A DNA stretch of 64,000 nucleotides from an uncultured Collinsella sp. (GTDB taxonomy: Bacteria > Actinomycetota > Coriobacteriia > Coriobacteriales > Coriobacteriaceae), in assembly GCA_958407465.1 (NCBI GenBank), contig CATYIV010000002.1:39873-103872 (forward strand), read 5' to 3'. The position numbers and the translations under genes were made by a program. The notes beneath the pieces were generated by a model that was not told the origin of the DNA, ran no database searches, and saw only the letters and a program-made list of their open reading frames with translations. Shown here one piece after another: positions 1-64,000 of this stretch (position 1 is its first letter; each line of letters starts with the position of its first letter).

Positions 1-300
1 CTGAACGGCCCCCGCGCAGTCAAGACCGATATGGCACAAGAGGGCGACGGGGTTGTTGGATGCAACGTCATGCTCGGCGGCAATAGCGCGACGCTGCTCT
101 TGACTGTCGGGCAAAAGGCCAAATAGGAATGGGCGGACGATGTTATGGCCATACGTGCGATTGGAAAGCGGCATTGTTAGCGATAGCGGTGCTCCGCGAT
201 AGGTTGGGGCGTATACAAAGCTGCAGAGTCCATGCTCGTCTTGCCGGAGAGTGCCGGCGATTTCGCCACAAATGAGGGTCGCGAGTTCCATCTCTGCCAT
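1..300 (-). CDS. hipA: HipA-type serine/threonine kinase toxin, N-terminal fragment (runs off window)
   Basis: Only the first 100 codons are inside the window; the gene reads leftward off base 1. The visible part matches the HipA N-terminal subdomain: an early beta-rich stretch, then the motif YRGAPLSLTMPL, the segment PFLFGLLPDSQEQR and a GLDCAGAVQ-like turn. The kinase domain lies outside, so activity cannot be judged. The ATG directly follows the hipB stop codon with no spacer, so translation is probably coupled. HipA kinases phosphorylate glutamyl-tRNA synthetase in E. coli; the target here is unknown. Confidence 0.85.
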   Translation of the reverse strand, partial: MAEMELATLICGEIAGTLRQDEHGLCSFVYAPTYRGAPLSLTMPLSNRTYGHNIVRPFLFGLLPDSQEQRRAIAAEHDVASNNPVALLCHIGLDCAGAVQ

Positions 301-732
301 TTATTTCACAACCTTGCAGCCAAAGGAGAGGTTTGAAGTGCCGGAAAGGCCTTGCTCGGCTGCGATTTGGGCCAGCAAGGCACCATAGGAAGATGGCGTT
401 CCTTGTCGAGTGGGTCGTCTGCCTACGCTTGGCTTTGGCAGGGTATTCGAGTTCGCGATAGGGAGGTTCACTATCGTCGTCGGATGTTCGGAGGGCGATG
501 CGATGGAGTCGTTATCGCTTTGCGCGAAGAGACCTATGCCGAGTGCGTTAAAGACGGTCAGCAACTTGTCGAGTCGAATGCCGGTGGCGTCGCCCAGCTC
601 GAGCGATGCGAGCAGGCGCTCCGAAACACCGGCCTTTTTAGCGAGGGTCGCACGGGTGATCCCTTGCGCCTCGCGTGCCCGGCGCACGTAGACGCCAGCT
701 TGGCGCGGTGTGGTGATGGGAAGGGTATCCAC
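301..732 (-). CDS. hipB: HipB-type antitoxin, XRE-family DNA-binding protein
   Basis: This 143-residue protein has an XRE-type helix-turn-helix at about residues 15-68 (RRAREAQGITRATLAKKAG, then SERLLASLELG). A long polar tail follows, longer than in E. coli HipB (88 residues). The start is GTG at 732, with AGGAG about 8 bases upstream. It lies immediately before hipA, the usual antitoxin-first order. By family knowledge HipB binds HipA and represses the operon through palindromes; a perfect inverted repeat sits just upstream. Role inferred from family and context. Confidence 0.85.
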   Translation of the reverse strand: MDTLPITTPRQAGVYVRRAREAQGITRATLAKKAGVSERLLASLELGDATGIRLDKLLTVFNALGIGLFAQSDNDSIASPSEHPTTIVNLPIANSNTLPKPSVGRRPTRQGTPSSYGALLAQIAAEQGLSGTSNLSFGCKVVK

Positions 733-747
733 GGCGATCTCCTAACG

Positions 748-788
748 TGCAGACTTTTGCATATCAGTATGACATGCAAAAGTCTGCA
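748..788. promoter_or_regulatory. Probable HipB operator: 15-bp perfect inverted repeat
   Basis: TGCAGACTTTTGCAT at 748-762 is repeated as its exact complement at 774-788, with an 11-base spacer. The arms end about 16 bases before the hipB GTG start and overlap the expected promoter. Short ATGCAAA/TTTGCAT half-sites recur in the neighbouring hairpin. That HipB is the binder is inferred from position. Confidence 0.7.
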
Positions 789-793
789 TGAAA

Positions 794-823
794 AGGCCTC
801 ATGCAAAACACTGCATGAGGCCT
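794..823 (-). terminator. Intrinsic terminator after mntP
   Basis: A perfect 12-bp stem (AGGCCTCATGCA, 794-805, with its complement at 812-823) has a 6-base loop. On the minus strand it is followed by TTTTC. It lies 35 bases downstream of the mntP stop, and its stem shares the ATGCA motif of the hipB operator. Confidence 0.75.
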
Positions 824-857
824 CTATGTTGACCGTTGAGCTTATGAGAGGCGTTTT

Positions 858-1436
858 TTATATCGCGAGAATCCCCAGATGCTCAAGCAAGATCTTAAGC
901 CCGATGAGGACGAGTACGACGCCACCCACGATGGCGGCGGGTTTTTCGTAGCGCGCGCCAAAGGTGTGGCCGATCGCTACGCCGGCAACGGAGAAGAGAA
1001 AGGTCGTGATGCCAATGAGCGACACGGCAGGAACGATATCGACCGAGAGCGCGGCAAACGAGATGCCCACGGCAAGCGCGTCAATCGAGGTGGCGATGGC
1101 AAGGATTAGATATTCGCCCAGGTCGATCTTTTCGGCATCCTTGCCGTCGCCTTCGTTCTCGTCCTCAGTAAAGGCTTCCCACAGCATCTTGCCGCCGATA
1201 AAGGCGAGCAGGATAAAGGCGATCCAGTGGTCGATGGGTCTGATGATGCCCATGAACTGGCTACCAAGGGCCCACCCAATTACGGGCATGCCGGCCTGGA
1301 AACCGCCAAAGAACAGGCCGAGTATCACGGCGACCTTAAGGTTGATCCTTTTCATGCCAAGGCCCTTGCAGATGGATACGGCAAAAGCGTCCATAGAAAG
1401 GCCGATAGCGAGCAACACAAGCTCTGCGAGTCCCAT
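858..1436 (-). CDS. mntP: Manganese efflux pump MntP
   Basis: A 192-residue membrane protein of the MntP (DUF204) family, which exports Mn2+. Six hydrophobic helices are visible. The paired acidic motifs of the family occur in both halves: LSMDAFAVSICKG near residue 15 and ATSIDALAVGISFAAL near residue 115. The start is the ATG at 1436, where the conserved MGLAELVLLAIG begins; GGGAG lies just upstream. An in-frame extension to 1589 is open only because the riboswitch region lacks stops. The leader carries a manganese riboswitch, which supports the function strongly. Confidence 0.93.
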   Translation of the reverse strand: MGLAELVLLAIGLSMDAFAVSICKGLGMKRINLKVAVILGLFFGGFQAGMPVIGWALGSQFMGIIRPIDHWIAFILLAFIGGKMLWEAFTEDENEGDGKDAEKIDLGEYLILAIATSIDALAVGISFAALSVDIVPAVSLIGITTFLFSVAGVAIGHTFGARYEKPAAIVGGVVLVLIGLKILLEHLGILAI

Positions 1437-1484
1437 AGTCTGGCTCCCTCTCTGCGGGCGGGCCCGCGTGTACCTCTTGGGGGA

Positions 1485-1625
1485 GTAACAAAAAAGACCC
1501 GTGGCGTACGCGTTGCGCGCACAGCCACGAGTCTCGTTCATTAAGGCAAGCCAGGCCGCATCGGCCAGTGTGTTGACTTGCCGCGCCACCGGAGGCGAAC
1601 CCGATCACGCGACTACTCCCTCATT
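1485..1625 (-). promoter_or_regulatory. yybP-ykoY manganese riboswitch upstream of mntP
   Basis: On the minus strand the leader contains, in order, GGGAGTAG (1620-1613), AAGTCAACACACTGGCCGAT, a GCGGCC closing element and GAGAC. These are the landmarks of the yybP-ykoY Mn2+ aptamer known from mntP and alx leaders. The aptamer is followed by a terminator hairpin before the mntP start, as expected for transcriptional control by Mn2+. Confidence 0.85.
1490..1533 (-). terminator. Riboswitch-controlled terminator
   Basis: GACTCGTGGC (1533-1524) pairs with GCCACGGGTC (1505-1496) with one wobble, and six T follow at 1495-1490. The 5' side of the stem overlaps the last aptamer element, so Mn2+ binding would be expected to disfavour this hairpin. 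Confidence 0.8.
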
Positions 1626-1782
1626 TATGCGAATCCCGATGCTACCACATGAACAGCTGATTTGGGTTGGGCTCTCAGCTGTGTTCGCTCATTCTGTAAG
1701 CATCGGATTTCGCAAGCGCCGCAGGGACAAACCGTGAGAAACTATTTAGCGTTTATGGAGCGTACACGATGGGAGCGATGCC

Positions 1783-2850
1783 TTGGATAAGAACGAGCTG
1801 CAAAAGCGTATGGAACAGGCCATCCGCCTGACGGCACCTGGTCAGCCGATCCGCACCGCCCTCGACATGATCATCGCCGGTCACCTGGGCGCCCTTATCT
1901 GCGTCGGCGACACCGAAAACGTGCTCGCTGCCGGTAACGACGGCTTCCCGCTCAACATTTCGTTTACCTCGAACCGCCTGTTCGAGCTTTCCAAGATGGA
2001 CGGCGCCATCGTCATCGATGGCGACCTCACCCAGATCCTGCGCGCCAACTTCCACCTCAATCCCGATCCCTCGCTCGCCACGAGTGAGACGGGCATGCGT
2101 CACCGTACTGCCGCTCGCATGTCGGTGCTCACCGATGCCATCGTGATCTCGGTTTCGGCTCGCCGTGCCGTCGTTAACGTGCACGTTCACGGCAAGAGCT
2201 ACGAGATCCAGCCCGTCACCACCATCATGAGCTCGGTCAACCAGCTCGTCGCCACGCTTCAGACCACCCGTCAGTCGCTCGATCGCTCCTTGCTGCGCCT
2301 GACGGCCCTTGAGCTCGACGACTACGTTACGCTCGCCGACATCACCGGTATTTTCTCGAGCTTCGAGATCATGCAACAGGCAAAGACCGAGCTTAAGGAT
2401 TGCATCGTCAAGCTGGGTAACCAGGGCAAGCTCGTGCAGATGCAGCTCGAGCAGCTCGCGGGCTCCAGCATGGATACCGAATACGACTTGATGATCCGCG
2501 ACTACGCAAGCGATTCCTCCGAGGCAAACGCCGAGAAGATCCGCGCCGAGCTGAGCCGCATGACGCCTAAGGACCTGTCCGACCCGCAGCACGTGGCGGC
2601 AGTTCTGGGCTATGACGACCTGGACGAGGACTCCGTCATGACACCGCTGGGCCTGCGCACGCTTTCGCGCGTGTCCGTCGTGCGCGACGGCGTGGCCGAG
2701 AAGATCGTCGACGAGTACGGCTCGCTGCAGGAGCTCATGGACGACATCAGCGAGGATCCGGAGCGCCTGGGCGACTTTGGCGTTAACAACCCTGCCATTC
2801 TTGCGGACTCCCTGTACCGCATGAAGGGCACCAAACAGGGGAACGCATAA
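1783..2850 (+). CDS. disA: Diadenylate cyclase / DNA-integrity scanning protein DisA
   Basis: A 355-residue DisA that makes cyclic di-AMP from two ATP. The N-terminal DAC domain shows the catalytic DGA motif at residues 73-75 and the RHR motif at 106-108. A helical linker and a C-terminal helix-hairpin-helix DNA-binding part follow (about residues 290-355). The start is TTG at 1783, preceded by GGGAG; the nearby ATGs are out of frame. Its stop overlaps the ispD start by one base, so the genes are translationally coupled. In Bacillus and many actinobacteria disA also lies near isoprenoid and cysS genes. Confidence 0.95.
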   Translation: MDKNELQKRMEQAIRLTAPGQPIRTALDMIIAGHLGALICVGDTENVLAAGNDGFPLNISFTSNRLFELSKMDGAIVIDGDLTQILRANFHLNPDPSLATSETGMRHRTAARMSVLTDAIVISVSARRAVVNVHVHGKSYEIQPVTTIMSSVNQLVATLQTTRQSLDRSLLRLTALELDDYVTLADITGIFSSFEIMQQAKTELKDCIVKLGNQGKLVQMQLEQLAGSSMDTEYDLMIRDYASDSSEANAEKIRAELSRMTPKDLSDPQHVAAVLGYDDLDEDSVMTPLGLRTLSRVSVVRDGVAEKIVDEYGSLQELMDDISEDPERLGDFGVNNPAILADSLYRMKGTKQGNA

Positions 2851-3578
2851 TGGCGCCCGTATGCGCCGTGGTCGTTGCCGGTGGCAGCGGCCAGCGCTTT
2901 GGTAATCCCGGTGGCAAGCAGCTCGTCAATGTAGCGGGCCGTCCGCTTATGAGCTGGTCCATCCGCGCGTTCGATCGTAGCGACAAGGTCGGCCACATCG
3001 TGGTGGTTTGCCCTGCCGAGCGTCGTGCCGAGATGCGCCGCCTGGCCATCGACCCGTTTGACTATGACACGCCCATCAGCTTTGCCGATGCCGGCGATAC
3101 CCGTCAGGATTCCACCCGTGCCGGCGTGCATGCGGTTCCGGCGGGCTTTGAATACGTCGCCATTCACGATGGCGCTCGTCCGCTCATTACGACCGAGGCC
3201 ATCGACCACGCTATCGACGTGCTCGTGAGCGACCGTGCTCTCGACGGTGTCGTGTGCGGCCAGCCCGCGATCGACACGCTCAAGATCGTTGACGGCGATA
3301 ATATCGTCGAGACGCCGCCGCGTGAGCTCTATTGGGCCGCGCAGACGCCGCAGATCTTTAGCGTCGATGCTATGAAGCGCGCCCATGCCGCGGCGATTGC
3401 CGAGGGCTTTATCGGTACCGATGATTCGTCGCTGGTCGAGCGCATGGGTGGGCGCGTCCGCTGCGTCCAGAGCCCGCGCGATAACCTTAAGGTGACGGTG
3501 CCCGAGGACCTGCGTCCCGTAACCGCGATTCTGCTCGGTCGCATGGCCGAGGGAGAGGACCTTCCCCATGTTCAGTAA
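2850..3578 (+). CDS. ispD: 2-C-methyl-D-erythritol 4-phosphate cytidylyltransferase
   Basis: A 242-residue IspD that transfers CMP from CTP to methylerythritol phosphate, the third step of the MEP isoprenoid pathway. The glycine-rich nucleotide-binding motif VVVAGGSGQRFG is at residues 7-18 and HDGARPLI is in mid-protein. The ATG overlaps the disA stop (TAATG), and the 3' end overlaps ispF by 11 bases. Confidence 0.95.
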   Translation: MAPVCAVVVAGGSGQRFGNPGGKQLVNVAGRPLMSWSIRAFDRSDKVGHIVVVCPAERRAEMRRLAIDPFDYDTPISFADAGDTRQDSTRAGVHAVPAGFEYVAIHDGARPLITTEAIDHAIDVLVSDRALDGVVCGQPAIDTLKIVDGDNIVETPPRELYWAAQTPQIFSVDAMKRAHAAAIAEGFIGTDDSSLVERMGGRVRCVQSPRDNLKVTVPEDLRPVTAILLGRMAEGEDLPHVQ

Positions 3579-4062
3579 CCTGCGCATTGGCCACGGCTAC
3601 GACGTCCACCGTTTGGTGGAGGGGCGTCGATGTATCATCGGCGGGGTCGACATTCCCTACGAGCGCGGCCTGCTGGGTCACTCGGATGCCGATGTGCTCG
3701 CGCACGCCTTAGCCGACGCCATTCTGGGCGCCTGCCGCGGGGGAGACATCGGCAAGCTATTCCCCGATACCGACCCCGCCTATGAGGGTGCCGATTCGAT
3801 GGTGCTGCTCGCTCGCGTGATGGACTATGCGCGCGAGCTGGGCTTTGAGTTTGTCGATGCCGATTGCACCATTGCCTGCCAGCAGCCTAAGATCACCCCA
3901 CACCGCGATGCCATGCGCGCCAACCTTGCCCATGCCCTGGGCGTTGACGTCGAAAACGTGGGCGTCGCCGCCACTACGACCGAAAAGCTCGGTTGGGAAG
4001 GCCAGGGCGAGGGAATCGGCGCCTGGGCCGTCTGCCTGCTACAGAAAACCGTTAAGGAGTAA
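3568..4062 (+). CDS. ispF: 2-C-methyl-D-erythritol 2,4-cyclodiphosphate synthase
   Basis: A 164-residue IspF, which cyclises CDP-methylerythritol 2-phosphate in the MEP pathway. Metal ligands are visible as D12, H14 (GHGYDVHRL) and H46 (GHSDADVLAHALADA). The length is standard. It overlaps ispD by 11 bases and is followed three bases later by cysS, so the block is one operon. Confidence 0.95.
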   Translation: MFSNLRIGHGYDVHRLVEGRRCIIGGVDIPYERGLLGHSDADVLAHALADAILGACRGGDIGKLFPDTDPAYEGADSMVLLARVMDYARELGFEFVDADCTIACQQPKITPHRDAMRANLAHALGVDVENVGVAATTTEKLGWEGQGEGIGAWAVCLLQKTVKE

Positions 4063-4065
4063 CGA

Positions 4066-5532
4066 ATGCGTATCTACAACAGCGCTACCCATAAAAAGGA
4101 AGAGTTCCAGCCCATCGAGTCCGGAAAGGTCCGCATGTACGTGTGCGGCCCCACGGTCTACGACAACATCCACATCGGCAACGCCCGCACGTTCATCAGC
4201 TTTGACGTAATTCGTCGCTGGCTCATCGCGAGCGGCTACGAGGTCACGTTCGCCCAGAACCTCACCGATGTCGACGACAAGATCATCAAGCGCGCCAACG
4301 AGCAGGGCCGTACCGCCGCCGAGGTTGCGACGGAGTTCTCTGACAAGTTTATCGGCGTTATGCGCGCCGCCAACGTGCTCGATCCCGATGTGCGCCCCCG
4401 CGCCACCAAGGAGATCGGCCCCATGATCGCCATGATCAAGACGCTCATCGAGCAGGGCCACGCCTACGCCGCCGATAACGGCGACGTGTACTTTGCCGTG
4501 CGCAGCGATCCCAACTATGGTCAGGTCTCGGGCCGCAACATCGACGACCTTATGGTTGGCGCGCGCATCGAGGAGAACGAGGACAAGAACGACCCGCTCG
4601 ACTTTGCCCTGTGGAAGGCCGCCAAGCCCGGCGAGCCCAGCTGGCCGAGCCCCTGGGGCGAGGGCCGTCCCGGTTGGCACACCGAGTGCGCCGCCATGGT
4701 GCACCGCTACCTGGGCACCCCGATTGACATCCACGGCGGCGGCTCCGACCTTGCCTTCCCGCATCACGAGAACGAGTGCGCCCAGGCCACCTGCGCCTGG
4801 CACCAGGGCTTCTCCAACACCTGGATGCACACGGGCATGCTGCTGGTAGACGGCGAGAAGATGTCTAAGTCGCTCGGCAACTTCTTTACGCTGGCCGAGG
4901 TCCTCGAGCAGCACTCCGCTGCCGCCCTGCGCCTGCTGATGCTGCAGACGAGCTATCGCTCGCCGCTCGACTTTTCATGGGAGCGCCTGGAGGGTGCCGA
5001 GAACTCGCTCACGCGTATCGCCGGTACGGTCGAGAACCTGCGCTGGGCCGCGAACCATGCGACGGCCGATGCCGATGAGACTGCCGCCGAGGCGCTTGCC
5101 GCCAAGGCCGCCGAGACCCGTGCCGCCTTTAAGGAGTGCATGGACGATGACTTTAACACAGCCGGTGCCATGGGCGCCGTCTTTGGCTTTGTGACCGAGT
5201 GCAACCAGTACCTGGAGCAGGCGGGCGATGCTGCCGACAAGGCCGCCGCGCTTGCCGCCGCCGATACGCTGGCCGAGTTGCTCGATACGTTTGGCGTCGA
5301 GCTTCCCGAGCCCAAGGTCGAGCTGCCGCTGGGCCTGCTGGGCGTTGCCGCCGGCCTGGTTGCCTACACGGGTGACGACGTGGACGAGGCAGCTGCCAAG
5401 ATTCTCGAGGCCCGCGCCGAGGCCCGTGCCGCCAAGAACTGGGATCTGGCCGACGCCATCCGCGACCAGCTCAAGGACCTGGGCCTCACCATTGAGGATA
5501 CCGCCGCCGGCACCCGTATCAAATCTCTCTAA
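4066..5532 (+). CDS. cysS: Cysteinyl-tRNA synthetase
   Basis: A class I synthetase of 488 residues that charges tRNA-Cys. The zinc Cys is in MYVCGPTVYDN (C27), the HIGH box appears as HIGN at 36-39 and KMSKS is at 265-269. The anticodon-binding region is C-terminal. It follows ispF by 3 bases. MrnC, which often sits between cysS and rlmB in Bacillus, is absent; a structured repeat and a terminator fill the gap. Confidence 0.96.
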   Translation: MRIYNSATHKKEEFQPIESGKVRMYVCGPTVYDNIHIGNARTFISFDVIRRWLIASGYEVTFAQNLTDVDDKIIKRANEQGRTAAEVATEFSDKFIGVMRAANVLDPDVRPRATKEIGPMIAMIKTLIEQGHAYAADNGDVYFAVRSDPNYGQVSGRNIDDLMVGARIEENEDKNDPLDFALWKAAKPGEPSWPSPWGEGRPGWHTECAAMVHRYLGTPIDIHGGGSDLAFPHHENECAQATCAWHQGFSNTWMHTGMLLVDGEKMSKSLGNFFTLAEVLEQHSAAALRLLMLQTSYRSPLDFSWERLEGAENSLTRIAGTVENLRWAANHATADADETAAEALAAKAAETRAAFKECMDDDFNTAGAMGAVFGFVTECNQYLEQAGDAADKAAALAAADTLAELLDTFGVELPEPKVELPLGLLGVAAGLVAYTGDDVDEAAAKILEARAEARAAKNWDLADAIRDQLKDLGLTIEDTAAGTRIKSL

Positions 5533-5538
5533 TCCCCG

Positions 5539-5642
5539 CGGGTTTCCCAAGCACCCGACCTTGCCGTTCAAACCGTCGCTCGCGTACTCAAGTACGCGTC
5601 GCTCCTCTTTCACGGCAATCTCGGGCACTTGGAAAACCCGTA
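5539..5642. repeat. Long imperfect inverted repeat with palindromic centre
   Basis: CGGGTTTCCCAAG on the left pairs with CTTGGAAAACCCG on the right. Further inward, CCTTGCCGT faces ACGGCAATC, and the centre is the palindrome GCGTACTCAAGTACGC (about 5582-5597). The arms match at roughly three quarters of positions. It sits between cysS and the next terminator and codes for nothing recognisable. Confidence 0.65.
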
Positions 5643-5644
5643 CC

Positions 5645-5683
5645 GACCGCTTGAGCTATTCGTCTTAAGCGGTCGCTTCTTTT
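5645..5683 (+). terminator. Terminator of the disA-cysS operon
   Basis: GACCGCTT (5645-5652) pairs with AAGCGGTC (5667-5674) and is followed by GCTTCTTTT. rlmB begins 36 bases further on, so some read-through may be used to express rlmB-yacP. Confidence 0.65.
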
Positions 5684-5718
5684 GTCCTGTTTGAAAAGTA
5701 TTTAAAGGAGGTCGCTTT

Positions 5719-6633
5719 ATGGCCGACAATCGCAAGCGTGCACCGCGTGGAGGCAAGCAGGCTGCTTCTGGCTCGCGTCCGATTCGCCGCAACGACCGCG
5801 CTGCCGCTCCCAAGGGCCAGCGCGAGCGCTCACAGGCTGCTCGCCCGCAGCGCGAGCGTAGCCGCGATAACGTCCAGGTTCCCAAGGGCGAGTTTATCGA
5901 AGGCCGTCGTGCTGCCGCCGAGGCGCTACGCACTGGTTTTCCCATCAAGTGCGCGCTCATTGCCGAGGGCGGGGAGCGCGATGCCGCCTTGTCGCACCTG
6001 GTCGACGACCTCAACGCCGTGGGTGTCCGCATTAAGTATGTGCCGCGCGCGCAGCTCGACGCACTGTCGAGCCACGGCGCTCACCAGGGCATCGCGCTCG
6101 AGGTTGGCAACTTCCCCTATGCCGATGTCGCCGATATTCTCGACCGCGCAGGCGAGGGCCCGGCACTTGTCGTGGTGCTCGACCACGTGACTGACGACGG
6201 CAACTTTGGCGCCATCGTGCGCTCCGCCGAGGTTGTGGGCGCGGCGGGCGTCGTCATTGCCAATAAGCGTGCCGCCGGCGTGACCGTGGGCAGCTATAAG
6301 ACCTCAGCCGGTGCCGTCATGCATCTGCCTATCGCGCAGGTTCCCAATATCGCCCGTGCGCTCGACGATTTTAAGGCCGCTGGTTTTTGGGTGGGCGGTG
6401 CTTCCGAGCACGCCGAAGGCAGTTGCTGGGATGCTCCTTTCGAGGGCCGCGTGGCGCTCGTCATGGGCTCCGAGGGCGACGGCATCTCGCGTCTGGTGCT
6501 CGAGAAATGCGACTTTTTGACCAAGCTTCCCCAGCGCGGTATGACCGAGAGCCTCAATGTTGCCCAGGCGACCACGGCGCTGTGCTTTGAGTGGCTGCGC
6601 CGCAACGCCGGCGAGCTGATGGGGGAGGAGTAG
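5719..6633 (+). CDS. rlmB: TrmH/RlmB-family rRNA 2'-O-methyltransferase
   Basis: A 304-residue SPOUT methyltransferase, probably modifying G2251 of 23S rRNA. A basic, disordered N-terminus of about 50 residues precedes the substrate-binding domain (FIEGRRAAAEAL). The three SPOUT motifs are present: LDHVTDDGNFGAIVRSAE, MGSEGDGIS and LPQRGMTESLNVAQA, which form the trefoil knot and SAM site. The start ATG has AAAGGAGG upstream. yacP follows by 3 bases, the order seen in Bacillus. Confidence 0.9.
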   Translation: MADNRKRAPRGGKQAASGSRPIRRNDRAAAPKGQRERSQAARPQRERSRDNVQVPKGEFIEGRRAAAEALRTGFPIKCALIAEGGERDAALSHLVDDLNAVGVRIKYVPRAQLDALSSHGAHQGIALEVGNFPYADVADILDRAGEGPALVVVLDHVTDDGNFGAIVRSAEVVGAAGVVIANKRAAGVTVGSYKTSAGAVMHLPIAQVPNIARALDDFKAAGFWVGGASEHAEGSCWDAPFEGRVALVMGSEGDGISRLVLEKCDFLTKLPQRGMTESLNVAQATTALCFEWLRRNAGELMGEE

Positions 6634-6636
6634 CGC

Positions 6637-7314
6637 ATGTCCAAAAAGAACCGTGCCAAGTCCAAGGCCAAGCGCTTTGGCGAGGGCTCGGCCAAGCCGA
6701 TTGTTTCGGCCGCGACCTATGGCGTGGGCGGCAATGCGTTTGCGCAGGCTATCGCCGACCCAGTCTCGACGGTGCACTCCAACAAGCCCGAGCTGCTGGT
6801 GGTCGACGGTTACAACGTGATCCACTGCACGCCGCGCTACGAAAAGCTCGTGTACGACCATTCCGACGATCCGTATTCCAGCGACGTTCACGATATGGCG
6901 CGCACGGCGCTCATTAATGACGTAGCTGCGTTTGCCCAGGGCCGCTACGAGGCCGTGATCGTATTTGACGGCGCGGGCAATATCTCCAGCGAGCGCCCCA
7001 ACCTACCGGCCCGCGGTGTGCGCATTGAGTTTTCGCCGACGGGTGTTTCGGCCGATACCGTGGTGCAGAAGCTCTGCATCGAGGCGCGCGAGGAAGGCCG
7101 CGCGTGTTCTGTAGTGTCGAGCGACGGCACGATCCAGGCCGTCGTCATGGGCAAGGGCGTTACGCGCATCTCGAGCCGTATGCTGGTGGACGAGATCAAA
7201 CAGATCGACAACGACGTGCACGAGGCCGAGGAAGCTCCACAAATCAAGATGACTCTGGGCAGTCGCCTGAGCCCCGATGCCCTGGCCAAGCTCAAGGCCC
7301 TGCGCGGGAGGTAG
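6637..7314 (+). CDS. yacP: YacP/Rae1-like NYN-domain RNase
   Basis: A 225-residue protein with a PIN-like NYN domain. LLVVDGYNVIH (residues 53-63) holds the first acidic residue, VIVFDGAG the second and SSDGTIQ the third. In B. subtilis the homologue Rae1 cleaves mRNA in the ribosomal A site; that activity is inferred. Some 50 basic residues precede the domain, longer than in Bacillus. The position after rlmB supports the assignment. Confidence 0.82.
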   Translation: MSKKNRAKSKAKRFGEGSAKPIVSAATYGVGGNAFAQAIADPVSTVHSNKPELLVVDGYNVIHCTPRYEKLVYDHSDDPYSSDVHDMARTALINDVAAFAQGRYEAVIVFDGAGNISSERPNLPARGVRIEFSPTGVSADTVVQKLCIEAREEGRACSVVSSDGTIQAVVMGKGVTRISSRMLVDEIKQIDNDVHEAEEAPQIKMTLGSRLSPDALAKLKALRGR

Positions 7315-7341
7315 GGAAGTTGGCGGGGCAATGCTGCCTCG

Positions 7342-8682
7342 CTAACTCCATTCAGCGATGTCGATCATTCTTTCGAGGCGCCACGTTAGCGCCTCTTTTA
7401 GATATGGCAGCCTTGCCGTGAGCGCGTCGTTTCTGGAAAGAATCTCGATTGCCTCGTCAACGAAGCCTTCGAGTTTGTCGCAGTCAAACCAGCCCATGTC
7501 CTCGACGAGCAACATTTGTTTGGCGGGGCTTGAATGAAATTGTGCGCTGGTAAAACTGTGCTCTCCCGCCCTAAGCTCCTCTAGTGATATGTTGCACCAG
7601 AGCGATGAGCCCGAATCGAAGATGGGGGCAGGTCTGCAAGCTTGCGTGTTTACGTTTCGCACGAGGCCGAAGTTGCGCCAATGACGATCGTAGTTGGCAA
7701 TGATGTCGTCACATACGATCATGCGGTCAAGGGCATCCTTGACGCCTGTCACCCCGAGCTCCTCGCAGTTTGCTACATATCGCTCGTAGTCGGTTAGCCG
7801 TTCATCTGCGTTTGCGTGCTGGTTTACATAGAACGCAGGGACATACTCTTCTTCATCAGTTAAGAAGACATCGCATGTGCTCAGGGCGGAAGTGCCCGTG
7901 CCCTCGAGCGAGTAAGGCACATAATCGCAGGCGTTTAGGATGCGACGGTGGAGCGCGGTCGCCACCAGCTCGTTATAAGGTTCCTGGTCCAGGTGCGCTC
8001 CTGCCTTATGCAGAATTCGACGTTCGCCCTCGCACGTCCAGTACTTTTGAAGATTGCCGTCCGAGGTGTTATCGGGCTTTGCGGCAGCCGCTTTTCCCTC
8101 TGGGGCAAAGGGTGCAATGGACAGCGAGACGTCATCAAAGGCGTTATTGAAGAAGTTGATATCCTCCCAGGTGAGACCGGAACCTTGGGGCCTAATCCAA
8201 TACTGGTCGGATAAGGAGAGGCCGAGATTTCGCTGGACGAGTTCATCGGGAACATCGACTGCGGCTTCTGCAAGCAGGGAGGCTAGCCCAATGCGTGCGA
8301 GCGGGATACCGCGGCCGCGCCACCAGATGCGGAAGGAGTCTAGCGATATGGGGCTATTAGGGCCAAATACTCCAATAGGGGCGTGGGCGTAATCGATGTC
8401 GGCACCGATGTGGGTAAAGTCTTTTCGCGATGTACTGTAGACCAGCTGAGCGACTTCGTACGTGCGGTTCATGAGGGTGAACGCGATCTCGCTCTTACCG
8501 TGGCCGCGGCGGGGACGTCCCCCCGTTTTGGTCACAGAGCGGAGTCGCGTGTCGACGCTGTCTTTGTCGATGAGCCATACACCAGAAGCCTTGCGGGCCT
8601 CAAGTGCTCCGTTTTTTATGAGCTCCTGCACCCTGCGCGGAGTGATGCCGAGCAGCTCGGCGGTTTCTTTGGTAGTAAGCAT
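7342..8682 (-). CDS. HipA-like kinase with fused N-terminal DNA-binding domain
   Basis: A 446-residue protein not matching a standard hipBA pair. Residues 1-45 form an excisionase/MerR-like helix-turn-helix (LTTKETAELLGITPRRVQEL, then a wing GVWLIDKDSV). The rest resembles a HipA-type kinase: near residue 330 is DDIIANYDRHWRNFG (catalytic Asp and Asn) and near 355 PIFDSGSSL, where the metal-binding Asp is expected. I chose ATG at 8682 because it starts the helix-turn-helix; an in-frame start at 8724 would lie inside the operator repeat. No separate antitoxin gene is adjacent. A self-regulating single-gene switch is inference. Confidence 0.7.
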   Translation of the reverse strand: MLTTKETAELLGITPRRVQELIKNGALEARKASGVWLIDKDSVDTRLRSVTKTGGRPRRGHGKSEIAFTLMNRTYEVAQLVYSTSRKDFTHIGADIDYAHAPIGVFGPNSPISLDSFRIWWRGRGIPLARIGLASLLAEAAVDVPDELVQRNLGLSLSDQYWIRPQGSGLTWEDINFFNNAFDDVSLSIAPFAPEGKAAAAKPDNTSDGNLQKYWTCEGERRILHKAGAHLDQEPYNELVATALHRRILNACDYVPYSLEGTGTSALSTCDVFLTDEEEYVPAFYVNQHANADERLTDYERYVANCEELGVTGVKDALDRMIVCDDIIANYDRHWRNFGLVRNVNTQACRPAPIFDSGSSLWCNISLEELRAGEHSFTSAQFHSSPAKQMLLVEDMGWFDCDKLEGFVDEAIEILSRNDALTARLPYLKEALTWRLERMIDIAEWS

Positions 8683-8692
8683 CGCGAAACCC

Positions 8693-8753
8693 TTCGCCAG
8701 AACGAATAGTTTTATATATAGCAATTGTAATTAAAACTATTCGTTCTGGCGAA
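8693..8753. promoter_or_regulatory. 22-bp perfect inverted repeat, probable operator of the HTH-HipA gene
   Basis: The arm at 8693-8714 (starting TTCGCCAGAACG, ending TAGTTTTA) is matched without mismatch by 8732-8753, with a 17-base AT-rich loop containing TATATA that could be the minus-strand -10 box. It lies 11 bases upstream of the chosen start. Autorepression by the fused helix-turn-helix is inferred. Confidence 0.75.
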
Positions 8754-8906
8754 TGGTTTTAAGATTGAGGGCGCACTGACAGAAATGAACGGGCCTGGTA
8801 CGCGTTGTTGCTGGATTTTGCATATTTGTATAACGCCGTGCGGCCTGTTGCGCCCCGTCCGCAATTCCTTTATTCTTAACTCGCTTCGCGTGAAAGCGCC
8901 AAGTGT

Positions 8907-8981
8907 GCCAGTGTGGCGCAACGGTAGCGCAACTGATTTGTAATCAGTGGGTTGCAGGTTCGATTCCTGTCACTGGCTCCA
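8907..8981 (+). tRNA. tRNA-Thr (anticodon TGT), CCA encoded
   Basis: The acceptor GCCAGTG pairs with CACTGGC, the anticodon stem ACTGA/TCAGT encloses TTTGTAA, and the T-loop is GGTTCGATTCC. The 3' CCA is encoded. An 810-bp non-coding spacer follows before the next tRNA. Confidence 0.95.
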
Positions 8982-9075
8982 TGAGAGTTTCGGTCTCTGT
9001 TTCCTTGTGGGACAGGGCCCGTTTCTATTTATGTCGATAAGTCAGCGTGTTTGGCGCCAACCAAGCTTCAGGTTT

Positions 9076-9292
9076 GTCTCGATCCGTAACACGAGTGGGC
9101 TGAAGACCCTCCTTATAGTTACAGATCGAAACATTGCCAAGGGAAGGCCGATAACATCTCGATCCGTAACACGAAGAGGCTGAAAACCGTTCTTACTGTT
9201 ACAGAATGAGACGTAAGCGGGGGTTTCTGCGAAACATCTCGATCTGTAACAGATAGGGGAGGAATAACCCTCTTACTGTTACAGGTCGAGAC
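9076..9292. repeat. Three tandem hairpin units with an exact 80-bp period
   Basis: Units of about 57 bases start at 9076, 9156 and 9236. Each begins TCTCGATCYGTAACA and ends with the near complement TGTTACAGATCGAGAC, with variable middles. The middles also tend to pair (GAGGG against CCCTC in unit 3). No open reading frame is credible here. Confidence 0.8.
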
Positions 9293-9320
9293 ATAGGCCG
9301 GGGCGAGGTTGGTCATCGTC

Positions 9321-9472
9321 ATCGAGCGTGGATTATCGGACACACGAGCGTGGAAAATCTTCCGCCTAGTGAATGAGCGTGGATAATCTGCCACTTTGGA
9401 TTCGATGGCACGGCAAAGCGGGAGATTATCCACGCTCGATTTCAAACGGAAGAAAATCCACGCTCGATTTTG
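9321..9472. repeat. Five copies of GAGCGTGGA(T/A)(T/A)ATC, three forward and two inverted
   Basis: Forward copies are at 9321-9339, 9344-9364 and 9373-9392; inverted copies are at 9418-9440 and 9447-9472. The second forward copy ends TCTTCCG and the last inverted one begins CGGAAGA, so particular copies are partnered and the tract can fold into nested stems. Confidence 0.75.
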
Positions 9473-9513
9473 CCTGGGAAGAGCAATCTTCTGTCTGGGC
9501 AGCCCCGATCTCG

Positions 9514-9692
9514 ACCTATATATAGGTGCAAATAAGCTGGTATCGAAGTTCGATACTGAAGGTGTACTCCACTACAGCAAAGTGTTACCTTGGGAAACGT
9601 CACCTCAGTATCCAAAACCACTGTCCTTCATATCCAAACTCAATAAAACCGCAGGTCACGGCTATATAGATACGCCCGGCACCGTGTATCTA
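9514..9692. repeat. Cluster of short perfect palindromes upstream of the tRNA-tuf promoter
   Basis: ACCTATATATAGGT (9514-9527), GTATCGAAGTTCGATAC (9540-9556) and TAGATAC/GTATCTA (9667-9673 with 9686-9692) are perfect. They sit in AT-richer DNA than the surroundings and end 10 bases before the -35 box of the next promoter. They could be protein sites or remnants of repeats. Confidence 0.6.
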
Positions 9693-9702
9693 GAGGTTTT
9701 CG

Positions 9703-9732
9703 TTGACAGCCCCCAAGGTGGCATCGTATTAT
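9703..9732 (+). promoter_or_regulatory. Promoter of tRNA-Tyr/Thr/Met-tuf
   Basis: TTGACA (9703-9708) and TATTAT (9727-9732) are separated by 18 bases. The upstream context GAGGTTTTCGTTGACAGC is shared almost exactly with the rpmG promoter. Confidence 0.85.
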
Positions 9733-9793
9733 CTTCTCGTTCGCGGGGGCGGCGGTCCAAAAGACCAAAGGACCTGCGGATACTTGAACGATT

Positions 9794-9875
9794 GGGAGTT
9801 TGCCCGAGTGGTTAATGGGGACGGGCTGTAAACCCGTTGGCTCTGCCTACATAGGTTCGAATCCTATAGCTCCCA
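9794..9875 (+). tRNA. tRNA-Tyr (anticodon GTA)
   Basis: A type II tRNA with a long variable arm. The acceptor GGGAGTT pairs with AGCTCCC, and the anticodon loop CTGTAAA sits between ACGGG and CCCGT. CCA is not encoded (the 3' end reads ACCC). Confidence 0.95.
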
Positions 9876-9885
9876 CCCGTCAAGT

Positions 9886-9961
9886 GCCTGTATAGCTCAG
9901 TCGGTAGAGCACTTCGTTGGTAACGAAGAGGTCACCAGTTCAAGTCTGGTTGCAGGCTCCA
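9886..9961 (+). tRNA. tRNA-Thr (anticodon GGT), CCA encoded
   Basis: The acceptor GCCTGTA pairs with TGCAGGC, and the anticodon loop TTGGTAA is closed by CTTCG/CGAAG. It is the second tRNA of the tuf transcript. Confidence 0.95.
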
Positions 9962-9964
9962 TCC

Positions 9965-10041
9965 GGCGGTGTAGCTCAGTTGGTTAGAGCACACGGTTCA
10001 TACCCGTGGCGTCACTGGTTCGAATCCAGTCACCGCTACCA
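9965..10041 (+). tRNA. tRNA-Met, elongator (anticodon CAT), CCA encoded
   Basis: The acceptor GGCGGTG pairs with CACCGCT with G1:U72 closing. The anticodon loop TTCATAC is closed by CACGG/CCGTG. The paired first position argues for an elongator rather than an initiator, which has a mismatch there. Confidence 0.9.
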
Positions 10042-10137
10042 TAGGTAACACGGTGGCTTCTCAATAGTATGTTGAGAGGCCACTATGGTATAAAGGCAAA
10101 GTCCCGTCCGGGGACGACCTGTTAAGAGGAGGGCTTT

Positions 10138-11328
10138 ATGGCCAAAGAGAAGTTTGAGCGCACTAAGCCGCATGTTAACATCGGCACCATTGGTCACGTC
10201 GACCACGGCAAGACCACGCTGACCGCTGCCATCACCAAGGTTCTCTCCGAGACCGAGGGCTGCAAGGCTGACTTCACTGCGTTCGAGAACATCGACAAGG
10301 CTCCCGAGGAGCGCGAGCGCGGCATTACGATTTCCGTCTCCCACGTTGAGTACGAGACCGCTGCCCGTCACTACGCTCACGTTGACTGCCCGGGCCACGC
10401 TGACTACGTCAAGAACATGATCTCCGGCGCTGCTCAGATGGACGGCGCTATCCTGGTCATCGCTGCTACCGACGGCCCCATGGCTCAGACCCGCGAGCAC
10501 ATCCTGCTCGCCCGTCAGGTCGGCGTTCCCTACATCGTCGTCTTCCTGAACAAGTGCGACATGGTCGACGATGACGAGCTCATCGACCTCGTCGAGATGG
10601 AGACCCGTGAGCTCCTCTCCGAGTACGATTTCCCCGGCGACGACATCCCCGTCATCCGTGGCTCCGCTCTGGGCGCTCTCGAGGGCGACGCCAAGTGGAT
10701 GGACGCCATTCGCGAGCTCATGAAGGCCGTCGACGAGTACATCCCGACGCCTGCTCGTAACAACGACCTCCCGTTCCTGATGGCCGTTGAGGACGTTATG
10801 ACCATCTCCGGCCGTGGTACCGTTGCTACTGGCCGTGTCGAGCGCGGTGAGCTCAAGCTCAACGAGCCCGTCGAGATCGTCGGCATCAAGGATACCCAGA
10901 ACACCGTCGTTACCGGTATCGAGATGTTCCGTAAGTCCATGGACTTCTGCGAGGCTGGCGACAACGTCGGTCTGCTGCTCCGCGGCATCAAGCGTGAGGA
11001 CATCGAGCGCGGCCAGGTTCTCTGCAAGCCCGGTTCGGTTACCCCGCACACCAAGTTCACCGGCGAGATCTACGTTCTGACCAAGGAGGAGGGCGGCCGT
11101 CACACCCCGTTCTTCGATGGTTATCGTCCTCAGTTCTACTTCCGTACCACCGACGTTACCGGTACGGTCAAGCTCCCCGAGGGCACCGAGATGGCTATGC
11201 CTGGTGACCACATCACCATCGAGGGCGACCTCATCCACCCGATCGCCATGGAGGAGGGCCTGCGCTTCGCTATCCGCGAGGGTGGCCACACCGTCGGTTC
11301 GGGCATCGTCTCCACGATCATTGAGTAA
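10138..11328 (+). CDS. tuf: Elongation factor Tu
   Basis: A complete 396-residue EF-Tu that brings aminoacyl-tRNA to the ribosome. The G motifs are present: GHVDHGKT (19-26), [16 protein letters not shown] and GSALGAL, followed by beta-barrel domains 2 and 3. AAGAGGAGGG precedes the ATG. It is transcribed with the upstream tRNAs, like tufB in E. coli, rather than with the str operon, which here lacks tuf. Confidence 0.98.
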
Positions 11329-11355
11329 ATTAGCTCTTTGATATAGCTGACTTAG

Positions 11356-11390
11356 AGAACCCGGCACTTATATGGGTGCCGGGTTCTTTT
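11356..11390 (+). terminator. tuf terminator
   Basis: AGAACCCGGCAC (11356-11367) pairs perfectly with 11376-11387, and a T-run ends at 11390. Confidence 0.9.
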
Positions 11391-11532
11391 CTGCAATGGA
11401 TATTGAGCCGTTGCTGGTGTCGAGAGGATCGATAATGGTCCTGGATGCACCGTCGATTAGCTCTCGATGGCTTCATTGATGTGTTCCAAATATGAATGGA
11501 TCCACCGAGAACCAATTGACTCGAGGTTTTCA

Positions 11533-11562
11533 TTGACAGCACTTACGTGGAGCTGATAAAGT
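11533..11562 (+). promoter_or_regulatory. Promoter of rpmG/tRNA-Trp/secE
   Basis: TTGACA (11533-11538) is followed after 18 bases by TAAAGT (11557-11562), or after 16 by GATAAA. The flank GAGGTTTTCATTGACAGC matches that of the tuf promoter at 17 of 18 positions. Confidence 0.8.
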
Positions 11563-11607
11563 AACAACTCGTGCCCGTACGGGGCGGAAATGAAAGGTTC
11601 AGGATAC

Positions 11608-11757
11608 ATGCGTACTCTAGTTACTCTTGCGTGCACTGAGTGCAAGCGCCGCAACTATACGACCACCAAGAACAAGTCGACCATGCCTGATCGTATGGAG
11701 ATCAAGAAGTATTGCCCCTGGTGCCGTCACCACACGCTGCACAAAGAGACTCGCTAG
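11608..11757 (+). CDS. rpmG: 50S ribosomal protein L33, zinc-binding form
   Basis: A 49-residue L33 ([17 protein letters not shown]...). Two CxxC pairs (C9/C12 and C36/C39) mark the zinc-binding type. AGGTTCAGGA precedes the ATG. It stands before tRNA-Trp and secE, as in many Gram-positives. Confidence 0.95.
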
Positions 11758-11770
11758 TCTCTAGTCACAT

Positions 11771-11846
11771 ACGCCAGTAGTTCAATTGGTAGAGCATCGG
11801 TCTCCAAAACCGAGTGTTGAGGGTTCGAGTCCTTCCTGGCGTGCCA
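11771..11846 (+). tRNA. tRNA-Trp (anticodon CCA), CCA end encoded
   Basis: The acceptor ACGCCAG pairs with CTGGCGT, and the anticodon loop CTCCAAA is closed by TCGGT/ACCGA. The discriminator base is G. It lies between rpmG and secE. Confidence 0.95.
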
Positions 11847-11855
11847 GTCATTATT

Positions 11856-11886
11856 CCGTAAGCTCCCACTTGGGGGCTTACGGTTT
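11856..11886 (+). terminator. Hairpin between tRNA-Trp and secE
   Basis: CCGTAAGCTCCC (11856-11867) pairs with GGGGGCTTACGG (11872-11883) with one wobble, followed by TTT only. It is probably a partial terminator or tRNA 3' processing barrier. Confidence 0.6.
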
Positions 11887-11922
11887 ACTCATGTATAAGC
11901 GCATTGCGCGGAGGTAACCCAA

Positions 11923-12261
11923 ATGGCCAACAAGAAGAACAAGAAGAAGGCTCAGCAGCCGGCACCTGCCAACAAAGCTGCCGCCAACTCCAAGGTTGAG
12001 GCCAAGAAGGCCGTTGCCAAGAAGAACGAGAAGGCTGCGAAGTCCAAGAAGAACGAGAAGCCTGGTTTCTTCGCCCGCACCAAGAAGTATTTCGCTTCGG
12101 TCAAGTCCGAGATGAAGCGTGTCACGTGGCCCGATAAGAAGGAGCTCGTGAACTACTCGGTTGTTGTTTGCGCTTCTCTGATCGTCGTCGGCGTCGTCAT
12201 CGCTCTGCTCGATGCTGGCTTTGGCGAGGCTCTTGCTCTGTTCTCTGGATTGAGGGGCTAA
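11923..12261 (+). CDS. secE: Preprotein translocase subunit SecE
   Basis: A 112-residue SecE, the essential small subunit clamping SecY. A Lys/Ala-rich cytosolic N-terminus of about 50 residues precedes the amphipathic segment with the signature RVTWPDKKEL (VTWP at 67-70) and a single membrane helix at about 79-97. GCGGAGG lies before the ATG. nusG follows after 3 bases. Confidence 0.95.
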   Translation: MANKKNKKKAQQPAPANKAAANSKVEAKKAVAKKNEKAAKSKKNEKPGFFARTKKYFASVKSEMKRVTWPDKKELVNYSVVVCASLIVVGVVIALLDAGFGEALALFSGLRG

Positions 12262-12264
12262 ACC

Positions 12265-12801
12265 ATGTCTAAGCGTTGGTACGTCGTTCACACTTACTCT
12301 GGATACGAGAACCGCGTTAAGTCCGATCTCGAGCATCGCATCGAGACTATGGGCATGCAGGACCGTATCTTTGATATCGAGATTCCTATGGAGCGCGTCA
12401 CCGAGATTAAAGAGGGTGGCAAGCGTGAGACCAAGGATTCCAAGATCTTCCCGGGTTATGTCCTGGTCCGCATGGAGATGGATGACGATGCTTGGACGTG
12501 TGTTCGTAACACGCCTGGCGTCACCGGTTTCCTAGGCGGCAACGGCAAGCCCGCTCCGCTTTCCCGCGACGAGTACAACAAGATGACTCGTCGTCCCGGT
12601 AAGGGCGATTCGCCCAAGCGCACCTCGGTTGATATTGAGGTCGGTACGTCCGTCCGCGTCACCGATGGCCCGCTTACCGACTTTGATGGCAAGGTCTCCG
12701 AGGTTAACACCGAGGCTGGCAAGCTCAAGGTCACGCTGATGATCTTTGGCCGCGAGACGCCGGTCGAGCTCGACTTTAACCAGGTCGCTGTCATCGCTTA
12801 A
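12265..12801 (+). CDS. nusG: Transcription termination/antitermination factor NusG
   Basis: A 178-residue NusG with an N-terminal NGN domain ([19 protein letters not shown]) and a C-terminal KOW domain ([15 protein letters not shown]). It binds RNA polymerase and couples it with Rho or the ribosome. It forms an operon with secE and precedes rplK, the universal order. Confidence 0.97.
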
Positions 12802-12921
12802 GTTTTCGTCCGTTCGCGCGAGCGTGCTTCTTCTGTGACTGCTCATCTCAGGAGTGCTTCTAACACGTGCGTGCTTACGATATAGCAAGTACTTCACACT
12901 CGTGATTCGAAAGGAATGACC

Positions 12922-13350
12922 ATGGCTGAGAAGAAGGTTGCCAACGTCATTAAGCTCCAGATTCCTGCTGGTGCAGCAAACCCCGCTCCTCCCGTCGGCC
13001 CCGCCCTGGGCGCTGCTGGCGTGAACATCATGCAGTTCTGCCAGGCCTTTAACGCCGAGACGCAGGACAAGAAGGGTGACATCATCCCCGTTGAGATCTC
13101 TGTCTACGAGGACAAGTCCTTCTCCTTCATCACCAAGACCCCGCCGGCGGCTCACCTTATCAAGAAGGAGCTGAACCTCAAGTCTGGTTCCGCTAAGCCC
13201 CAGGCTGACAAGGTTGGTCAGCTCTCCCAGGAGCAGCTCACCAAGATCGCCGAGATCAAGATGCCGGACCTCAATGCCAACGACATTGACGCCGCCAAGA
13301 AGATCATCGCCGGTACCGCCCGTTCCATGGGCGTCACCATCGCTGAGTAG
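12922..13350 (+). CDS. rplK: 50S ribosomal protein L11
   Basis: A 142-residue L11 of the GTPase-associated centre. The N-terminal motif [19 protein letters not shown] and the C-terminal rRNA-binding domain are typical. Of two in-frame ATGs (12916 and 12922) the second is chosen: AAAGGA abuts the first but is 7 bases from the second, and MAEKK is the usual beginning. Confidence 0.97.
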
Positions 13351-13424
13351 CGATTTCTTATGGTAACGGCGGGTGCTCCGACCGGGGCGCCCGTTAAATG
13401 TGTGCAATAGGGCACACGATACGA

Positions 13425-13454
13425 TGTGGGAGGGCTCACGCCCGTTTAACCACA
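13425..13454 (+). promoter_or_regulatory. L1-binding leader hairpin before rplA
   Basis: TGTGG (13425-13429) pairs with CCACA (13450-13454) and GGGC with GCCC, leaving the asymmetric GA and GTTTAA internal loops typical of mRNA sites that mimic the L1 site of 23S rRNA. It abuts the AGGAGG ribosome site, so L1 binding would block its own translation. Function is inferred from the structural match. Confidence 0.65.
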
Positions 13455-13467
13455 GGAGGTAATGCAC

Positions 13468-14175
13468 ATGGCTAAGCATGGTAAGAGCTATAACGCCGCT
13501 GCCGAGAAGATCGACCGCGCAACGCTCTACACCCCCCTTCAGGCTGCCAAGCTCATCAAGGAGCTCGACACCGCCAAGTTCGACGAGACCGTCGAGGCTC
13601 ACTTCCGTCTGGGCATCGATACTCGTAAGGCTGACCAGAACATCCGTGGTTCCATCTCCCTGCCCCACGGCACCGGCAAGACCGTTCGTGTTGCCGTCTT
13701 CGCCGAGGGCGAGAAGGCCCGTGAGGCTGAGGCTGCCGGCGCCGACATCATCGGTTCCGACGAGCTCGTCGCCCAGATTCAGAAGGGCGAGATCAACTTC
13801 GACGCCGCTATCGCTACGCCGAACATGATGGCCAAGGTTGGCCGCATCGGTAAGATCCTTGGTCCCCGTGGCCTCATGCCGAACCCCAAGCTCGGCACCG
13901 TGACCATGGACGTCGCCAAGATGGTCTCCGAGCTCAAGGCTGGCCGCGTTGAGTACCGCGCCGACCGCTACGGCATCTGCCACGTGCCCCTGGGCAAGAA
14001 GTCCTTCTCTGAGCAGCAGCTCGTCGAGAACTACGCTGCCCTGTACACCGAGATTCTGCGCGTCAAGCCCTCTTCTGCTAAGGGCAAGTACGTCAAGTCC
14101 ATCTCCGTGTCTTCCACCATGGGCCCTGGCGTCAAGGTCGATCCCGCTGTCCAGCGTGACTTCCTGGCTGAGTAA
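13468..14175 (+). CDS. rplA: 50S ribosomal protein L1
   Basis: A 235-residue L1. It has the typical [16 protein letters not shown] start, the domain II signature [15 protein letters not shown] and the late motif [14 protein letters not shown] 13468 is chosen because AGGAGG is 8 bases away; the ATG at 13462 would be too close. It is probably autoregulated through the leader hairpin. Confidence 0.97.
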
Positions 14176-14211
14176 CTGCTAGTTACTGCCTGAGTACAGC
14201 AAGCATTGCTA

Positions 14212-14250
14212 AAGAAACCCGGTTCTGCCTTGTGCAGGACCGGGTTTCTT
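14212..14250 (+). terminator. rplKA terminator
   Basis: AAGAAACCCGGTTCTGC (14212-14228) pairs with 14234-14250 with one wobble; the stem itself ends in TTTCTT. Confidence 0.85.
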
Positions 14251-14263
14251 GCTATCGCGTCAA

Positions 14264-14302
14264 AACCACCATAAAGGGGACAGTGTCCCCTTTATGGTGG
14301 TT
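14264..14302. repeat. 39-bp near-perfect palindrome with GGGACA/TGTCCC core
   Basis: A 19-base arm (AACCACCATAAAGGGGACA) is followed by one base and its exact complement. It lies at convergent gene ends and overlaps the stop codon of the phosphoesterase gene. Related palindromes occur at 16979, 18027, 18082, 44715 and, decayed, 46508. Confidence 0.85.
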
Positions 14303-15011
14303 ACCAGGGTGTTCTGGCTGTTGAGGACTCGATAGCATCGTGGCGTTTGAGCTCGCGGCGCATGGTTTGCGAGTTGAGCCAGGCTGCCTGCCAGCCACGG
14401 ATGGGGTAGCGCGTCTGGTCGAGCTCAAACTGCGTATAGCCGCAGGCGTTGATGATCGTCGTTCCACACACATGCTGCCGCTCGCGCTGAAAATCGTAGC
14501 CGTAGCTTTGGTGCACATGCCCGTGCACCATGTAGTCGGGATTCCAGGATTCGAGTGCCGTGTTAAAGCACTCGAATCCTCGATGCGGCAGATCGTCCAG
14601 ATCACCCATACCGGCGGCGGGTGCATGGGTAAGCAGAATGTCGCACCCGCCGACCATCCTAACCTTACGCGACAGCTTACGCATGCGCTTGGACATCTCG
14701 CGTTCGGTGTACATGTTGGCGCCGTCGCGATAACGCATGGACCCGCCAAGGCCCGCAATGCGAATCCCTCGGTACGTGTACACGCTGTCCTCTACGCAGA
14801 TACATCCACCCGGTGCATGACGTGCGTAGCGGTCATCGTGATTGCCGCGCACGTAGATGAGCGGTTTGTTGATGACCGTAACCAAAAACTCAAGATAGTC
14901 CGGGTCCAGATCGCCGGCGGACAAAATCAGGTCGACTCCCTCAAAGCGTTCCTTGCGAAAGCACTCCCAAAGGCATCGTTCTTCGGTATCGGCTATGGCA
15001 AGGATTTTCAT
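14301..15011 (-). CDS. Metallophosphoesterase, calcineurin-like
   Basis: A 236-residue cytosolic protein with the metal motifs of the calcineurin-like fold in order: Asp in AIADTEE (D8), SAGDLDPDY, VRGNHDDRYA, LTHAPAAG and VHGHVHQSYG. The substrate is unknown. The usual DxH at the start is D-x-E here (ADTE), a small departure that may alter metal binding. Its ATG overlaps the stop of the preceding BMP-like gene by 4 bases, so the two are translated together. Confidence 0.8.
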   Translation of the reverse strand: MKILAIADTEERCLWECFRKERFEGVDLILSAGDLDPDYLEFLVTVINKPLIYVRGNHDDRYARHAPGGCICVEDSVYTYRGIRIAGLGGSMRYRDGANMYTEREMSKRMRKLSRKVRMVGGCDILLTHAPAAGMGDLDDLPHRGFECFNTALESWNPDYMVHGHVHQSYGYDFQRERQHVCGTTIINACGYTQFELDQTRYPIRGWQAAWLNSQTMRRELKRHDAIESSTARTPW

Positions 15012-16924
15012 AGGGCAGGGACTTTCGGCTCATCGTCGAGCTGCGGAATGGTGCCTACCACGTTGTCCGCCAGCCAATTCATCTCGACAATCTGCGTGCT
15101 CGGCAGCGGAGGGAAGCCTTCGATCTGTACCACGCCGTTCTGGCTGTGGAGCTCGCCGCCAAAGGGGTTGATGGATCCCACAACAATGCCGTTGCGGAGC
15201 AACTGCACGAGTTTGCGCGTTTGGTAGGGTAGGCCCGGAGCGTAACGGATGTCGATAACGCCGGAGCTCATGCCATACCAGTAGTTGACAGCGCGCACTT
15301 GGTTGTCGTCGCTGGTCTCGTCCCACGTGCCGTGAAGAAGGCTGCGAACGATAAGCTCGTAGTATCGGCCCCAGTTCCATACCGGCATGGCAATGCCGGT
15401 AACCTTGCCATCGACCAGGCGGTGAAGTCCGTAGGCCGTGGGGTCTTCGAGCGACTTTGACATGTCGGCGCCGGTCATGACGCTTACACCTTCGCGGCAC
15501 ATGGCCTCGGCAAGGCCTCCGGCGGGCACATCGCCCCAAGTCAGGATAATTTGCGCACGGGGGTCGAGCAGCGAGGCGCCAATCGCAAAGGCGTTGATCT
15601 CGCTGAGCGCGCCCGAGGCGAAGACCGACGCGTGGTAGCCGATGCGGTGGTTGTCCGCCATGCTGGCGGCAAGGGCGCCCAGGAGGAACTTGGCCTCGTA
15701 CATCTTGCCAAAGTACGAACGGACGCTTTGATGGGGAAGGCCGATAGAGCAGTTGAGGAACCGAACCTGGGGATACTCAACGGCAGCCCTGAGCGTGTAT
15801 TCCATCAGGCGGTGCGAGGTCGAGAAGATGACGTTTGCCCCATGTTTGACAGCCGTTTCCACGGCGGCGTAGAACACGTCCGGATCGTGACAGTCCTCGA
15901 ACGCCTCGGTGTGCACGATACCGTCAAAGTGCTCATCGAGATACTGACGCCCTTGGTCGTGCAAGCTGTCCCAGCTCGACGTCGCACAGGGGAACTCATG
16001 GATAAAGGCGATGCGCAGGGGGTTGGCCGCCGAATAGACGGTCTTGCCCATAAAGAAGTTGAGCACGCCGGAGGTGGACTTGGCGGGCGACTCTTCCTCA
16101 TCGACGCTCGGTGCTTCGACAAGATCAACCTTGTCCTCGTCATTTTTGCCGGCGATGACCAGCTCGCGCCAAATCTTGCACAGGCGGTTTACGACGATAT
16201 CCGTTGGCGTATCCAGCAGGCGGTCCTGGTTGTACACATTGAGGTACACGAGCATGGCGTCGGCAGGCGTAATGTCTAGGTGGTCGCCGCCTGCGCGAAG
16301 GTAGGCGCGCTTAAAGAGCAGGAAGGTGTGGCGCAGGTAGTCGACCTTTTTCTGCGGCCATTTTTCGATAAGGTTCTGACCGAGCATCTTGGCGAGCGTT
16401 TCGTAGCTTCCCTCACGCGAGAACTCGATCTCGTATAGGGGGCAGACGCGCCAAAACGCGCAGAATTCACCGTACAGGCGGCTTTCGACGGAATCCCATG
16501 TGCCGGGGTAGAGACGGGTGACCTTGGCCGAAACCGTCGGGGCGTCTAGGAATTTGAGGACACTGACGCGTTTGTTGCCTTCCTGGACATAGAACCGATG
16601 CATGAACTCGGTGACGATGATGGGGTCGCGATAGCCCTCGGTTACCTGGATGTCGTAGAGGTTGGACCACTTGCGGGCGAACTCGGTGCTAAACGGAAGC
16701 AGGGGCATAAAGTTACACGAAAAGGCGGACTGACGGCCCTTGGTGACCGTGCCGACGACCATTTCGAGCGGAATATCCCTTAGGCCGACATTCTCTCGCT
16801 GACCTAAGGGGAGCTGAGCAACCAAACTGTCGAGGTCCGTAAGGTATGGATGCTCGCTTTGGCTAATGGCGCGTCGACGTCCTTGCTCGCCGCGCTTGCG
16901 TGCTTGACGATAGGCCTCTTCCAT
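15008..16924 (-). CDS. ParB-like domain fused to BMP/PnrA-type ligand-binding domain, cytosolic
   Basis: A 638-residue protein without signal peptide or lipobox. The N-terminal half holds a ParB/sulfiredoxin-like segment around residue 115 (FYVQEGNKRVSVLKFLDAPTV). The C-terminal half, from about residue 300 (NPLRIAFIHEFP), resembles the basic membrane protein/PnrA periplasmic nucleoside-binding family, with GYHASVFASGALSEINAFAIG and ILTWGDVPAGG. Such domains normally work outside the membrane. A cytosolic sensor of nucleoside-like ligands is inferred. It is coupled to the downstream phosphoesterase. Confidence 0.6.
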   Translation of the reverse strand: MEEAYRQARKRGEQGRRRAISQSEHPYLTDLDSLVAQLPLGQRENVGLRDIPLEMVVGTVTKGRQSAFSCNFMPLLPFSTEFARKWSNLYDIQVTEGYRDPIIVTEFMHRFYVQEGNKRVSVLKFLDAPTVSAKVTRLYPGTWDSVESRLYGEFCAFWRVCPLYEIEFSREGSYETLAKMLGQNLIEKWPQKKVDYLRHTFLLFKRAYLRAGGDHLDITPADAMLVYLNVYNQDRLLDTPTDIVVNRLCKIWRELVIAGKNDEDKVDLVEAPSVDEEESPAKSTSGVLNFFMGKTVYSAANPLRIAFIHEFPCATSSWDSLHDQGRQYLDEHFDGIVHTEAFEDCHDPDVFYAAVETAVKHGANVIFSTSHRLMEYTLRAAVEYPQVRFLNCSIGLPHQSVRSYFGKMYEAKFLLGALAASMADNHRIGYHASVFASGALSEINAFAIGASLLDPRAQIILTWGDVPAGGLAEAMCREGVSVMTGADMSKSLEDPTAYGLHRLVDGKVTGIAMPVWNWGRYYELIVRSLLHGTWDETSDDNQVRAVNYWYGMSSGVIDIRYAPGLPYQTRKLVQLLRNGIVVGSINPFGGELHSQNGVVQIEGFPPLPSTQIVEMNWLADNVVGTIPQLDDEPKVPAL

Positions 16925-16978
16925 AATGTTGCTCCCTTAGTCGTTTAAACAACTATATGAACCATGGTACCACGAATG

Positions 16979-17019
16979 AAAACCACTACAAAGATGCCTG
17001 TCCCCTTTGCGGTGGTTTA
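16979..17019. repeat. Palindrome with CTGTCCC core
   Basis: AACCACTACAAAG pairs with CTTTGCGGTGGTT through two wobble pairs. The loop carries CCTGTCCC. It overlaps the last codon and stop of mscS (17017-17019) on the minus strand. Confidence 0.65.
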
Positions 17020-17784
17020 GGCGATGATGGGGGCGATGGCGCGGATGCAGGCGTCGGCTGCCGTGAAAGTAGTGCTGTCGTCGCTGACGATAAAGATGAT
17101 CTTTCCCTTGATGCCAAAGTCGCCGATCTCGCTAAAGAGTACGTAGGGCTCCTTGTCAAAGCCCGAGATGGGAAGCACGGCGGCCTTGGTGGCATCGGTG
17201 AGCTCGTCTGCCAGCGCGTCAAGGGAAACCCACTTAGACGTGTCCTTTACGGCAACGGGCACGGCCACGCGCCCAAAGGGCATCAAATGCACGAGCGTGT
17301 TCTTGGAGATGTTGGAGTTGGGCACAATGATGGTCTGTCCACAGGCATCCTCAATCGTTGTATGGCGCCAAGTGATGTCTTGGACCACGCCGGATACGCC
17401 GCCGACCTCGATATTGTCGCCGGGTTTGATGATGCCCATAAACGTCACCTGCATGCCGCCGATAAGGTTTGACAGCGTGTCCTGAAAGCCGAGCGAGATG
17501 GCGATGCCGCCGACGCCAAGAGCGGCGACGAGCGCGTTTGCGTTAATGCCAAAGCAGTTGTCGAGGATAAAGCTGCCGCCAATCATCCAGATGACGGCGC
17601 GCGCGATGTTGATGAAGATACTTGATGCCGGAAGCGGGTTATCGTCTCGGTTAAGCAGATGGTTCAGGGTCTTGGATACGACCTTGGCGGCGACGGCGGT
17701 GCCTATCGCCAAGATGACGGCCCAGATGATGTTGTGGACCCACCGTTGCTCAAAGAAATGAAGAATCGGCTCAAACAATTCCAT
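17017..17784 (-). CDS. mscS: Small-conductance mechanosensitive channel, MscS family
   Basis: A 255-residue MscS that releases solutes on hypo-osmotic shock. Three membrane helices lie at about residues 15-37, 55-78 and 82-110. The pore helix region VAALGVGGIAISLGFQDTLSNLIGG is clear, followed by the beta domain (IKPGDNIEVGGVSGVV) and a soluble C-terminal domain. AAGGAGG precedes the ATG. Confidence 0.92.
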   Translation of the reverse strand: MELFEPILHFFEQRWVHNIIWAVILAIGTAVAAKVVSKTLNHLLNRDDNPLPASSIFINIARAVIWMIGGSFILDNCFGINANALVAALGVGGIAISLGFQDTLSNLIGGMQVTFMGIIKPGDNIEVGGVSGVVQDITWRHTTIEDACGQTIIVPNSNISKNTLVHLMPFGRVAVPVAVKDTSKWVSLDALADELTDATKAAVLPISGFDKEPYVLFSEIGDFGIKGKIIFIVSDDSTTFTAADACIRAIAPIIA

Positions 17785-17832
17785 GTAGGGAAAACCTCCT
17801 TATGATCGTCCAACCATGATACCCACCAAGAA

Positions 17833-17857
17833 GCCCGTCCGATCACATCGGACGGGC
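17833..17857 (-). terminator. Perfect 11-bp hairpin upstream of mscS
   Basis: GCCCGTCCGAT (17833-17843) pairs exactly with 17847-17857 around CAC. On the minus strand TTCTTGG follows. It would end transcription coming from the remnant gene upstream of mscS. Confidence 0.65.
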
Positions 17858-17963
17858 CGATAACTTGAGATGGGGTGGCCGCGGTGGCGTAAGCTGGGGC
17901 GCCGGCGAGCACGCCGGCAAGGAGTGCGGCGGTCAAGGCGAGACGGGGAAGAGAGCTTCTCGT
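17858..17963 (-). pseudogene. Remnant of a secreted-protein gene (signal peptide only)
   Basis: On the minus strand AAGGA (17975-17971) is followed after 7 bases by ACG where a start would be expected. The frame then reads TRSSLPRLALTAALLAGVLAGAPAYATAA, a good Sec signal peptide with an AYA cleavage site. Twenty or so codons later the frame runs into the terminator hairpin. This looks like the 5' end of a secreted-protein gene whose start decayed and whose body was deleted. An ACG start or a downstream TTG (17936) cannot be excluded. Confidence 0.4.
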
Positions 17964-18026
17964 GGCAGTTTCCTTAGTCCTTAACCAGTAGTTCCTGCTG
18001 ACGCTGGATTATCGACATAATATGCG

Positions 18027-18066
18027 AAAACCGCCGCAAGGGCGTCTGTCCCTTAGCGGCGGTTTT
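18027..18066. repeat. Palindrome with CTGTCCC core
   Basis: AAAACCGCCGC (18027-18037) pairs exactly with GCGGCGGTTTT (18056-18066); AAGGG and CCCTT extend the stem around GCGTCTGT. It is in the spacer between the signal-peptide remnant and the ABC ATPase gene end. Confidence 0.75.
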
Positions 18067-18081
18067 GACGTTTGCGCAGAT

Positions 18082-18121
18082 AAAACCTGCCAAAATAAAC
18101 CTGTCCCTTTTGGCAGGTTTT
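18082..18121. repeat. Palindrome with AAACCTGTCCC loop, overlapping a stop codon
   Basis: AAAACCTGCCAAAA (18082-18095) pairs exactly with 18108-18121, and the loop is TAAACCTGTCCC. It overlaps the stop codon of the ABC ATPase gene and could act as its terminator. Confidence 0.75.
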
Positions 18122-18914
18122 AGCTCAGCAGCATGCGGTCGTTGGCGAGCTCGCCGCCCGAGACCTCCTCGAACTTCTGCAGCAGGTCGGCCACGGTGAG
18201 CGACTTCTTCTCGTCGCCGGCCACGTCGTAGATCACGTGGCCTTCGTGCATCATGATCAGACGGTTGCCCAGACGGATGGCGTCGTTCATGTTGTGCGTG
18301 ACCATGAGCGTGGTCAGGTGGTTCTCGTCGACGATCTCCTCGGTCAGGTTGAGCACCTTAGAGGCCGTCTTGGGGTCGAGGGCCGCCGTGTGCTCGTCGA
18401 GCAGCAGCAGGCGCGGCCTGGTGAGCGTGGCCATCAACAGGGTGAGTGCCTGGCGCTGGCCGCCCGAGAGCAGGCCGACCTTGGCGTTAAGACGCGTGTC
18501 AAGACCAAGGTCCAGGCGCTTGAGCAGCTCAACGTACTCATCTTTCTCGGCCTTGGTGACGCCCCACGAAAGGCCGCGACGCTGGCCACGGCGCTTGGCG
18601 AGGGCCAGGTTTTCGGCGATCTGCATGTCGGCAGCGGTACCGCGCATGGGATCCTGAAACACGCGGCCCAGGTACTTGGCGCGCTGCGACTCGCTCAGGC
18701 GCGAGATGTCGGTGCCGTCGAGCTCAATAACGCCCGAATCGAGCGGGTACACGCCGGCGATCATGTTGAGCAGCGTGGACTTGCCGGCGCCGTTGCCGCC
18801 GATCACGGTTACAAAGTCGCCGTCATTCAGGGTGAGGTCGACGCCGGTGAGCGCGCGCTTCTCGGTGACGGTGCCCTTGTTAAAGGTCTTCTTGACGTGC
18901 GAGAGCTTAAGCAT
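18120..18914 (-). CDS. ABC transporter ATP-binding protein (tryptophan/tyrosine-type importer)
   Basis: A 264-residue ABC ATPase: Walker A GGNGAGKST near residue 40, signature LLSGGQRQALTL, Walker B RLLLLDEHTAALD and switch His in VTHN. The aromatic Tyr and Glu spacing resembles the ATPases paired with ABC_sub_bind proteins. The start is ATG 18914 (MLKLSHVKKTF), overlapping the permease by 8 bases. The longer open frame upstream lies in the permease gene. It is the last gene of an SBP-permease-ATPase operon. Confidence 0.88.
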   Translation of the reverse strand: MLKLSHVKKTFNKGTVTEKRALTGVDLTLNDGDFVTVIGGNGAGKSTLLNMIAGVYPLDSGVIELDGTDISRLSESQRAKYLGRVFQDPMRGTAADMQIAENLALAKRRGQRRGLSWGVTKAEKDEYVELLKRLDLGLDTRLNAKVGLLSGGQRQALTLLMATLTRPRLLLLDEHTAALDPKTASKVLNLTEEIVDENHLTTLMVTHNMNDAIRLGNRLIMMHEGHVIYDVAGDEKKSLTVADLLQKFEEVSGGELANDRMLLS

Positions 18915-19830
18915 CTGCCTCATCCCCCTTCGTGTAGGAGCTGCGGAGCTTATAGCGCTCCCAAACCACGGGTACGCACAGGGCCACAGCGACAATTACG
19001 GCGGAAAGCAGCTTCATGTCGTTGGCGTCCATGCCCAACTGCAGCACGATGGCGCGGATAAGGAAGTACACCACGGAGCCAAAGACGGCGGAGGCAAGAC
19101 GGACGCTAAACTGCGTGAGACCGCCGGGCAGCAGGCGGCCGAGCACCTCACCGATAACAATGGCGGCAAGACCGATAACGATGGCACCGGTGCCCATACC
19201 AATGTCGGCGTACTTTTGGCTCTGGCAGATGAGCGCGCCCGAAAGCCCGATGAGGGCGTTGGAGAGCACGAGGGCGATCATCTTGGTGGAGTTGGTGTTA
19301 ACGCCCAGGGCGCGGATCATGTACTCGTTGTTGCCGGTGGCGCGCAGCGCCGAGCCGATCTCGGTGCCAAAGAACCAATACAGGATGGCAACGATAGCCA
19401 CGGCGAGCAGGATGCCCAAGATGATGGCAACGGTGGACTGCGGCAGACCGGTCATATTGCTGACGGCCGAAAACACGGTGCCCTTGGCAAGAATGGGCGT
19501 ATTGGACTTGCCCATGATGCGCAGGTTGATGGACCACAGGCTGATCTGGGTGAGGATTCCGGCGAGGATCGCGGGAATCTCAAAGACGGTGGTCAAAATG
19601 CCCGTGACGGCGCCCGCGATGGCGCCGGCGCACATGCCGGCCAGCACGGCGAGCAGCGGGTCGACGTTGTTATTGACGATGAGCACAGCGCAGACGCAGC
19701 CGCCGAGGGCAAAGCTGCCGTCGCAGGTCATATCGGGAATATCGAGTAGGCGGAACGTGATAAACACGCCAAGCACCATAATGCCCCAGAGGACGCCCTG
19801 CGAAACGGCGCCCTGCAATGCAATGAGCAT
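18907..19830 (-). CDS. ABC transporter permease (TrpX/TrpY-type family)
   Basis: A 307-residue integral membrane protein with about 8-9 helices, in the branched-chain amino-acid-like permease class that accompanies ABC_sub_bind proteins. The coupling motif ALRATGNNEYMIRALGVN is in mid-protein. It overlaps the ATPase gene by 8 bases. A 203-base spacer with a GC-rich hairpin separates it from the binding-protein gene. Confidence 0.88.
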   Translation of the reverse strand: MLIALQGAVSQGVLWGIMVLGVFITFRLLDIPDMTCDGSFALGGCVCAVLIVNNNVDPLLAVLAGMCAGAIAGAVTGILTTVFEIPAILAGILTQISLWSINLRIMGKSNTPILAKGTVFSAVSNMTGLPQSTVAIILGILLAVAIVAILYWFFGTEIGSALRATGNNEYMIRALGVNTNSTKMIALVLSNALIGLSGALICQSQKYADIGMGTGAIVIGLAAIVIGEVLGRLLPGGLTQFSVRLASAVFGSVVYFLIRAIVLQLGMDANDMKLLSAVIVAVALCVPVVWERYKLRSSYTKGDEADA

Positions 19831-19934
19831 GCTTCATACCTCCTAGGATAGGGTGGACACGTGATTCACCATAATAGCGGTAACAATGCATAGAAGAGCT
19901 GCGTACAGACGTTTTGTTTTACCTGAAACAAGCA

Positions 19935-19963
19935 GGGCGGACGCCGGTCTACAGCGCCCGCCC
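19935..19963 (-). terminator. Attenuator-like hairpin between binding protein and permease
   Basis: GGGCGG (19935-19940) pairs with CCGCCC (19958-19963), and CGC with GCG inside after one mismatch. On the minus strand TGCTTGTTTC follows. This would let the binding protein be made in excess over the membrane parts. Confidence 0.5.
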
Positions 19964-20033
19964 CTGTGGCTCAGATATTGAATAACGCGGCTAAAGCGCG
20001 AGCACGGGCTCTAGGCGCATGCCGCGTATGGCA

Positions 20034-21014
20034 TTACGCGTCCAGAGCGGAAAGGTCGATGCCCAGGGCCTCGGCCATCTCGTCGTTCTTGACGACGACC
20101 AGGTCCTTGCTCGAGAGGTGCTTGATAGGCATGTCTTCGGGCTTGGCCTCGCCCTTCAGAATCTTGACGGCCATCTCGCCCGCGGCGTAGCCCAGATCCT
20201 CGTAATTGATGGAGAGGGTGAACAGGCCGCCGGCCATGCACATGCCCTCCTCGCCAGTCACGAAGGGAAGCTTGTTCTCCTTGCAGATCTGGCCCACCTG
20301 CGAGGCGCCCGCGGCGATGGTGTTGTCGGTGGGGGAGTACAGCGCGTCGACCTTGCCCACGGCAGACTCGACGACGGACTGAATCTCGTTGGAGCTCGAG
20401 ACGGTGAAATCGGTGTACTCGAGGCCCAGCTTGTCGAGCTCCTTCTTGGCGGCCTTGATCTGGACGTCGGAGTTGGACTCGGCGGTGCAGTAGAGCAGGC
20501 CGACCTTTTTAACGTCGGGCAGGACCTTCTGCATCATCTCGAGCTGCTCGGCGACCGGGGTGAGGTCGGAAGCGCCCGTGACGTTGGTGCCGGGCTTGTC
20601 GTTGTCCTGGACCAGGCCGGAGGCGGCGTAGTCGGTGATGGCGCAGCCCACGATGGGGATATCGGCCGTGGCGCCGGCGGCAGCCTGCGCGGCGGGCGTG
20701 GCGATGGCATAAATCAGGTTGACGTTGTCGCCCACAAACTTGTCAGCAATGGACTTACACGTGGACTGGTCGTTCTGGGCGTTCTTCTGGTCGATCTTGA
20801 CCTTAAGGCCGCTCTCCTTGATGGCCTTGACAAAGCCGTCGTTGGCGGCATCGAGCGCGGAGTGCTCGGTGAGCTGCAGAACGCCGATGGTGTAGTCGGA
20901 ACCGGCGGCAGCAGAGCCGGAACCAGAGTTGCCGCCGCATCCGGCGAGCGGGGCGAGCGCGAGCAGGCCAGCGGAGACCAGAAGGCTCCTGCGGCTGATG
21001 GTGATGTCCTTCAT
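20034..21014 (-). CDS. ABC transporter substrate-binding lipoprotein (ABC_sub_bind family)
   Basis: A 326-residue lipoprotein. A signal peptide (MKDITISRRSLLVSAGLLAL) ends in the lipobox LAGC. A mature domain of two alpha/beta lobes begins DYTIGVLQLTEHSALDAANDGF, typical of the family that includes tryptophan/tyrosine-binding TrpX. The ligand here is not proven. The start ATG 21014 has GGGGGT upstream. The promoter is probably the TTGTAA and TACTAT pair on the minus strand near 21096-21075. Confidence 0.88.
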   Translation of the reverse strand: MKDITISRRSLLVSAGLLALAPLAGCGGNSGSGSAAAGSDYTIGVLQLTEHSALDAANDGFVKAIKESGLKVKIDQKNAQNDQSTCKSIADKFVGDNVNLIYAIATPAAQAAAGATADIPIVGCAITDYAASGLVQDNDKPGTNVTGASDLTPVAEQLEMMQKVLPDVKKVGLLYCTAESNSDVQIKAAKKELDKLGLEYTDFTVSSSNEIQSVVESAVGKVDALYSPTDNTIAAGASQVGQICKENKLPFVTGEEGMCMAGGLFTLSINYEDLGYAAGEMAVKILKGEAKPEDMPIKHLSSKDLVVVKNDEMAEALGIDLSALDA

Positions 21015-21174
21015 ATCATTACCCCCAGTATAAAAATGGCTGGAAACACTGCACTGGGACAAAGTGCAAGTGGAACTATAGTAGCGCTGATGTCCATTTT
21101 TACAACAGCCTGGCGGGTTTTTTAATACAGAATCGGATGGGCGGTACGGGTAGTCGAATGGGCGGCGGAGGGTC

Positions 21175-21960
21175 TTATGCGGCGGAGGAGGCGTCGTCCT
21201 CGTCTAGGGCGGCGAAGAGCTTCTTGCCGTCGAGGAGACGTGTGGTGACGTTTCTCATACGGGCGATCTCGACGGTGCGCAGCGTATCGTCGGTGCCTCG
21301 GGCGTCGTAGACCGTTCCCAGCAAATACGAGATGCCATCGCGCTGCCTGATGGCAAAGGGACGGAGTGTCATCCGTGCTGCTTCGGTTTCGCCACGCGTC
21401 GTGACGCTCGAAATATCAAAACTCACCGTGGTTCCGTGGTCGATGGCCTGCTCGACGAGCTCGCACGTGTCGATGCGCTTGATGGGCGTGCGTGTTGCCT
21501 TGGTAGCCTTGCTGCCTGCGCTTGGAGCGGGTTCGGGTGTATCGAGGTAGCCGCGAACGTCGGCGCTCGCCATGGCAACTAAGTGCTGCGCCATGCTCTT
21601 GCGGATAGCGATAGGCGTGGAGCGGTTGCGCATGACCATACCGTGGAGCCGGATGATCTCTTCATCGGTGAGCGGGCGGGTAAGAAGTTTGTAGCCCACG
21701 CCGCGTTTGTACTCAATTTCGTATCCGGCATGGCGAAGCGCGGAGATGGCGGTGTAGATGCTGCGCCGCGCCGCCGAGATGGGCATGCGGGCGGGGTCGT
21801 CGGGATGGGCGAGGCGCCGGATCAACTCATCGGAAAGCATGGCCTTGTCCTCGCCGGTGTTTTCGCTTAATAGTTGCAGGATGCGAACGGCGCGATAGGC
21901 TGCCATCGAGGCGGCGCCTCTAGTCGTGGTGTCGTAGGTTTCAACAGCGGCTTCGGTCAT
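21175..21960 (-). CDS. Helix-turn-helix/WYL-like transcriptional regulator
   Basis: A 261-residue protein. The N-terminal third is a winged helix (AAYRAVRILQLLSEN, then ISAARRSIYTAISALRHAGYEIEYKRGVGYKL). The C-terminal part (TVSFDISSV...MTLRPFAIRQRDGISYLLGTVYD) looks like a WYL domain, which binds small ligands or nucleic acid. ATG 21960 is preferred over an in-frame GTG at 21969 because AAGGA is 10 bases away. Targets are unknown. Confidence 0.7.
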   Translation of the reverse strand: MTEAAVETYDTTTRGAASMAAYRAVRILQLLSENTGEDKAMLSDELIRRLAHPDDPARMPISAARRSIYTAISALRHAGYEIEYKRGVGYKLLTRPLTDEEIIRLHGMVMRNRSTPIAIRKSMAQHLVAMASADVRGYLDTPEPAPSAGSKATKATRTPIKRIDTCELVEQAIDHGTTVSFDISSVTTRGETEAARMTLRPFAIRQRDGISYLLGTVYDARGTDDTLRTVEIARMRNVTTRLLDGKKLFAALDEDDASSAA

Positions 21961-22135
21961 GGTGCCCACGTCCTTTCCGTTTTAGGTGGCGACGGTATGG
22001 AGCCTAGGACGTGGGGCTTTCCCAGGGGCGCAGGGCGCTCTGGGCGGTCGGTAGTCGTCGGCAAACGGCGGGTCGAGTTTTCAACAGCCCTGCTCAACTG
22101 ACCAAAAACTTGCCAAAAGCTTGACGGATGCTGTT

Positions 22136-22173
22136 GAAAAAAAGCGTCTCTCGACCGATGTCGAGAGGCGCTT
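22136..22173 (-). terminator. asnS terminator
   Basis: AAGCGTCTCTCGAC (22142-22155) pairs with 22160-22173 with one wobble. On the minus strand eight T follow. Confidence 0.9.
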
Positions 22174-22219
22174 GTGCGATGAGCGTTGGCGTGTGGCGAC
22201 GCGAGCTAGCGTCCGACGA

Positions 22220-23623
22220 TTAGAAGTCGGCGTTGCCCACGGTGCGCGGGTGCGGCAGGACGTCGCGGATGTTGCCCACGCCGGTCAGATACATGACCAA
22301 GCGCTCGAAGCCCAGACCGTAGCCGGCGTGCTTGCAGGAACCGTAGCGGCGCAGGTCAAGGTAGTACTTGTACTGCTCGGGATTCATGCCCAGGTCCTTG
22401 ATGCGGGCCTCGAGCAGATCCAGGCGCTCCTCGCGCTGGGAGCCACCGATGATCTCGCCGATACCGGGAACCAGGCAGTCGGCGGCGGCGACGGTCTTGC
22501 CGTCCTCGTTCATGCGCATGTAGAAGGCCTTGATCTCGGCCGGGTAGTCGGTTACGAAGGTCGGGCGCTTAAAGTGCTCCTCGGTCAGGAAGCGCTCGTG
22601 CTCGGTCTGCAGGTCGATGCCCCAGCTCACGGGGTAGTCAAACTTGTGACCGGCGGCGACGGCCTGCTCCAGGATCTCGACGGCCTCGGTGTAGGTAACG
22701 CGGGCGAAGTCGGAGTTGGCGACATGGTCTAGGCGTTCGAGCAGACCCTTGTCCACAAACTTGTTGAGCATATTGAGCTCGTCGGGGCAGGTGGCCATGA
22801 CGTCCTTGAGGACATACTTGAGCATGGCCTCAGCGTTATCCATGTAGTCGTTAAGGTCGGCAAAGGCCATCTCGGGCTCGATCATCCAAAACTCGGCGGC
22901 GTGGCGCGTGGTGTTGGAGTTTTCGGCGCGGAAGGTGGGGCCAAAGGTGTACACGTCGCCAAAGGCCATGGCAAAGTTCTCGGCATTGAGCTGGCCGGAC
23001 ACGGTGAGGCTTGCATGCTTGCCAAAGAAGTCCTGGCTCCAGTCGACCTCGCCGGACTCGGTGAGGGGCGGATTTTTGGGGTCGAGCGTGGTCACGCGGA
23101 ACATCTCGCCGGCGCCCTCGCAGTCACTCGTGGTGATGATGGGGGTGTTGACGTAGACAAAGCCCTGCTCCTGGAAGAAGCGGTGGATGGCGGCAGCCGC
23201 GACAGAGCGGATGCGGAACACGGCGCGGAACAGGTTGGTGCGCGGACGCAGGTGCTGCTGGGTGCGCAGGAACTCGACGGTTGCGCGCTTCTTCTGCAGC
23301 GGGTAATCCGGGGCGCTGACGCCCTCGACCTCGATGGAGGTGGCAGAAAGCTCGAAAGGCTGGGGCGCATCGGGGGTCAGCTTGACGGTGCCGGTGCAAA
23401 TGAGTGCGGCCGAGACGTTTTGATGGGCGATCTCGTCGTAGTTGTCGAGTGCCTCGCGGTTCATGACGACCTGCAGGTCGCGGAAGCAGCTGCCGTCGTT
23501 GAGCGTAACAAAGCCAAAGTTCTTCATGTCGCGGACGGACTTGACCCAGCCGGCGACGGTGACGGTCTGGCCGCCGAGCGACTCGGCATCGGCATAGAGC
23601 TGCGCGATTTTGGTGCGGTTCAC
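22220..23623 (-). CDS. asnS: Asparaginyl-tRNA synthetase
   Basis: A 467-residue class IIb synthetase with an OB-fold anticodon domain ([25 protein letters not shown]), motif 2 ([22 protein letters not shown]) and motif 3 ([13 protein letters not shown]). The start is GTG 23623, which has GGGAGG 5 bases upstream and gives the standard length. Direct charging of tRNA-Asn is implied. Confidence 0.95.
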
Positions 23624-23731
23624 GTATCCTCCCATAACGGTTGAATGATAGTTATCCATACAGTTCGATATTCTAGCAGCTCGGCTCATTTGGGCTATAC
23701 AGATAAGGCATTGGCGGGATGGTTTTTCAAA

Positions 23732-23767
23732 CGAAAAGCGCCCGCGGCCTAATGGTCGTGGGCGCTT
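23732..23767 (-). terminator. Terminator of the PTS IIA gene
   Basis: AAGCGCCCGCGGCC (23736-23749) pairs with 23754-23767 with one wobble pair. On the minus strand TTTTCG follows. Confidence 0.85.
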
Positions 23768-23804
23768 GACGACGTGCCTTTTGGCTGTGTGGCGCGGGGC
23801 CTGG

Positions 23805-24368
23805 CTACTTGGTCTTGGCAACCAGCAGCGGGTCGCCAAGCTTGACGAGCGGGTTGCCGCCGATAAGCGTTCCAGACTCGCCGACATGGTCGATGCTCTT
23901 AAGACGATCGAGCTCGGAGACGATGACGGTCACGATGTCCTCGTGACCAGCGGCCTTAATGGCCTCGCGGTCGAAGCTGATGAGCGGCTGGCCTGCCTTG
24001 ACCACATCGCCCATCTCGACAAAGCGGGCAAAACCCTTGCCGTTCATTTCCACGGTGCCCAGGCCAACATGGATGAACACGCGCAGGCCGTCCTCGGTAA
24101 TCATGCCGATGGAGTGGTTGGTGACAGTGGTGGCACCGATGCGGCCGTTGGCGGGCGCATAGATGGTGCCGGTAATGGGCTCGATGCCATAGCCCTGGCC
24201 AAGCATGCCCGAGGCGATCGTCTCGTCGGGAACCTCGTTCAGGTTGACGAGCACGCCGTTGACGGGGGCATAGATGACGCCTTCGCGGGTAGCGAAGCTT
24301 GCTGCGGGCGGAACGGACGCCTCGCCGGTCGAGGTGAAGGTGGACTTAAGCGAATCGAGCAGACCCAT
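23805..24368 (-). CDS. PTS glucose-type enzyme IIA (Crr-like)
   Basis: A 187-residue stand-alone IIA-Glc protein. The active-site pair is visible as H85 (TNHSIGMI) and H100 ([12 protein letters not shown]). It accepts phosphate from HPr and passes it to a IIB domain. The start ATG 24368 has GGAGG upstream. A LacI-type palindrome lies in the promoter region. The EIIC at 60.6 kb lacks its own IIA and could be a partner, but this is only inference. Confidence 0.9.
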
Positions 24369-24414
24369 AGTTGCCTCCAACTTAAATAGGCGCATATCGC
24401 GCGTTTGGTTTGCC

Positions 24415-24426
24415 GGAAACGTTTCA
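24415..24426. promoter_or_regulatory. LacI-family/cre-like operator upstream of PTS IIA
   Basis: GGAAACGTTTCA is an almost perfect 12-bp palindrome with the central CG of LacI/GalR-family and CcpA-type sites. It lies 47 bases upstream of the IIA start. Confidence 0.5.
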
Positions 24427-24611
24427 CATGTGTTTCGCGGCTTGGTCAACGCCCCTATTCTACGCTGCTCAACGATACCTCTGAACTGGGATTATGTGAT
24501 ATATCAGTTGAAGGGAAACTTATTGCCGGAGTGTTTCTGCGCCACGGGTTCAAGTGGGGTACGCTTGAAGGCGAAAAACAAGGGCGCATAATTTGCGCGA
24601 AGGGAGCACAT

Positions 24612-25511
24612 ATGATTGTCGAGAACCATGCGCTGTGGGGCGAGGAGCCGACCGAGGATTATCCGGCGACGTTTACGTATTTGGGTGCCGAGCCGCTGCC
24701 CGATAAACCGAATGGCCGCCGCCCCGCGGTGATCATCTGCGGCGGAGGCGGGTTTACGCATATCGCTCCGCACGAGCAGGACCCGGTGGCGTTTGCATTT
24801 TTGGATCGCGGCTACCAGGCCTTTGTGCTCAACTATGTCACGAGTTCTACGGGTGACGTGAGCTTTCCGCACCCCCAGGCAGATCTTGCCAAGATGGTCG
24901 CCACGGTGCGCGCCAACGCCGACGAGTGGCATGTCGATCCTAAGCGCGTGTGCGTCGTGGGCTTTTCTGCTGGCGGCATGATTTGCGCCTCGCTGGCAAC
25001 ACAGTGGAAGACCGGCCCCTTCGCGGCACTTGCCGGGGCGCGTCCGGACGACATTCGTCCCGATGCCGTGGTGCTGGGCTATCCATTGCTCGACTTTGCC
25101 TATGTGCGTGACATGCAGACGCGCGATCCGCGCATTGACTTGCGTGTGCCCAAGACGGGCGGCAAGACGGGGCGCGATTTGCTCAACGACTACCTGTCGA
25201 TGGTGACGGGCGGCGAGGCAACTGACGAGCATCTGGCCGACACCTGCCCCACCACGCATGTTTCGCGTCAGATGCCACCGACCTTTGTGTGGGGCGTGTC
25301 CGACGACAAGACGGCGCCGATCGCGCAGGTCTACCCGTTTGCGCAGCGCATGGCCGAGGAGGGCGTTGCATGCGAGATGCACGTCTTCGACCAGGGTGGT
25401 CACGGCCTTTCGCTCGGCAACGCCAACACCGCGGTCGACAACGAGGACAAGCAGGCGGCAGTCCGTCCCTGGATCCGCCTAGCCTTCCGCTTCCTGGAGC
25501 GCCATCTGTAA
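24612..25511 (+). CDS. Alpha/beta hydrolase, acetyl-esterase type
   Basis: A 299-residue soluble hydrolase. It has the oxyanion loop ICGGGGFTHIAP, the nucleophile elbow VVGFSAGG (S119), Asp in WGVSDDKTAP and His in DQGGHGLSLG, a complete catalytic triad of the Aes/BD-FAE class. It probably removes acyl groups from carbohydrates or small esters. AAGGGAG precedes the ATG at 24612; reading frame extends upstream without a good ribosome site. Confidence 0.82.
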   Translation: MIVENHALWGEEPTEDYPATFTYLGAEPLPDKPNGRRPAVIICGGGGFTHIAPHEQDPVAFAFLDRGYQAFVLNYVTSSTGDVSFPHPQADLAKMVATVRANADEWHVDPKRVCVVGFSAGGMICASLATQWKTGPFAALAGARPDDIRPDAVVLGYPLLDFAYVRDMQTRDPRIDLRVPKTGGKTGRDLLNDYLSMVTGGEATDEHLADTCPTTHVSRQMPPTFVWGVSDDKTAPIAQVYPFAQRMAEEGVACEMHVFDQGGHGLSLGNANTAVDNEDKQAAVRPWIRLAFRFLERHL

Positions 25512-25540
25512 GAGGACGGGCATCCCAGCCCTTCAATAAC

Positions 25541-25603
25541 TTGCGGTGAAATAGTTCCTATCTGGGGCATCAACCAGCCCATCCAGGAACTATTCCACCG
25601 CAA
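25541..25603. repeat. TTGCGGTG hairpin repeat, copy 1
   Basis: TTGCGGTGAAATAGTTCC (25541-25558) pairs with GGAACTATTCCACCGCAA (25586-25603) with one wobble; TTCGTTTTT follows, so it can terminate the hydrolase transcript. A second copy lies at 29677. Confidence 0.8.
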
Positions 25604-25657
25604 CTTCGTTTTTGATGCCCCGCCCGGAAACTGCGCCCCAGTTTTGCCTTTCAAGGT

Positions 25658-25825
25658 GGGACGCAGTTTCCCATAGGGCCTCGACTGGGAAAGCGCGTCC
25701 CGTTTCGAGCGGGGATTCCGGGATGCATTTTCCGTAAGAGGCCTGTTTGGGAAACCATATCCCGTTTCGAGCCGGAATTCTGGGATGTAGTTTCCCCGAG
25801 AGGCCTCATCGGGAAACTATGGCCC
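25658..25825. repeat. Three tandem hairpins, exact 62-bp period
   Basis: Units start at 25658, 25720 and 25782. Each opens GGGA(C/T)G and closes with a CCC complement, with TTTCCC facing GGGAAA inside and GGCCT in the loop. The linkers share CGTTTCGAGC. A decayed partial unit may precede (25625-25650). No coding content is evident between the hydrolase and feoAB. Confidence 0.78.
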
Positions 25826-25864
25826 TGAACTCTCCTGCCTGTCCCCATTGCGCCAATTTGCTGA

Positions 25865-25894
25865 TTGAACATCGTTGCATGTTCGCGCTATCAT
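25865..25894 (+). promoter_or_regulatory. feoAB promoter
   Basis: TTGAAC (25865-25870) and TATCAT (25889-25894) are 18 bases apart, about 90 bases before the feoAB start. Confidence 0.6.
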
Positions 25895-25909
25895 GCATGG
25901 TTAAAATTG

Positions 25910-25942
25910 GTTAGCCATGGCAAACGGTTAGCCTTGGTGAAC
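25910..25942. promoter_or_regulatory. Two adjacent DtxR/IdeR-like boxes
   Basis: GTTAGCCATGGCAAAC (25910-25925) is palindromic at 14 of 16 positions, and GTTAGCCTTGGTGAAC (25927-25942) shares its left half. Both resemble the TTAGGTTAGCCTAACC consensus of iron-dependent DtxR-family repressors. They lie just after the promoter, where a repressor would block transcription under iron-replete conditions. Confidence 0.65.
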
Positions 25943-25984
25943 ATAAATACAACGCCCTGTGGGCGCCGGGGGAGGAACACGGAC

Positions 25985-28345
25985 GTGAAGCTCGATACAC
26001 TCGAGATTGGAAAGGACGCCGTTGTCGCATCGGTGGCATCGGACGATCAGACACTCCGACAGCATATTTTGGACATGGGTCTAACGCCGGGCACCGAAGT
26101 CACCATGATGAAGTACGCCCCCATGGGTGACCCGCTCGAGATCCGCCTGCGTGGCTACGAGTTGACACTGCGCAAGGACGATGCCGCTCGCATCGAGCTC
26201 GTGGGTATTCACGACACCGATACGGGTCCGCGCGCTAACGCCGCAATCGGCACGACGGAGCATCCGGCCCTGGGCGAGGGGACGTATTCGCCCCGTGCGG
26301 CAAAGACGGCCGTGCCCGAGGGCGCGCCGCTGCACTTTGCCCTCGCCGGCAACCAAAACTGCGGCAAGACCACGTTATTCAACCAGCTGACGGGCTCCAA
26401 CCAGCACGTCGGTAACTTTCCCGGCGTGACGGTCGACCGCAAAGATGGCACCATCCGTAACCATCCCGAGGCGAGCGTTACCGACCTGCCCGGCATTTAC
26501 TCCCTGTCGCCGTACACAGGCGAAGAGGTCGTGAGCCGTCAGTTCATCCTCGACGAGCGTCCGGACGCCATCATCGACATCATTGACGCCACCAACATCG
26601 AGCGCAACCTGTACCTGACACTGCAGCTCATGGAGCTCGACCGTCCTATGGTCATCGCGCTCAACATGATGGACGAGGTGACCGCCAACGGCGGCGCCGT
26701 GGACGTCAACCTGCTCGAGAGCCTGTTGGGCGTGCCCGTTGTCCCCATTAGCGCTGCCCGCAACGAGGGCATCGGCGAGCTGGTGGACCACGCCCTGCAC
26801 GTGGCGCGGTTCCGCGAGCGCCCCGGTCGCCTGGACTTTTGCGCGCCCGACGGTCCGGACGGCGGTGCGCTGCATCGCTGCATCCACGGTATTGCTAACC
26901 TGATCGAGGACCATGCCGTGACGGCGCACATCCCGGTGCGCTTTGCGGCGACCAAGCTGGTCGAGGGCGATGAGCTGGTAACCGAGGCGCTTCACCTGGA
27001 TCGCAATGAGCTCGACGCTATCGAGCACATCATCACCCAGATGGAGGGCGAGGCCGGCACCGACCGCCTATCTGCGCTGGCCGATATGCGTTTTAGCTTT
27101 ATCGGCGACGTGTGCGGGCGTTGCGTCGTCAAGCCGCACGAGAGCCGCGAGCACGTGCGCTCCGTCAAGATTGACCGCATCCTGACAGGTCGTTACACAG
27201 CCATTCCGGCGTTTCTGGTGATCATGGGCCTCGTCTTTTGGCTGACGTTTGGCGTGATCGGCGCGGCGTTGCAGGGACTCATGGAGGACGGTATCGCTGC
27301 CATCATCGCCTCGGCCGATGCAGGCCTCAAGGCGTTCGGCACCAACGACGTGGTGCGCTCGCTGGCTGTCGACGGCGTGCTTACGGGCGTGGGCAGTGTG
27401 CTGACCTTCCTGCCGATTATCGTCGTGCTCTTTTTGTTCCTCTCCATTCTGGAAGACTCCGGATACATGGCGCGCGTGGCCTTTGTCATGGATAAGGTGT
27501 TGCGTCGCTTTGGTCTGTCGGGCCGCAGTTTCGTGCCCATGCTCGTCGGCTTTGGCTGCACCGTGCCAGCTATCATGTCGACCCGTACGCTCCCATCCGA
27601 GCACGACCGCAAGATGACGGTCATGCTCACGCCGTTTATGAGCTGCTCAGCCAAGCTGCCGGTTTACGGCTTGCTGTGCGGGGCGTTTTTCCCGCAGGCG
27701 ACGGTTCCCGCCATGGTCTCGCTCTATCTGATCGGTATCGTGGTCGGCTGCGTCGCGGCTTTGGTGCTCAACCGCACGGCATTTAAGGGCGACCCGGTGC
27801 CGTTTATCATGGAGCTCCCCAATTACCGCCTGCCGAGCGTCAAGACGACGGTGATGCTGGCATGGGATAAGGCCAAGGACTTCATCACCAAGGCCTTTAC
27901 CATTATCTTTGCCGCGACCGTGGTCATCTGGTTCCTTCAGACGTTCGACATCCGCTTTAACGTGGTCGCCGACCAGTCGCAAAGCCTGCTTGCCGGTCTG
28001 GGTAGCATCATCGCGCCGGTGTTGGCCCCGCTCGGCTTTGGCGACTGGCGCGCCTCGACGGCGCTCGTCACGGGGCTCATTGCCAAGGAGAGCGTCATCT
28101 CGACGCTCACGGTGCTTTTGGGCGCAACGTCGCCCGCGGCGCTGTCGACCATGTTTTCGCCGTTTACCGCCTACGTGTTCTTGGTCTTTACGTTGCTGTA
28201 CCCGCCTTGTGTGGCGGCAATCGGCGCCGTCAAGAGCGAGTTGGGCGCGCGCTATGCCGTGGCCGTATTCGCGTTTCAGGTCGCCGTTGCCTGGATCGTG
28301 GCGTTTGTCGTGCATTCGGCGGGCATATTGCTGGGGTTGGCTTAG
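25985..28345 (+). CDS. feoB: FeoA-FeoB fusion, ferrous iron transporter
   Basis: A 786-residue protein. Residues 1-75 are a FeoA SH3-like domain (LDTLEIGKDAVV...LRGYELTLRKDDA). A GTPase domain follows: P-loop GNQNCGKTTLFN at about 122, PGVTVDR, DLPG near 168 and NMMDE. The C-terminal half is the Fe2+ permease, with Cys-containing core segments VGFGCTVPAIMSTR and SCSAKLPVYG. The start is GTG 25985 with GGGGGAGGAA upstream. FeoA and FeoB are usually separate; fusion fixes their ratio. Confidence 0.95.
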   Translation: MKLDTLEIGKDAVVASVASDDQTLRQHILDMGLTPGTEVTMMKYAPMGDPLEIRLRGYELTLRKDDAARIELVGIHDTDTGPRANAAIGTTEHPALGEGTYSPRAAKTAVPEGAPLHFALAGNQNCGKTTLFNQLTGSNQHVGNFPGVTVDRKDGTIRNHPEASVTDLPGIYSLSPYTGEEVVSRQFILDERPDAIIDIIDATNIERNLYLTLQLMELDRPMVIALNMMDEVTANGGAVDVNLLESLLGVPVVPISAARNEGIGELVDHALHVARFRERPGRLDFCAPDGPDGGALHRCIHGIANLIEDHAVTAHIPVRFAATKLVEGDELVTEALHLDRNELDAIEHIITQMEGEAGTDRLSALADMRFSFIGDVCGRCVVKPHESREHVRSVKIDRILTGRYTAIPAFLVIMGLVFWLTFGVIGAALQGLMEDGIAAIIASADAGLKAFGTNDVVRSLAVDGVLTGVGSVLTFLPIIVVLFLFLSILEDSGYMARVAFVMDKVLRRFGLSGRSFVPMLVGFGCTVPAIMSTRTLPSEHDRKMTVMLTPFMSCSAKLPVYGLLCGAFFPQATVPAMVSLYLIGIVVGCVAALVLNRTAFKGDPVPFIMELPNYRLPSVKTTVMLAWDKAKDFITKAFTIIFAATVVIWFLQTFDIRFNVVADQSQSLLAGLGSIIAPVLAPLGFGDWRASTALVTGLIAKESVISTLTVLLGATSPAALSTMFSPFTAYVFLVFTLLYPPCVAAIGAVKSELGARYAVAVFAFQVAVAWIVAFVVHSAGILLGLA

Positions 28346-28386
28346 TTATGAATTGACGGCGCAACCTCTGTGTATCGAATTGTTTT

Positions 28387-28420
28387 CGGCCCCGCATCTG
28401 TACTGACGGATGCGGGGCCG
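28387..28420 (+). terminator. Hairpin after feoAB
   Basis: CGGCCCCGCATC (28387-28398) pairs exactly with 28409-28420. Only TTGCTATA follows, so termination may be partial. Confidence 0.6.
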
Positions 28421-28465
28421 TTGCTATATAATCGCCTCCGTTCAAAACGATTGGAGACGTTATAT

Positions 28466-29662
28466 ATGACTCAGACAAGGCAAGACGGCATCACGCTCAG
28501 GCAGTGGCTCCCACTCGTCGGGCTCACCTGCTGTGCGTTCGTGTTCAACACGTCGGAGTTTATGCCCATCGGCCTTTTGACTGATATCGCCGCGTCGTTC
28601 TCGCTCACCGAGGCCCAGGCGGGCATCATGATCTCGGTCTATGCCTGGGGCGTCATGCTGCTGTCGCTGCCGCTCATGGTGTTCGCCTCGCGCTTTGAGT
28701 TCAAGCGGATGCTGCTGGGCGTGCTGGCCGTGTTCTCGCTCGGTCAGTTCCTGTCCGCTGTGGCGCCGACCTATCCCATCCTGGTCTGCGCGCGCCTGGT
28801 GGTCGCTTGCGCACATGCCGTGTTCTGGTCAGTCGCCTCGATTATGGCCTCGCGCCTGGTCGACACTCGCCACGGCGCGCTCGCCATCAGCATGATCGCC
28901 ACGGGCTCGTCCATCGCGCAGATCTTTGGCCTGCCGCTCGGTCGCGCCATTGGCTTGGCCGTGGGCTGGCGCATGACGTTTGCCGTGGTCGGGGGCCTCT
29001 CAGCCATCGCGGTCGTCTACCAGGCAGCGGTGTTCCCGGCCATGCCGGCGGGTGAGCGCTTTACTGTCAAACAGCTGCCCGAGCTGCTCAAGAACCCGCT
29101 CCTCATCGCGCTCTACGCAGTCACGGTCTTCATGGCGACCGGCTATTACGCAAGCTACAGCTATATCGAGCCCTTCCTGGCGCAGGTCGCGCACGTCGAT
29201 GCGGGCGCCATTACCATGACGCTGACGGCGTTTGGCTGCTCTGGTTTGCTCGGAAGCTGGCTGTTTGGCCGCCTGTTCGATGGGCATCGCTTCCCGTTCT
29301 TGGCCATCACGCTCTCCGGCGTGCCGGTGGCCCTGCTGCTCATGGGGCCGGCCGCATCGTCGCTCGTGACAGTGCTTGCCGTCTGCGCACTGTGGGGTTG
29401 CTGCGCCACGGCCTTTAACGTGGCGTTTCAGGCCGAGCTCATCAAGCACACGCCGGCAGATTCGTCGGCCGTCGCCATGTCGATCTTCTCGGGCCTGTTC
29501 AACCTCGGTATCGGCACGGGTACCGCGATCGGCGGAGCCGTGGTTTCGGGTCCCGGTATCGCCTGGATCGGCTTTGTGGGCGGGGCGATTGCCGTCGTGG
29601 GCGTCATCCTCGCCATCACCGTGCTGTTTCCGGCCATCCGCCGCGCCAAGCCCGTCGCCTAA
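28466..29662 (+). CDS. MFS transporter, SotB/AraJ-like sugar or drug efflux
   Basis: A 398-residue permease with 12 predicted helices. The early motif FVFNTSEFMPIGLLTDIA and the TM4-5 region ASIMASRLV...STGSSIAQIFGLPLGR-like sequence resemble the DHA1 subgroup containing SotB and AraJ. Substrate unknown. Start ATG 28466 has TTGGAGA upstream. It stands alone between two hairpins. Confidence 0.82.
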   Translation: MTQTRQDGITLRQWLPLVGLTCCAFVFNTSEFMPIGLLTDIAASFSLTEAQAGIMISVYAWGVMLLSLPLMVFASRFEFKRMLLGVLAVFSLGQFLSAVAPTYPILVCARLVVACAHAVFWSVASIMASRLVDTRHGALAISMIATGSSIAQIFGLPLGRAIGLAVGWRMTFAVVGGLSAIAVVYQAAVFPAMPAGERFTVKQLPELLKNPLLIALYAVTVFMATGYYASYSYIEPFLAQVAHVDAGAITMTLTAFGCSGLLGSWLFGRLFDGHRFPFLAITLSGVPVALLLMGPAASSLVTVLAVCALWGCCATAFNVAFQAELIKHTPADSSAVAMSIFSGLFNLGIGTGTAIGGAVVSGPGIAWIGFVGGAIAVVGVILAITVLFPAIRRAKPVA

Positions 29663-29676
29663 TCACGTCCCCTCAT

Positions 29677-29743
29677 CAGTTGCGGTGGAATAGTTCCTGT
29701 TTAAGGCTTCTGAAGGCCCAGACAGGAACTATTCCACCGCAAC
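29677..29743. repeat. TTGCGGTG hairpin repeat, copy 2
   Basis: TTGCGGTGGAATAGTTCCTG (from 29679) pairs without mismatch with the segment 29721-29741, and TTATTTT follows. Arm length is 21-23 bp. It probably terminates the MFS gene. Confidence 0.85.
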
Positions 29744-29815
29744 TTATTTTGGGGGAGAGGATACAAGCTGGGCATACAATGGATGTCGTTGTGTTGAGCT
29801 TACCGGGAGGCTGTT

Positions 29816-31192
29816 ATGTGGGCATACGAGACGACGTTCTATCAGATCTATCCGCTGGGCTTTTGCGGGGCTCCGCGCGAAAACGCCGCGCCCGTTGCCG
29901 AGGATGAGCTCGCCCAGGCTGCCAACGCCGCGCCCAACCCCGATGCTCCTATCATGAAGGTCGCCCAATGGGCCGACTACATGCAGGAACTCGGCGTTGG
30001 CGCTGTGCTCATCAACCCACCGCTCGAATCTGATAGCCACGGCTACGATACACGCAGCCTGCGCCATATCGACCGTCGCCTGGGTGGGGACGCCGACTTT
30101 GCCGCCGTATGCGACACGCTGCATGCCCATGGCATCCGCGTGGTGCTCGATGCCGTCTTCAACCACGTCGGCCGCGGTTTTTGGGCCTTCCGCGATGTGC
30201 AGGAGCGCAAGTGGGACTCGCCGTACAAGGACTGGTTCCACATTAGCTTTGACGGCGATTCCTGCTATGGCGATGGCTTTTGGTACGAGGGCTGGGAAGG
30301 CCATTTTGAGCTTGTGAAGCTCAACCTGCAAAATCCCGCTGTGGTCGATTACCTGCTCGAGTCCGTGCGCCGCTGGGCCGAGGTCTTTGGCGTCGACGGC
30401 CTGCGCCTGGACGTTGCCTATATGCTCGACCGCGACTTTATGCGCCGCCTGCACGTCTTTACCCGTGAGCTCAAGCCCGACTTCGTGCTGATCGGCGAGA
30501 CGCTCCACGGCGACTACAACCAGATCGTCAACGACGAGATGCTCGACTCCTGCACCAACTACGAGTGCTACAAGGGCCTGTACTCCAGCTTTAACTCGGT
30601 CAATATGTTCGAGATCGCGCACTCGCTGCACCGTCAGTTTGGCGGCGACCCCTGGTGCATCTACCGCGGCAAGCACCTGCTGTCGTTTGTCGACAACCAC
30701 GACGTGCCGCGCCTGGCAAGCATCCTTACCGACAAGTCCTGCCTGCGCCCCGCTTATGGCATGCTGTTTGGCATGCCGGGCATCCCGTGCGTCTACTACG
30801 GCAGCGAGTGGGGAATTACTGGCGAAAAGGGCGGCCCCGATGGCGACTGGGCGCTGCGCCCTGCGCTCGATGAGCCTGCGCCCAACGAGCTGACGGCGTT
30901 CATCACGCAGCTGGCGCACCTTCGCTCGGCCGACGACGCGGCGGCCCGTGCTCTCAACTACGGTGCCTATCGCAACGTGGTGATCCAGAACAAGCAGCTG
31001 CTGTTCGAGCGCGCCTGCGACGACGCGACGGTGCTCGTGGCGGTCAATGCCGTGAACGAGCCCTATACCTTTGGAGCCGGCGAACTCAACGGCTCCTTTG
31101 TCGATCTGCTTGCCGATGATGCGCCCACGGTCGGGCTGACGGGTACCCTTGAGCTTGCACCCTACGAGGTGCGCTATCTGTTGAGGGCCTAG
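29816..31192 (+). CDS. Glycoside hydrolase family 13 (alpha-amylase-like), intracellular
   Basis: A 458-residue enzyme without signal peptide. GH13 regions appear in order: DAVFNHVG, GLRLDVAY (nucleophile D199), LIGETLHG (acid/base E228) and FVDNHDVPR. It probably cleaves alpha-1,4-linked maltodextrins, like cyclomaltodextrinases or maltogenic amylases; the C-terminal all-beta domain is short. GGGAGG precedes the ATG. The DNA glycosylase gene follows after 3 bases. Confidence 0.88.
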   Translation: MWAYETTFYQIYPLGFCGAPRENAAPVAEDELAQAANAAPNPDAPIMKVAQWADYMQELGVGAVLINPPLESDSHGYDTRSLRHIDRRLGGDADFAAVCDTLHAHGIRVVLDAVFNHVGRGFWAFRDVQERKWDSPYKDWFHISFDGDSCYGDGFWYEGWEGHFELVKLNLQNPAVVDYLLESVRRWAEVFGVDGLRLDVAYMLDRDFMRRLHVFTRELKPDFVLIGETLHGDYNQIVNDEMLDSCTNYECYKGLYSSFNSVNMFEIAHSLHRQFGGDPWCIYRGKHLLSFVDNHDVPRLASILTDKSCLRPAYGMLFGMPGIPCVYYGSEWGITGEKGGPDGDWALRPALDEPAPNELTAFITQLAHLRSADDAAARALNYGAYRNVVIQNKQLLFERACDDATVLVAVNAVNEPYTFGAGELNGSFVDLLADDAPTVGLTGTLELAPYEVRYLLRA

Positions 31193-31195
31193 GCC

Positions 31196-31759
31196 ATGGC
31201 TGCGTCCGACGAGGGCTATCAACATATTGAGCATGGGTTTGAACCCGTGTTCGACGAGCGCTCGCGTGTTTTGGTGTTGGGCTCGTTTCCCTCGGTGCTC
31301 TCGCGTGCCAATGCCTTCTACTACGGCAATCCGCAGAACCGCTTTTGGCGCGTGATGGCCGCGTGCCTCGGTGTGCCCGTGCCGCCCAACGAGGGCGACC
31401 TTTTGGCGGGCAGCAAGCCTGCGACGCTCGATGCCTCCATTGCCGCCAAGCGGGTCATGCTGCTGAACGGTGGCGTGGCCCTGTGGGATGTGATCGAGAG
31501 CTGCGACATTAAGGGCTCGAGCGACGCGAGCATTCGTAACGTTGTGCCGGCACATATCGAGTGCATTACCGACGCAGCTCCCATTGAGCAGGTGATATGC
31601 AACGGTGGTACGGCTGGCCGGCTCTACAAGCGCTATCTACAAGAACGCACCGGGCTGCCCGCCATCGTCCTGCCCTCGACAAGTCCTGCCAATGCGGCTT
31701 GGCGTCTGGAGCGCCTTGTCGAGCGCTGGCGCGAGGCAGTTGACTGGGCTGCTCTCTAA
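31196..31759 (+). CDS. DNA-deoxyinosine (hypoxanthine) glycosylase, UDG superfamily
   Basis: A 187-residue member of the uracil-DNA glycosylase fold. The motif VLGSFPSVLSRANAFYYGNPQNRFW (residues 27-51) and LPSTSPANAAW near the C-terminus are typical of family 6, which removes hypoxanthine from deaminated adenine. It lies 3 bases after the GH13 gene, an odd pairing; co-transcription looks likely. Confidence 0.85.
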   Translation: MAASDEGYQHIEHGFEPVFDERSRVLVLGSFPSVLSRANAFYYGNPQNRFWRVMAACLGVPVPPNEGDLLAGSKPATLDASIAAKRVMLLNGGVALWDVIESCDIKGSSDASIRNVVPAHIECITDAAPIEQVICNGGTAGRLYKRYLQERTGLPAIVLPSTSPANAAWRLERLVERWREAVDWAAL

Positions 31760-31760
31760 T

Positions 31761-32423
31761 TTAGATATTTGATTGAGCATGACGCGCGCGATGTTTGATG
31801 ATGGCGCGCCAGATCGGCGCGGGCAGCGCGGGTTCGACGCGCACCATGCCGTCGGCGTCGACGCTACCGGCATTGCCACCGCCAAGCAGCTGCGCATGCT
31901 CAATGGAGCAGCCCATGCGCACAGCGCCGACAAGCTTATCCATCGCTTCCGAAAATGGTCGGCGCAAGAGGCCCATGCGTGGGGAATGGCGAAGCGCCGC
32001 AATGCCGCTGCCGGCACAGATGACAACGCCGTTGCACCATGGCAGGTCACGTAGAATACATGCCCGGTACAGGCGGTCGAGGACTTCGTTCGCCTGCTTG
32101 TTGTTTTTGGACAGGGCCTGGACGACGACATAGATGCGTGTCTCTGTATTCCCAAGGCGATCGAGTATCTGCTCGACAGCGATCATCGCCTCATCATCAA
32201 ATGTGTCATCAACAGCGAGCACGATACCATCGGCAACGCAGCTGGCATCATCCGCCTCCAAACCGATCGGGCGGGGGAGCGCGGTGCCAGAAAGCTGTGC
32301 ATAGGCGGCGATGGCATCCTGCAGGTCCCAAAGCAAAAACTCAAGATCAGCGCTCTCGGGAATATTGATATACGCAATGGTTTGCAACGTTTTGGGCCTT
32401 TCGCCCTGCGGATTCGCCTCCAT
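31761..32423 (-). CDS. Uncharacterised protein, possibly flavodoxin-fold related
   Basis: A 220-residue protein I do not recognise with confidence. It has alternating beta/alpha character without membrane segments. The stretch LPWCNGVVICAGSGIAALRHSPRMGLLRRPF resembles the mid part of clostridial FMN-reductase-like proteins (W-x-G-G, P-x-M-G). No N-terminal FMN phosphate loop is visible. It ends one base from the converging glycosylase gene and is transcribed away from the aminotransferase. Confidence 0.6.
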   Translation of the reverse strand: MEANPQGERPKTLQTIAYINIPESADLEFLLWDLQDAIAAYAQLSGTALPRPIGLEADDASCVADGIVLAVDDTFDDEAMIAVEQILDRLGNTETRIYVVVQALSKNNKQANEVLDRLYRACILRDLPWCNGVVICAGSGIAALRHSPRMGLLRRPFSEAMDKLVGAVRMGCSIEHAQLLGGGNAGSVDADGMVRVEPALPAPIWRAIIKHRARHAQSNI

Positions 32424-32516
32424 GCCGCCTCCTTTCCGGTTGGTTTCCGTTTAGGTTACACCGTCTGACGGCGCCCCGCCGCGCTATCCTAGTGCAACCC
32501 TTACGAAAGGAACGCC

Positions 32517-33653
32517 ATGCGTCTGCCTATGAACACCTCGCTTGCCACGCTCAAGCCCTCCGGCATCCGCCGGATCAACGCACTCGCCGCCCAGCACCCA
32601 GGGTGCATCGCGCTTGCGCTTGGCGAGCCCGATTTTCCTACGCCCGATGTGATTAGCGCCGAGGTGACGGCCTCGCTCGACCGCGGCGACACGCACTATC
32701 CGCCCAACAACGGTCGCCCCGCCCTGCGCGAGGCGCTGTCTGCCTACATGGGGGACGCGGGCCTTACGTTTTCGGCCGACGAGGTCATCCTGACCGACGG
32801 CGCGACCGAGGCCCTGTCGGCAACATTCATGGCTATGCTCAACCCCGGCGACGAGGTCATTATCCCCACGCCGGCCTTTGGCCTGTACGAGAGCATCGTC
32901 GTGACCAACCATGCCAAGGCGGTCTTTTTGGATACGGAGCCTGCGCAATTCCAGATTGATGAGGAGGCGCTTCGTGCCTGCGTGACACCGGCGACTAAGG
33001 CCATCGTCATCTGCTCGCCCAACAACCCTACGGGCTGCATCCTCGACGCAGCATCGCTCGATGCCGTGGCGCGCGTGGCAGAGCAGGCAGGCATCTACGT
33101 GGTCTGCGACGACGTATACAACCGCTTGGTCTATGTGGATGGCTACGAGCGCTTTGCCCAGCGCCACCCGGAGCTACGCGAGCAGACAGTGGTCATCGAG
33201 AGCTTCTCCAAGCCTTGGGCTATGACCGGCTGGCGCTTGGGTTGGCTCGCAGCGGCAGCCCCCGTCATCGCCGAGATCGCAAAAGCCCACCAATACCTAG
33301 TATCGAGTGCCGTTTCATTTGAAATGGACGCCGCAATGCGAGCCCTGACCGTCGACCCAACCCCCATGCTCAAAGTCTACCGAGCCCGCCGCGAACGCGT
33401 ACTCGCAGCCTTAAACGTCATGGGCCTCAACGTAGTGGAACCAGCCGGCGCCTTCTACGCCTTCCCCAGCATCAAAAAGTTCGGCCTAACAAGCGAAGAT
33501 TTCTGCATCAAAGCCATCAAAGAAGCAAACGTAGCCCTAGTCCCCGGAGACTGCTTCGGAACCGAAGGCCACATCCGCCTCAGCTACTGCGTCTCCGACC
33601 AAGATCTGGACGAAGGCCTCCACCGCCTGTCAAGCTTCGTGTCAACGTTGTAG
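32517..33653 (+). CDS. Class I/II aminotransferase (PLP-dependent)
   Basis: A 378-residue fold-type I aminotransferase. Visible are GEPDFPTP, the Pro-Asn motif SPNNPTG, CDDVYNRLVY, the PLP lysine in SFSKPWAMTGWRLGW and a final substrate Arg in HIRLSY. It resembles aspartate/aromatic aminotransferases; the donor is unknown. GAAAGGA precedes the ATG. From about 33250 codon use changes abruptly to A- and C-ending codons (GCA, CGA, GTA, CTA, AAC), unlike its own first two thirds. Confidence 0.9.
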   Translation: MRLPMNTSLATLKPSGIRRINALAAQHPGCIALALGEPDFPTPDVISAEVTASLDRGDTHYPPNNGRPALREALSAYMGDAGLTFSADEVILTDGATEALSATFMAMLNPGDEVIIPTPAFGLYESIVVTNHAKAVFLDTEPAQFQIDEEALRACVTPATKAIVICSPNNPTGCILDAASLDAVARVAEQAGIYVVCDDVYNRLVYVDGYERFAQRHPELREQTVVIESFSKPWAMTGWRLGWLAAAAPVIAEIAKAHQYLVSSAVSFEMDAAMRALTVDPTPMLKVYRARRERVLAALNVMGLNVVEPAGAFYAFPSIKKFGLTSEDFCIKAIKEANVALVPGDCFGTEGHIRLSYCVSDQDLDEGLHRLSSFVSTL

Positions 33654-33700
33654 CCCAACGGGACTAAAACCATCAGCCCACCGACCTAAGCATTATGAGT

Positions 33701-33930
33701 GGGGGCGTCAGCCAACGAAAACCCGGGCTGCCCAAAGTCAACGCAGGCCGCGCCGCCAAAGGCCAGGCGCAAGGTTTTCGTAGATTCCGCACGAGCCGAA
33801 GAGCACTTAATGTGCTCTTCGTGCGAGCCAGGACTTGACCGAGCGAAAACCTTGCGCCTGGCCTTTGGCGGCGCGGCCGGATGGTGGAATTGTGTGCAGC
33901 CCGGTTTTCCGTTGACCGACGCCGGGGTCC
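33701..33930 (+). repeat. Giant hairpin element, copy 1
   Basis: A perfect 35-bp inner arm (33746-33780 with 33844-33878) encloses the common core (33781-33843), whose apex is GAGCACTTAATGTGCTC. After an internal loop, outer segments pair again: GGGCTGC with GCAGCCC, and CAACGAAAACC with GGTTTTCCGTTG. The right outer arm contains the -35 box of the rplJL promoter. The core is shared with copies at 46.6 and 63.9 kb; the arms are not. Confidence 0.85.
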
Positions 33931-33940
33931 CCGCCATAAT
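33912..33940 (+). promoter_or_regulatory. rplJL promoter
   Basis: TTGACC (33912-33917) and CATAAT (33935-33940) are 17 bases apart, just upstream of the L10 leader. The -35 element lies within the right arm of the giant hairpin. Confidence 0.75.
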
Positions 33941-33957
33941 ACTTTCGGTTCACGCAC

Positions 33958-34091
33958 GAATCCGCTGCCAGAGACAGCCGGTGCAAACGGGCATCGCCCG
34001 CGAGCTTAATGGGATATCCCGCCAGCCGAGGTGGTCGAGTAGATATGTCTTCTCGCCCCCGTCGCTCATGCAGCGCGGGGGCTTTCTTTTT
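33958..34091 (+). promoter_or_regulatory. L10 leader with attenuator upstream of rplJ
   Basis: The segment GAGCTTAATGGGATATCCC followed by GCCAGCCGAGGTGG matches the L10(L12)4 binding region of rplJ leaders (the GCCGAGGT element is diagnostic). It is followed by an intrinsic terminator: GCCCCCGTCGCT (34055-34066) with AGCGCGGGGGC, then TTTCTTTTT to 34091. L10 complex binding is expected to favour termination. Confidence 0.8.
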
Positions 34092-34156
34092 GGACATGCC
34101 CCCGTCACGTCCTTGTGGCGGACCGTGCCCGGAAAGAATTCGAGGAGGTGTAATTC

Positions 34157-34678
34157 ATGCCCCAGCAGTACAAAATCGACAAGGTTGCAGAGATCGAGTC
34201 CCGTATCGCCGAGAACGCCGGTCTGTTCGTCGTCAACTACAACGGTCTGACGGTTAAGCAGGCTCAGGAGCTGCGTCATCAGCTTCGCGAGTGCGGCGCC
34301 GAGATGAAGGTCTACAAGAACAACCTGGTCAAGATCGCTCTCAAGAACCAGGAGCAGCCCGAGCTCGACGAGATCCTCGCCGGCCCCGTCGCTTATGTGT
34401 TCTACGAGTCCGAGCCGGTCGAGGCCGCTAAGGCCCTTAAGGACTTCTCCGCTCAGTCCAAGGGCGTCCTTGAGATCAAGGGCGGTATCTCCGACGGCAA
34501 GGCCGTTTCCGCTGATGATGTTAAGGCTATCGCCGAGCTGCCCACCAAGGATCAGCTTCTCGGCCAGATCGCCGGTCTCATCTCCGGTTTCGCTCGCGAC
34601 ATCGCTGTCTGCGTCAACGGCGTTTCCTCCGGTCTCGCTCGTTCGATCCAGCAGGTCTCCGAGCAGAAGGCAGCCTAG
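34157..34678 (+). CDS. rplJ: 50S ribosomal protein L10
   Basis: A 173-residue L10, the stalk base that carries L7/L12 dimers. N-terminal rRNA-binding domain (YKIDKVAEIESRIAENAGLFVVNYNGL) and a C-terminal helix for L12 binding are present. GAGGAGGTG precedes the ATG. It is autoregulated through the leader described above. Confidence 0.96.
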   Translation: MPQQYKIDKVAEIESRIAENAGLFVVNYNGLTVKQAQELRHQLRECGAEMKVYKNNLVKIALKNQEQPELDEILAGPVAYVFYESEPVEAAKALKDFSAQSKGVLEIKGGISDGKAVSADDVKAIAELPTKDQLLGQIAGLISGFARDIAVCVNGVSSGLARSIQQVSEQKAA

Positions 34679-34780
34679 TCGCTGTTTTCACCCGCGGCGG
34701 CAACGCCGCACCCCTGGCGCATTCGCGCCGTGTTTTAACTGATCTCCGTGCACAGACACGGAAACCGAAAGGACTTAGAA

Positions 34781-35158
34781 ATGGCTAAGCTTACCACCGA
34801 TGAGATCATCGATGCTCTTAAGGAAATGACCCTTCTCGAGGCTTCCGAGCTCGTCAAGGCTATCGAGGACACCTTCGGCGTTTCCGCCGCTGCTCCTGCC
34901 GCCGTTGTCGCCGCTCCCGCTGCTGGCGCTGCTGAGGCCGAGGAGAAGACCGAGTTTGACGTCGTGCTCGAGGGCTTCGGCGACAACAAGATCCAGGTCA
35001 TCAAGGCCGTCCGTGAGCTCACCAGCCTTGGCCTGAAGGAGGCCAAGGAGGTCGTCGAGGGCGCTCCCAAGGCTGTTCTCGAGGGTGCTAAGAAGGAGGA
35101 CGCCGAGGCTGCCAAGGAGAAGCTCGAGGCTGCTGGCGCTGCTGTCACCCTCAAGTAA
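34781..35158 (+). CDS. rplL: 50S ribosomal protein L7/L12
   Basis: A 125-residue L7/L12: N-terminal dimerisation domain ([30 protein letters not shown]), Ala-rich hinge (about 38-55) and C-terminal factor-binding domain ([38 protein letters not shown]). ATG 34781 has GAAAGGA upstream. It recruits translation GTPases. Confidence 0.97.
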
Positions 35159-35185
35159 TCAGGCTTTCTCGCCAGATTTCTTTGC

Positions 35186-35219
35186 AGACGGGGTTCGCAT
35201 TGCGAGCCCCGTCTTTTTT
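35186..35219 (+). terminator. rplJL terminator
   Basis: AGACGGGGTTCGC pairs with GCGAGCCCCGTCT, and seven T follow to 35219. rpoB is therefore not in the same simple transcript; galU intervenes. Confidence 0.9.
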
Positions 35220-35472
35220 GTTATGACCCCTCTATTATGCTGGCTCGGCATGCAAATTGCTGCCGTTTGCGGTGCTTTGGGGTCGCTACCGCTGGGCGAT
35301 AAAATTGCACTATTCGAGCAATAATTTGCGTTGACCTGCTGAAGAATGGCGTTTGCCTGGCGGTAGCGCCTGGTCACGGCGGTAAGATACTTTGGTATCG
35401 CAATTTGGTCTGCGGCCGCCGTGCCGCACGCACAGGGCGCATCCTGCGCCTGCGAAAGGATCCTTGAATAAT

Positions 35473-36381
35473 ATGAAGGCAATCATCCCCGCCGCTGGTC
35501 TTGGCACGCGTTTTCTGCCTGGCACCAAGTGCACGCCCAAAGAGATGCTGCCGGTCCTCGACAAGCCGGTCATCCAGTATGTCGTCGAGGAGGCGCTCGA
35601 TCCCGAGGAGGTCGACGACGCCATCATCGTTACCTCGCCCGGCAAGCCCGAGCTGCTGAACTACTTCCAGCCCGACCGTTCGCTCGAGAACCTGCTGCGC
35701 GAGCGCGGTAAGGACGCCTACGCCGACGCTGTCGCCCATGCGGGCGGTATGCCGGTCGACTTCCGTTATCAGTATGAGCCCAAGGGCCTCGGTCACGCCA
35801 TTCGCTCTGCTGCCGACGCTGTGGCAGGGGAGAACTTCCTGGTTCTTCTGGGCGACTACGTTGTGCCTAACCGCGACATCTGCGACAAGATGCTCGCCGT
35901 CTCTAAGGAGTACGGTGGCGCTTCGGTTATCGCCGTTGCCGCGTGCGCTCCCGAGGAAGTCAGCCGCTACGGCGTTATCGCCGGCGATCGCGTGGGTTCT
36001 CTTGAGGGCTTCGAGAATGCCGCCGACGACGAGCCCGGTTCCGTTTGGCGCATCGGTGGTCTGGTCGAGAAGCCCGCTCCCGAGGCGGCTCCGTCCAACC
36101 TGTACATCGTCGGTCGCTACCTGCTGAGCCCGCTGGTCATGAACCTGCTGGCCGATCAGCAGGCCGGTAAGGGCGGCGAGATCCAGCTGACCGACGCCAT
36201 GGCCCGCTCGCTCGACCGCGAGGCCATGTACGCTGTCGTCATCGACCCGCTGTCGGGCTACGATACCGGTACCCCGTCTGGCTGGATGGCCACCAACGCC
36301 CTCATGGCTGCAAACGATCCTCGCTTTGCTGGTGCCTTCTGGGACGCCATCGACGAGCGCGGCGGTTTGATGCGCAAATAA
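35473..36381 (+). CDS. galU: UTP-glucose-1-phosphate uridylyltransferase
   Basis: A 302-residue GalU making UDP-glucose for cell-envelope glycans. The signature AIIPAAGLGTRFLPGTKCTPKEMLP is at the N-terminus, GLGHAI in mid-protein and GGLVEKP later. ATG 35473 is used; a TTG 9 bases earlier is closer to AAGGA and cannot be excluded. The 250 bases upstream hold no other gene. Its placement between rplL and rpoB interrupts the usual ribosomal order. Confidence 0.94.
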   Translation: MKAIIPAAGLGTRFLPGTKCTPKEMLPVLDKPVIQYVVEEALDPEEVDDAIIVTSPGKPELLNYFQPDRSLENLLRERGKDAYADAVAHAGGMPVDFRYQYEPKGLGHAIRSAADAVAGENFLVLLGDYVVPNRDICDKMLAVSKEYGGASVIAVAACAPEEVSRYGVIAGDRVGSLEGFENAADDEPGSVWRIGGLVEKPAPEAAPSNLYIVGRYLLSPLVMNLLADQQAGKGGEIQLTDAMARSLDREAMYAVVIDPLSGYDTGTPSGWMATNALMAANDPRFAGAFWDAIDERGGLMRK

Positions 36382-36401
36382 GCCTTCGGGCATCGACATT
36401 T

Positions 36402-36434
36402 ACGGGTGCGGACTTCGGTTCGCGCCCGTTTTTT
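36402..36434 (+). terminator. galU terminator
   Basis: ACGGG/CCCGT and GCG/CGC form the stem with two small bulges, followed by six T ending at 36434. Confidence 0.8.
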
Positions 36435-36476
36435 ATAAGAGCTGCGATTGCCGGCTCTCTGTTCACAGAAAATATA

Positions 36477-36490
36477 TGAACAGATGTTCG
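36477..36490. promoter_or_regulatory. LexA-like SOS box without an SOS gene
   Basis: TGAACAGATGTTCG fits the Gram-positive/actinobacterial pattern GAAC-N4-GTTC. No SOS-type gene or credible small frame lies beside it; rpoB begins 180 bases downstream. Confidence 0.4.
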
Positions 36491-36567
36491 ATACACATAC
36501 ATCTACCTGCGTGTTTTCTGCCGAAAAAATTTGCTACTCCAAAAACTCAATCGCGTCAAGGCTTTTC

Positions 36568-36595
36568 TTGCCCAACGGTCGGTACCTGATAAACT
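36568..36595 (+). promoter_or_regulatory. rpoBC promoter
   Basis: TTGCCC (36568-36573) and TAAACT (36590-36595) are 16 bases apart, with the rpoB start 74 bases beyond. Confidence 0.55.
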
Positions 36596-36668
36596 ATTAG
36601 GTTGCGATAACTGGCGAAGCTATGCCTCGCCAACCCACCGAGCATTTCCGTGAAGGAGGAAAAACCTG

Positions 36669-40160
<3,492 letters not shown>

Positions 40161-40166
40161 TTGACT

Positions 40167-44642
<4,476 letters not shown>

Positions 44643-44668
44643 TTTCCTAGTACGTTAACCGTCCTTCC

Positions 44669-44705
44669 AAAGACCCGCTTCCCAACAGGGGAGCGGGTCT
44701 TTTTT
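44669..44705 (+). terminator. rpoBC terminator
   Basis: AAAGACCCGCT pairs with AGCGGGTCTTT, extended by TCCC/GGGG, and a T-run ends at 44705. Confidence 0.9.
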
Positions 44706-44714
44706 GTTGAAGAA

Positions 44715-44751
44715 AACCTACCAAAAAGGGACAGGTTTATTTTGGTAGGTT
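44715..44751. repeat. Palindrome with GGGACAGGTTTA loop
   Basis: AACCTACCAAAA (44715-44726) pairs exactly with TTTTGGTAGGTT (44740-44751). The loop is the complement of the AAACCTGTCCC loop at 18096, so this copy is in opposite orientation. Confidence 0.75.
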
Positions 44752-44843
44752 ATTCCTGCTTGAATTTGAAACATTTCGTTCGGTCAAAGCGTATCTATGG
44801 TGAGGGCCTCAGCAAGAAACATCAGCATCACCGGGAGGTGATT

Positions 44844-45362
44844 ATGGAAGAACAAGCATTTAGACAGGCGGTCGAAGATTACCGGGATGTCGTGTTTCGG
44901 ATCGCATTGACGTACCTACGCGATCGTGCCGATGCCGACGATGTTGCCCAAGATGTCTTTCTTAAGTTGCTCAAAAGCGATGGACACTTTGAAAGTTGGG
45001 AGCATCTTCGTCGCTGGCTTATTCGGGTCACGATCAATGAATGCAAATCGCTCTTTCGAAAGCCATGGAGGCGCATAGAGGATATTGAGAACTTGGCCGA
45101 TTCACTCTCGGCAGCGCAGGATGAGACCAAGGTGGTCCTGTCAGACGTTATGCGACTTCCGGAACGATTCCGTGTTCCCATCGTGCTCTATTACTATCTA
45201 GGCTTTTCGACCTCAGAGATTGCCGAGTTGTTGCATGTACCAGCCGCGACCGTTCGAACGCGTTTAGCTCGCGGTCGATCGAAGCTCAAATTCATCCTAG
45301 AGGAGGGCGACCGTGAAATCCAATCAAATCAAGCAGGCCTTCGAGTCCATCCAAGCCGATAG
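44844..45362 (+). CDS. ECF-type RNA polymerase sigma factor
   Basis: A 172-residue sigma-70 family factor of the extracytoplasmic-function class. Region 2 (FRIALTYLRDRADADDVAQDVFLKLL) and region 4 (LGFSTSEIAELLHVPAATVRTRLARGRSKLK) are both clear. ATG 44844 has GGGAGGTG upstream. It overlaps the membrane protein gene behind it by 50 bases, typical of a sigma/anti-sigma pair. Codon use is less GC-biased than in the flanking ribosomal genes. Confidence 0.88.
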   Translation: MEEQAFRQAVEDYRDVVFRIALTYLRDRADADDVAQDVFLKLLKSDGHFESWEHLRRWLIRVTINECKSLFRKPWRRIEDIENLADSLSAAQDETKVVLSDVMRLPERFRVPIVLYYYLGFSTSEIAELLHVPAATVRTRLARGRSKLKFILEEGDREIQSNQAGLRVHPSR

Positions 45363-46389
45363 CAATCTTGCAGATCGCGTTCTTAATGCAGCTGAAGGCG
45401 AGCCGCTTCGCAAAAGGGGTCATGCTAAGCCCCTCTATGTTGCGGTTATCGGATGTCTTGCCGGAGTGTTGGCGACCGGAGGGGTCGCCTACGCCGTTGT
45501 CAATTCCAGCTATTTTGCCTCAGCCTGGGGAAACCACGGCAACGGGGATTCCATTACCTGGACCAACGGCGGCTCATCGGGAACTAAATATACCTACACC
45601 AGAGAGTTTGGCGATGGCATCGCGCCCCAAAGCCTGGAGGGCACAGTCCAGAAGGTTAATCTGTCCGTCGAGGGTAACGGCTATACGCTTGATATCCATG
45701 AGATGGCAATCGACCAAAACGGCTGCGGAGCCGTGACGTTTACGTTGTCCAATCCAAATGGAGTTAACTACTACAAGCCAGCAGCAGAGATTGGCGAACT
45801 TGTTCTCTATGGTGAAGAAGAACAGGGCATCGGCACGCCCGATATGAAGTTCGGCGAGGAATGGCCTGACACACGCAGCACAATTGATAAGGACACATCA
45901 AGCGATACTGTCATTAATGGCACGATGTACTTTGCCGCTATGGATCGCGAGCGAGATTTGCAACATGCGGTCACCTGGAATATCCACTGGACCGAGGGTG
46001 AAGGTGAGAGTGCGAGGCGGTTTGAGGCGTCGACACCCGAGTTCAATATTGGAGCGTACGTCGATACAAAGGAACTCCGCTCCGGTGACTCGCCTCTTGA
46101 GATTAGCCCGTTTTCCATCCAGACGCACATCGATGATTTGGGCTATGAAGCAGTTGATAATAAGCTGACCGTCAGCTACAAGGATGGATCGGAGCAGATT
46201 ATCGAAGATGACGACGCAGGGGTGTTCAACTTATATTTTTCTTATGGGCGCAATAGCGGAGAGAACATCTGGGTGCCAACGAAGTTGATTGATGTCGAAC
46301 AAGTGGTCTCAGTAACGCTTGAGGGCACGAGGTGCACGTCAACAGGGGAGACCGAAACAAAAGTACCCTTTACCATCGTCTATTCGTAA
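45313..46389 (+). CDS. Membrane-anchored putative anti-sigma factor
   Basis: A 358-residue protein. A cytosolic segment of about 38 residues is followed by one membrane helix (residues 40-63, YVAVIGCLAGVLATGGVAYAVV) and a large extracytoplasmic part rich in Asn, Gly and Ser. This resembles DUF4179-like partners of ECF factors. The start is GTG 45313, inside the sigma gene. Anti-sigma function is inferred from topology and overlap. Confidence 0.65.
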   Translation: MKSNQIKQAFESIQADSNLADRVLNAAEGEPLRKRGHAKPLYVAVIGCLAGVLATGGVAYAVVNSSYFASAWGNHGNGDSITWTNGGSSGTKYTYTREFGDGIAPQSLEGTVQKVNLSVEGNGYTLDIHEMAIDQNGCGAVTFTLSNPNGVNYYKPAAEIGELVLYGEEEQGIGTPDMKFGEEWPDTRSTIDKDTSSDTVINGTMYFAAMDRERDLQHAVTWNIHWTEGEGESARRFEASTPEFNIGAYVDTKELRSGDSPLEISPFSIQTHIDDLGYEAVDNKLTVSYKDGSEQIIEDDDAGVFNLYFSYGRNSGENIWVPTKLIDVEQVVSVTLEGTRCTSTGETETKVPFTIVYS

Positions 46390-46394
46390 GGTCT

Positions 46395-46429
46395 GAGGCC
46401 GCTTCCTACTAGGGGAAGCGGCCTCTTTT
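46395..46429 (+). terminator. Terminator of the sigma/anti-sigma operon
   Basis: GAGGCCGCTTCC (46395-46406) pairs exactly with 46414-46425, then TTTT. Confidence 0.88.
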
Positions 46430-46507
46430 GCGTTAAATGGAAACGCCGCCGATTTCCATGCGTCAGATGAGAGCAGATTACCGCTGGAGCGCGACGTTTC
46501 ACCAGAT

Positions 46508-46546
46508 AAAACCGAACAAAATAAACCTGTCCCTTTTTGGCGGGTA
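46508..46546. repeat. Decayed CTGTCCC palindrome
   Basis: ACCGAACAAAATAAACCTG then TCCCTTTTTGGCGGGT keeps the loop of the family but the arms have lost several pairs. It lies just before giant hairpin copy 2. Confidence 0.5.
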
Positions 46547-46564
46547 GCGTTGCCCCGCCGAGCA

Positions 46565-46711
46565 CGTCGGATTCCCGGCCCGGGCGGCCGGCGGCTTAAG
46601 TTTGTCGCGAGTTCCGCACGAGCCGGAGAGCACTTAATGTGCTCTCCGTGCGAGTCAGGACTGTAGAGCAGCAAACTTAACCCCCGCGCCGCCCGGTCCG
46701 GGAATCCACCC
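46565..46711 (+). repeat. Giant hairpin element, copy 2
   Basis: Left arm about 46569-46607 (GGATTCCCGG at the outside, CTTAAGTTTG inside) pairs with 46671-46707 (CAAACTTAA ... CCGGGAATCC) with several mismatches in the GC-rich middle. The core 46608-46670 matches that of copy 3 at nearly every base. It fills the spacer before the rpsL promoter. Confidence 0.85.
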
Positions 46712-46791
46712 CCGCGCACAGAAAGGGATTCCTTTTGTGTAGGCTTTGCGGAAATGTGCCAATTTTGGGATACGCCCGGCGGCGTGGTCTG

Positions 46792-46820
46792 TTGACGGCA
46801 CAGCTAACGCCACGTATCCT
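46792..46820 (+). promoter_or_regulatory. str operon promoter
   Basis: TTGACG (46792-46797) and TATCCT (46815-46820) are 17 bases apart, 94 bases before rpsL. Confidence 0.75.
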
Positions 46821-46913
46821 ATCGAACTGCGTGTTTCGTAGGGGGATGCTGACCCCTCGATTCAAGCCGTTGCACTTTACAGAAAGCTGGAATCATTCGA
46901 GAAGGAGTACGCT

Positions 46914-47291
46914 TTGCCTACTATTAACCAGCTGGTTCGCCAGGGCCGTCGTTCCGTGCCCAAGAAGTCCAAGAACGCTGCTCTGCAGCACAACTCCCAG
47001 AAGCGCGGCGTGTGCACCCGCGTCTTCACCACGAGCCCCAAGAAGCCGAACTCGGCTCTTCGTAAGGTTGCCCGTGTTCGCCTTGTCAACGGCATCGAAG
47101 TTACTGCTTACATCCCGGGTGAGGGCCACAACCTGCAGGAGCACTCCATCGTGCTCGTTCGCGGCGGTCGTGTCCGTGACCTCCCTGGTGTCCGTTATCA
47201 CGTCATCCGTGGCGCCTACGACGCTGCTCCGGTCCAGAACCGTATGCAGGCCCGTTCCAAGTACGGTGCTAAGCGCCCCAAGGCCAAATAA
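46914..47291 (+). CDS. rpsL: 30S ribosomal protein S12
   Basis: A 125-residue S12 of the decoding centre. [11 protein letters not shown], the streptomycin-site segment [13 protein letters not shown] and the later [13 protein letters not shown] are conserved; the residues linked to resistance (Lys in PKKPN, Lys-equivalent Arg in GRVRDLPG) look wild type as read. Start TTG 46914 has AAGGAG upstream. Confidence 0.97.
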
Positions 47292-47364
47292 GCCAGATAA
47301 CGTTTTGATACTTTCGCCGTGTGCCGCCTAAGCGCCGCACGGTAGACACTTAAGGAGATTTCAC

Positions 47365-47838
47365 ATGCCGCGTCGTGCAGCAGCTAATCGTCGTGAGGTT
47401 CAGCCTGACGCCGTTTACAACAACCGCCTGGTGACTCAGCTCATCAACAAGGTCCTTCTTGACGGCAAGAAGGCCACCGCTGAGCGCATCGTTTACACCG
47501 CTTTCGAGATCGTTGCCGAGAAGTCCGAGGGTGGCGACGCTCTCGCTACCTTCAAGAAGGCTATGGACAACGTCAAGCCCACGCTCGAGGTTAAGCCCAA
47601 GCGTGTCGGTGGCGCTACCTATCAGGTCCCGATGGAGGTCAACTCCCGTCGTTCCACCGCTCTGGGTATCCGCTGGATCGTCAACTTCTCCCGCGCTCGC
47701 AAGGAGAAGACCATGGCCGAGCGTCTCGCCAACGAGATTCTCGACGCTTCCAACGGCCTGGGCGCTTCCGTCAAGAAGCGTGAGGACGTCTTCAAGATGG
47801 CCGAGGCCAACCGCGCGTTCTCTCACTATCGTTGGTAA
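47365..47838 (+). CDS. rpsG: 30S ribosomal protein S7
   Basis: A 157-residue S7 ([20 protein letters not shown]), the assembly initiator of the 30S head. [16 protein letters not shown] and [10 protein letters not shown] segments are typical. AAGGAG precedes the ATG. Operon with rpsL and fusA. Confidence 0.97.
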
Positions 47839-47857
47839 GTTAAGGTAAGGAACTAAC

Positions 47858-49957
47858 ATGGCTAAGCCTAAGTACAAGCTTTCCGATACCCGTAACATCG
47901 GCATCATGGCCCACATCGATGCCGGTAAGACCACCACGACCGAGCGTATTCTTTACTACACCGGTAAGACCCACAAGATCGGTGAGGTCCATGAGGGCGC
48001 TGCCACCATGGACTGGATGGTTCAGGAGCAGGAGCGCGGCGTAACCATTACCTCCGCTGCTACCACGTGCTTCTGGAACAAGGACGGTAAGGACTACCGC
48101 ATCCAGATCATCGACACCCCGGGCCACGTTGACTTCACCGCCGAGGTCGAGCGCTGCCTGCGCGTCCTCGATGGCGCTGTCGCCGTCTTCGACGCCGTTG
48201 CCGGCGTTCAGCCCCAGTCTGAGACCGTTTGGCGTCAGGCTTCTACCTTCAACGTCCCCCGCATCGCCTTCATCAATAAGTATGACCGCGTGGGCGCTGA
48301 CTTCTTCAACGCTATCGAGACCATGAAGGATCGTCTCGACGCTAACGCCGTGGCCGCTCAGGTCCCGATGGGCGCCGAGGACAACTTCTGGGGCGTCATC
48401 GACCTGGTCACCATGACTGCATGGGACTTCAAGGCCGACGAGAAGGGTATGACCTACCCCGAGCCGATGGACGAGATTCCGGCTGAGTTTGCCGACATCG
48501 CTGCCACCAAGCGCGAGGAGCTCCTCGACGCTGCTGCCAGCTTTGACGACGAGCTCATGGAGAAGATCCTCATGGAGGAGGACTTCACCGTCGAGGAGCT
48601 CAAGGCTGCTCTGCGTAAGGGCGTTCTGGCCAACGAGCTCAACCTCGTCTTCGTGGGCTCCGCCTACAAGAACAAGGGCGTCCAGGAGCTGCTCGACGCT
48701 GTCGTCGACTACCTGCCCAGCCCGCTCGACGTTGAGGCCGTCACCGGTACCGATCCGGACACCGGCGAGGAGATCCAGCGTCATCCTTCCTTCGACGAGC
48801 CCTTCTCCGGCCTGGTCTTCAAGATCATGACCGACCCGTTCGTCGGTAAGCTCACCTATGTCCGCGTTTACTCCGGCCGTGCCGAGTCCGGCTCCTACGT
48901 GGTCAACGCTTCCAACGGTCAGCGCGAGCGCCTCGGCCGCATCCTCGAGATGAACGCCGCCGAGCGTATCGACCGTGACGACGCCGCCGCCGGCGACATC
49001 GTCGCTTGCGTCGGCTTCAAGAACTCCACCACCGGTGACACCCTGTGCGCCGAGGGCAAGGAGATCGTCCTCGAGAAGATCGAGTTCGCTAAGCCCGTTA
49101 TCGACGTTGCCATCGAGCCCAAGACCAAGGCCGAGCAGGACAAGATGTCCCTGGCTCTGACCAAGCTCGCCGAGGAGGACCCGACCTTCCAGGTGTCCAC
49201 CAACCACGAGACCGGCCAGACCATCATCGCCGGCATGGGCGAGCTGCACCTCGAGATCATCGTCGACCGTCTGCTCCGCGAGTTCAAGGTTGACGCTAAC
49301 GTTGGTAAGCCCCAGGTTGCCTACCGCGAGACCGCTGGTCACGACGTCGAGAAGGCTGAGGGCAAGTTCGTCCGTCAGTCCGGTGGTCGCGGTCAGTATG
49401 GCCACGCCGTCATCAAGCTCGAGAAGATGGAGGAGGGCTTCGGCTACGAGTTCGTCAACGCTATCGTCGGCGGCGTCGTGCCCAAGGAGTACATCCCGTC
49501 CATCGACAAGGGCATCCAGGAGGCCCTGAACACCGGTGTTATCGCCGGCTTCCCGGTCCTCGACGTTAAGGTCACCCTGTTCGACGGTTCTTACCACGAG
49601 GTCGACTCCTCCGAGGCCGCCTTCAAGATCGCCGGTTCCATGGCTATCAAGGACGCCCTCAAGAAGTCCGATCCGCAGCTGCTCGAGCCGATCATGGCTG
49701 TCGAGGTCGAGACCCCCGAGCAGTACATGGGCGACGTTATGGGCAACCTCTCCGGTCGCCGCGGCAAGATCGAGGGCATGGAGGATCGCAAGAACAGCAA
49801 GCTCATCCGTGCCAAGGTGCCGCTGGGCGAGATGTTCGGTTACGCTACCGACCTTCGCTCCCAGACCCAGGGCCGTGCATCCTACACGATGCAGTTCGAC
49901 TCTTATGAGCCCGCGCCCAAGTCCATCGTGGACGAGGTCATGAGCAAGAACGCCTAA
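47858..49957 (+). CDS. fusA: Elongation factor G
   Basis: A 699-residue EF-G that drives translocation. G motifs: [15 protein letters not shown], the switch [19 protein letters not shown] and NKYDRVG. Domains III-V follow ([26 protein letters not shown]). AAGGTAAGGA precedes the ATG. Confidence 0.98.
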
Positions 49958-50017
49958 GTTCGAGCTCCCTGTTACGTAATCCGCGAGAACATCTCTCGCA
50001 CTCTTTGGAGGTTTAAG

Positions 50018-50326
50018 TTGGCTACCCAGAAGATCCGCATTCGCCTCAAGGGCTATGATCACGAGGTCGTCGATCAGTCCGCGAAGCTCATCGTCGAGAC
50101 CGCTCAGAAGACCGGCGCTCGCGTTTCCGGTCCTGTCCCCCTGCCCACCGAGCGCAACCTGTACACGGTTATCCGCTCGCCGCACGTGAACAAGGACTCC
50201 CGTGAGCAGTTCGAGATGCGCACCCACAAGCGCCTCATCGACATCCTCGACCCCACCTCGGGCACCGTTGATTCGCTCATGCGTCTCGACCTCCCCGCTG
50301 GCGTCGACATCGACATCAAGCTCTAA
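50018..50326 (+). CDS. rpsJ: 30S ribosomal protein S10
   Basis: A 102-residue S10 ([48 protein letters not shown]), also part of the NusB-NusE antitermination complex. Start TTG 50018 has TGGAGG upstream. A strong terminator follows at once, so S10 is cut off from rplC and the rest of the S10 cluster, which does not follow here. Confidence 0.97.
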
Positions 50327-50346
50327 GCGATATCGCTCATAGCTTA

Positions 50347-50385
50347 AAGGGCCCCGCTGCCGTAACGGCAGCGGGGCCCTTTTGT
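50347..50385 (+). terminator. str operon terminator
   Basis: AAGGGCCCCGCTGCCG pairs perfectly with CGGCAGCGGGGCCCTT around TAA, then TTTTG. Confidence 0.93.
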
Positions 50386-50441
50386 TTTGAATGATGGTTT
50401 GGACTGCGGGGTAATGCTGTCGAGTAGGTGGTTGCGGCGCC

Positions 50442-51218
50442 CTATTCGCTCAAGGGACGCAGCGATGCCTCCTCAAAATGGAAGGATCGAAAGCCGTCTT
50501 CCGTTTCGATGCACGCGCGACCAAAGCCATCGACCGTTTTAAAGATGCCACGCGCCAGCTCGTCCCCAGCGGGGGAGCGGGCGATAACGTGCTCCCCGAT
50601 CCAATTGAGGTGAGCGATATATTCGTCGTGGACGGGCGCGAGCGGACCGGCGTCTTCTTCCTTGGCGTTGAGGTGCTCTGCCCAAGCATCTACAGCGTCT
50701 ATAACTGCGTGATAGACCTCATCGAGGAGCTTGTCGACGGCGGGAACGCTCTCGTTGAGGTCCGAGAGGCCAATTGCCGCCAGGCCGCCATCGGGCACCT
50801 CTTGGGGCGTGTAGTTTACGTTGACGCCAATGCCGCAGACGGCGAAAGGTTTGCCTTCGTTATCGCGTGCGGCCTCGACCAGAATGCCGCCGAGCTTGCG
50901 TCCTCGCGCGACCAGGTCGTTGGGCCATTTAAGGCGAATCTCGTTTGCAAGACCCTGCTTTTCGAGTGCTTCGAGCACCGCTAGGCCGCTGACGGCGGCA
51001 AGACCAGAGTACTTTGCGGGATTAACGCATGGACGCAGGACAATCGAAAGCAATAGGTTGCCGGCGGTTGAATCCCACTTGTGGCCGCGCCGGCCGCGTC
51101 CTGCCGTTTGCGCGCGGGCGGCAAGTCCTGTGCCGTGCGGCGCACCCTGTTTTCCTGCCTCGAGCAGGTCATCGTTGGTCGATCCGGTTACGTCGACAAT
51201 CGTTAATTGGGCATCCAT
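50442..51218 (-). CDS. birA: Biotin-[acetyl-CoA-carboxylase] ligase, single-domain type
   Basis: A 258-residue biotin protein ligase. GSTNDDLLE, the biotinyl-AMP loop GRGRRGHKWDS, KWPNDLVARGRKLGGILVE and a C-terminal SH3-like domain are present. The N-terminal DNA-binding domain of E. coli BirA is missing, so it should not repress biotin genes. Its likely substrate is AccB, encoded in the divergent operon. ATG 51218; AAGGAGG is upstream at a longish distance. Confidence 0.93.
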   Translation of the reverse strand: MDAQLTIVDVTGSTNDDLLEAGKQGAPHGTGLAARAQTAGRGRRGHKWDSTAGNLLLSIVLRPCVNPAKYSGLAAVSGLAVLEALEKQGLANEIRLKWPNDLVARGRKLGGILVEAARDNEGKPFAVCGIGVNVNYTPQEVPDGGLAAIGLSDLNESVPAVDKLLDEVYHAVIDAVDAWAEHLNAKEEDAGPLAPVHDEYIAHLNWIGEHVIARSPAGDELARGIFKTVDGFGRACIETEDGFRSFHFEEASLRPLSE

Positions 51219-51312
51219 AGCGGCTGCTACCTCCTTATTGAATAAGTGAATGACGCAATGGTGTCGAGAGATAGACACAATGTGAAGCCTTTGTCGCATT
51301 TAGACAATTTAA

Positions 51313-51376
51313 TGTTAACACGTCAACAAAGACTGAAATGCGTTATCCTCTCTTGGTCGATGTAAACACGTCAACA
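51313..51376. promoter_or_regulatory. Repeated 16-bp operator between birA and fabH
   Basis: TGTTAACACGTCAACA (51313-51328) and TGTAAACACGTCAACA (51361-51376) differ at one base and start 48 bases apart. On the minus strand each reads as two 8-mers TGTTGACG-TGTTWACA. The first covers a likely birA -35 (TTGACG with CTAAAT 17 bases on) and the -35 area of fabH; TATCCT (51344-51349) is its probable -10. A shared fatty-acid regulator is inferred. Confidence 0.65.
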
Positions 51377-51394
51377 ACTCAAAGGAGGTTAGTG

Positions 51395-52354
51395 ATGGGT
51401 TTCACGATTCTTGGAACAGGTTCGGCACTTCCTGAGCGCAGTGTTTCCAATGACGAGCTGTCTGAGTTCCTCGATACCTCGGATGAGTGGATTTTTACTC
51501 GCACAGGTATCAAGAGCCGCCACGTTTGCACCACCGAGTCACTTGACGACCTTGCCGTAGCGGCGAGCGAGCGGGCACTCCAGGTGTCCGGAATCGACGC
51601 GAGCCAGCTGGATCTGATCGTCTGCTCGACGACGACGGGTGACCACCTTGTTCCCGCTGAGGCGTGTGCCGTTGCTGAGCGACTAGGCGCGACGTGCCCT
51701 GCCTTCGATGTCTCGGCGGCTTGTGCCGGCTTCGTATTTGCGCTCGATGTCGCCGAGGGCTATATCGCCCGCAGCCGTGCCGAGCGTGTGCTTGTTGTTG
51801 CTGCCGAGCAGATGACGCGCGCGCTCGACTGGACCGACCGTGCCACCTGCGTGCTTTTTGGCGATGGGGCAGGCGCCGCAGTGATTGAAGCTGGGGGAGA
51901 CAACCCCCTTGCCGTTGAGCTTTCGACGGCGCCCGACGTCGAGACGTTGCGCGTTCCCGGTCTGGTCGGTACCTCGCCGTTTAAGGCTTCCGCAGATAGC
52001 GCGAGCGTGCTGTCCATGAATGGCCGCCGCGTGTTCAAGTTCGGCGTCAACGCCATCTGCGACACGGTCCATAAGCTTGCGATCGATGCGGGCATTTTGG
52101 TCGAAGACATCGATCATTTTGTATTCCATCAGGCTAACGAACGAATCCTGAGCCAGGCGGTCAAGCGCCTGGGCGTGCCGGACGAGCGCGTGGTTCGCAC
52201 GTTGCGCGAGACCGGCAACATTTCGAGCGCATGCATTCCGCTTGCCCTCGACCGGCTGGCAAACGCCGGTGCACTTCACACAGGCGACACCATCGCCTTG
52301 GTTGGATTTGGCGCCGGTCTGGATATAGGTGGCTATCTGCTTCGTTGGAAGTAG
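51395..52354 (+). CDS. fabH: 3-oxoacyl-ACP synthase III
   Basis: A 319-residue FabH that starts fatty-acid chains from acetyl- or other acyl-CoA and malonyl-ACP. Catalytic Cys is C110 (DVSAACAGF), with His in FVFHQANERI and Asn in ETGNISSA. ATG 51395 has AAAGGAGG upstream. First gene of the ten-gene FASII/ACC operon. Confidence 0.96.
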   Translation: MGFTILGTGSALPERSVSNDELSEFLDTSDEWIFTRTGIKSRHVCTTESLDDLAVAASERALQVSGIDASQLDLIVCSTTTGDHLVPAEACAVAERLGATCPAFDVSAACAGFVFALDVAEGYIARSRAERVLVVAAEQMTRALDWTDRATCVLFGDGAGAAVIEAGGDNPLAVELSTAPDVETLRVPGLVGTSPFKASADSASVLSMNGRRVFKFGVNAICDTVHKLAIDAGILVEDIDHFVFHQANERILSQAVKRLGVPDERVVRTLRETGNISSACIPLALDRLANAGALHTGDTIALVGFGAGLDIGGYLLRWK

Positions 52355-52405
52355 TCGCACATAGGAAATAAAAACGCCCTAGGGCACAACCAAAGGAGAA
52401 CTACC

Positions 52406-52642
52406 ATGGCAGATCAGAAGACCTTTGAGCGCGTTTGCGACGTTATCCGCGAGACCGCCGGTCTTGACGATGTCGAGATGAAGCCCGAGTCCACGCTCGA
52501 GGAGATTGGTCTCGACAGCCTGGGCACCGTCGAGATCCTCGTTGCCGTCGAGGACGAGTTTGGCATCCAGCTCGATACCGAGGAGAACCCCAAGACGGTC
52601 GGCGAGTTCGCCGATACGGTCGAGGCGGCATTGGAGAAGTAG
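52406..52642 (+). CDS. acpP: Acyl carrier protein
   Basis: A 78-residue acidic ACP. The phosphopantetheine serine is S38 in GLDSLGTVE. Length and helix pattern are standard. CAAAGGAG precedes the ATG. fabK follows after 2 bases. Confidence 0.97.
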   Translation: MADQKTFERVCDVIRETAGLDDVEMKPESTLEEIGLDSLGTVEILVAVEDEFGIQLDTEENPKTVGEFADTVEAALEK

Positions 52643-52644
52643 AG

Positions 52645-53589
52645 ATGCTCAAGACTCCTCTCTGCGATCTGCTCGGCATCGAAAAGCCCGTGTTCCAGGG
52701 CGGTATGGCCTGGATTGCCGATGCCTCGCTGGCGTCCGCAGTGTCCGAGGCGGGTGGCTTAGGCATCATCGCGGCCATGAATGCCGACGCCGACTGGCTT
52801 CGCGACCAGATTCACGAGCTGCGCGCCAGGACGGATAAGCCCTTTGGCGTCAACGTCATGCTCATGAGCCCGTTTGCCGACGAGGTCGCGCAGGTCGTGA
52901 TTGACGAGCAAGTGCCGGTCGTCGTAACGGGTGCCGGCAATCCCACCAAGTACATGAAGGCTTGGACCGACGCGGGCATCAAGGTCATCCCGGTCGTTGC
53001 CTCGGTGGCGCTGGCGCGTCTCGTGGCGCGTCGCGGGGCCACCGCCGTGGTTGCCGAAGGCACCGAATCGGGTGGACATATTGGCGAGACGTCGACGATG
53101 GCGCTCGTTCCGCAGGTTGTCGATGCGGTCGATATCCCCGTTGTGGCAGCCGGCGGTATCGCGGATGGCCGCGGGGTGGCGGCCGCCTTTATGCTTGGCG
53201 CCGCTGGCGTCCAAGTGGGCACGCGTTTTCTCGTTGCAAACGAATGCACTGTTTCTGAGCAGTACAAAGAGCTGGTGCTCAAGGCGGGAGACACCTCGAC
53301 GCGCGCGACTGGCCGTTCGACGGGACATCCGGTGCGTGCGCTTAAGAGTCCCTTCACCAATGCCTACGCCAAAAGTGAGGCGGCGGGCGCAAGTGCCGAG
53401 GAGCTTGGGACCATGGGCACGGGCGCGCTTCGCAAGGCCGCAAAGGATGGTAACTACGAAGAGGGTTCGTATCTGTGTGGACAGATTGCCGGCATGGTCA
53501 ACGAGCGCCAGAGCGCGCGCGAAATCGTCGACGATCTGGTCGATGGCGCCGAGCACGTCCTGAAGGGTGCGTGCGCATGGGTAGCGTAG
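52645..53589 (+). CDS. fabK: Enoyl-ACP reductase II (FMN-dependent)
   Basis: A 314-residue FabK of the nitronate monooxygenase-like TIM-barrel family, performing the last reduction of each elongation cycle. Visible: FQGGMAWIAD, AMNAD, EGTESGGHIGE and AAGGIADGRGVAAAFMLGAAGVQVGTRF (FMN phosphate site). FabI is not present in the operon; by family knowledge FabK enzymes are insensitive to triclosan. Overlaps fabD by 13 bases. Confidence 0.94.
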   Translation: MLKTPLCDLLGIEKPVFQGGMAWIADASLASAVSEAGGLGIIAAMNADADWLRDQIHELRARTDKPFGVNVMLMSPFADEVAQVVIDEQVPVVVTGAGNPTKYMKAWTDAGIKVIPVVASVALARLVARRGATAVVAEGTESGGHIGETSTMALVPQVVDAVDIPVVAAGGIADGRGVAAAFMLGAAGVQVGTRFLVANECTVSEQYKELVLKAGDTSTRATGRSTGHPVRALKSPFTNAYAKSEAAGASAEELGTMGTGALRKAAKDGNYEEGSYLCGQIAGMVNERQSAREIVDDLVDGAEHVLKGACAWVA

Positions 53590-54503
53590 CGTTTTTGTTC
53601 GCCGGCCAGGGCGCCCAGCACCCCGCGATGGGCGTCGACCTCATCGAGGCATCGCCGGCGGCTGCCGAGGTATTCGCGATCGCCGATGAGGTGCGCCCGG
53701 GGACGAGCGAGCAGTGCCGGAGCGCCTCCAAGGAGGAGCTCTCGCAGACCGAGAACACGCAGCCTTGCGTGTTCGTGCACGACTTGGCTGTCGCCGTCGC
53801 CCTGCGCGAGCGCGGCGTGGTGCCTGCCGCCTGTGCGGGATTCTCGCTGGGCGAGGTCGCCGCGCTCACCTTTGCGGGGGCATTCGATACACGAGCGGGC
53901 TTTGAGCTCGTGTGCGAGCGCGCGGCGCTGATGGCCGCGGCTGCCGAGCGCTATCCGGGCGGCATGCGCGCCGTCATCAAGCTCGATGCGGTGCAAGTCG
54001 AGGGCCTGGCAAAACAGGCCGGCGAGGACTGCTGGCCGGTCAACTACAACAGTCCGCAGCAGACTGTTGTGGCCGGAGCGTCCGAGGCGCTGCAGGAGCT
54101 CGACGTCCTGGTAAAAGAGGCTGGTGGCCGGGCCATGAAGGTCGCGGTGTCGGGTGCATTTCATAGCCCCTATATGGCCGAGGCGACCTGTGGCCTTGCC
54201 GCATATATTGAGGCCGGTCACGCGCCGTCCCCGTTGCTCATTCCTGTTTTGGCAAATATGACAGCGGCGCCCTATCCGGCGGATCCCCAGACGGCATCGG
54301 ATGTCTTGGCCAATCAGGTGAGCCATGCCGTACGCTGGGTCGATACGCTGCATGCTCTGCAGGATCAAGGCATCGACACATTTATTGAGGTCGGCCCCGG
54401 CAAAACGCTGTCCGGCCTGGTCAAGCGTACGCTGAGCGACGTTCGTGTGTATTCGTGCGAGACGGCCGAGCAGGTCGCAGCTATTGCCGACGAGCTCGCA
54501 TAG
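53577..54503 (+). CDS. fabD: Malonyl-CoA:ACP transacylase
   Basis: A 308-residue FabD. FLFAGQGAQ opens the protein, the nucleophile is S90 in GFSLGEVAAL and the catalytic His is in GAFHSPYM. ATG 53577 is used, with GAAGGG upstream within fabK. Supplies malonyl-ACP to FabH and FabF. Confidence 0.95.
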   Translation: MGSVAFLFAGQGAQHPAMGVDLIEASPAAAEVFAIADEVRPGTSEQCRSASKEELSQTENTQPCVFVHDLAVAVALRERGVVPAACAGFSLGEVAALTFAGAFDTRAGFELVCERAALMAAAAERYPGGMRAVIKLDAVQVEGLAKQAGEDCWPVNYNSPQQTVVAGASEALQELDVLVKEAGGRAMKVAVSGAFHSPYMAEATCGLAAYIEAGHAPSPLLIPVLANMTAAPYPADPQTASDVLANQVSHAVRWVDTLHALQDQGIDTFIEVGPGKTLSGLVKRTLSDVRVYSCETAEQVAAIADELA

Positions 54504-54533
54504 TCCACAGGGCTGTAACCCGAAAGGAATGAC

Positions 54534-55307
54534 ATGGGCAACTTGAACAATGGCGCGCTCGAGCGCAACGACTCACGTCGCGTGGCACTGGTCACGGGCG
54601 GCTCGCGGGGTATCGGCCGCGCCTGCGCTATCGGTCTGGCGGAGGATGGCTACGATATCGCCGTCGTCTATGCCGGTAGCGCAGATGCGGCGTGCGAGAC
54701 GTGCGAAGCCTGTGAGGCGGCTGACGCCACGGCGCGCGCATATCAATGTGACGTGGCCGACCCCGCCGCCGTCAACACTTGCGTGGAGACGGTCCTCAAC
54801 GACTTTGGCTCCATTTGGGCGCTCGTCAACAACGCCGGCATCACGCGCGACGGCCTGCTCATGCGTATGGGTGACGATGCCTTCGACCGCGTGCTCGATG
54901 TCAATCTCAAGGGCACGTTCAATACGACGCGCGCGCTCACCAAGACCTTTATGCGCCAGCGCGGCGGTTGCGTCATCAACATGAGCTCGGTTGTGGGCCT
55001 GATGGGCAATGCCGGGCAGGCCAACTATGCAGCCTCCAAGGCGGGCGTCATCGGTCTGACCAAGGCGGTAGCGCGCGAGCTTGCGTCCCGCGGCGTACGA
55101 GTGAACGCGGTCGCCCCCGGGTTTGTCGAGACCGATATGACGGCAAAGCTTTCGGAGAAGGTTCGCGCGGCAACCGAGGAGCAGATTCCCCTAAAGCGCA
55201 TGGCGCGCCCCGAGGAAGTGGCCGGCGTGGTGCGCTTTTTGGCGAGTGATGCGGCTGCCTACATTACGGGCGAGGTCGTGCGCGTCGACGGCGGAATGGC
55301 GATGTAG
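54534..55307 (+). CDS. fabG: 3-oxoacyl-ACP reductase
   Basis: A 257-residue short-chain dehydrogenase. TGGSRGIGRA binds NADPH, NNAG follows, and the catalytic Ser-Tyr-Lys set is in NMSSVVG and YAASKAG. It has an extra 15 residues before the Rossmann fold. GAAAGGA precedes the ATG. Confidence 0.95.
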   Translation: MGNLNNGALERNDSRRVALVTGGSRGIGRACAIGLAEDGYDIAVVYAGSADAACETCEACEAADATARAYQCDVADPAAVNTCVETVLNDFGSIWALVNNAGITRDGLLMRMGDDAFDRVLDVNLKGTFNTTRALTKTFMRQRGGCVINMSSVVGLMGNAGQANYAASKAGVIGLTKAVARELASRGVRVNAVAPGFVETDMTAKLSEKVRAATEEQIPLKRMARPEEVAGVVRFLASDAAAYITGEVVRVDGGMAM

Positions 55308-55346
55308 AAACTAGGGCCGAACAACGGCTTGAATGAGGAGACCATG

Positions 55347-56594
55347 ATGGAACAGAGAGTTGCAATCACCGGTATCGGTGCCGTATCGCCGCTCGGTAAC
55401 ACGGCGCTTGCTACCTGGGCGGCCATGTGCGCCGGCACGTGCGGCATCGGCCCGATCACGCACTTCGATACCGATGCGTTTGCCGTTAAGGTGGCGGCCG
55501 AGGTCAAGGGTTTTGACGGCAACGAGTACTTTGGTAAGCGTGACGCCAAGCACCTGGACCCCTGCGTTCAGTTTGCCCTGGCAGCGTCGGACGAGGCCAT
55601 GCACGATGCGGGCTTTGATGTCGAGGGCGCCATCGATCGCGAGCGCCTGGGCGTCTACGTGGGTTCGGGCGTGGGCGGCATGCAGACACTCGTCGACAAC
55701 GTCCACACGATTGCCGACCGTGGGCCCCGCCGCGCATCGCCCTATATGATCGCGATGATGATCCCCAATATGGCTTCGGGCAATATCGCAATCCGCCATA
55801 AGGCAAAGGGCCCGACCTTGCCCGTGGTGACCGCCTGCGCGACCTCGGCCCATGCCGTGGGCGAGGCGTTCCGCGCCATCAAGCATGGCTATGCCGATGC
55901 GATTCTCGCCGGCGGTGCCGAGGCCGCAATCATCCCCGATGCCGTTGCGGGCTTTACATCCTGTCGTGCTCTCACCACTAATCCTGACCCGTCGACGGCT
56001 TGCCGCCCGTTCGATGCAGACCGCGATGGCTTTGTGATGGGCGAGGGCGCCTGCGTGCTCGTGCTCGAGAGCATGGAACATGCGCAGGCGCGCGGTGCGC
56101 ACATTTATGCCGAGGTCGTGGGCTACGGCAACACCGATGATGCCTATCACATCACGAGCCCTGATCCCGAGGCTGCCGGCATTGCCCGCGCGATATCGCT
56201 GGCGGTGACCGAGGGCGACGTCAGGCCTTCCGAGGGCCTCTACATCAATGCCCACGGCACATCGACCAAGCTCAACGATTCGTCCGAGACGGCGGGCATT
56301 AAGCGTGCGCTCGGCGAGGACGCGGCGCGCGCCGCGCACGTCTCGTCGACTAAGTCGATGACCGGCCACATGATCGGTGCCACGGGCGCCATCGAGGTCA
56401 TGGCCTGCGCCATGGCGCTCGAGCAGGGCGTGGTGCCGCCGACCATTAACTACCACACGCCCGATCCCGCCTGCGATCTTGACTACACGCCCAATCGCGC
56501 GGTTCGCGCTGACCTTACCTGGGCGCTTTCGACCAACCTGGGCTTTGGCGGACACAACGCCGCCATCGCGCTGCGTAGATATACGAGGAGCTAG
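55347..56594 (+). CDS. fabF: 3-oxoacyl-ACP synthase II
   Basis: A 415-residue condensing enzyme. Catalytic Cys in VTACATSAHAVGEAF, the two His in NAHGTSTKLND and STKSMTGHMIGATG, plus the final GFGGHNAA. Start is the second of two adjacent ATGs, 6 bases from GAGGAG; the first (55344) is equally in frame. Elongates acyl-ACP. Confidence 0.95.
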   Translation: MEQRVAITGIGAVSPLGNTALATWAAMCAGTCGIGPITHFDTDAFAVKVAAEVKGFDGNEYFGKRDAKHLDPCVQFALAASDEAMHDAGFDVEGAIDRERLGVYVGSGVGGMQTLVDNVHTIADRGPRRASPYMIAMMIPNMASGNIAIRHKAKGPTLPVVTACATSAHAVGEAFRAIKHGYADAILAGGAEAAIIPDAVAGFTSCRALTTNPDPSTACRPFDADRDGFVMGEGACVLVLESMEHAQARGAHIYAEVVGYGNTDDAYHITSPDPEAAGIARAISLAVTEGDVRPSEGLYINAHGTSTKLNDSSETAGIKRALGEDAARAAHVSSTKSMTGHMIGATGAIEVMACAMALEQGVVPPTINYHTPDPACDLDYTPNRAVRADLTWALSTNLGFGGHNAAIALRRYTRS

Positions 56595-56597
56595 AGC

Positions 56598-57071
56598 ATG
56601 GATTCCAAAAGACTTGCCGAGATAGCCGATGTTATGGAGGACCGCGGCCTCACGCGCGTACGCGTTGAGGAGCCCGATGGCACCGCGGTCGAACTCGAGC
56701 GCGCGAGCGCCGCACAGCCGGTTGCCGTGCCCATGCCCATGCCGAGCGCTATGGCCGCTCCAGTTGCAGCTCCCACAGTCGCGCCTGCCGCACCGGAGCC
56801 CGCCGCGCAGACACCTGCCGCCGCACCGGAGCCCAAGGGCACCGAGGTGACCGCTCCCATGGTCGGCGTTTTCTATGCTGCCCCGGCGCCGGGCGACGAA
56901 CCGTTTGTGCACGTGGGCTCTAAGGTCAAGGCCGGCGAGACGCTCTGCATCATCGAGGCCATGAAGGTTCTCAACGAGGTAACGGCAGAGGCAGACGGCG
57001 AGGTGCTCGAGATCTGCGTGGCCGACGGCGACCTCGTGGAGTTTGGCAGCTGCCTCATGAGGATCGGATAG
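56598..57071 (+). CDS. accB: Acetyl-CoA carboxylase biotin carboxyl carrier protein
   Basis: A 157-residue BCCP. An N-terminal helix region is followed by a Pro/Ala linker (about 38-80) and a biotinyl domain with K123 in the motif IIEAMKVLNEV. It lies 3 bases after fabF. BirA, which should attach the biotin, is encoded at the other end of the same control region. Confidence 0.96.
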   Translation: MDSKRLAEIADVMEDRGLTRVRVEEPDGTAVELERASAAQPVAVPMPMPSAMAAPVAAPTVAPAAPEPAAQTPAAAPEPKGTEVTAPMVGVFYAAPAPGDEPFVHVGSKVKAGETLCIIEAMKVLNEVTAEADGEVLEICVADGDLVEFGSCLMRIG

Positions 57072-57080
57072 GTGATATCC

Positions 57081-57503
57081 ATGAACAAAGAAGAGCTTAA
57101 GGAACTGTTGCCGCATCGCGAACCGATGCTTTTGCTCGACGAGGCCGAGCTGGTGGGCGACGAGGCCCACGGCAAGATCACGATTACGGGCGACGAGTAC
57201 TTTTTGCAGGGGCATTTTCCGGGAAACCCGGTGGTCCCCGGCGTGATTCAGTGCGAGATGCTCGCCCAAAACTGTTGCGTGCTGCTGATGGGCGATGAGG
57301 AAGCGCGCGGCGCGACGCCGTTCTACACGAGTCTGGACAAGGTGCGCTTTAAGCGTCCGGTGCGCCCGGGCGACACGGTTGATCTGGTGTGCACCATCAC
57401 GCGTGCGCGCGGGCCGTTCCGCTTTGCGACGGGTACTGCGAGCGTCAACGGTGAGGTTTGCTGCCGCGCCGATATGTCTTTTGCACTCATGCACGAAAGT
57501 TAA
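57081..57503 (+). CDS. fabZ: 3-hydroxyacyl-ACP dehydratase
   Basis: A 140-residue hot-dog-fold dehydratase. Catalytic H45 (GHFPGNPVVPG) and E59 (IQCEMLAQ) are present. LLPHREPMLLLDEA opens it as usual. ATG 57081 is preferred over an in-frame GTG at 57072 that directly follows the accB stop. Confidence 0.95.
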   Translation: MNKEELKELLPHREPMLLLDEAELVGDEAHGKITITGDEYFLQGHFPGNPVVPGVIQCEMLAQNCCVLLMGDEEARGATPFYTSLDKVRFKRPVRPGDTVDLVCTITRARGPFRFATGTASVNGEVCCRADMSFALMHES

Positions 57504-57513
57504 GGAAGGCTTC

Positions 57514-58843
<1,330 letters not shown>

Positions 58844-58857
<14 letters not shown>

Positions 58858-60568
58858 AAAAGCGAAGACGGTCAACGTCCTCGAGGGACCGATGACCGAG
58901 TCGTGCGCCGAGTTTCCCGCGCGCCACGTGTTTATCAAGTGCCCGGAGTGCCGCCGTGTGATCGATGAGGCGCGCCTGCACGACAACCTCGAGGTCTGCC
59001 CTCGTTGCGGCAAACACTTTCGCGTGAGCGGGCGCGACCGCATGCGCATGACGATTGACGAGGGCACGTTTGAGGAATGGGATGCCAGTCTGGCGCCGGA
59101 GGACTTCCTTTCGTTTCCCGGCTATGCCGACAAGCTCAAGAGCGTGAGCGAACGTTCGGGCGAGCGCGATGCCGTTGTGTGCGGCAAGGGCAAAATCTGC
59201 GGTTGCGATACGGCGCTCTTCTTTATGGACGCCAACTTTATGATGGGCTCGATGGGTTCCGTGGTGGGCGAGAAGATCTGCCGCACATTTGAGCGTGCGA
59301 CCGAGCTGGGACTGCCGGTCGTTGGCTTTACCGTATCGGGTGGCGCCCGCATGCAGGAGGGCGTGACCTCGCTCATGCAGATGGCCAAAATCTCTGCGGC
59401 GGTTAGGCGCCATAGCGAGGCGGGCGGCCTGTATATCACGGTGCTCACTGACCCCACGACCGGAGGCGTAACCGCGAGCTTTGCCATGGAGGGCGATATT
59501 ATCCTGGCCGAGCCCGATGCCCTGACGGCATTTGCCGGCCCGCGCGTGATCGAGCAGAACATGCACAAGCGCCTGCCCAAGGGATTCCAGCGCTCCGAGT
59601 TTTTGCTGGAGCACGGCTTTTGCGATGCCGTTGTACCGCGTGGCGAGGTTGCGCTCACGGTAGGCGAGCTGCTGGCGCTGCACGAAGGGCACGCGCCCGG
59701 CCTGGGGGCACCGCACGAGATTGTGCATACGGGCCGCCGCGGCAAAAAGCTGGGACATTTGTTCAAGCGCTCGGCCGCACCAAAAACCGCGCTCGAGATT
59801 GTCAAGCAGACCCGCTCGGCAGATCGCGCCACGGCAGGCGAGATGATCTCGCTGGGCCTGGATGGATTTGTGGAGCTGCACGGCGACCGCTACTTTGGCG
59901 ACGACGCCGCTGTGGTGGCTGGCATTGGCTGGAAAGACGGGCGCCCCGTAACGGTCATCGCCATCGAGCGCGGCACCACGACCAAAGAGCGCATGCGTCG
60001 CAACTTTGGCATGGCACATCCCGAGGGCTACCGCAAAGCGCGTCGCCTTATGCGCCAGGCCGAAAAGTTTGGTCGACCGGTTCTGTGCCTGGTCGATACT
60101 TCGGGCGCGTTTTGCGGCATCGGTGCCGAGGAGCGCGGCCAGGGCGAGGCGATTGCTCAGAATCTCATGGAGATGAGCGGCCTTAAGACACCGATTGTCT
60201 CGGTGGTGACAGGCGAGGGCGGCTCTGGTGGCGCGCTGGCGCTGTCCGTGGCCGACCGCATCCTGATGCTCTCGAGCTCGGCCTATTCAGTCGTGAGCCC
60301 CGAGGCCTGTGCGTCGATCCTGTGGAAGGATACCGAGCGTGCGGATGAGGCCGCCGAGGCGCTTAAGCTCACGGCCCCCGATCTGCTGGCGCTCGGCATC
60401 ATCGACGGCATTGTTGACGATAAGGGCCTGTCGCATGAGGAGATCACCGGTGCCGTCATGTCCTCGGCATTTGATGCCTTCGATACGCTTGGGCAGCTCG
60501 ACGACGCGACCCTCACAAACCTCCGCTACGAAAAGTACCGCGCAATCGGTCGATACCGCACGATGTGA
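58844..60568 (+). CDS. accDA: Fused acetyl-CoA carboxylase carboxyltransferase beta-alpha (AccD-AccA)
   Basis: A 574-residue fusion. The beta half has the zinc ribbon (C33, C36, C52, C55 in KCPECRR and VCPRCGK) and the crotonase-like core (VSGGARMQEG). From about residue 310 the alpha half begins (ALEIVKQTRSADRATAGEMI, then GDRYFGDDAAVV and TGEGGSGGALAL). No frameshift is needed. In E. coli these are separate chains; fusion enforces equal amounts. Last gene of the operon. Confidence 0.96.
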
Positions 60569-60608
60569 CAAAGGGACAGCCCGCATGTCATATTGGGAAA
60601 GGCGTTCC

Positions 60609-61823
60609 ATGCTACAAGTTTCTAACACCTCGTTTACAACGTCGGTTTCATCAAACGCCATGGCCGTGGTGGACTATCTGTCCAAAAGCATGATGTCGGC
60701 GCTGCCGTTTATTGTCTGCGCGGCGTTGTTCCGCACCGTCGCTGTCATTATGGGCGAAGGCATGCTGGGCCTGTGGTCTGCCGATTCCGATATCTATCGC
60801 CTGTTCTACAGTTGGCTCTATAACGCCGGCTACTACTTTTTGCCCATTTATCTTGGTTGGGCGGCCGCCCGCCAGCTCGGTTGCTCGGAGCAGCTGGGCA
60901 TGATGCTGGGCGGCGTATTGATTGCACCCGATTTACTCAAGCTTGTCGATGCCGCATCGACGACGGGGGCATCGATGACTTCCGTGTATGGTCTGCTTCC
61001 TGCGCCGGTCAACGATTACACGACGACTGTTATTCCGGTTCTCATTTCGATGCCCGTGCTATGGCGAGTGGAGTGTTTCTTTAAGCGCGTTATCCCTAAG
61101 GCCGTGGCGTTTTCGTTTGTTCCGTTTGCGACCATGCTCGTCATGGTTCCGGTTTCGCTGTGTATTACGGCACCGGCGGGCAGCTATCTGGGCATGCTGT
61201 TGGGCCAGCTTATGTTTATGCTTGGCAATTCCGGTGGCATCGTGTCGCTGCTCACGCTCATGGGGCTTGCCGCGGGCTGGGAGTTCCTAAAGATAGCGGG
61301 CGTCAGCAACGTCGTTCTATCGCTTGCGTACGCGCAGTTTATGAGTGTGGGAACGGATTCGTGCATCCTGATTGCCGCGACGATGGCGACGTTCGCCGTT
61401 TGGGGCATGCCTTTTGGCGCGTCGCTCCGCGTTGCGGATAAGGACGAGAAGGCGCTCATGCTGGGCTACTCAATCTCGGGTGTTCTTGGCGGCGTAAGCG
61501 AGCCGGCGCTGTACGGTTGCGGCTTTAAATATGGCAGGTGCCTGACGTGCATGGCCATTGGCGGCGCCGTCGGAGGCCTTGTTGCGGCCGTGGGCCACGT
61601 TACGGCCTATACCATCGGCATGACGAATGTCCTTATGGTCATTGGCTTTGCCACGGGCGGCATCTCGAACCTGCTGTGGTGCTGCGCTGCCGGCGGTGTG
61701 GCATTTGCGGTGTCTGCGGCGCTGAGCTACTGCTTTGGCGTGGTGCCGGCGAAGGGACAGACGACGGGGGACGGAGCCGATTCACCCGAAACCTCGAAGA
61801 GCGTGGCCGAAGTAAGCGCGTAA
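60609..61823 (+). CDS. Orphan PTS EIIC, beta-glucoside-like
   Basis: A 404-residue membrane protein with about 10 helices. The EIIC signature GVLGGVSEPALYGCGFKYGR marks the glucose/beta-glucoside superfamily. Neither an EIIB domain with its phospho-Cys nor an EIIA domain is attached, and no neighbour encodes them. ATG 60609 is chosen (AAAGG 7 bases away); the in-frame ATG 60585 is nearly as good. Either it borrows other EII parts or it has another role. Confidence 0.75.
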   Translation: MLQVSNTSFTTSVSSNAMAVVDYLSKSMMSALPFIVCAALFRTVAVIMGEGMLGLWSADSDIYRLFYSWLYNAGYYFLPIYLGWAAARQLGCSEQLGMMLGGVLIAPDLLKLVDAASTTGASMTSVYGLLPAPVNDYTTTVIPVLISMPVLWRVECFFKRVIPKAVAFSFVPFATMLVMVPVSLCITAPAGSYLGMLLGQLMFMLGNSGGIVSLLTLMGLAAGWEFLKIAGVSNVVLSLAYAQFMSVGTDSCILIAATMATFAVWGMPFGASLRVADKDEKALMLGYSISGVLGGVSEPALYGCGFKYGRCLTCMAIGGAVGGLVAAVGHVTAYTIGMTNVLMVIGFATGGISNLLWCCAAGGVAFAVSAALSYCFGVVPAKGQTTGDGADSPETSKSVAEVSA

Positions 61824-61861
61824 ACCTGTGCGACACAAGGACGATTCCTTTGCCATATTCC

Positions 61862-61895
61862 AAGGCCGTGGCCCGTGTGGGTTGCGGCCTTTTTT
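61862..61895 (+). terminator. EIIC terminator
   Basis: AAGGCCG (61862-61868) pairs with CGGCCTT (61885-61891), with CCC/GGG inside, then TTTTT. Confidence 0.85.
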
Positions 61896-61974
61896 GTATC
61901 TGGGGGACAAAGTGGCTACACTACAATCCGTTTGAGCAATAGATATATAGGTAGTACCGTGGGGGCGGATGTAG

Positions 61975-63129
61975 ATGGTCGAGTGGATTGTTAAGCGTGC
62001 GCAGGGCGACCGTGCGCGCGTGGGCACGTTGACGGGCGTGGTGTGTATTCTCGCCAATGTGGCACTATGCGCTGCGAAGGGCGTAATTGGCGTGCTGTCG
62101 GGATCGGTTTCGATTGTGGCGGATGCCATGAACAACCTGTCCGATGCCAGCTCGAATATCGTGAGCGTGCTGGGCTTTAAGCTGGCGAGCAAGCCGGCCG
62201 ACCCCGAGCATCCTTACGGCCACGGTCGCTACGAGTATCTCTCGGGTTTGGTCGTGGCGGCGCTCGTGCTGCTTATTGGCATCGAACTGGTGAAGTCCTC
62301 GGTGGAGCGTATTGTCAACCCGGAGCCTGTCGAGTTCTCGCTTGCCCTGGTGGCAGTCCTGGCACTTTCGATGGTTGTAAAGCTGTGGATGGCGGCCCTC
62401 AACCAAAAGCTCGGCGATCGCATTGAGTCCGAGACGCTGCATGCGACCGCGCAGGATTCCAAGAACGATGTCCTTGCCACAGGCGCCGTGTTGGCGTGCG
62501 CAATTGTTTCGCAGGTGACGCACATCAATCTTGACGCATGGGTCGGCCTTGCCGTTGGCGCCTATATTGGCTGGAGCGGTTTTGAGCTCATCCAGGATAC
62601 GGTGAGCCCGCTTTTGGGCCAGTCGCCCGATCCTAAGCTGGTCAAGCACATTCGAGACAAGATCATGAGCTATCCCGGCGTTTTGGGCGTTCACGATTTG
62701 ATGGTTCACGACTACGGCCCGGGCAGGAAGTTTGCAAGTGCGCATGCCGAGATGGCGGCCGAGGACAGCCCGTTGGAAAGTCACGACACGCTCGATAACA
62801 TCGAGCAGTCGTTTAGGGACGAAGACGGCATGATCGTTACGCTTCACTACGATCCCATCGTGACCGATGACCCCAAGCTGGCGAGCATGCGCTTGCGCAT
62901 TCACGCCATGGCCCAGGAGATCGATAGCCGCCTCTCGATTCATGACCTGCGCTGCGTGCCGGGTCCTACGCACACCAACGTGATCTTTGACTGCGTGCGT
63001 CCCTCGGATCTGCAGATGAGTGCCGAAGACGTAAAGCACGCGCTGGCACAACGGGTCGAATCGGAATATCCCAAGTCGATTGCCAAGATTACGATCGACG
63101 AAGACTACGTAGGGCATACCCACGAGTAA
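61975..63129 (+). CDS. Cation diffusion facilitator, probably Mn2+ efflux
   Basis: A 384-residue CDF protein with six helices and a cytosolic domain longer than usual. The transport-site motif in helix 2 is N53-x3-D57 (DAMNNLSDASSN) and in helix 5 D-x3-D (AQDSKNDVLAT), the N-D/D-D arrangement known for MntE-type manganese exporters rather than the His-containing zinc type. Two tandem domains seem to follow. Metal choice is inferred from these residues. Confidence 0.82.
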   Translation: MVEWIVKRAQGDRARVGTLTGVVCILANVALCAAKGVIGVLSGSVSIVADAMNNLSDASSNIVSVLGFKLASKPADPEHPYGHGRYEYLSGLVVAALVLLIGIELVKSSVERIVNPEPVEFSLALVAVLALSMVVKLWMAALNQKLGDRIESETLHATAQDSKNDVLATGAVLACAIVSQVTHINLDAWVGLAVGAYIGWSGFELIQDTVSPLLGQSPDPKLVKHIRDKIMSYPGVLGVHDLMVHDYGPGRKFASAHAEMAAEDSPLESHDTLDNIEQSFRDEDGMIVTLHYDPIVTDDPKLASMRLRIHAMAQEIDSRLSIHDLRCVPGPTHTNVIFDCVRPSDLQMSAEDVKHALAQRVESEYPKSIAKITIDEDYVGHTHE

Positions 63130-63168
63130 GGCTATGCCGGCAAAGCAGGTTATGCAGAAGGGGAGAGC

Positions 63169-63795
63169 ATGAAGAAGCTGTATCTACTCCGCCACGGTCA
63201 GACGGAGTTCAACGTCAAAAAGCTGGTCCAGGGCCGCTGCGATTCACCGCTCACCGACTTAGGCCGTCAGCAAGCCGGGATGGCAGCCGCATGGCTCAAA
63301 GCCCACGGCGTCGTCCCCGACAAAGTGGTCTCATCACCTTTGGGCCGAGCCATGGACACGGCAAGTCTCGTCGCATGCGAGCTCCTCGGCCCGGACGCAG
63401 CAGTCGAGCCCTGTGAAGGCATTATCGAGCGCAGCTACGGCACCTTCGAAGAAGGCCCCCACGACGCCCTGCCCACCGACGTCTGGGATCCAGGCGAGGA
63501 CTTAATCCCATTCGGAGGAGAAGGAAGCCAGGCACTGCAAGAGCGCATGGTAGACACCCTCACCAATATCATGGGCGCCGAGGGCATCGAAACCCTCCTA
63601 GCAGTAAGCCACGGCAGCGCCAGCCGCCAATTCATCAAGGCTGCAGCCCCAGAGGGCTTCGGGCTCCCAACAAAACTCCCCAACTGCGCCATCATGATCT
63701 TCGATTTTGATGAGGCAAAGCCACAAGCAGAAGGCGAGTCAATGCAACGCAAGTTCACCCTCCAGCAAATAGTGGATCCCCAACAAAGTAATTAG
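63169..63795 (+). CDS. Histidine phosphatase (phosphoglycerate-mutase-like)
   Basis: A 208-residue enzyme with the RHG motif at residues 8-10 (LLRHGQTEFN), Arg in SSPLGRAMDTA, Glu in IIERSYGTFE and the second His in AVSHGSASR. Substrate unknown; it is probably not the glycolytic enzyme. GGGGAGA precedes the ATG. From about 63270 to the stop the codons switch to A/C-ending forms (GCA, CCA, GGA, CTA), as in the aminotransferase, and a giant hairpin follows. Confidence 0.87.
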   Translation: MKKLYLLRHGQTEFNVKKLVQGRCDSPLTDLGRQQAGMAAAWLKAHGVVPDKVVSSPLGRAMDTASLVACELLGPDAAVEPCEGIIERSYGTFEEGPHDALPTDVWDPGEDLIPFGGEGSQALQERMVDTLTNIMGAEGIETLLAVSHGSASRQFIKAAAPEGFGLPTKLPNCAIMIFDFDEAKPQAEGESMQRKFTLQQIVDPQQSN

Positions 63796-63825
63796 CTGAG
63801 CGAGCAGAGTTAAGCAGACATCACC

Positions 63826-64000
63826 GTGGCGTTCCCAGTGTGCGGCGGAGGGGGCGGGCCTGAGACATATTAAGGTTGTCGCGAGTTCCGCACGAACAGG
63901 AGAGCACTTAATGTGCTCTCCGTCGTGAGCAGGACTGTAGAGCAGCAACCTTAATATGTCTCAGGCCCGCCCCCTCCGCCGCACACTGGGAACGTGCCAC
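63826..64000 (+). repeat. Giant hairpin element, copy 3
   Basis: A 48-bp perfect inverted repeat (63831-63878 with 63946-63993) encloses the core (63879-63945). Outside it, GTGGC (63826-63830) faces GTGCCAC at the very end of the window after a 2-base slip, so the arm may continue beyond. Core apex is GAGCACTTAATGTGCTC, as in copies 1 and 2. Confidence 0.88.

Follow-up and report, generated by a model that had tools for sequence, protein, structure and literature searches.

A dispersed hairpin family of Coriobacteriia with a constant core and site-specific arms that are probably matched by template switching

Repeats of the ERIC, NEMIS and bcr types are dispersed hairpins of 100–160 bp whose stems are common across copies. 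The family reported here resembles them as a set of dispersed hairpins and, going by that description, differs in that its arms vary by site. REPs are described as elements of 20–40 bp with family-wide stems, a GTAG or CGTC tag and RAYT transposases; REP and BIME hairpins are extragenic, multi-copy, often downstream of genes and sometimes in opposed pairs, and REPs are thought to be non-autonomous mobile DNA (PMC3733652). The present element is likewise dispersed, extragenic, multi-copy and near gene ends, but it measures about 140–220 bp and combines a constant core with site-specific arms.

A second point of reference is template switching between inverted repeats, which has been reported to homogenize the arms and to invert the spacer (PMC8604942). 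According to Monttinen and Loytynoja, stems arise and persist through this process, which would also explain why G-C pairs exceed C-G and U-A pairs exceed A-U (PMC8794818). The two signatures found below are the same; the published cases are described in yeast genes and RNA genes, whereas here an entire repeat family, its arms about 20–49 bp long, would be subject to the process. Long perfect inverted repeats that persist in evolution are also described in Nematomorpha mitochondria (PMC6649704); those palindromes lie in coding genes, no common core is mentioned for them, and they are not a dispersed bacterial family. The Collinsella-1 RNA motif (RF01700) is listed for Actinobacteria and the human gut (PMC2864571), a likeness that extends to the Collinsella in its name; it is not among the Rfam matches of the window, nor among the relaxed matches of copies 3 and 1.

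The window is a stretch of 64 000 nucleotides from an uncultured Collinsella sp. At the gathering score, Rfam gives five tRNAs only in the window and nothing in two relatives; relaxed searches with copies 3 and 1 (E up to 5) return just microRNA-, IRES- and sRNA-family matches below the gathering scores. The sequence-only reading, made without database searches, knew of no named element of this design; no Rfam family was found at the gathering score and none was convincing at relaxed thresholds. As far as our searches of the open literature reach, no published family combines an unchanging core with arms that vary freely yet match each other, and within that reach this repeat, spread through a major class of gut bacteria, is undescribed.

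The core pattern matches the window three times, always on the + strand, and has no match in 100 shuffles. Inverted-repeat and pattern searches therefore bear out the three same-strand hairpins with a common core that had been noticed earlier, with a core of about 50 nt. Copy 1 (33704..33923, + strand) has decayed outer arms (33704–33734/33893–33923; 31 nt, 84%) and perfect inner arms (33746–33780/33844–33878; 35 nt, 100%) around a spacer at 33781–33843, with the core motif at 33785–33835. Copy 2 (46569..46707, + strand) has arms of 36 nt that match at 86 per cent (46569–46604/46672–46707), a spacer at 46605–46671 and the core motif at 46612–46662. Copy 3 (63830..63994, + strand) has perfect arms (63830–63878/63946–63994; 49 nt, 100%), a spacer at 63879–63945 and the core motif at 63886–63936; it is recognized by its fold energy as well as by its inverted repeats and core pattern. 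Folded as DNA, it reaches −88.5 kcal/mol, compared with −28.7 ± 3.2 for 200 shuffles (z −18.7). The perfect pairing first read over 35 bp in copy 1 holds, and that of copy 3 extends over 49 bp, not 48. The core letters first given need correction at two places: the apical stem of copy 1 is GAAGAGCAC/GTGCTCTTC, and copy 3 has GTCGTGAG where copies 1 and 2 have GTGCGAG. These differences among the window copies are paired variants of one fold.

Copy 1 follows an open reading frame (ORF) ending at 33653, which by translation we take to be an aminotransferase, with ORFs that are presumably ribosomal L10 and L7/L12 beyond. Copy 2 lies between an ORF ending at 46389, with a terminator-like hairpin at 46395–46425, and the S12 ORF; at the same site in an annotated relative, a DUF4179 protein and rpsL flank the element. 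Copy 3 stands behind an ORF ending at 63795, which is annotated as a histidine phosphatase in a relative where rplC lies on the other side. The 175-base stretch containing copy 3 is 99.4 per cent identical to a C. aerofaciens record.

From the outside inwards, the element consists of outer arms, variable arms, a proximal stretch, an internal loop, a helix, a middle stem and an apical stem. The copies studied include 15 of genome G034, which has more, and 29 of G029, from the stretches examined. The outer arms are weaker and present in several copies. The variable arms are GC-rich, with a median of 28 paired positions in G059, 18 in G034 and 21 in G029; the proximal stretch differs by lineage and is AT-rich in C. 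aerofaciens. In the helix AGTTC/GGACT a U.G pair is invariant in 68 of 68 copies, the middle stem has at least three paired variants (AGCC/GTGCGAG, CAAA/GTCTTGCG and AACA/GTCGTGAG), and the letters of the apical stem change pairwise. Over the 68 copies, from three Collinsella genomes, 96.3 per cent of cells are paired, against 64.2 per cent when shuffled and at most 47.2 per cent when slid, and 784 cells show two-sided changes against 253 when shuffled; fitting the alignment to the structure favours pairing, yet the margin is large nonetheless. Two-sided change affects 28 of the 35 pairs, a number that 40 of 500 shuffles also reach. The covariation of the core points to selection as well.

Perfect long stems are usually taken as proof of selection on RNA. 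Comparison of orthologous haplotypes with their nearest neighbours (61 pairs with at most four differences each, some pairs sharing an event) covered 1954 pair positions, among which 39 changes were two-sided and 54 one-sided. Under independent mutation, simple arithmetic predicts about 0.4 two-sided changes, which agrees with the earlier judgement that arms this perfect are unlikely under ordinary decay. Indels are matched as well: one G:C pair separates loci L030 and L162 in each arm, and window copy 1 and L070 are likewise set apart by a single pair in each arm. At another site a whole block has changed, the distal GGTCCCCGG being kept while the remainder of either arm has another sequence and another length; the two versions, of 33 and 44 bp, are both perfect. 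Locus L011 carries a hybrid, its left arm one base from that of L163 and its right arm equal to that of L175, and it is mispaired where these two differ. A dead copy in L069 (2438–2509) has lost the core and become a palindrome: perfect arms of 30 bp surround a 10-nt loop and continue through the former internal loop, where its orthologues have 21 bp. In a second dead copy, that of L123, a deletion left only part of the left arm.

The spacer can also be inverted. At a site common to L064, L067 and L317 (the last from G059, C1:587864–587977), the spacer of L317 is the exact reverse complement of that of L064 (67/67; direct identity 22/67), and the arms are identical, 31 and 31 bases. At two more orthologous sites, L034/L351 and L338/L359, the core stands in opposite orientations between diverged species and the arms differ; these flips could be separate insertions. 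Outside the proximal ten pairs, G-C exceeds C-G at 20 sites against three (p 0.0005), and T-A exceeds A-T at 13 sites against nine (p 0.52, not significant), so that the base-pair asymmetry expected from template switching is half present. Judging from these alignments, arm homogenization and spacer inversion both appear to occur in natural alleles, and the arms seem to be kept complementary largely at the DNA level. Copying and selection had been put forward as alternatives; it looks like both, homogenization, matched indels, palindromization and inversion pointing to copying and the covariation to selection on the core.

In Coriobacteriia the element forms a dispersed, non-coding hairpin family, which is probably a non-autonomous mobile one and behaves in the genome much as REP and ERIC repeats do. 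The account that we favour, and hold to be probable overall, is that of a mobile hairpin family whose arms are matched by template switching and whose core fold is under selection. The hairpin would form when the DNA is single-stranded, during replication or repair, and the polymerase would then leave one arm and continue on the other as its template. A change in either arm would thereby be removed or passed on to the partner arm as well, and the core would be flipped by a switch that crosses it. Recombination between alleles may produce hybrid hairpins that are later re-matched. The core fold would be kept by selection, either for a putative mobilizing enzyme or as a hairpin in the 3′ untranslated region of the gene at whose stop codon the element often lies; mobility, a function of the RNA at mRNA 3′ ends, or the two together may be what is selected. 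In its workings the element resembles a dispersed hairpin repeat of the REP/ERIC type, and in its evolution a quasipalindrome. Among the points against this account, one-sided changes outnumber two-sided ones, so that correction is incomplete, the T-A excess over A-T is not significant, and there is a single clean inversion (L317 versus L064). The core could equally be flipped by homologous recombination of one arm with the other, a route that the data do not separate from polymerase switching. Comparing strains at the dozens of natural sites that the family provides allows homogenization, matched indels, hybrids, palindromization and inversion to be looked for, and the shares of mutation, through template switching, and of selection in stem covariation become directly testable in bacteria.

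A more speculative extension, which we consider rather unlikely, is that the core is a built-in hairpin and template-switch device, in which the other arm serves as repair template, the flip of the core acts as an orientation switch at gene ends, and a putative class-wide enzyme recognizes the single-stranded core. If true, the element could vary its arms and still regain a perfect hairpin.

Among the rival explanations, the strongest is a functional RNA under ordinary compensatory selection, in which mispaired copies are removed and nothing is copied between arms. It would accommodate the strong covariation, the invariant U.G pair of the helix and an orientation-biased placement behind stop codons. 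With genes called by an ORF script, stops within 50 nt counted and negative distances denoting overlap with an arm, 18 G059 copies have an opposing gene at the right end, and in 14 of them its stop is no more than 50 nt from that end; at the left end, 4 of 20 are near the stop of a gene running in the same direction (Fisher p 0.0009). The corresponding counts, on the same definition of right-end denominators, are 9/11 and 3/10 for G034 (Fisher p 0.03) and 4/19 and 0/14 for G029 (Fisher p 0.12). Overall, 27 of the 76 copies of these three genomes closely follow an opposing gene's stop codon. An annotated C. aerofaciens record offers an independent view: of 12 copies whose surroundings were examined (the ends of two being estimated from the core position), five end 16–29 nt from an annotated opposing stop, those of manA, a UvrD-like gene, tsaD and two hypothetical genes; one more lies about 65 nt from the PNPase stop and the remaining six are without an opposing stop at the right end. 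The element may shape mRNA ends.

Compensation through G.U intermediates should yield nearly all transitions. Among distinct changes at orthologous sites (pairs with up to five differences; 36 two-sided and 55 one-sided), transitions make up 23/36 (64%) of the two-sided and 37/55 (67%) of the one-sided changes, similar shares that fall short of the near-total share expected. The strand of a functional RNA was sought from wobble pairs in the arms, which gave no answer: the remaining arm mismatches are 25 G.T, 19 A.C and 29 others, without a clear preference for wobble, and one arm position shows 16 G.T, all from G034 and G029, against two A.C. Matched indels, palindromization and the exact inversion of a spacer go beyond what selection on point changes would produce, and we regard a functional RNA without copying between arms as unlikely.

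The extent of the family was surveyed with two covariance models, R1 against 58 relatives and R2 against 296 genomes of Coriobacteriia, the latter scoring up to 12 candidates per genome. R1 matched 39 of the 58 relatives, and R2 matched 161 of the 296 genomes, in 54 of 125 genera. The R2 matches are strong in families f1, f2 and f5; the one to three per genome in more distant families may be false, because the model rewards any long hairpin. Slackia and Tractidigestivibacter are carriers outside Collinsella among the matches listed. In the nearest of the genomes compared, which has 61 per cent of the sampled words of the window, a 13-base apex motif occurs 15 times, each time in a hairpin with 22–39 arm pairs. 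After hand removal of opposite-strand matches to the same copy, we counted 27 copies in G025, 27 in G015 and 32 in G059, all of the C. aerofaciens group, G059 being a single contig. Some sites are apparently common to two species (L348/L335 and, at the copy 3 site, L345/L318) and others are not; the family is therefore old and has moved. The genomes of f2 share the core GCGAGTTCCGCACGAGCC, a stem, then GTGCGAGC.AGGACTG. By eye, CAGGTT or CAGGTC stands just outside the right arm in 13 of the 20 f2 copies inspected (among L383–L411), possibly the end of a mobile unit. Genomes G125, G129 and G118 have many weaker matches of about 85–95 nt, below element length, perhaps a reduced form or plain hairpins. 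Contigs L077, L079, L084, L088, L090, L097 and L110 start or end within about 13 nt of the hairpin core pattern; several short-read contigs stop within the element, which seems to break assemblies.

Another rival is a REP element mobilized by an IS200/IS605-type (RAYT) transposase, an identity suggested by the extragenic, multi-copy hairpins, sometimes in opposed pairs, and by the fact that 37 of 43 Collinsella genomes have a Y1 transposase gene. This we think quite improbable: carriers G006 and G034 have no Y1_Tnp match, and no linked Y1 gene was seen by eye in G025, G015, G059 and G008, where the nearest lies about 3.9 kb from a listed copy, the copy lists being partly incomplete. Nor is the tag constant, the GTAG-like position reading GTAG, GTCC, GCCC, GTTC or GTTT among copies, and the element has the wrong size for a REP. 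Reverse transcriptase (PF00078), present in seven of 18 genomes (5/11 carriers and 2/7 others), does not track the element either; neither it nor the Y1 transposase emerged as the mobilizing enzyme.

The nuclease SbcD cuts hairpins. In the same set of 18 genomes it exceeds the cut-off in none of the 11 carriers and two of the seven others, with weaker matches in three carriers. Strong carriers, defined by at least five matches and a best E < 1e-12 in lists of carriers and SbcD read by hand, make up 8 of the 54 genomes with SbcD and 78 of the 242 without it (p 0.012); outside Collinsella the link is not significant (p 0.15).

The idea that the arms were made at insertion, one flank being copied onto the other at the core hairpin, had been raised in the sequence-only reading, and arms that vary from site to site would be in keeping with it. 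Two sites with empty alleles contradict it. Locus L156 of C. aerofaciens has two copies about 2 kb apart (at 448 and 2464) with the same distal arm and outer sequence, the common sequence running from AGG(G)AACGTTGCCC to GGGGATTCCTTT; the second is flanked by the RNA polymerase beta′ ORF and by that of a sigma factor. This second site is empty in the window (44714..44724), L089 and L142, with no arm sequence in the 90 nt aligned per side. The other polymorphic site is occupied in L107, L127 and L372 and empty in L006, L092, L103, L148, L173, L333 and L370 (about five genomes, some loci repeating a genome); five of these seven empty loci were aligned, and arm sequence is absent there also (90–100 nt per side across both sites). 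These alleles show that copies are gained or lost together with their arms, the empty state being presumably ancestral. Since arm sequence is absent at the empty alleles, the arms are not a copied flank, and the arms of the second L156 copy resemble those of the copy 2 kb from it. Of the copying once proposed, the arm-to-arm kind is thus indicated and the flank-to-flank kind at insertion is not supported; as an origin of the arms, the latter is very improbable. The empty sites and the family-wide copies do uphold the notion of a dispersed, mobile-type element. There is no sign of arms derived from phages or plasmids: phage records gave 0 matches and viral contigs 0 exact matches to two core patterns, and the sole match among plasmid records is a C. 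aerofaciens sequence of 899 693 bp in which ribosomal protein genes are present as well. This record (NZ_OY725717.1; L413–L418), filed as a plasmid, has rplC, rpsL, groEL, thrC and tsaD, and is probably a piece of chromosome.

The arms had been described as copy-specific, which holds between sites; at the copy 3 site, by contrast, four alleles are common to strains. A search with the left flank of copy 3 matched 29 of 43 Collinsella genomes, of which 21 full-length matches were used and eight genomes with short, weak ones dropped. The resulting 22 sequences, with the window, fall into arm alleles A (10, including the window), B (6), C (5) and D (1), scattered over the left-flank tree, which was read without support values. 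Within alleles, the element diverges by 0.4–1.4 per cent and the 1200-nt left flank by 9–11 per cent, so that the arms are not evolving fast and steadily, a further point against the account favoured above; the low divergence calls for recent spread or purifying selection. In allele B the 260 columns nearest the element differ by 3.4 per cent, and the right flank, leading to rplC, diverges by about 1 per cent within alleles. These patterns suggest that the alleles are probably spread by recombination, conserved while they last and replaced as units.

All three window copies lie near ribosomal protein operons, which might suggest a leader or regulator dedicated to such operons; this is scarcely credible, as other copies adjoin unrelated genes and the window copies lie there because the window comes from a region of ribosomal genes. 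Twenty proteins neighbouring G059 copies were scanned, and the 15 with a Pfam match had no function in common. A role as chromosome-organising site, also proposed earlier, is not supported by the replication strands, on which the 27 copies of one single-contig genome are divided 14 to 13. In L329, two opposed copies (2031–2147 and 4879–4994) surround the valyl-tRNA synthetase gene, one about 20 nt before its start and the other about 15 nt behind its stop. A copy between thrC and thrB, directly before the thrB start (L010 and L416:1554–1758), is an exception to the stop-codon placement. In C. aerofaciens TSDC17.2-1.1, an IS200/IS605 tnpA (L414:15436–15894) lies directly upstream of rpsJ, which in this strain stands with fusA, apart from rplC.
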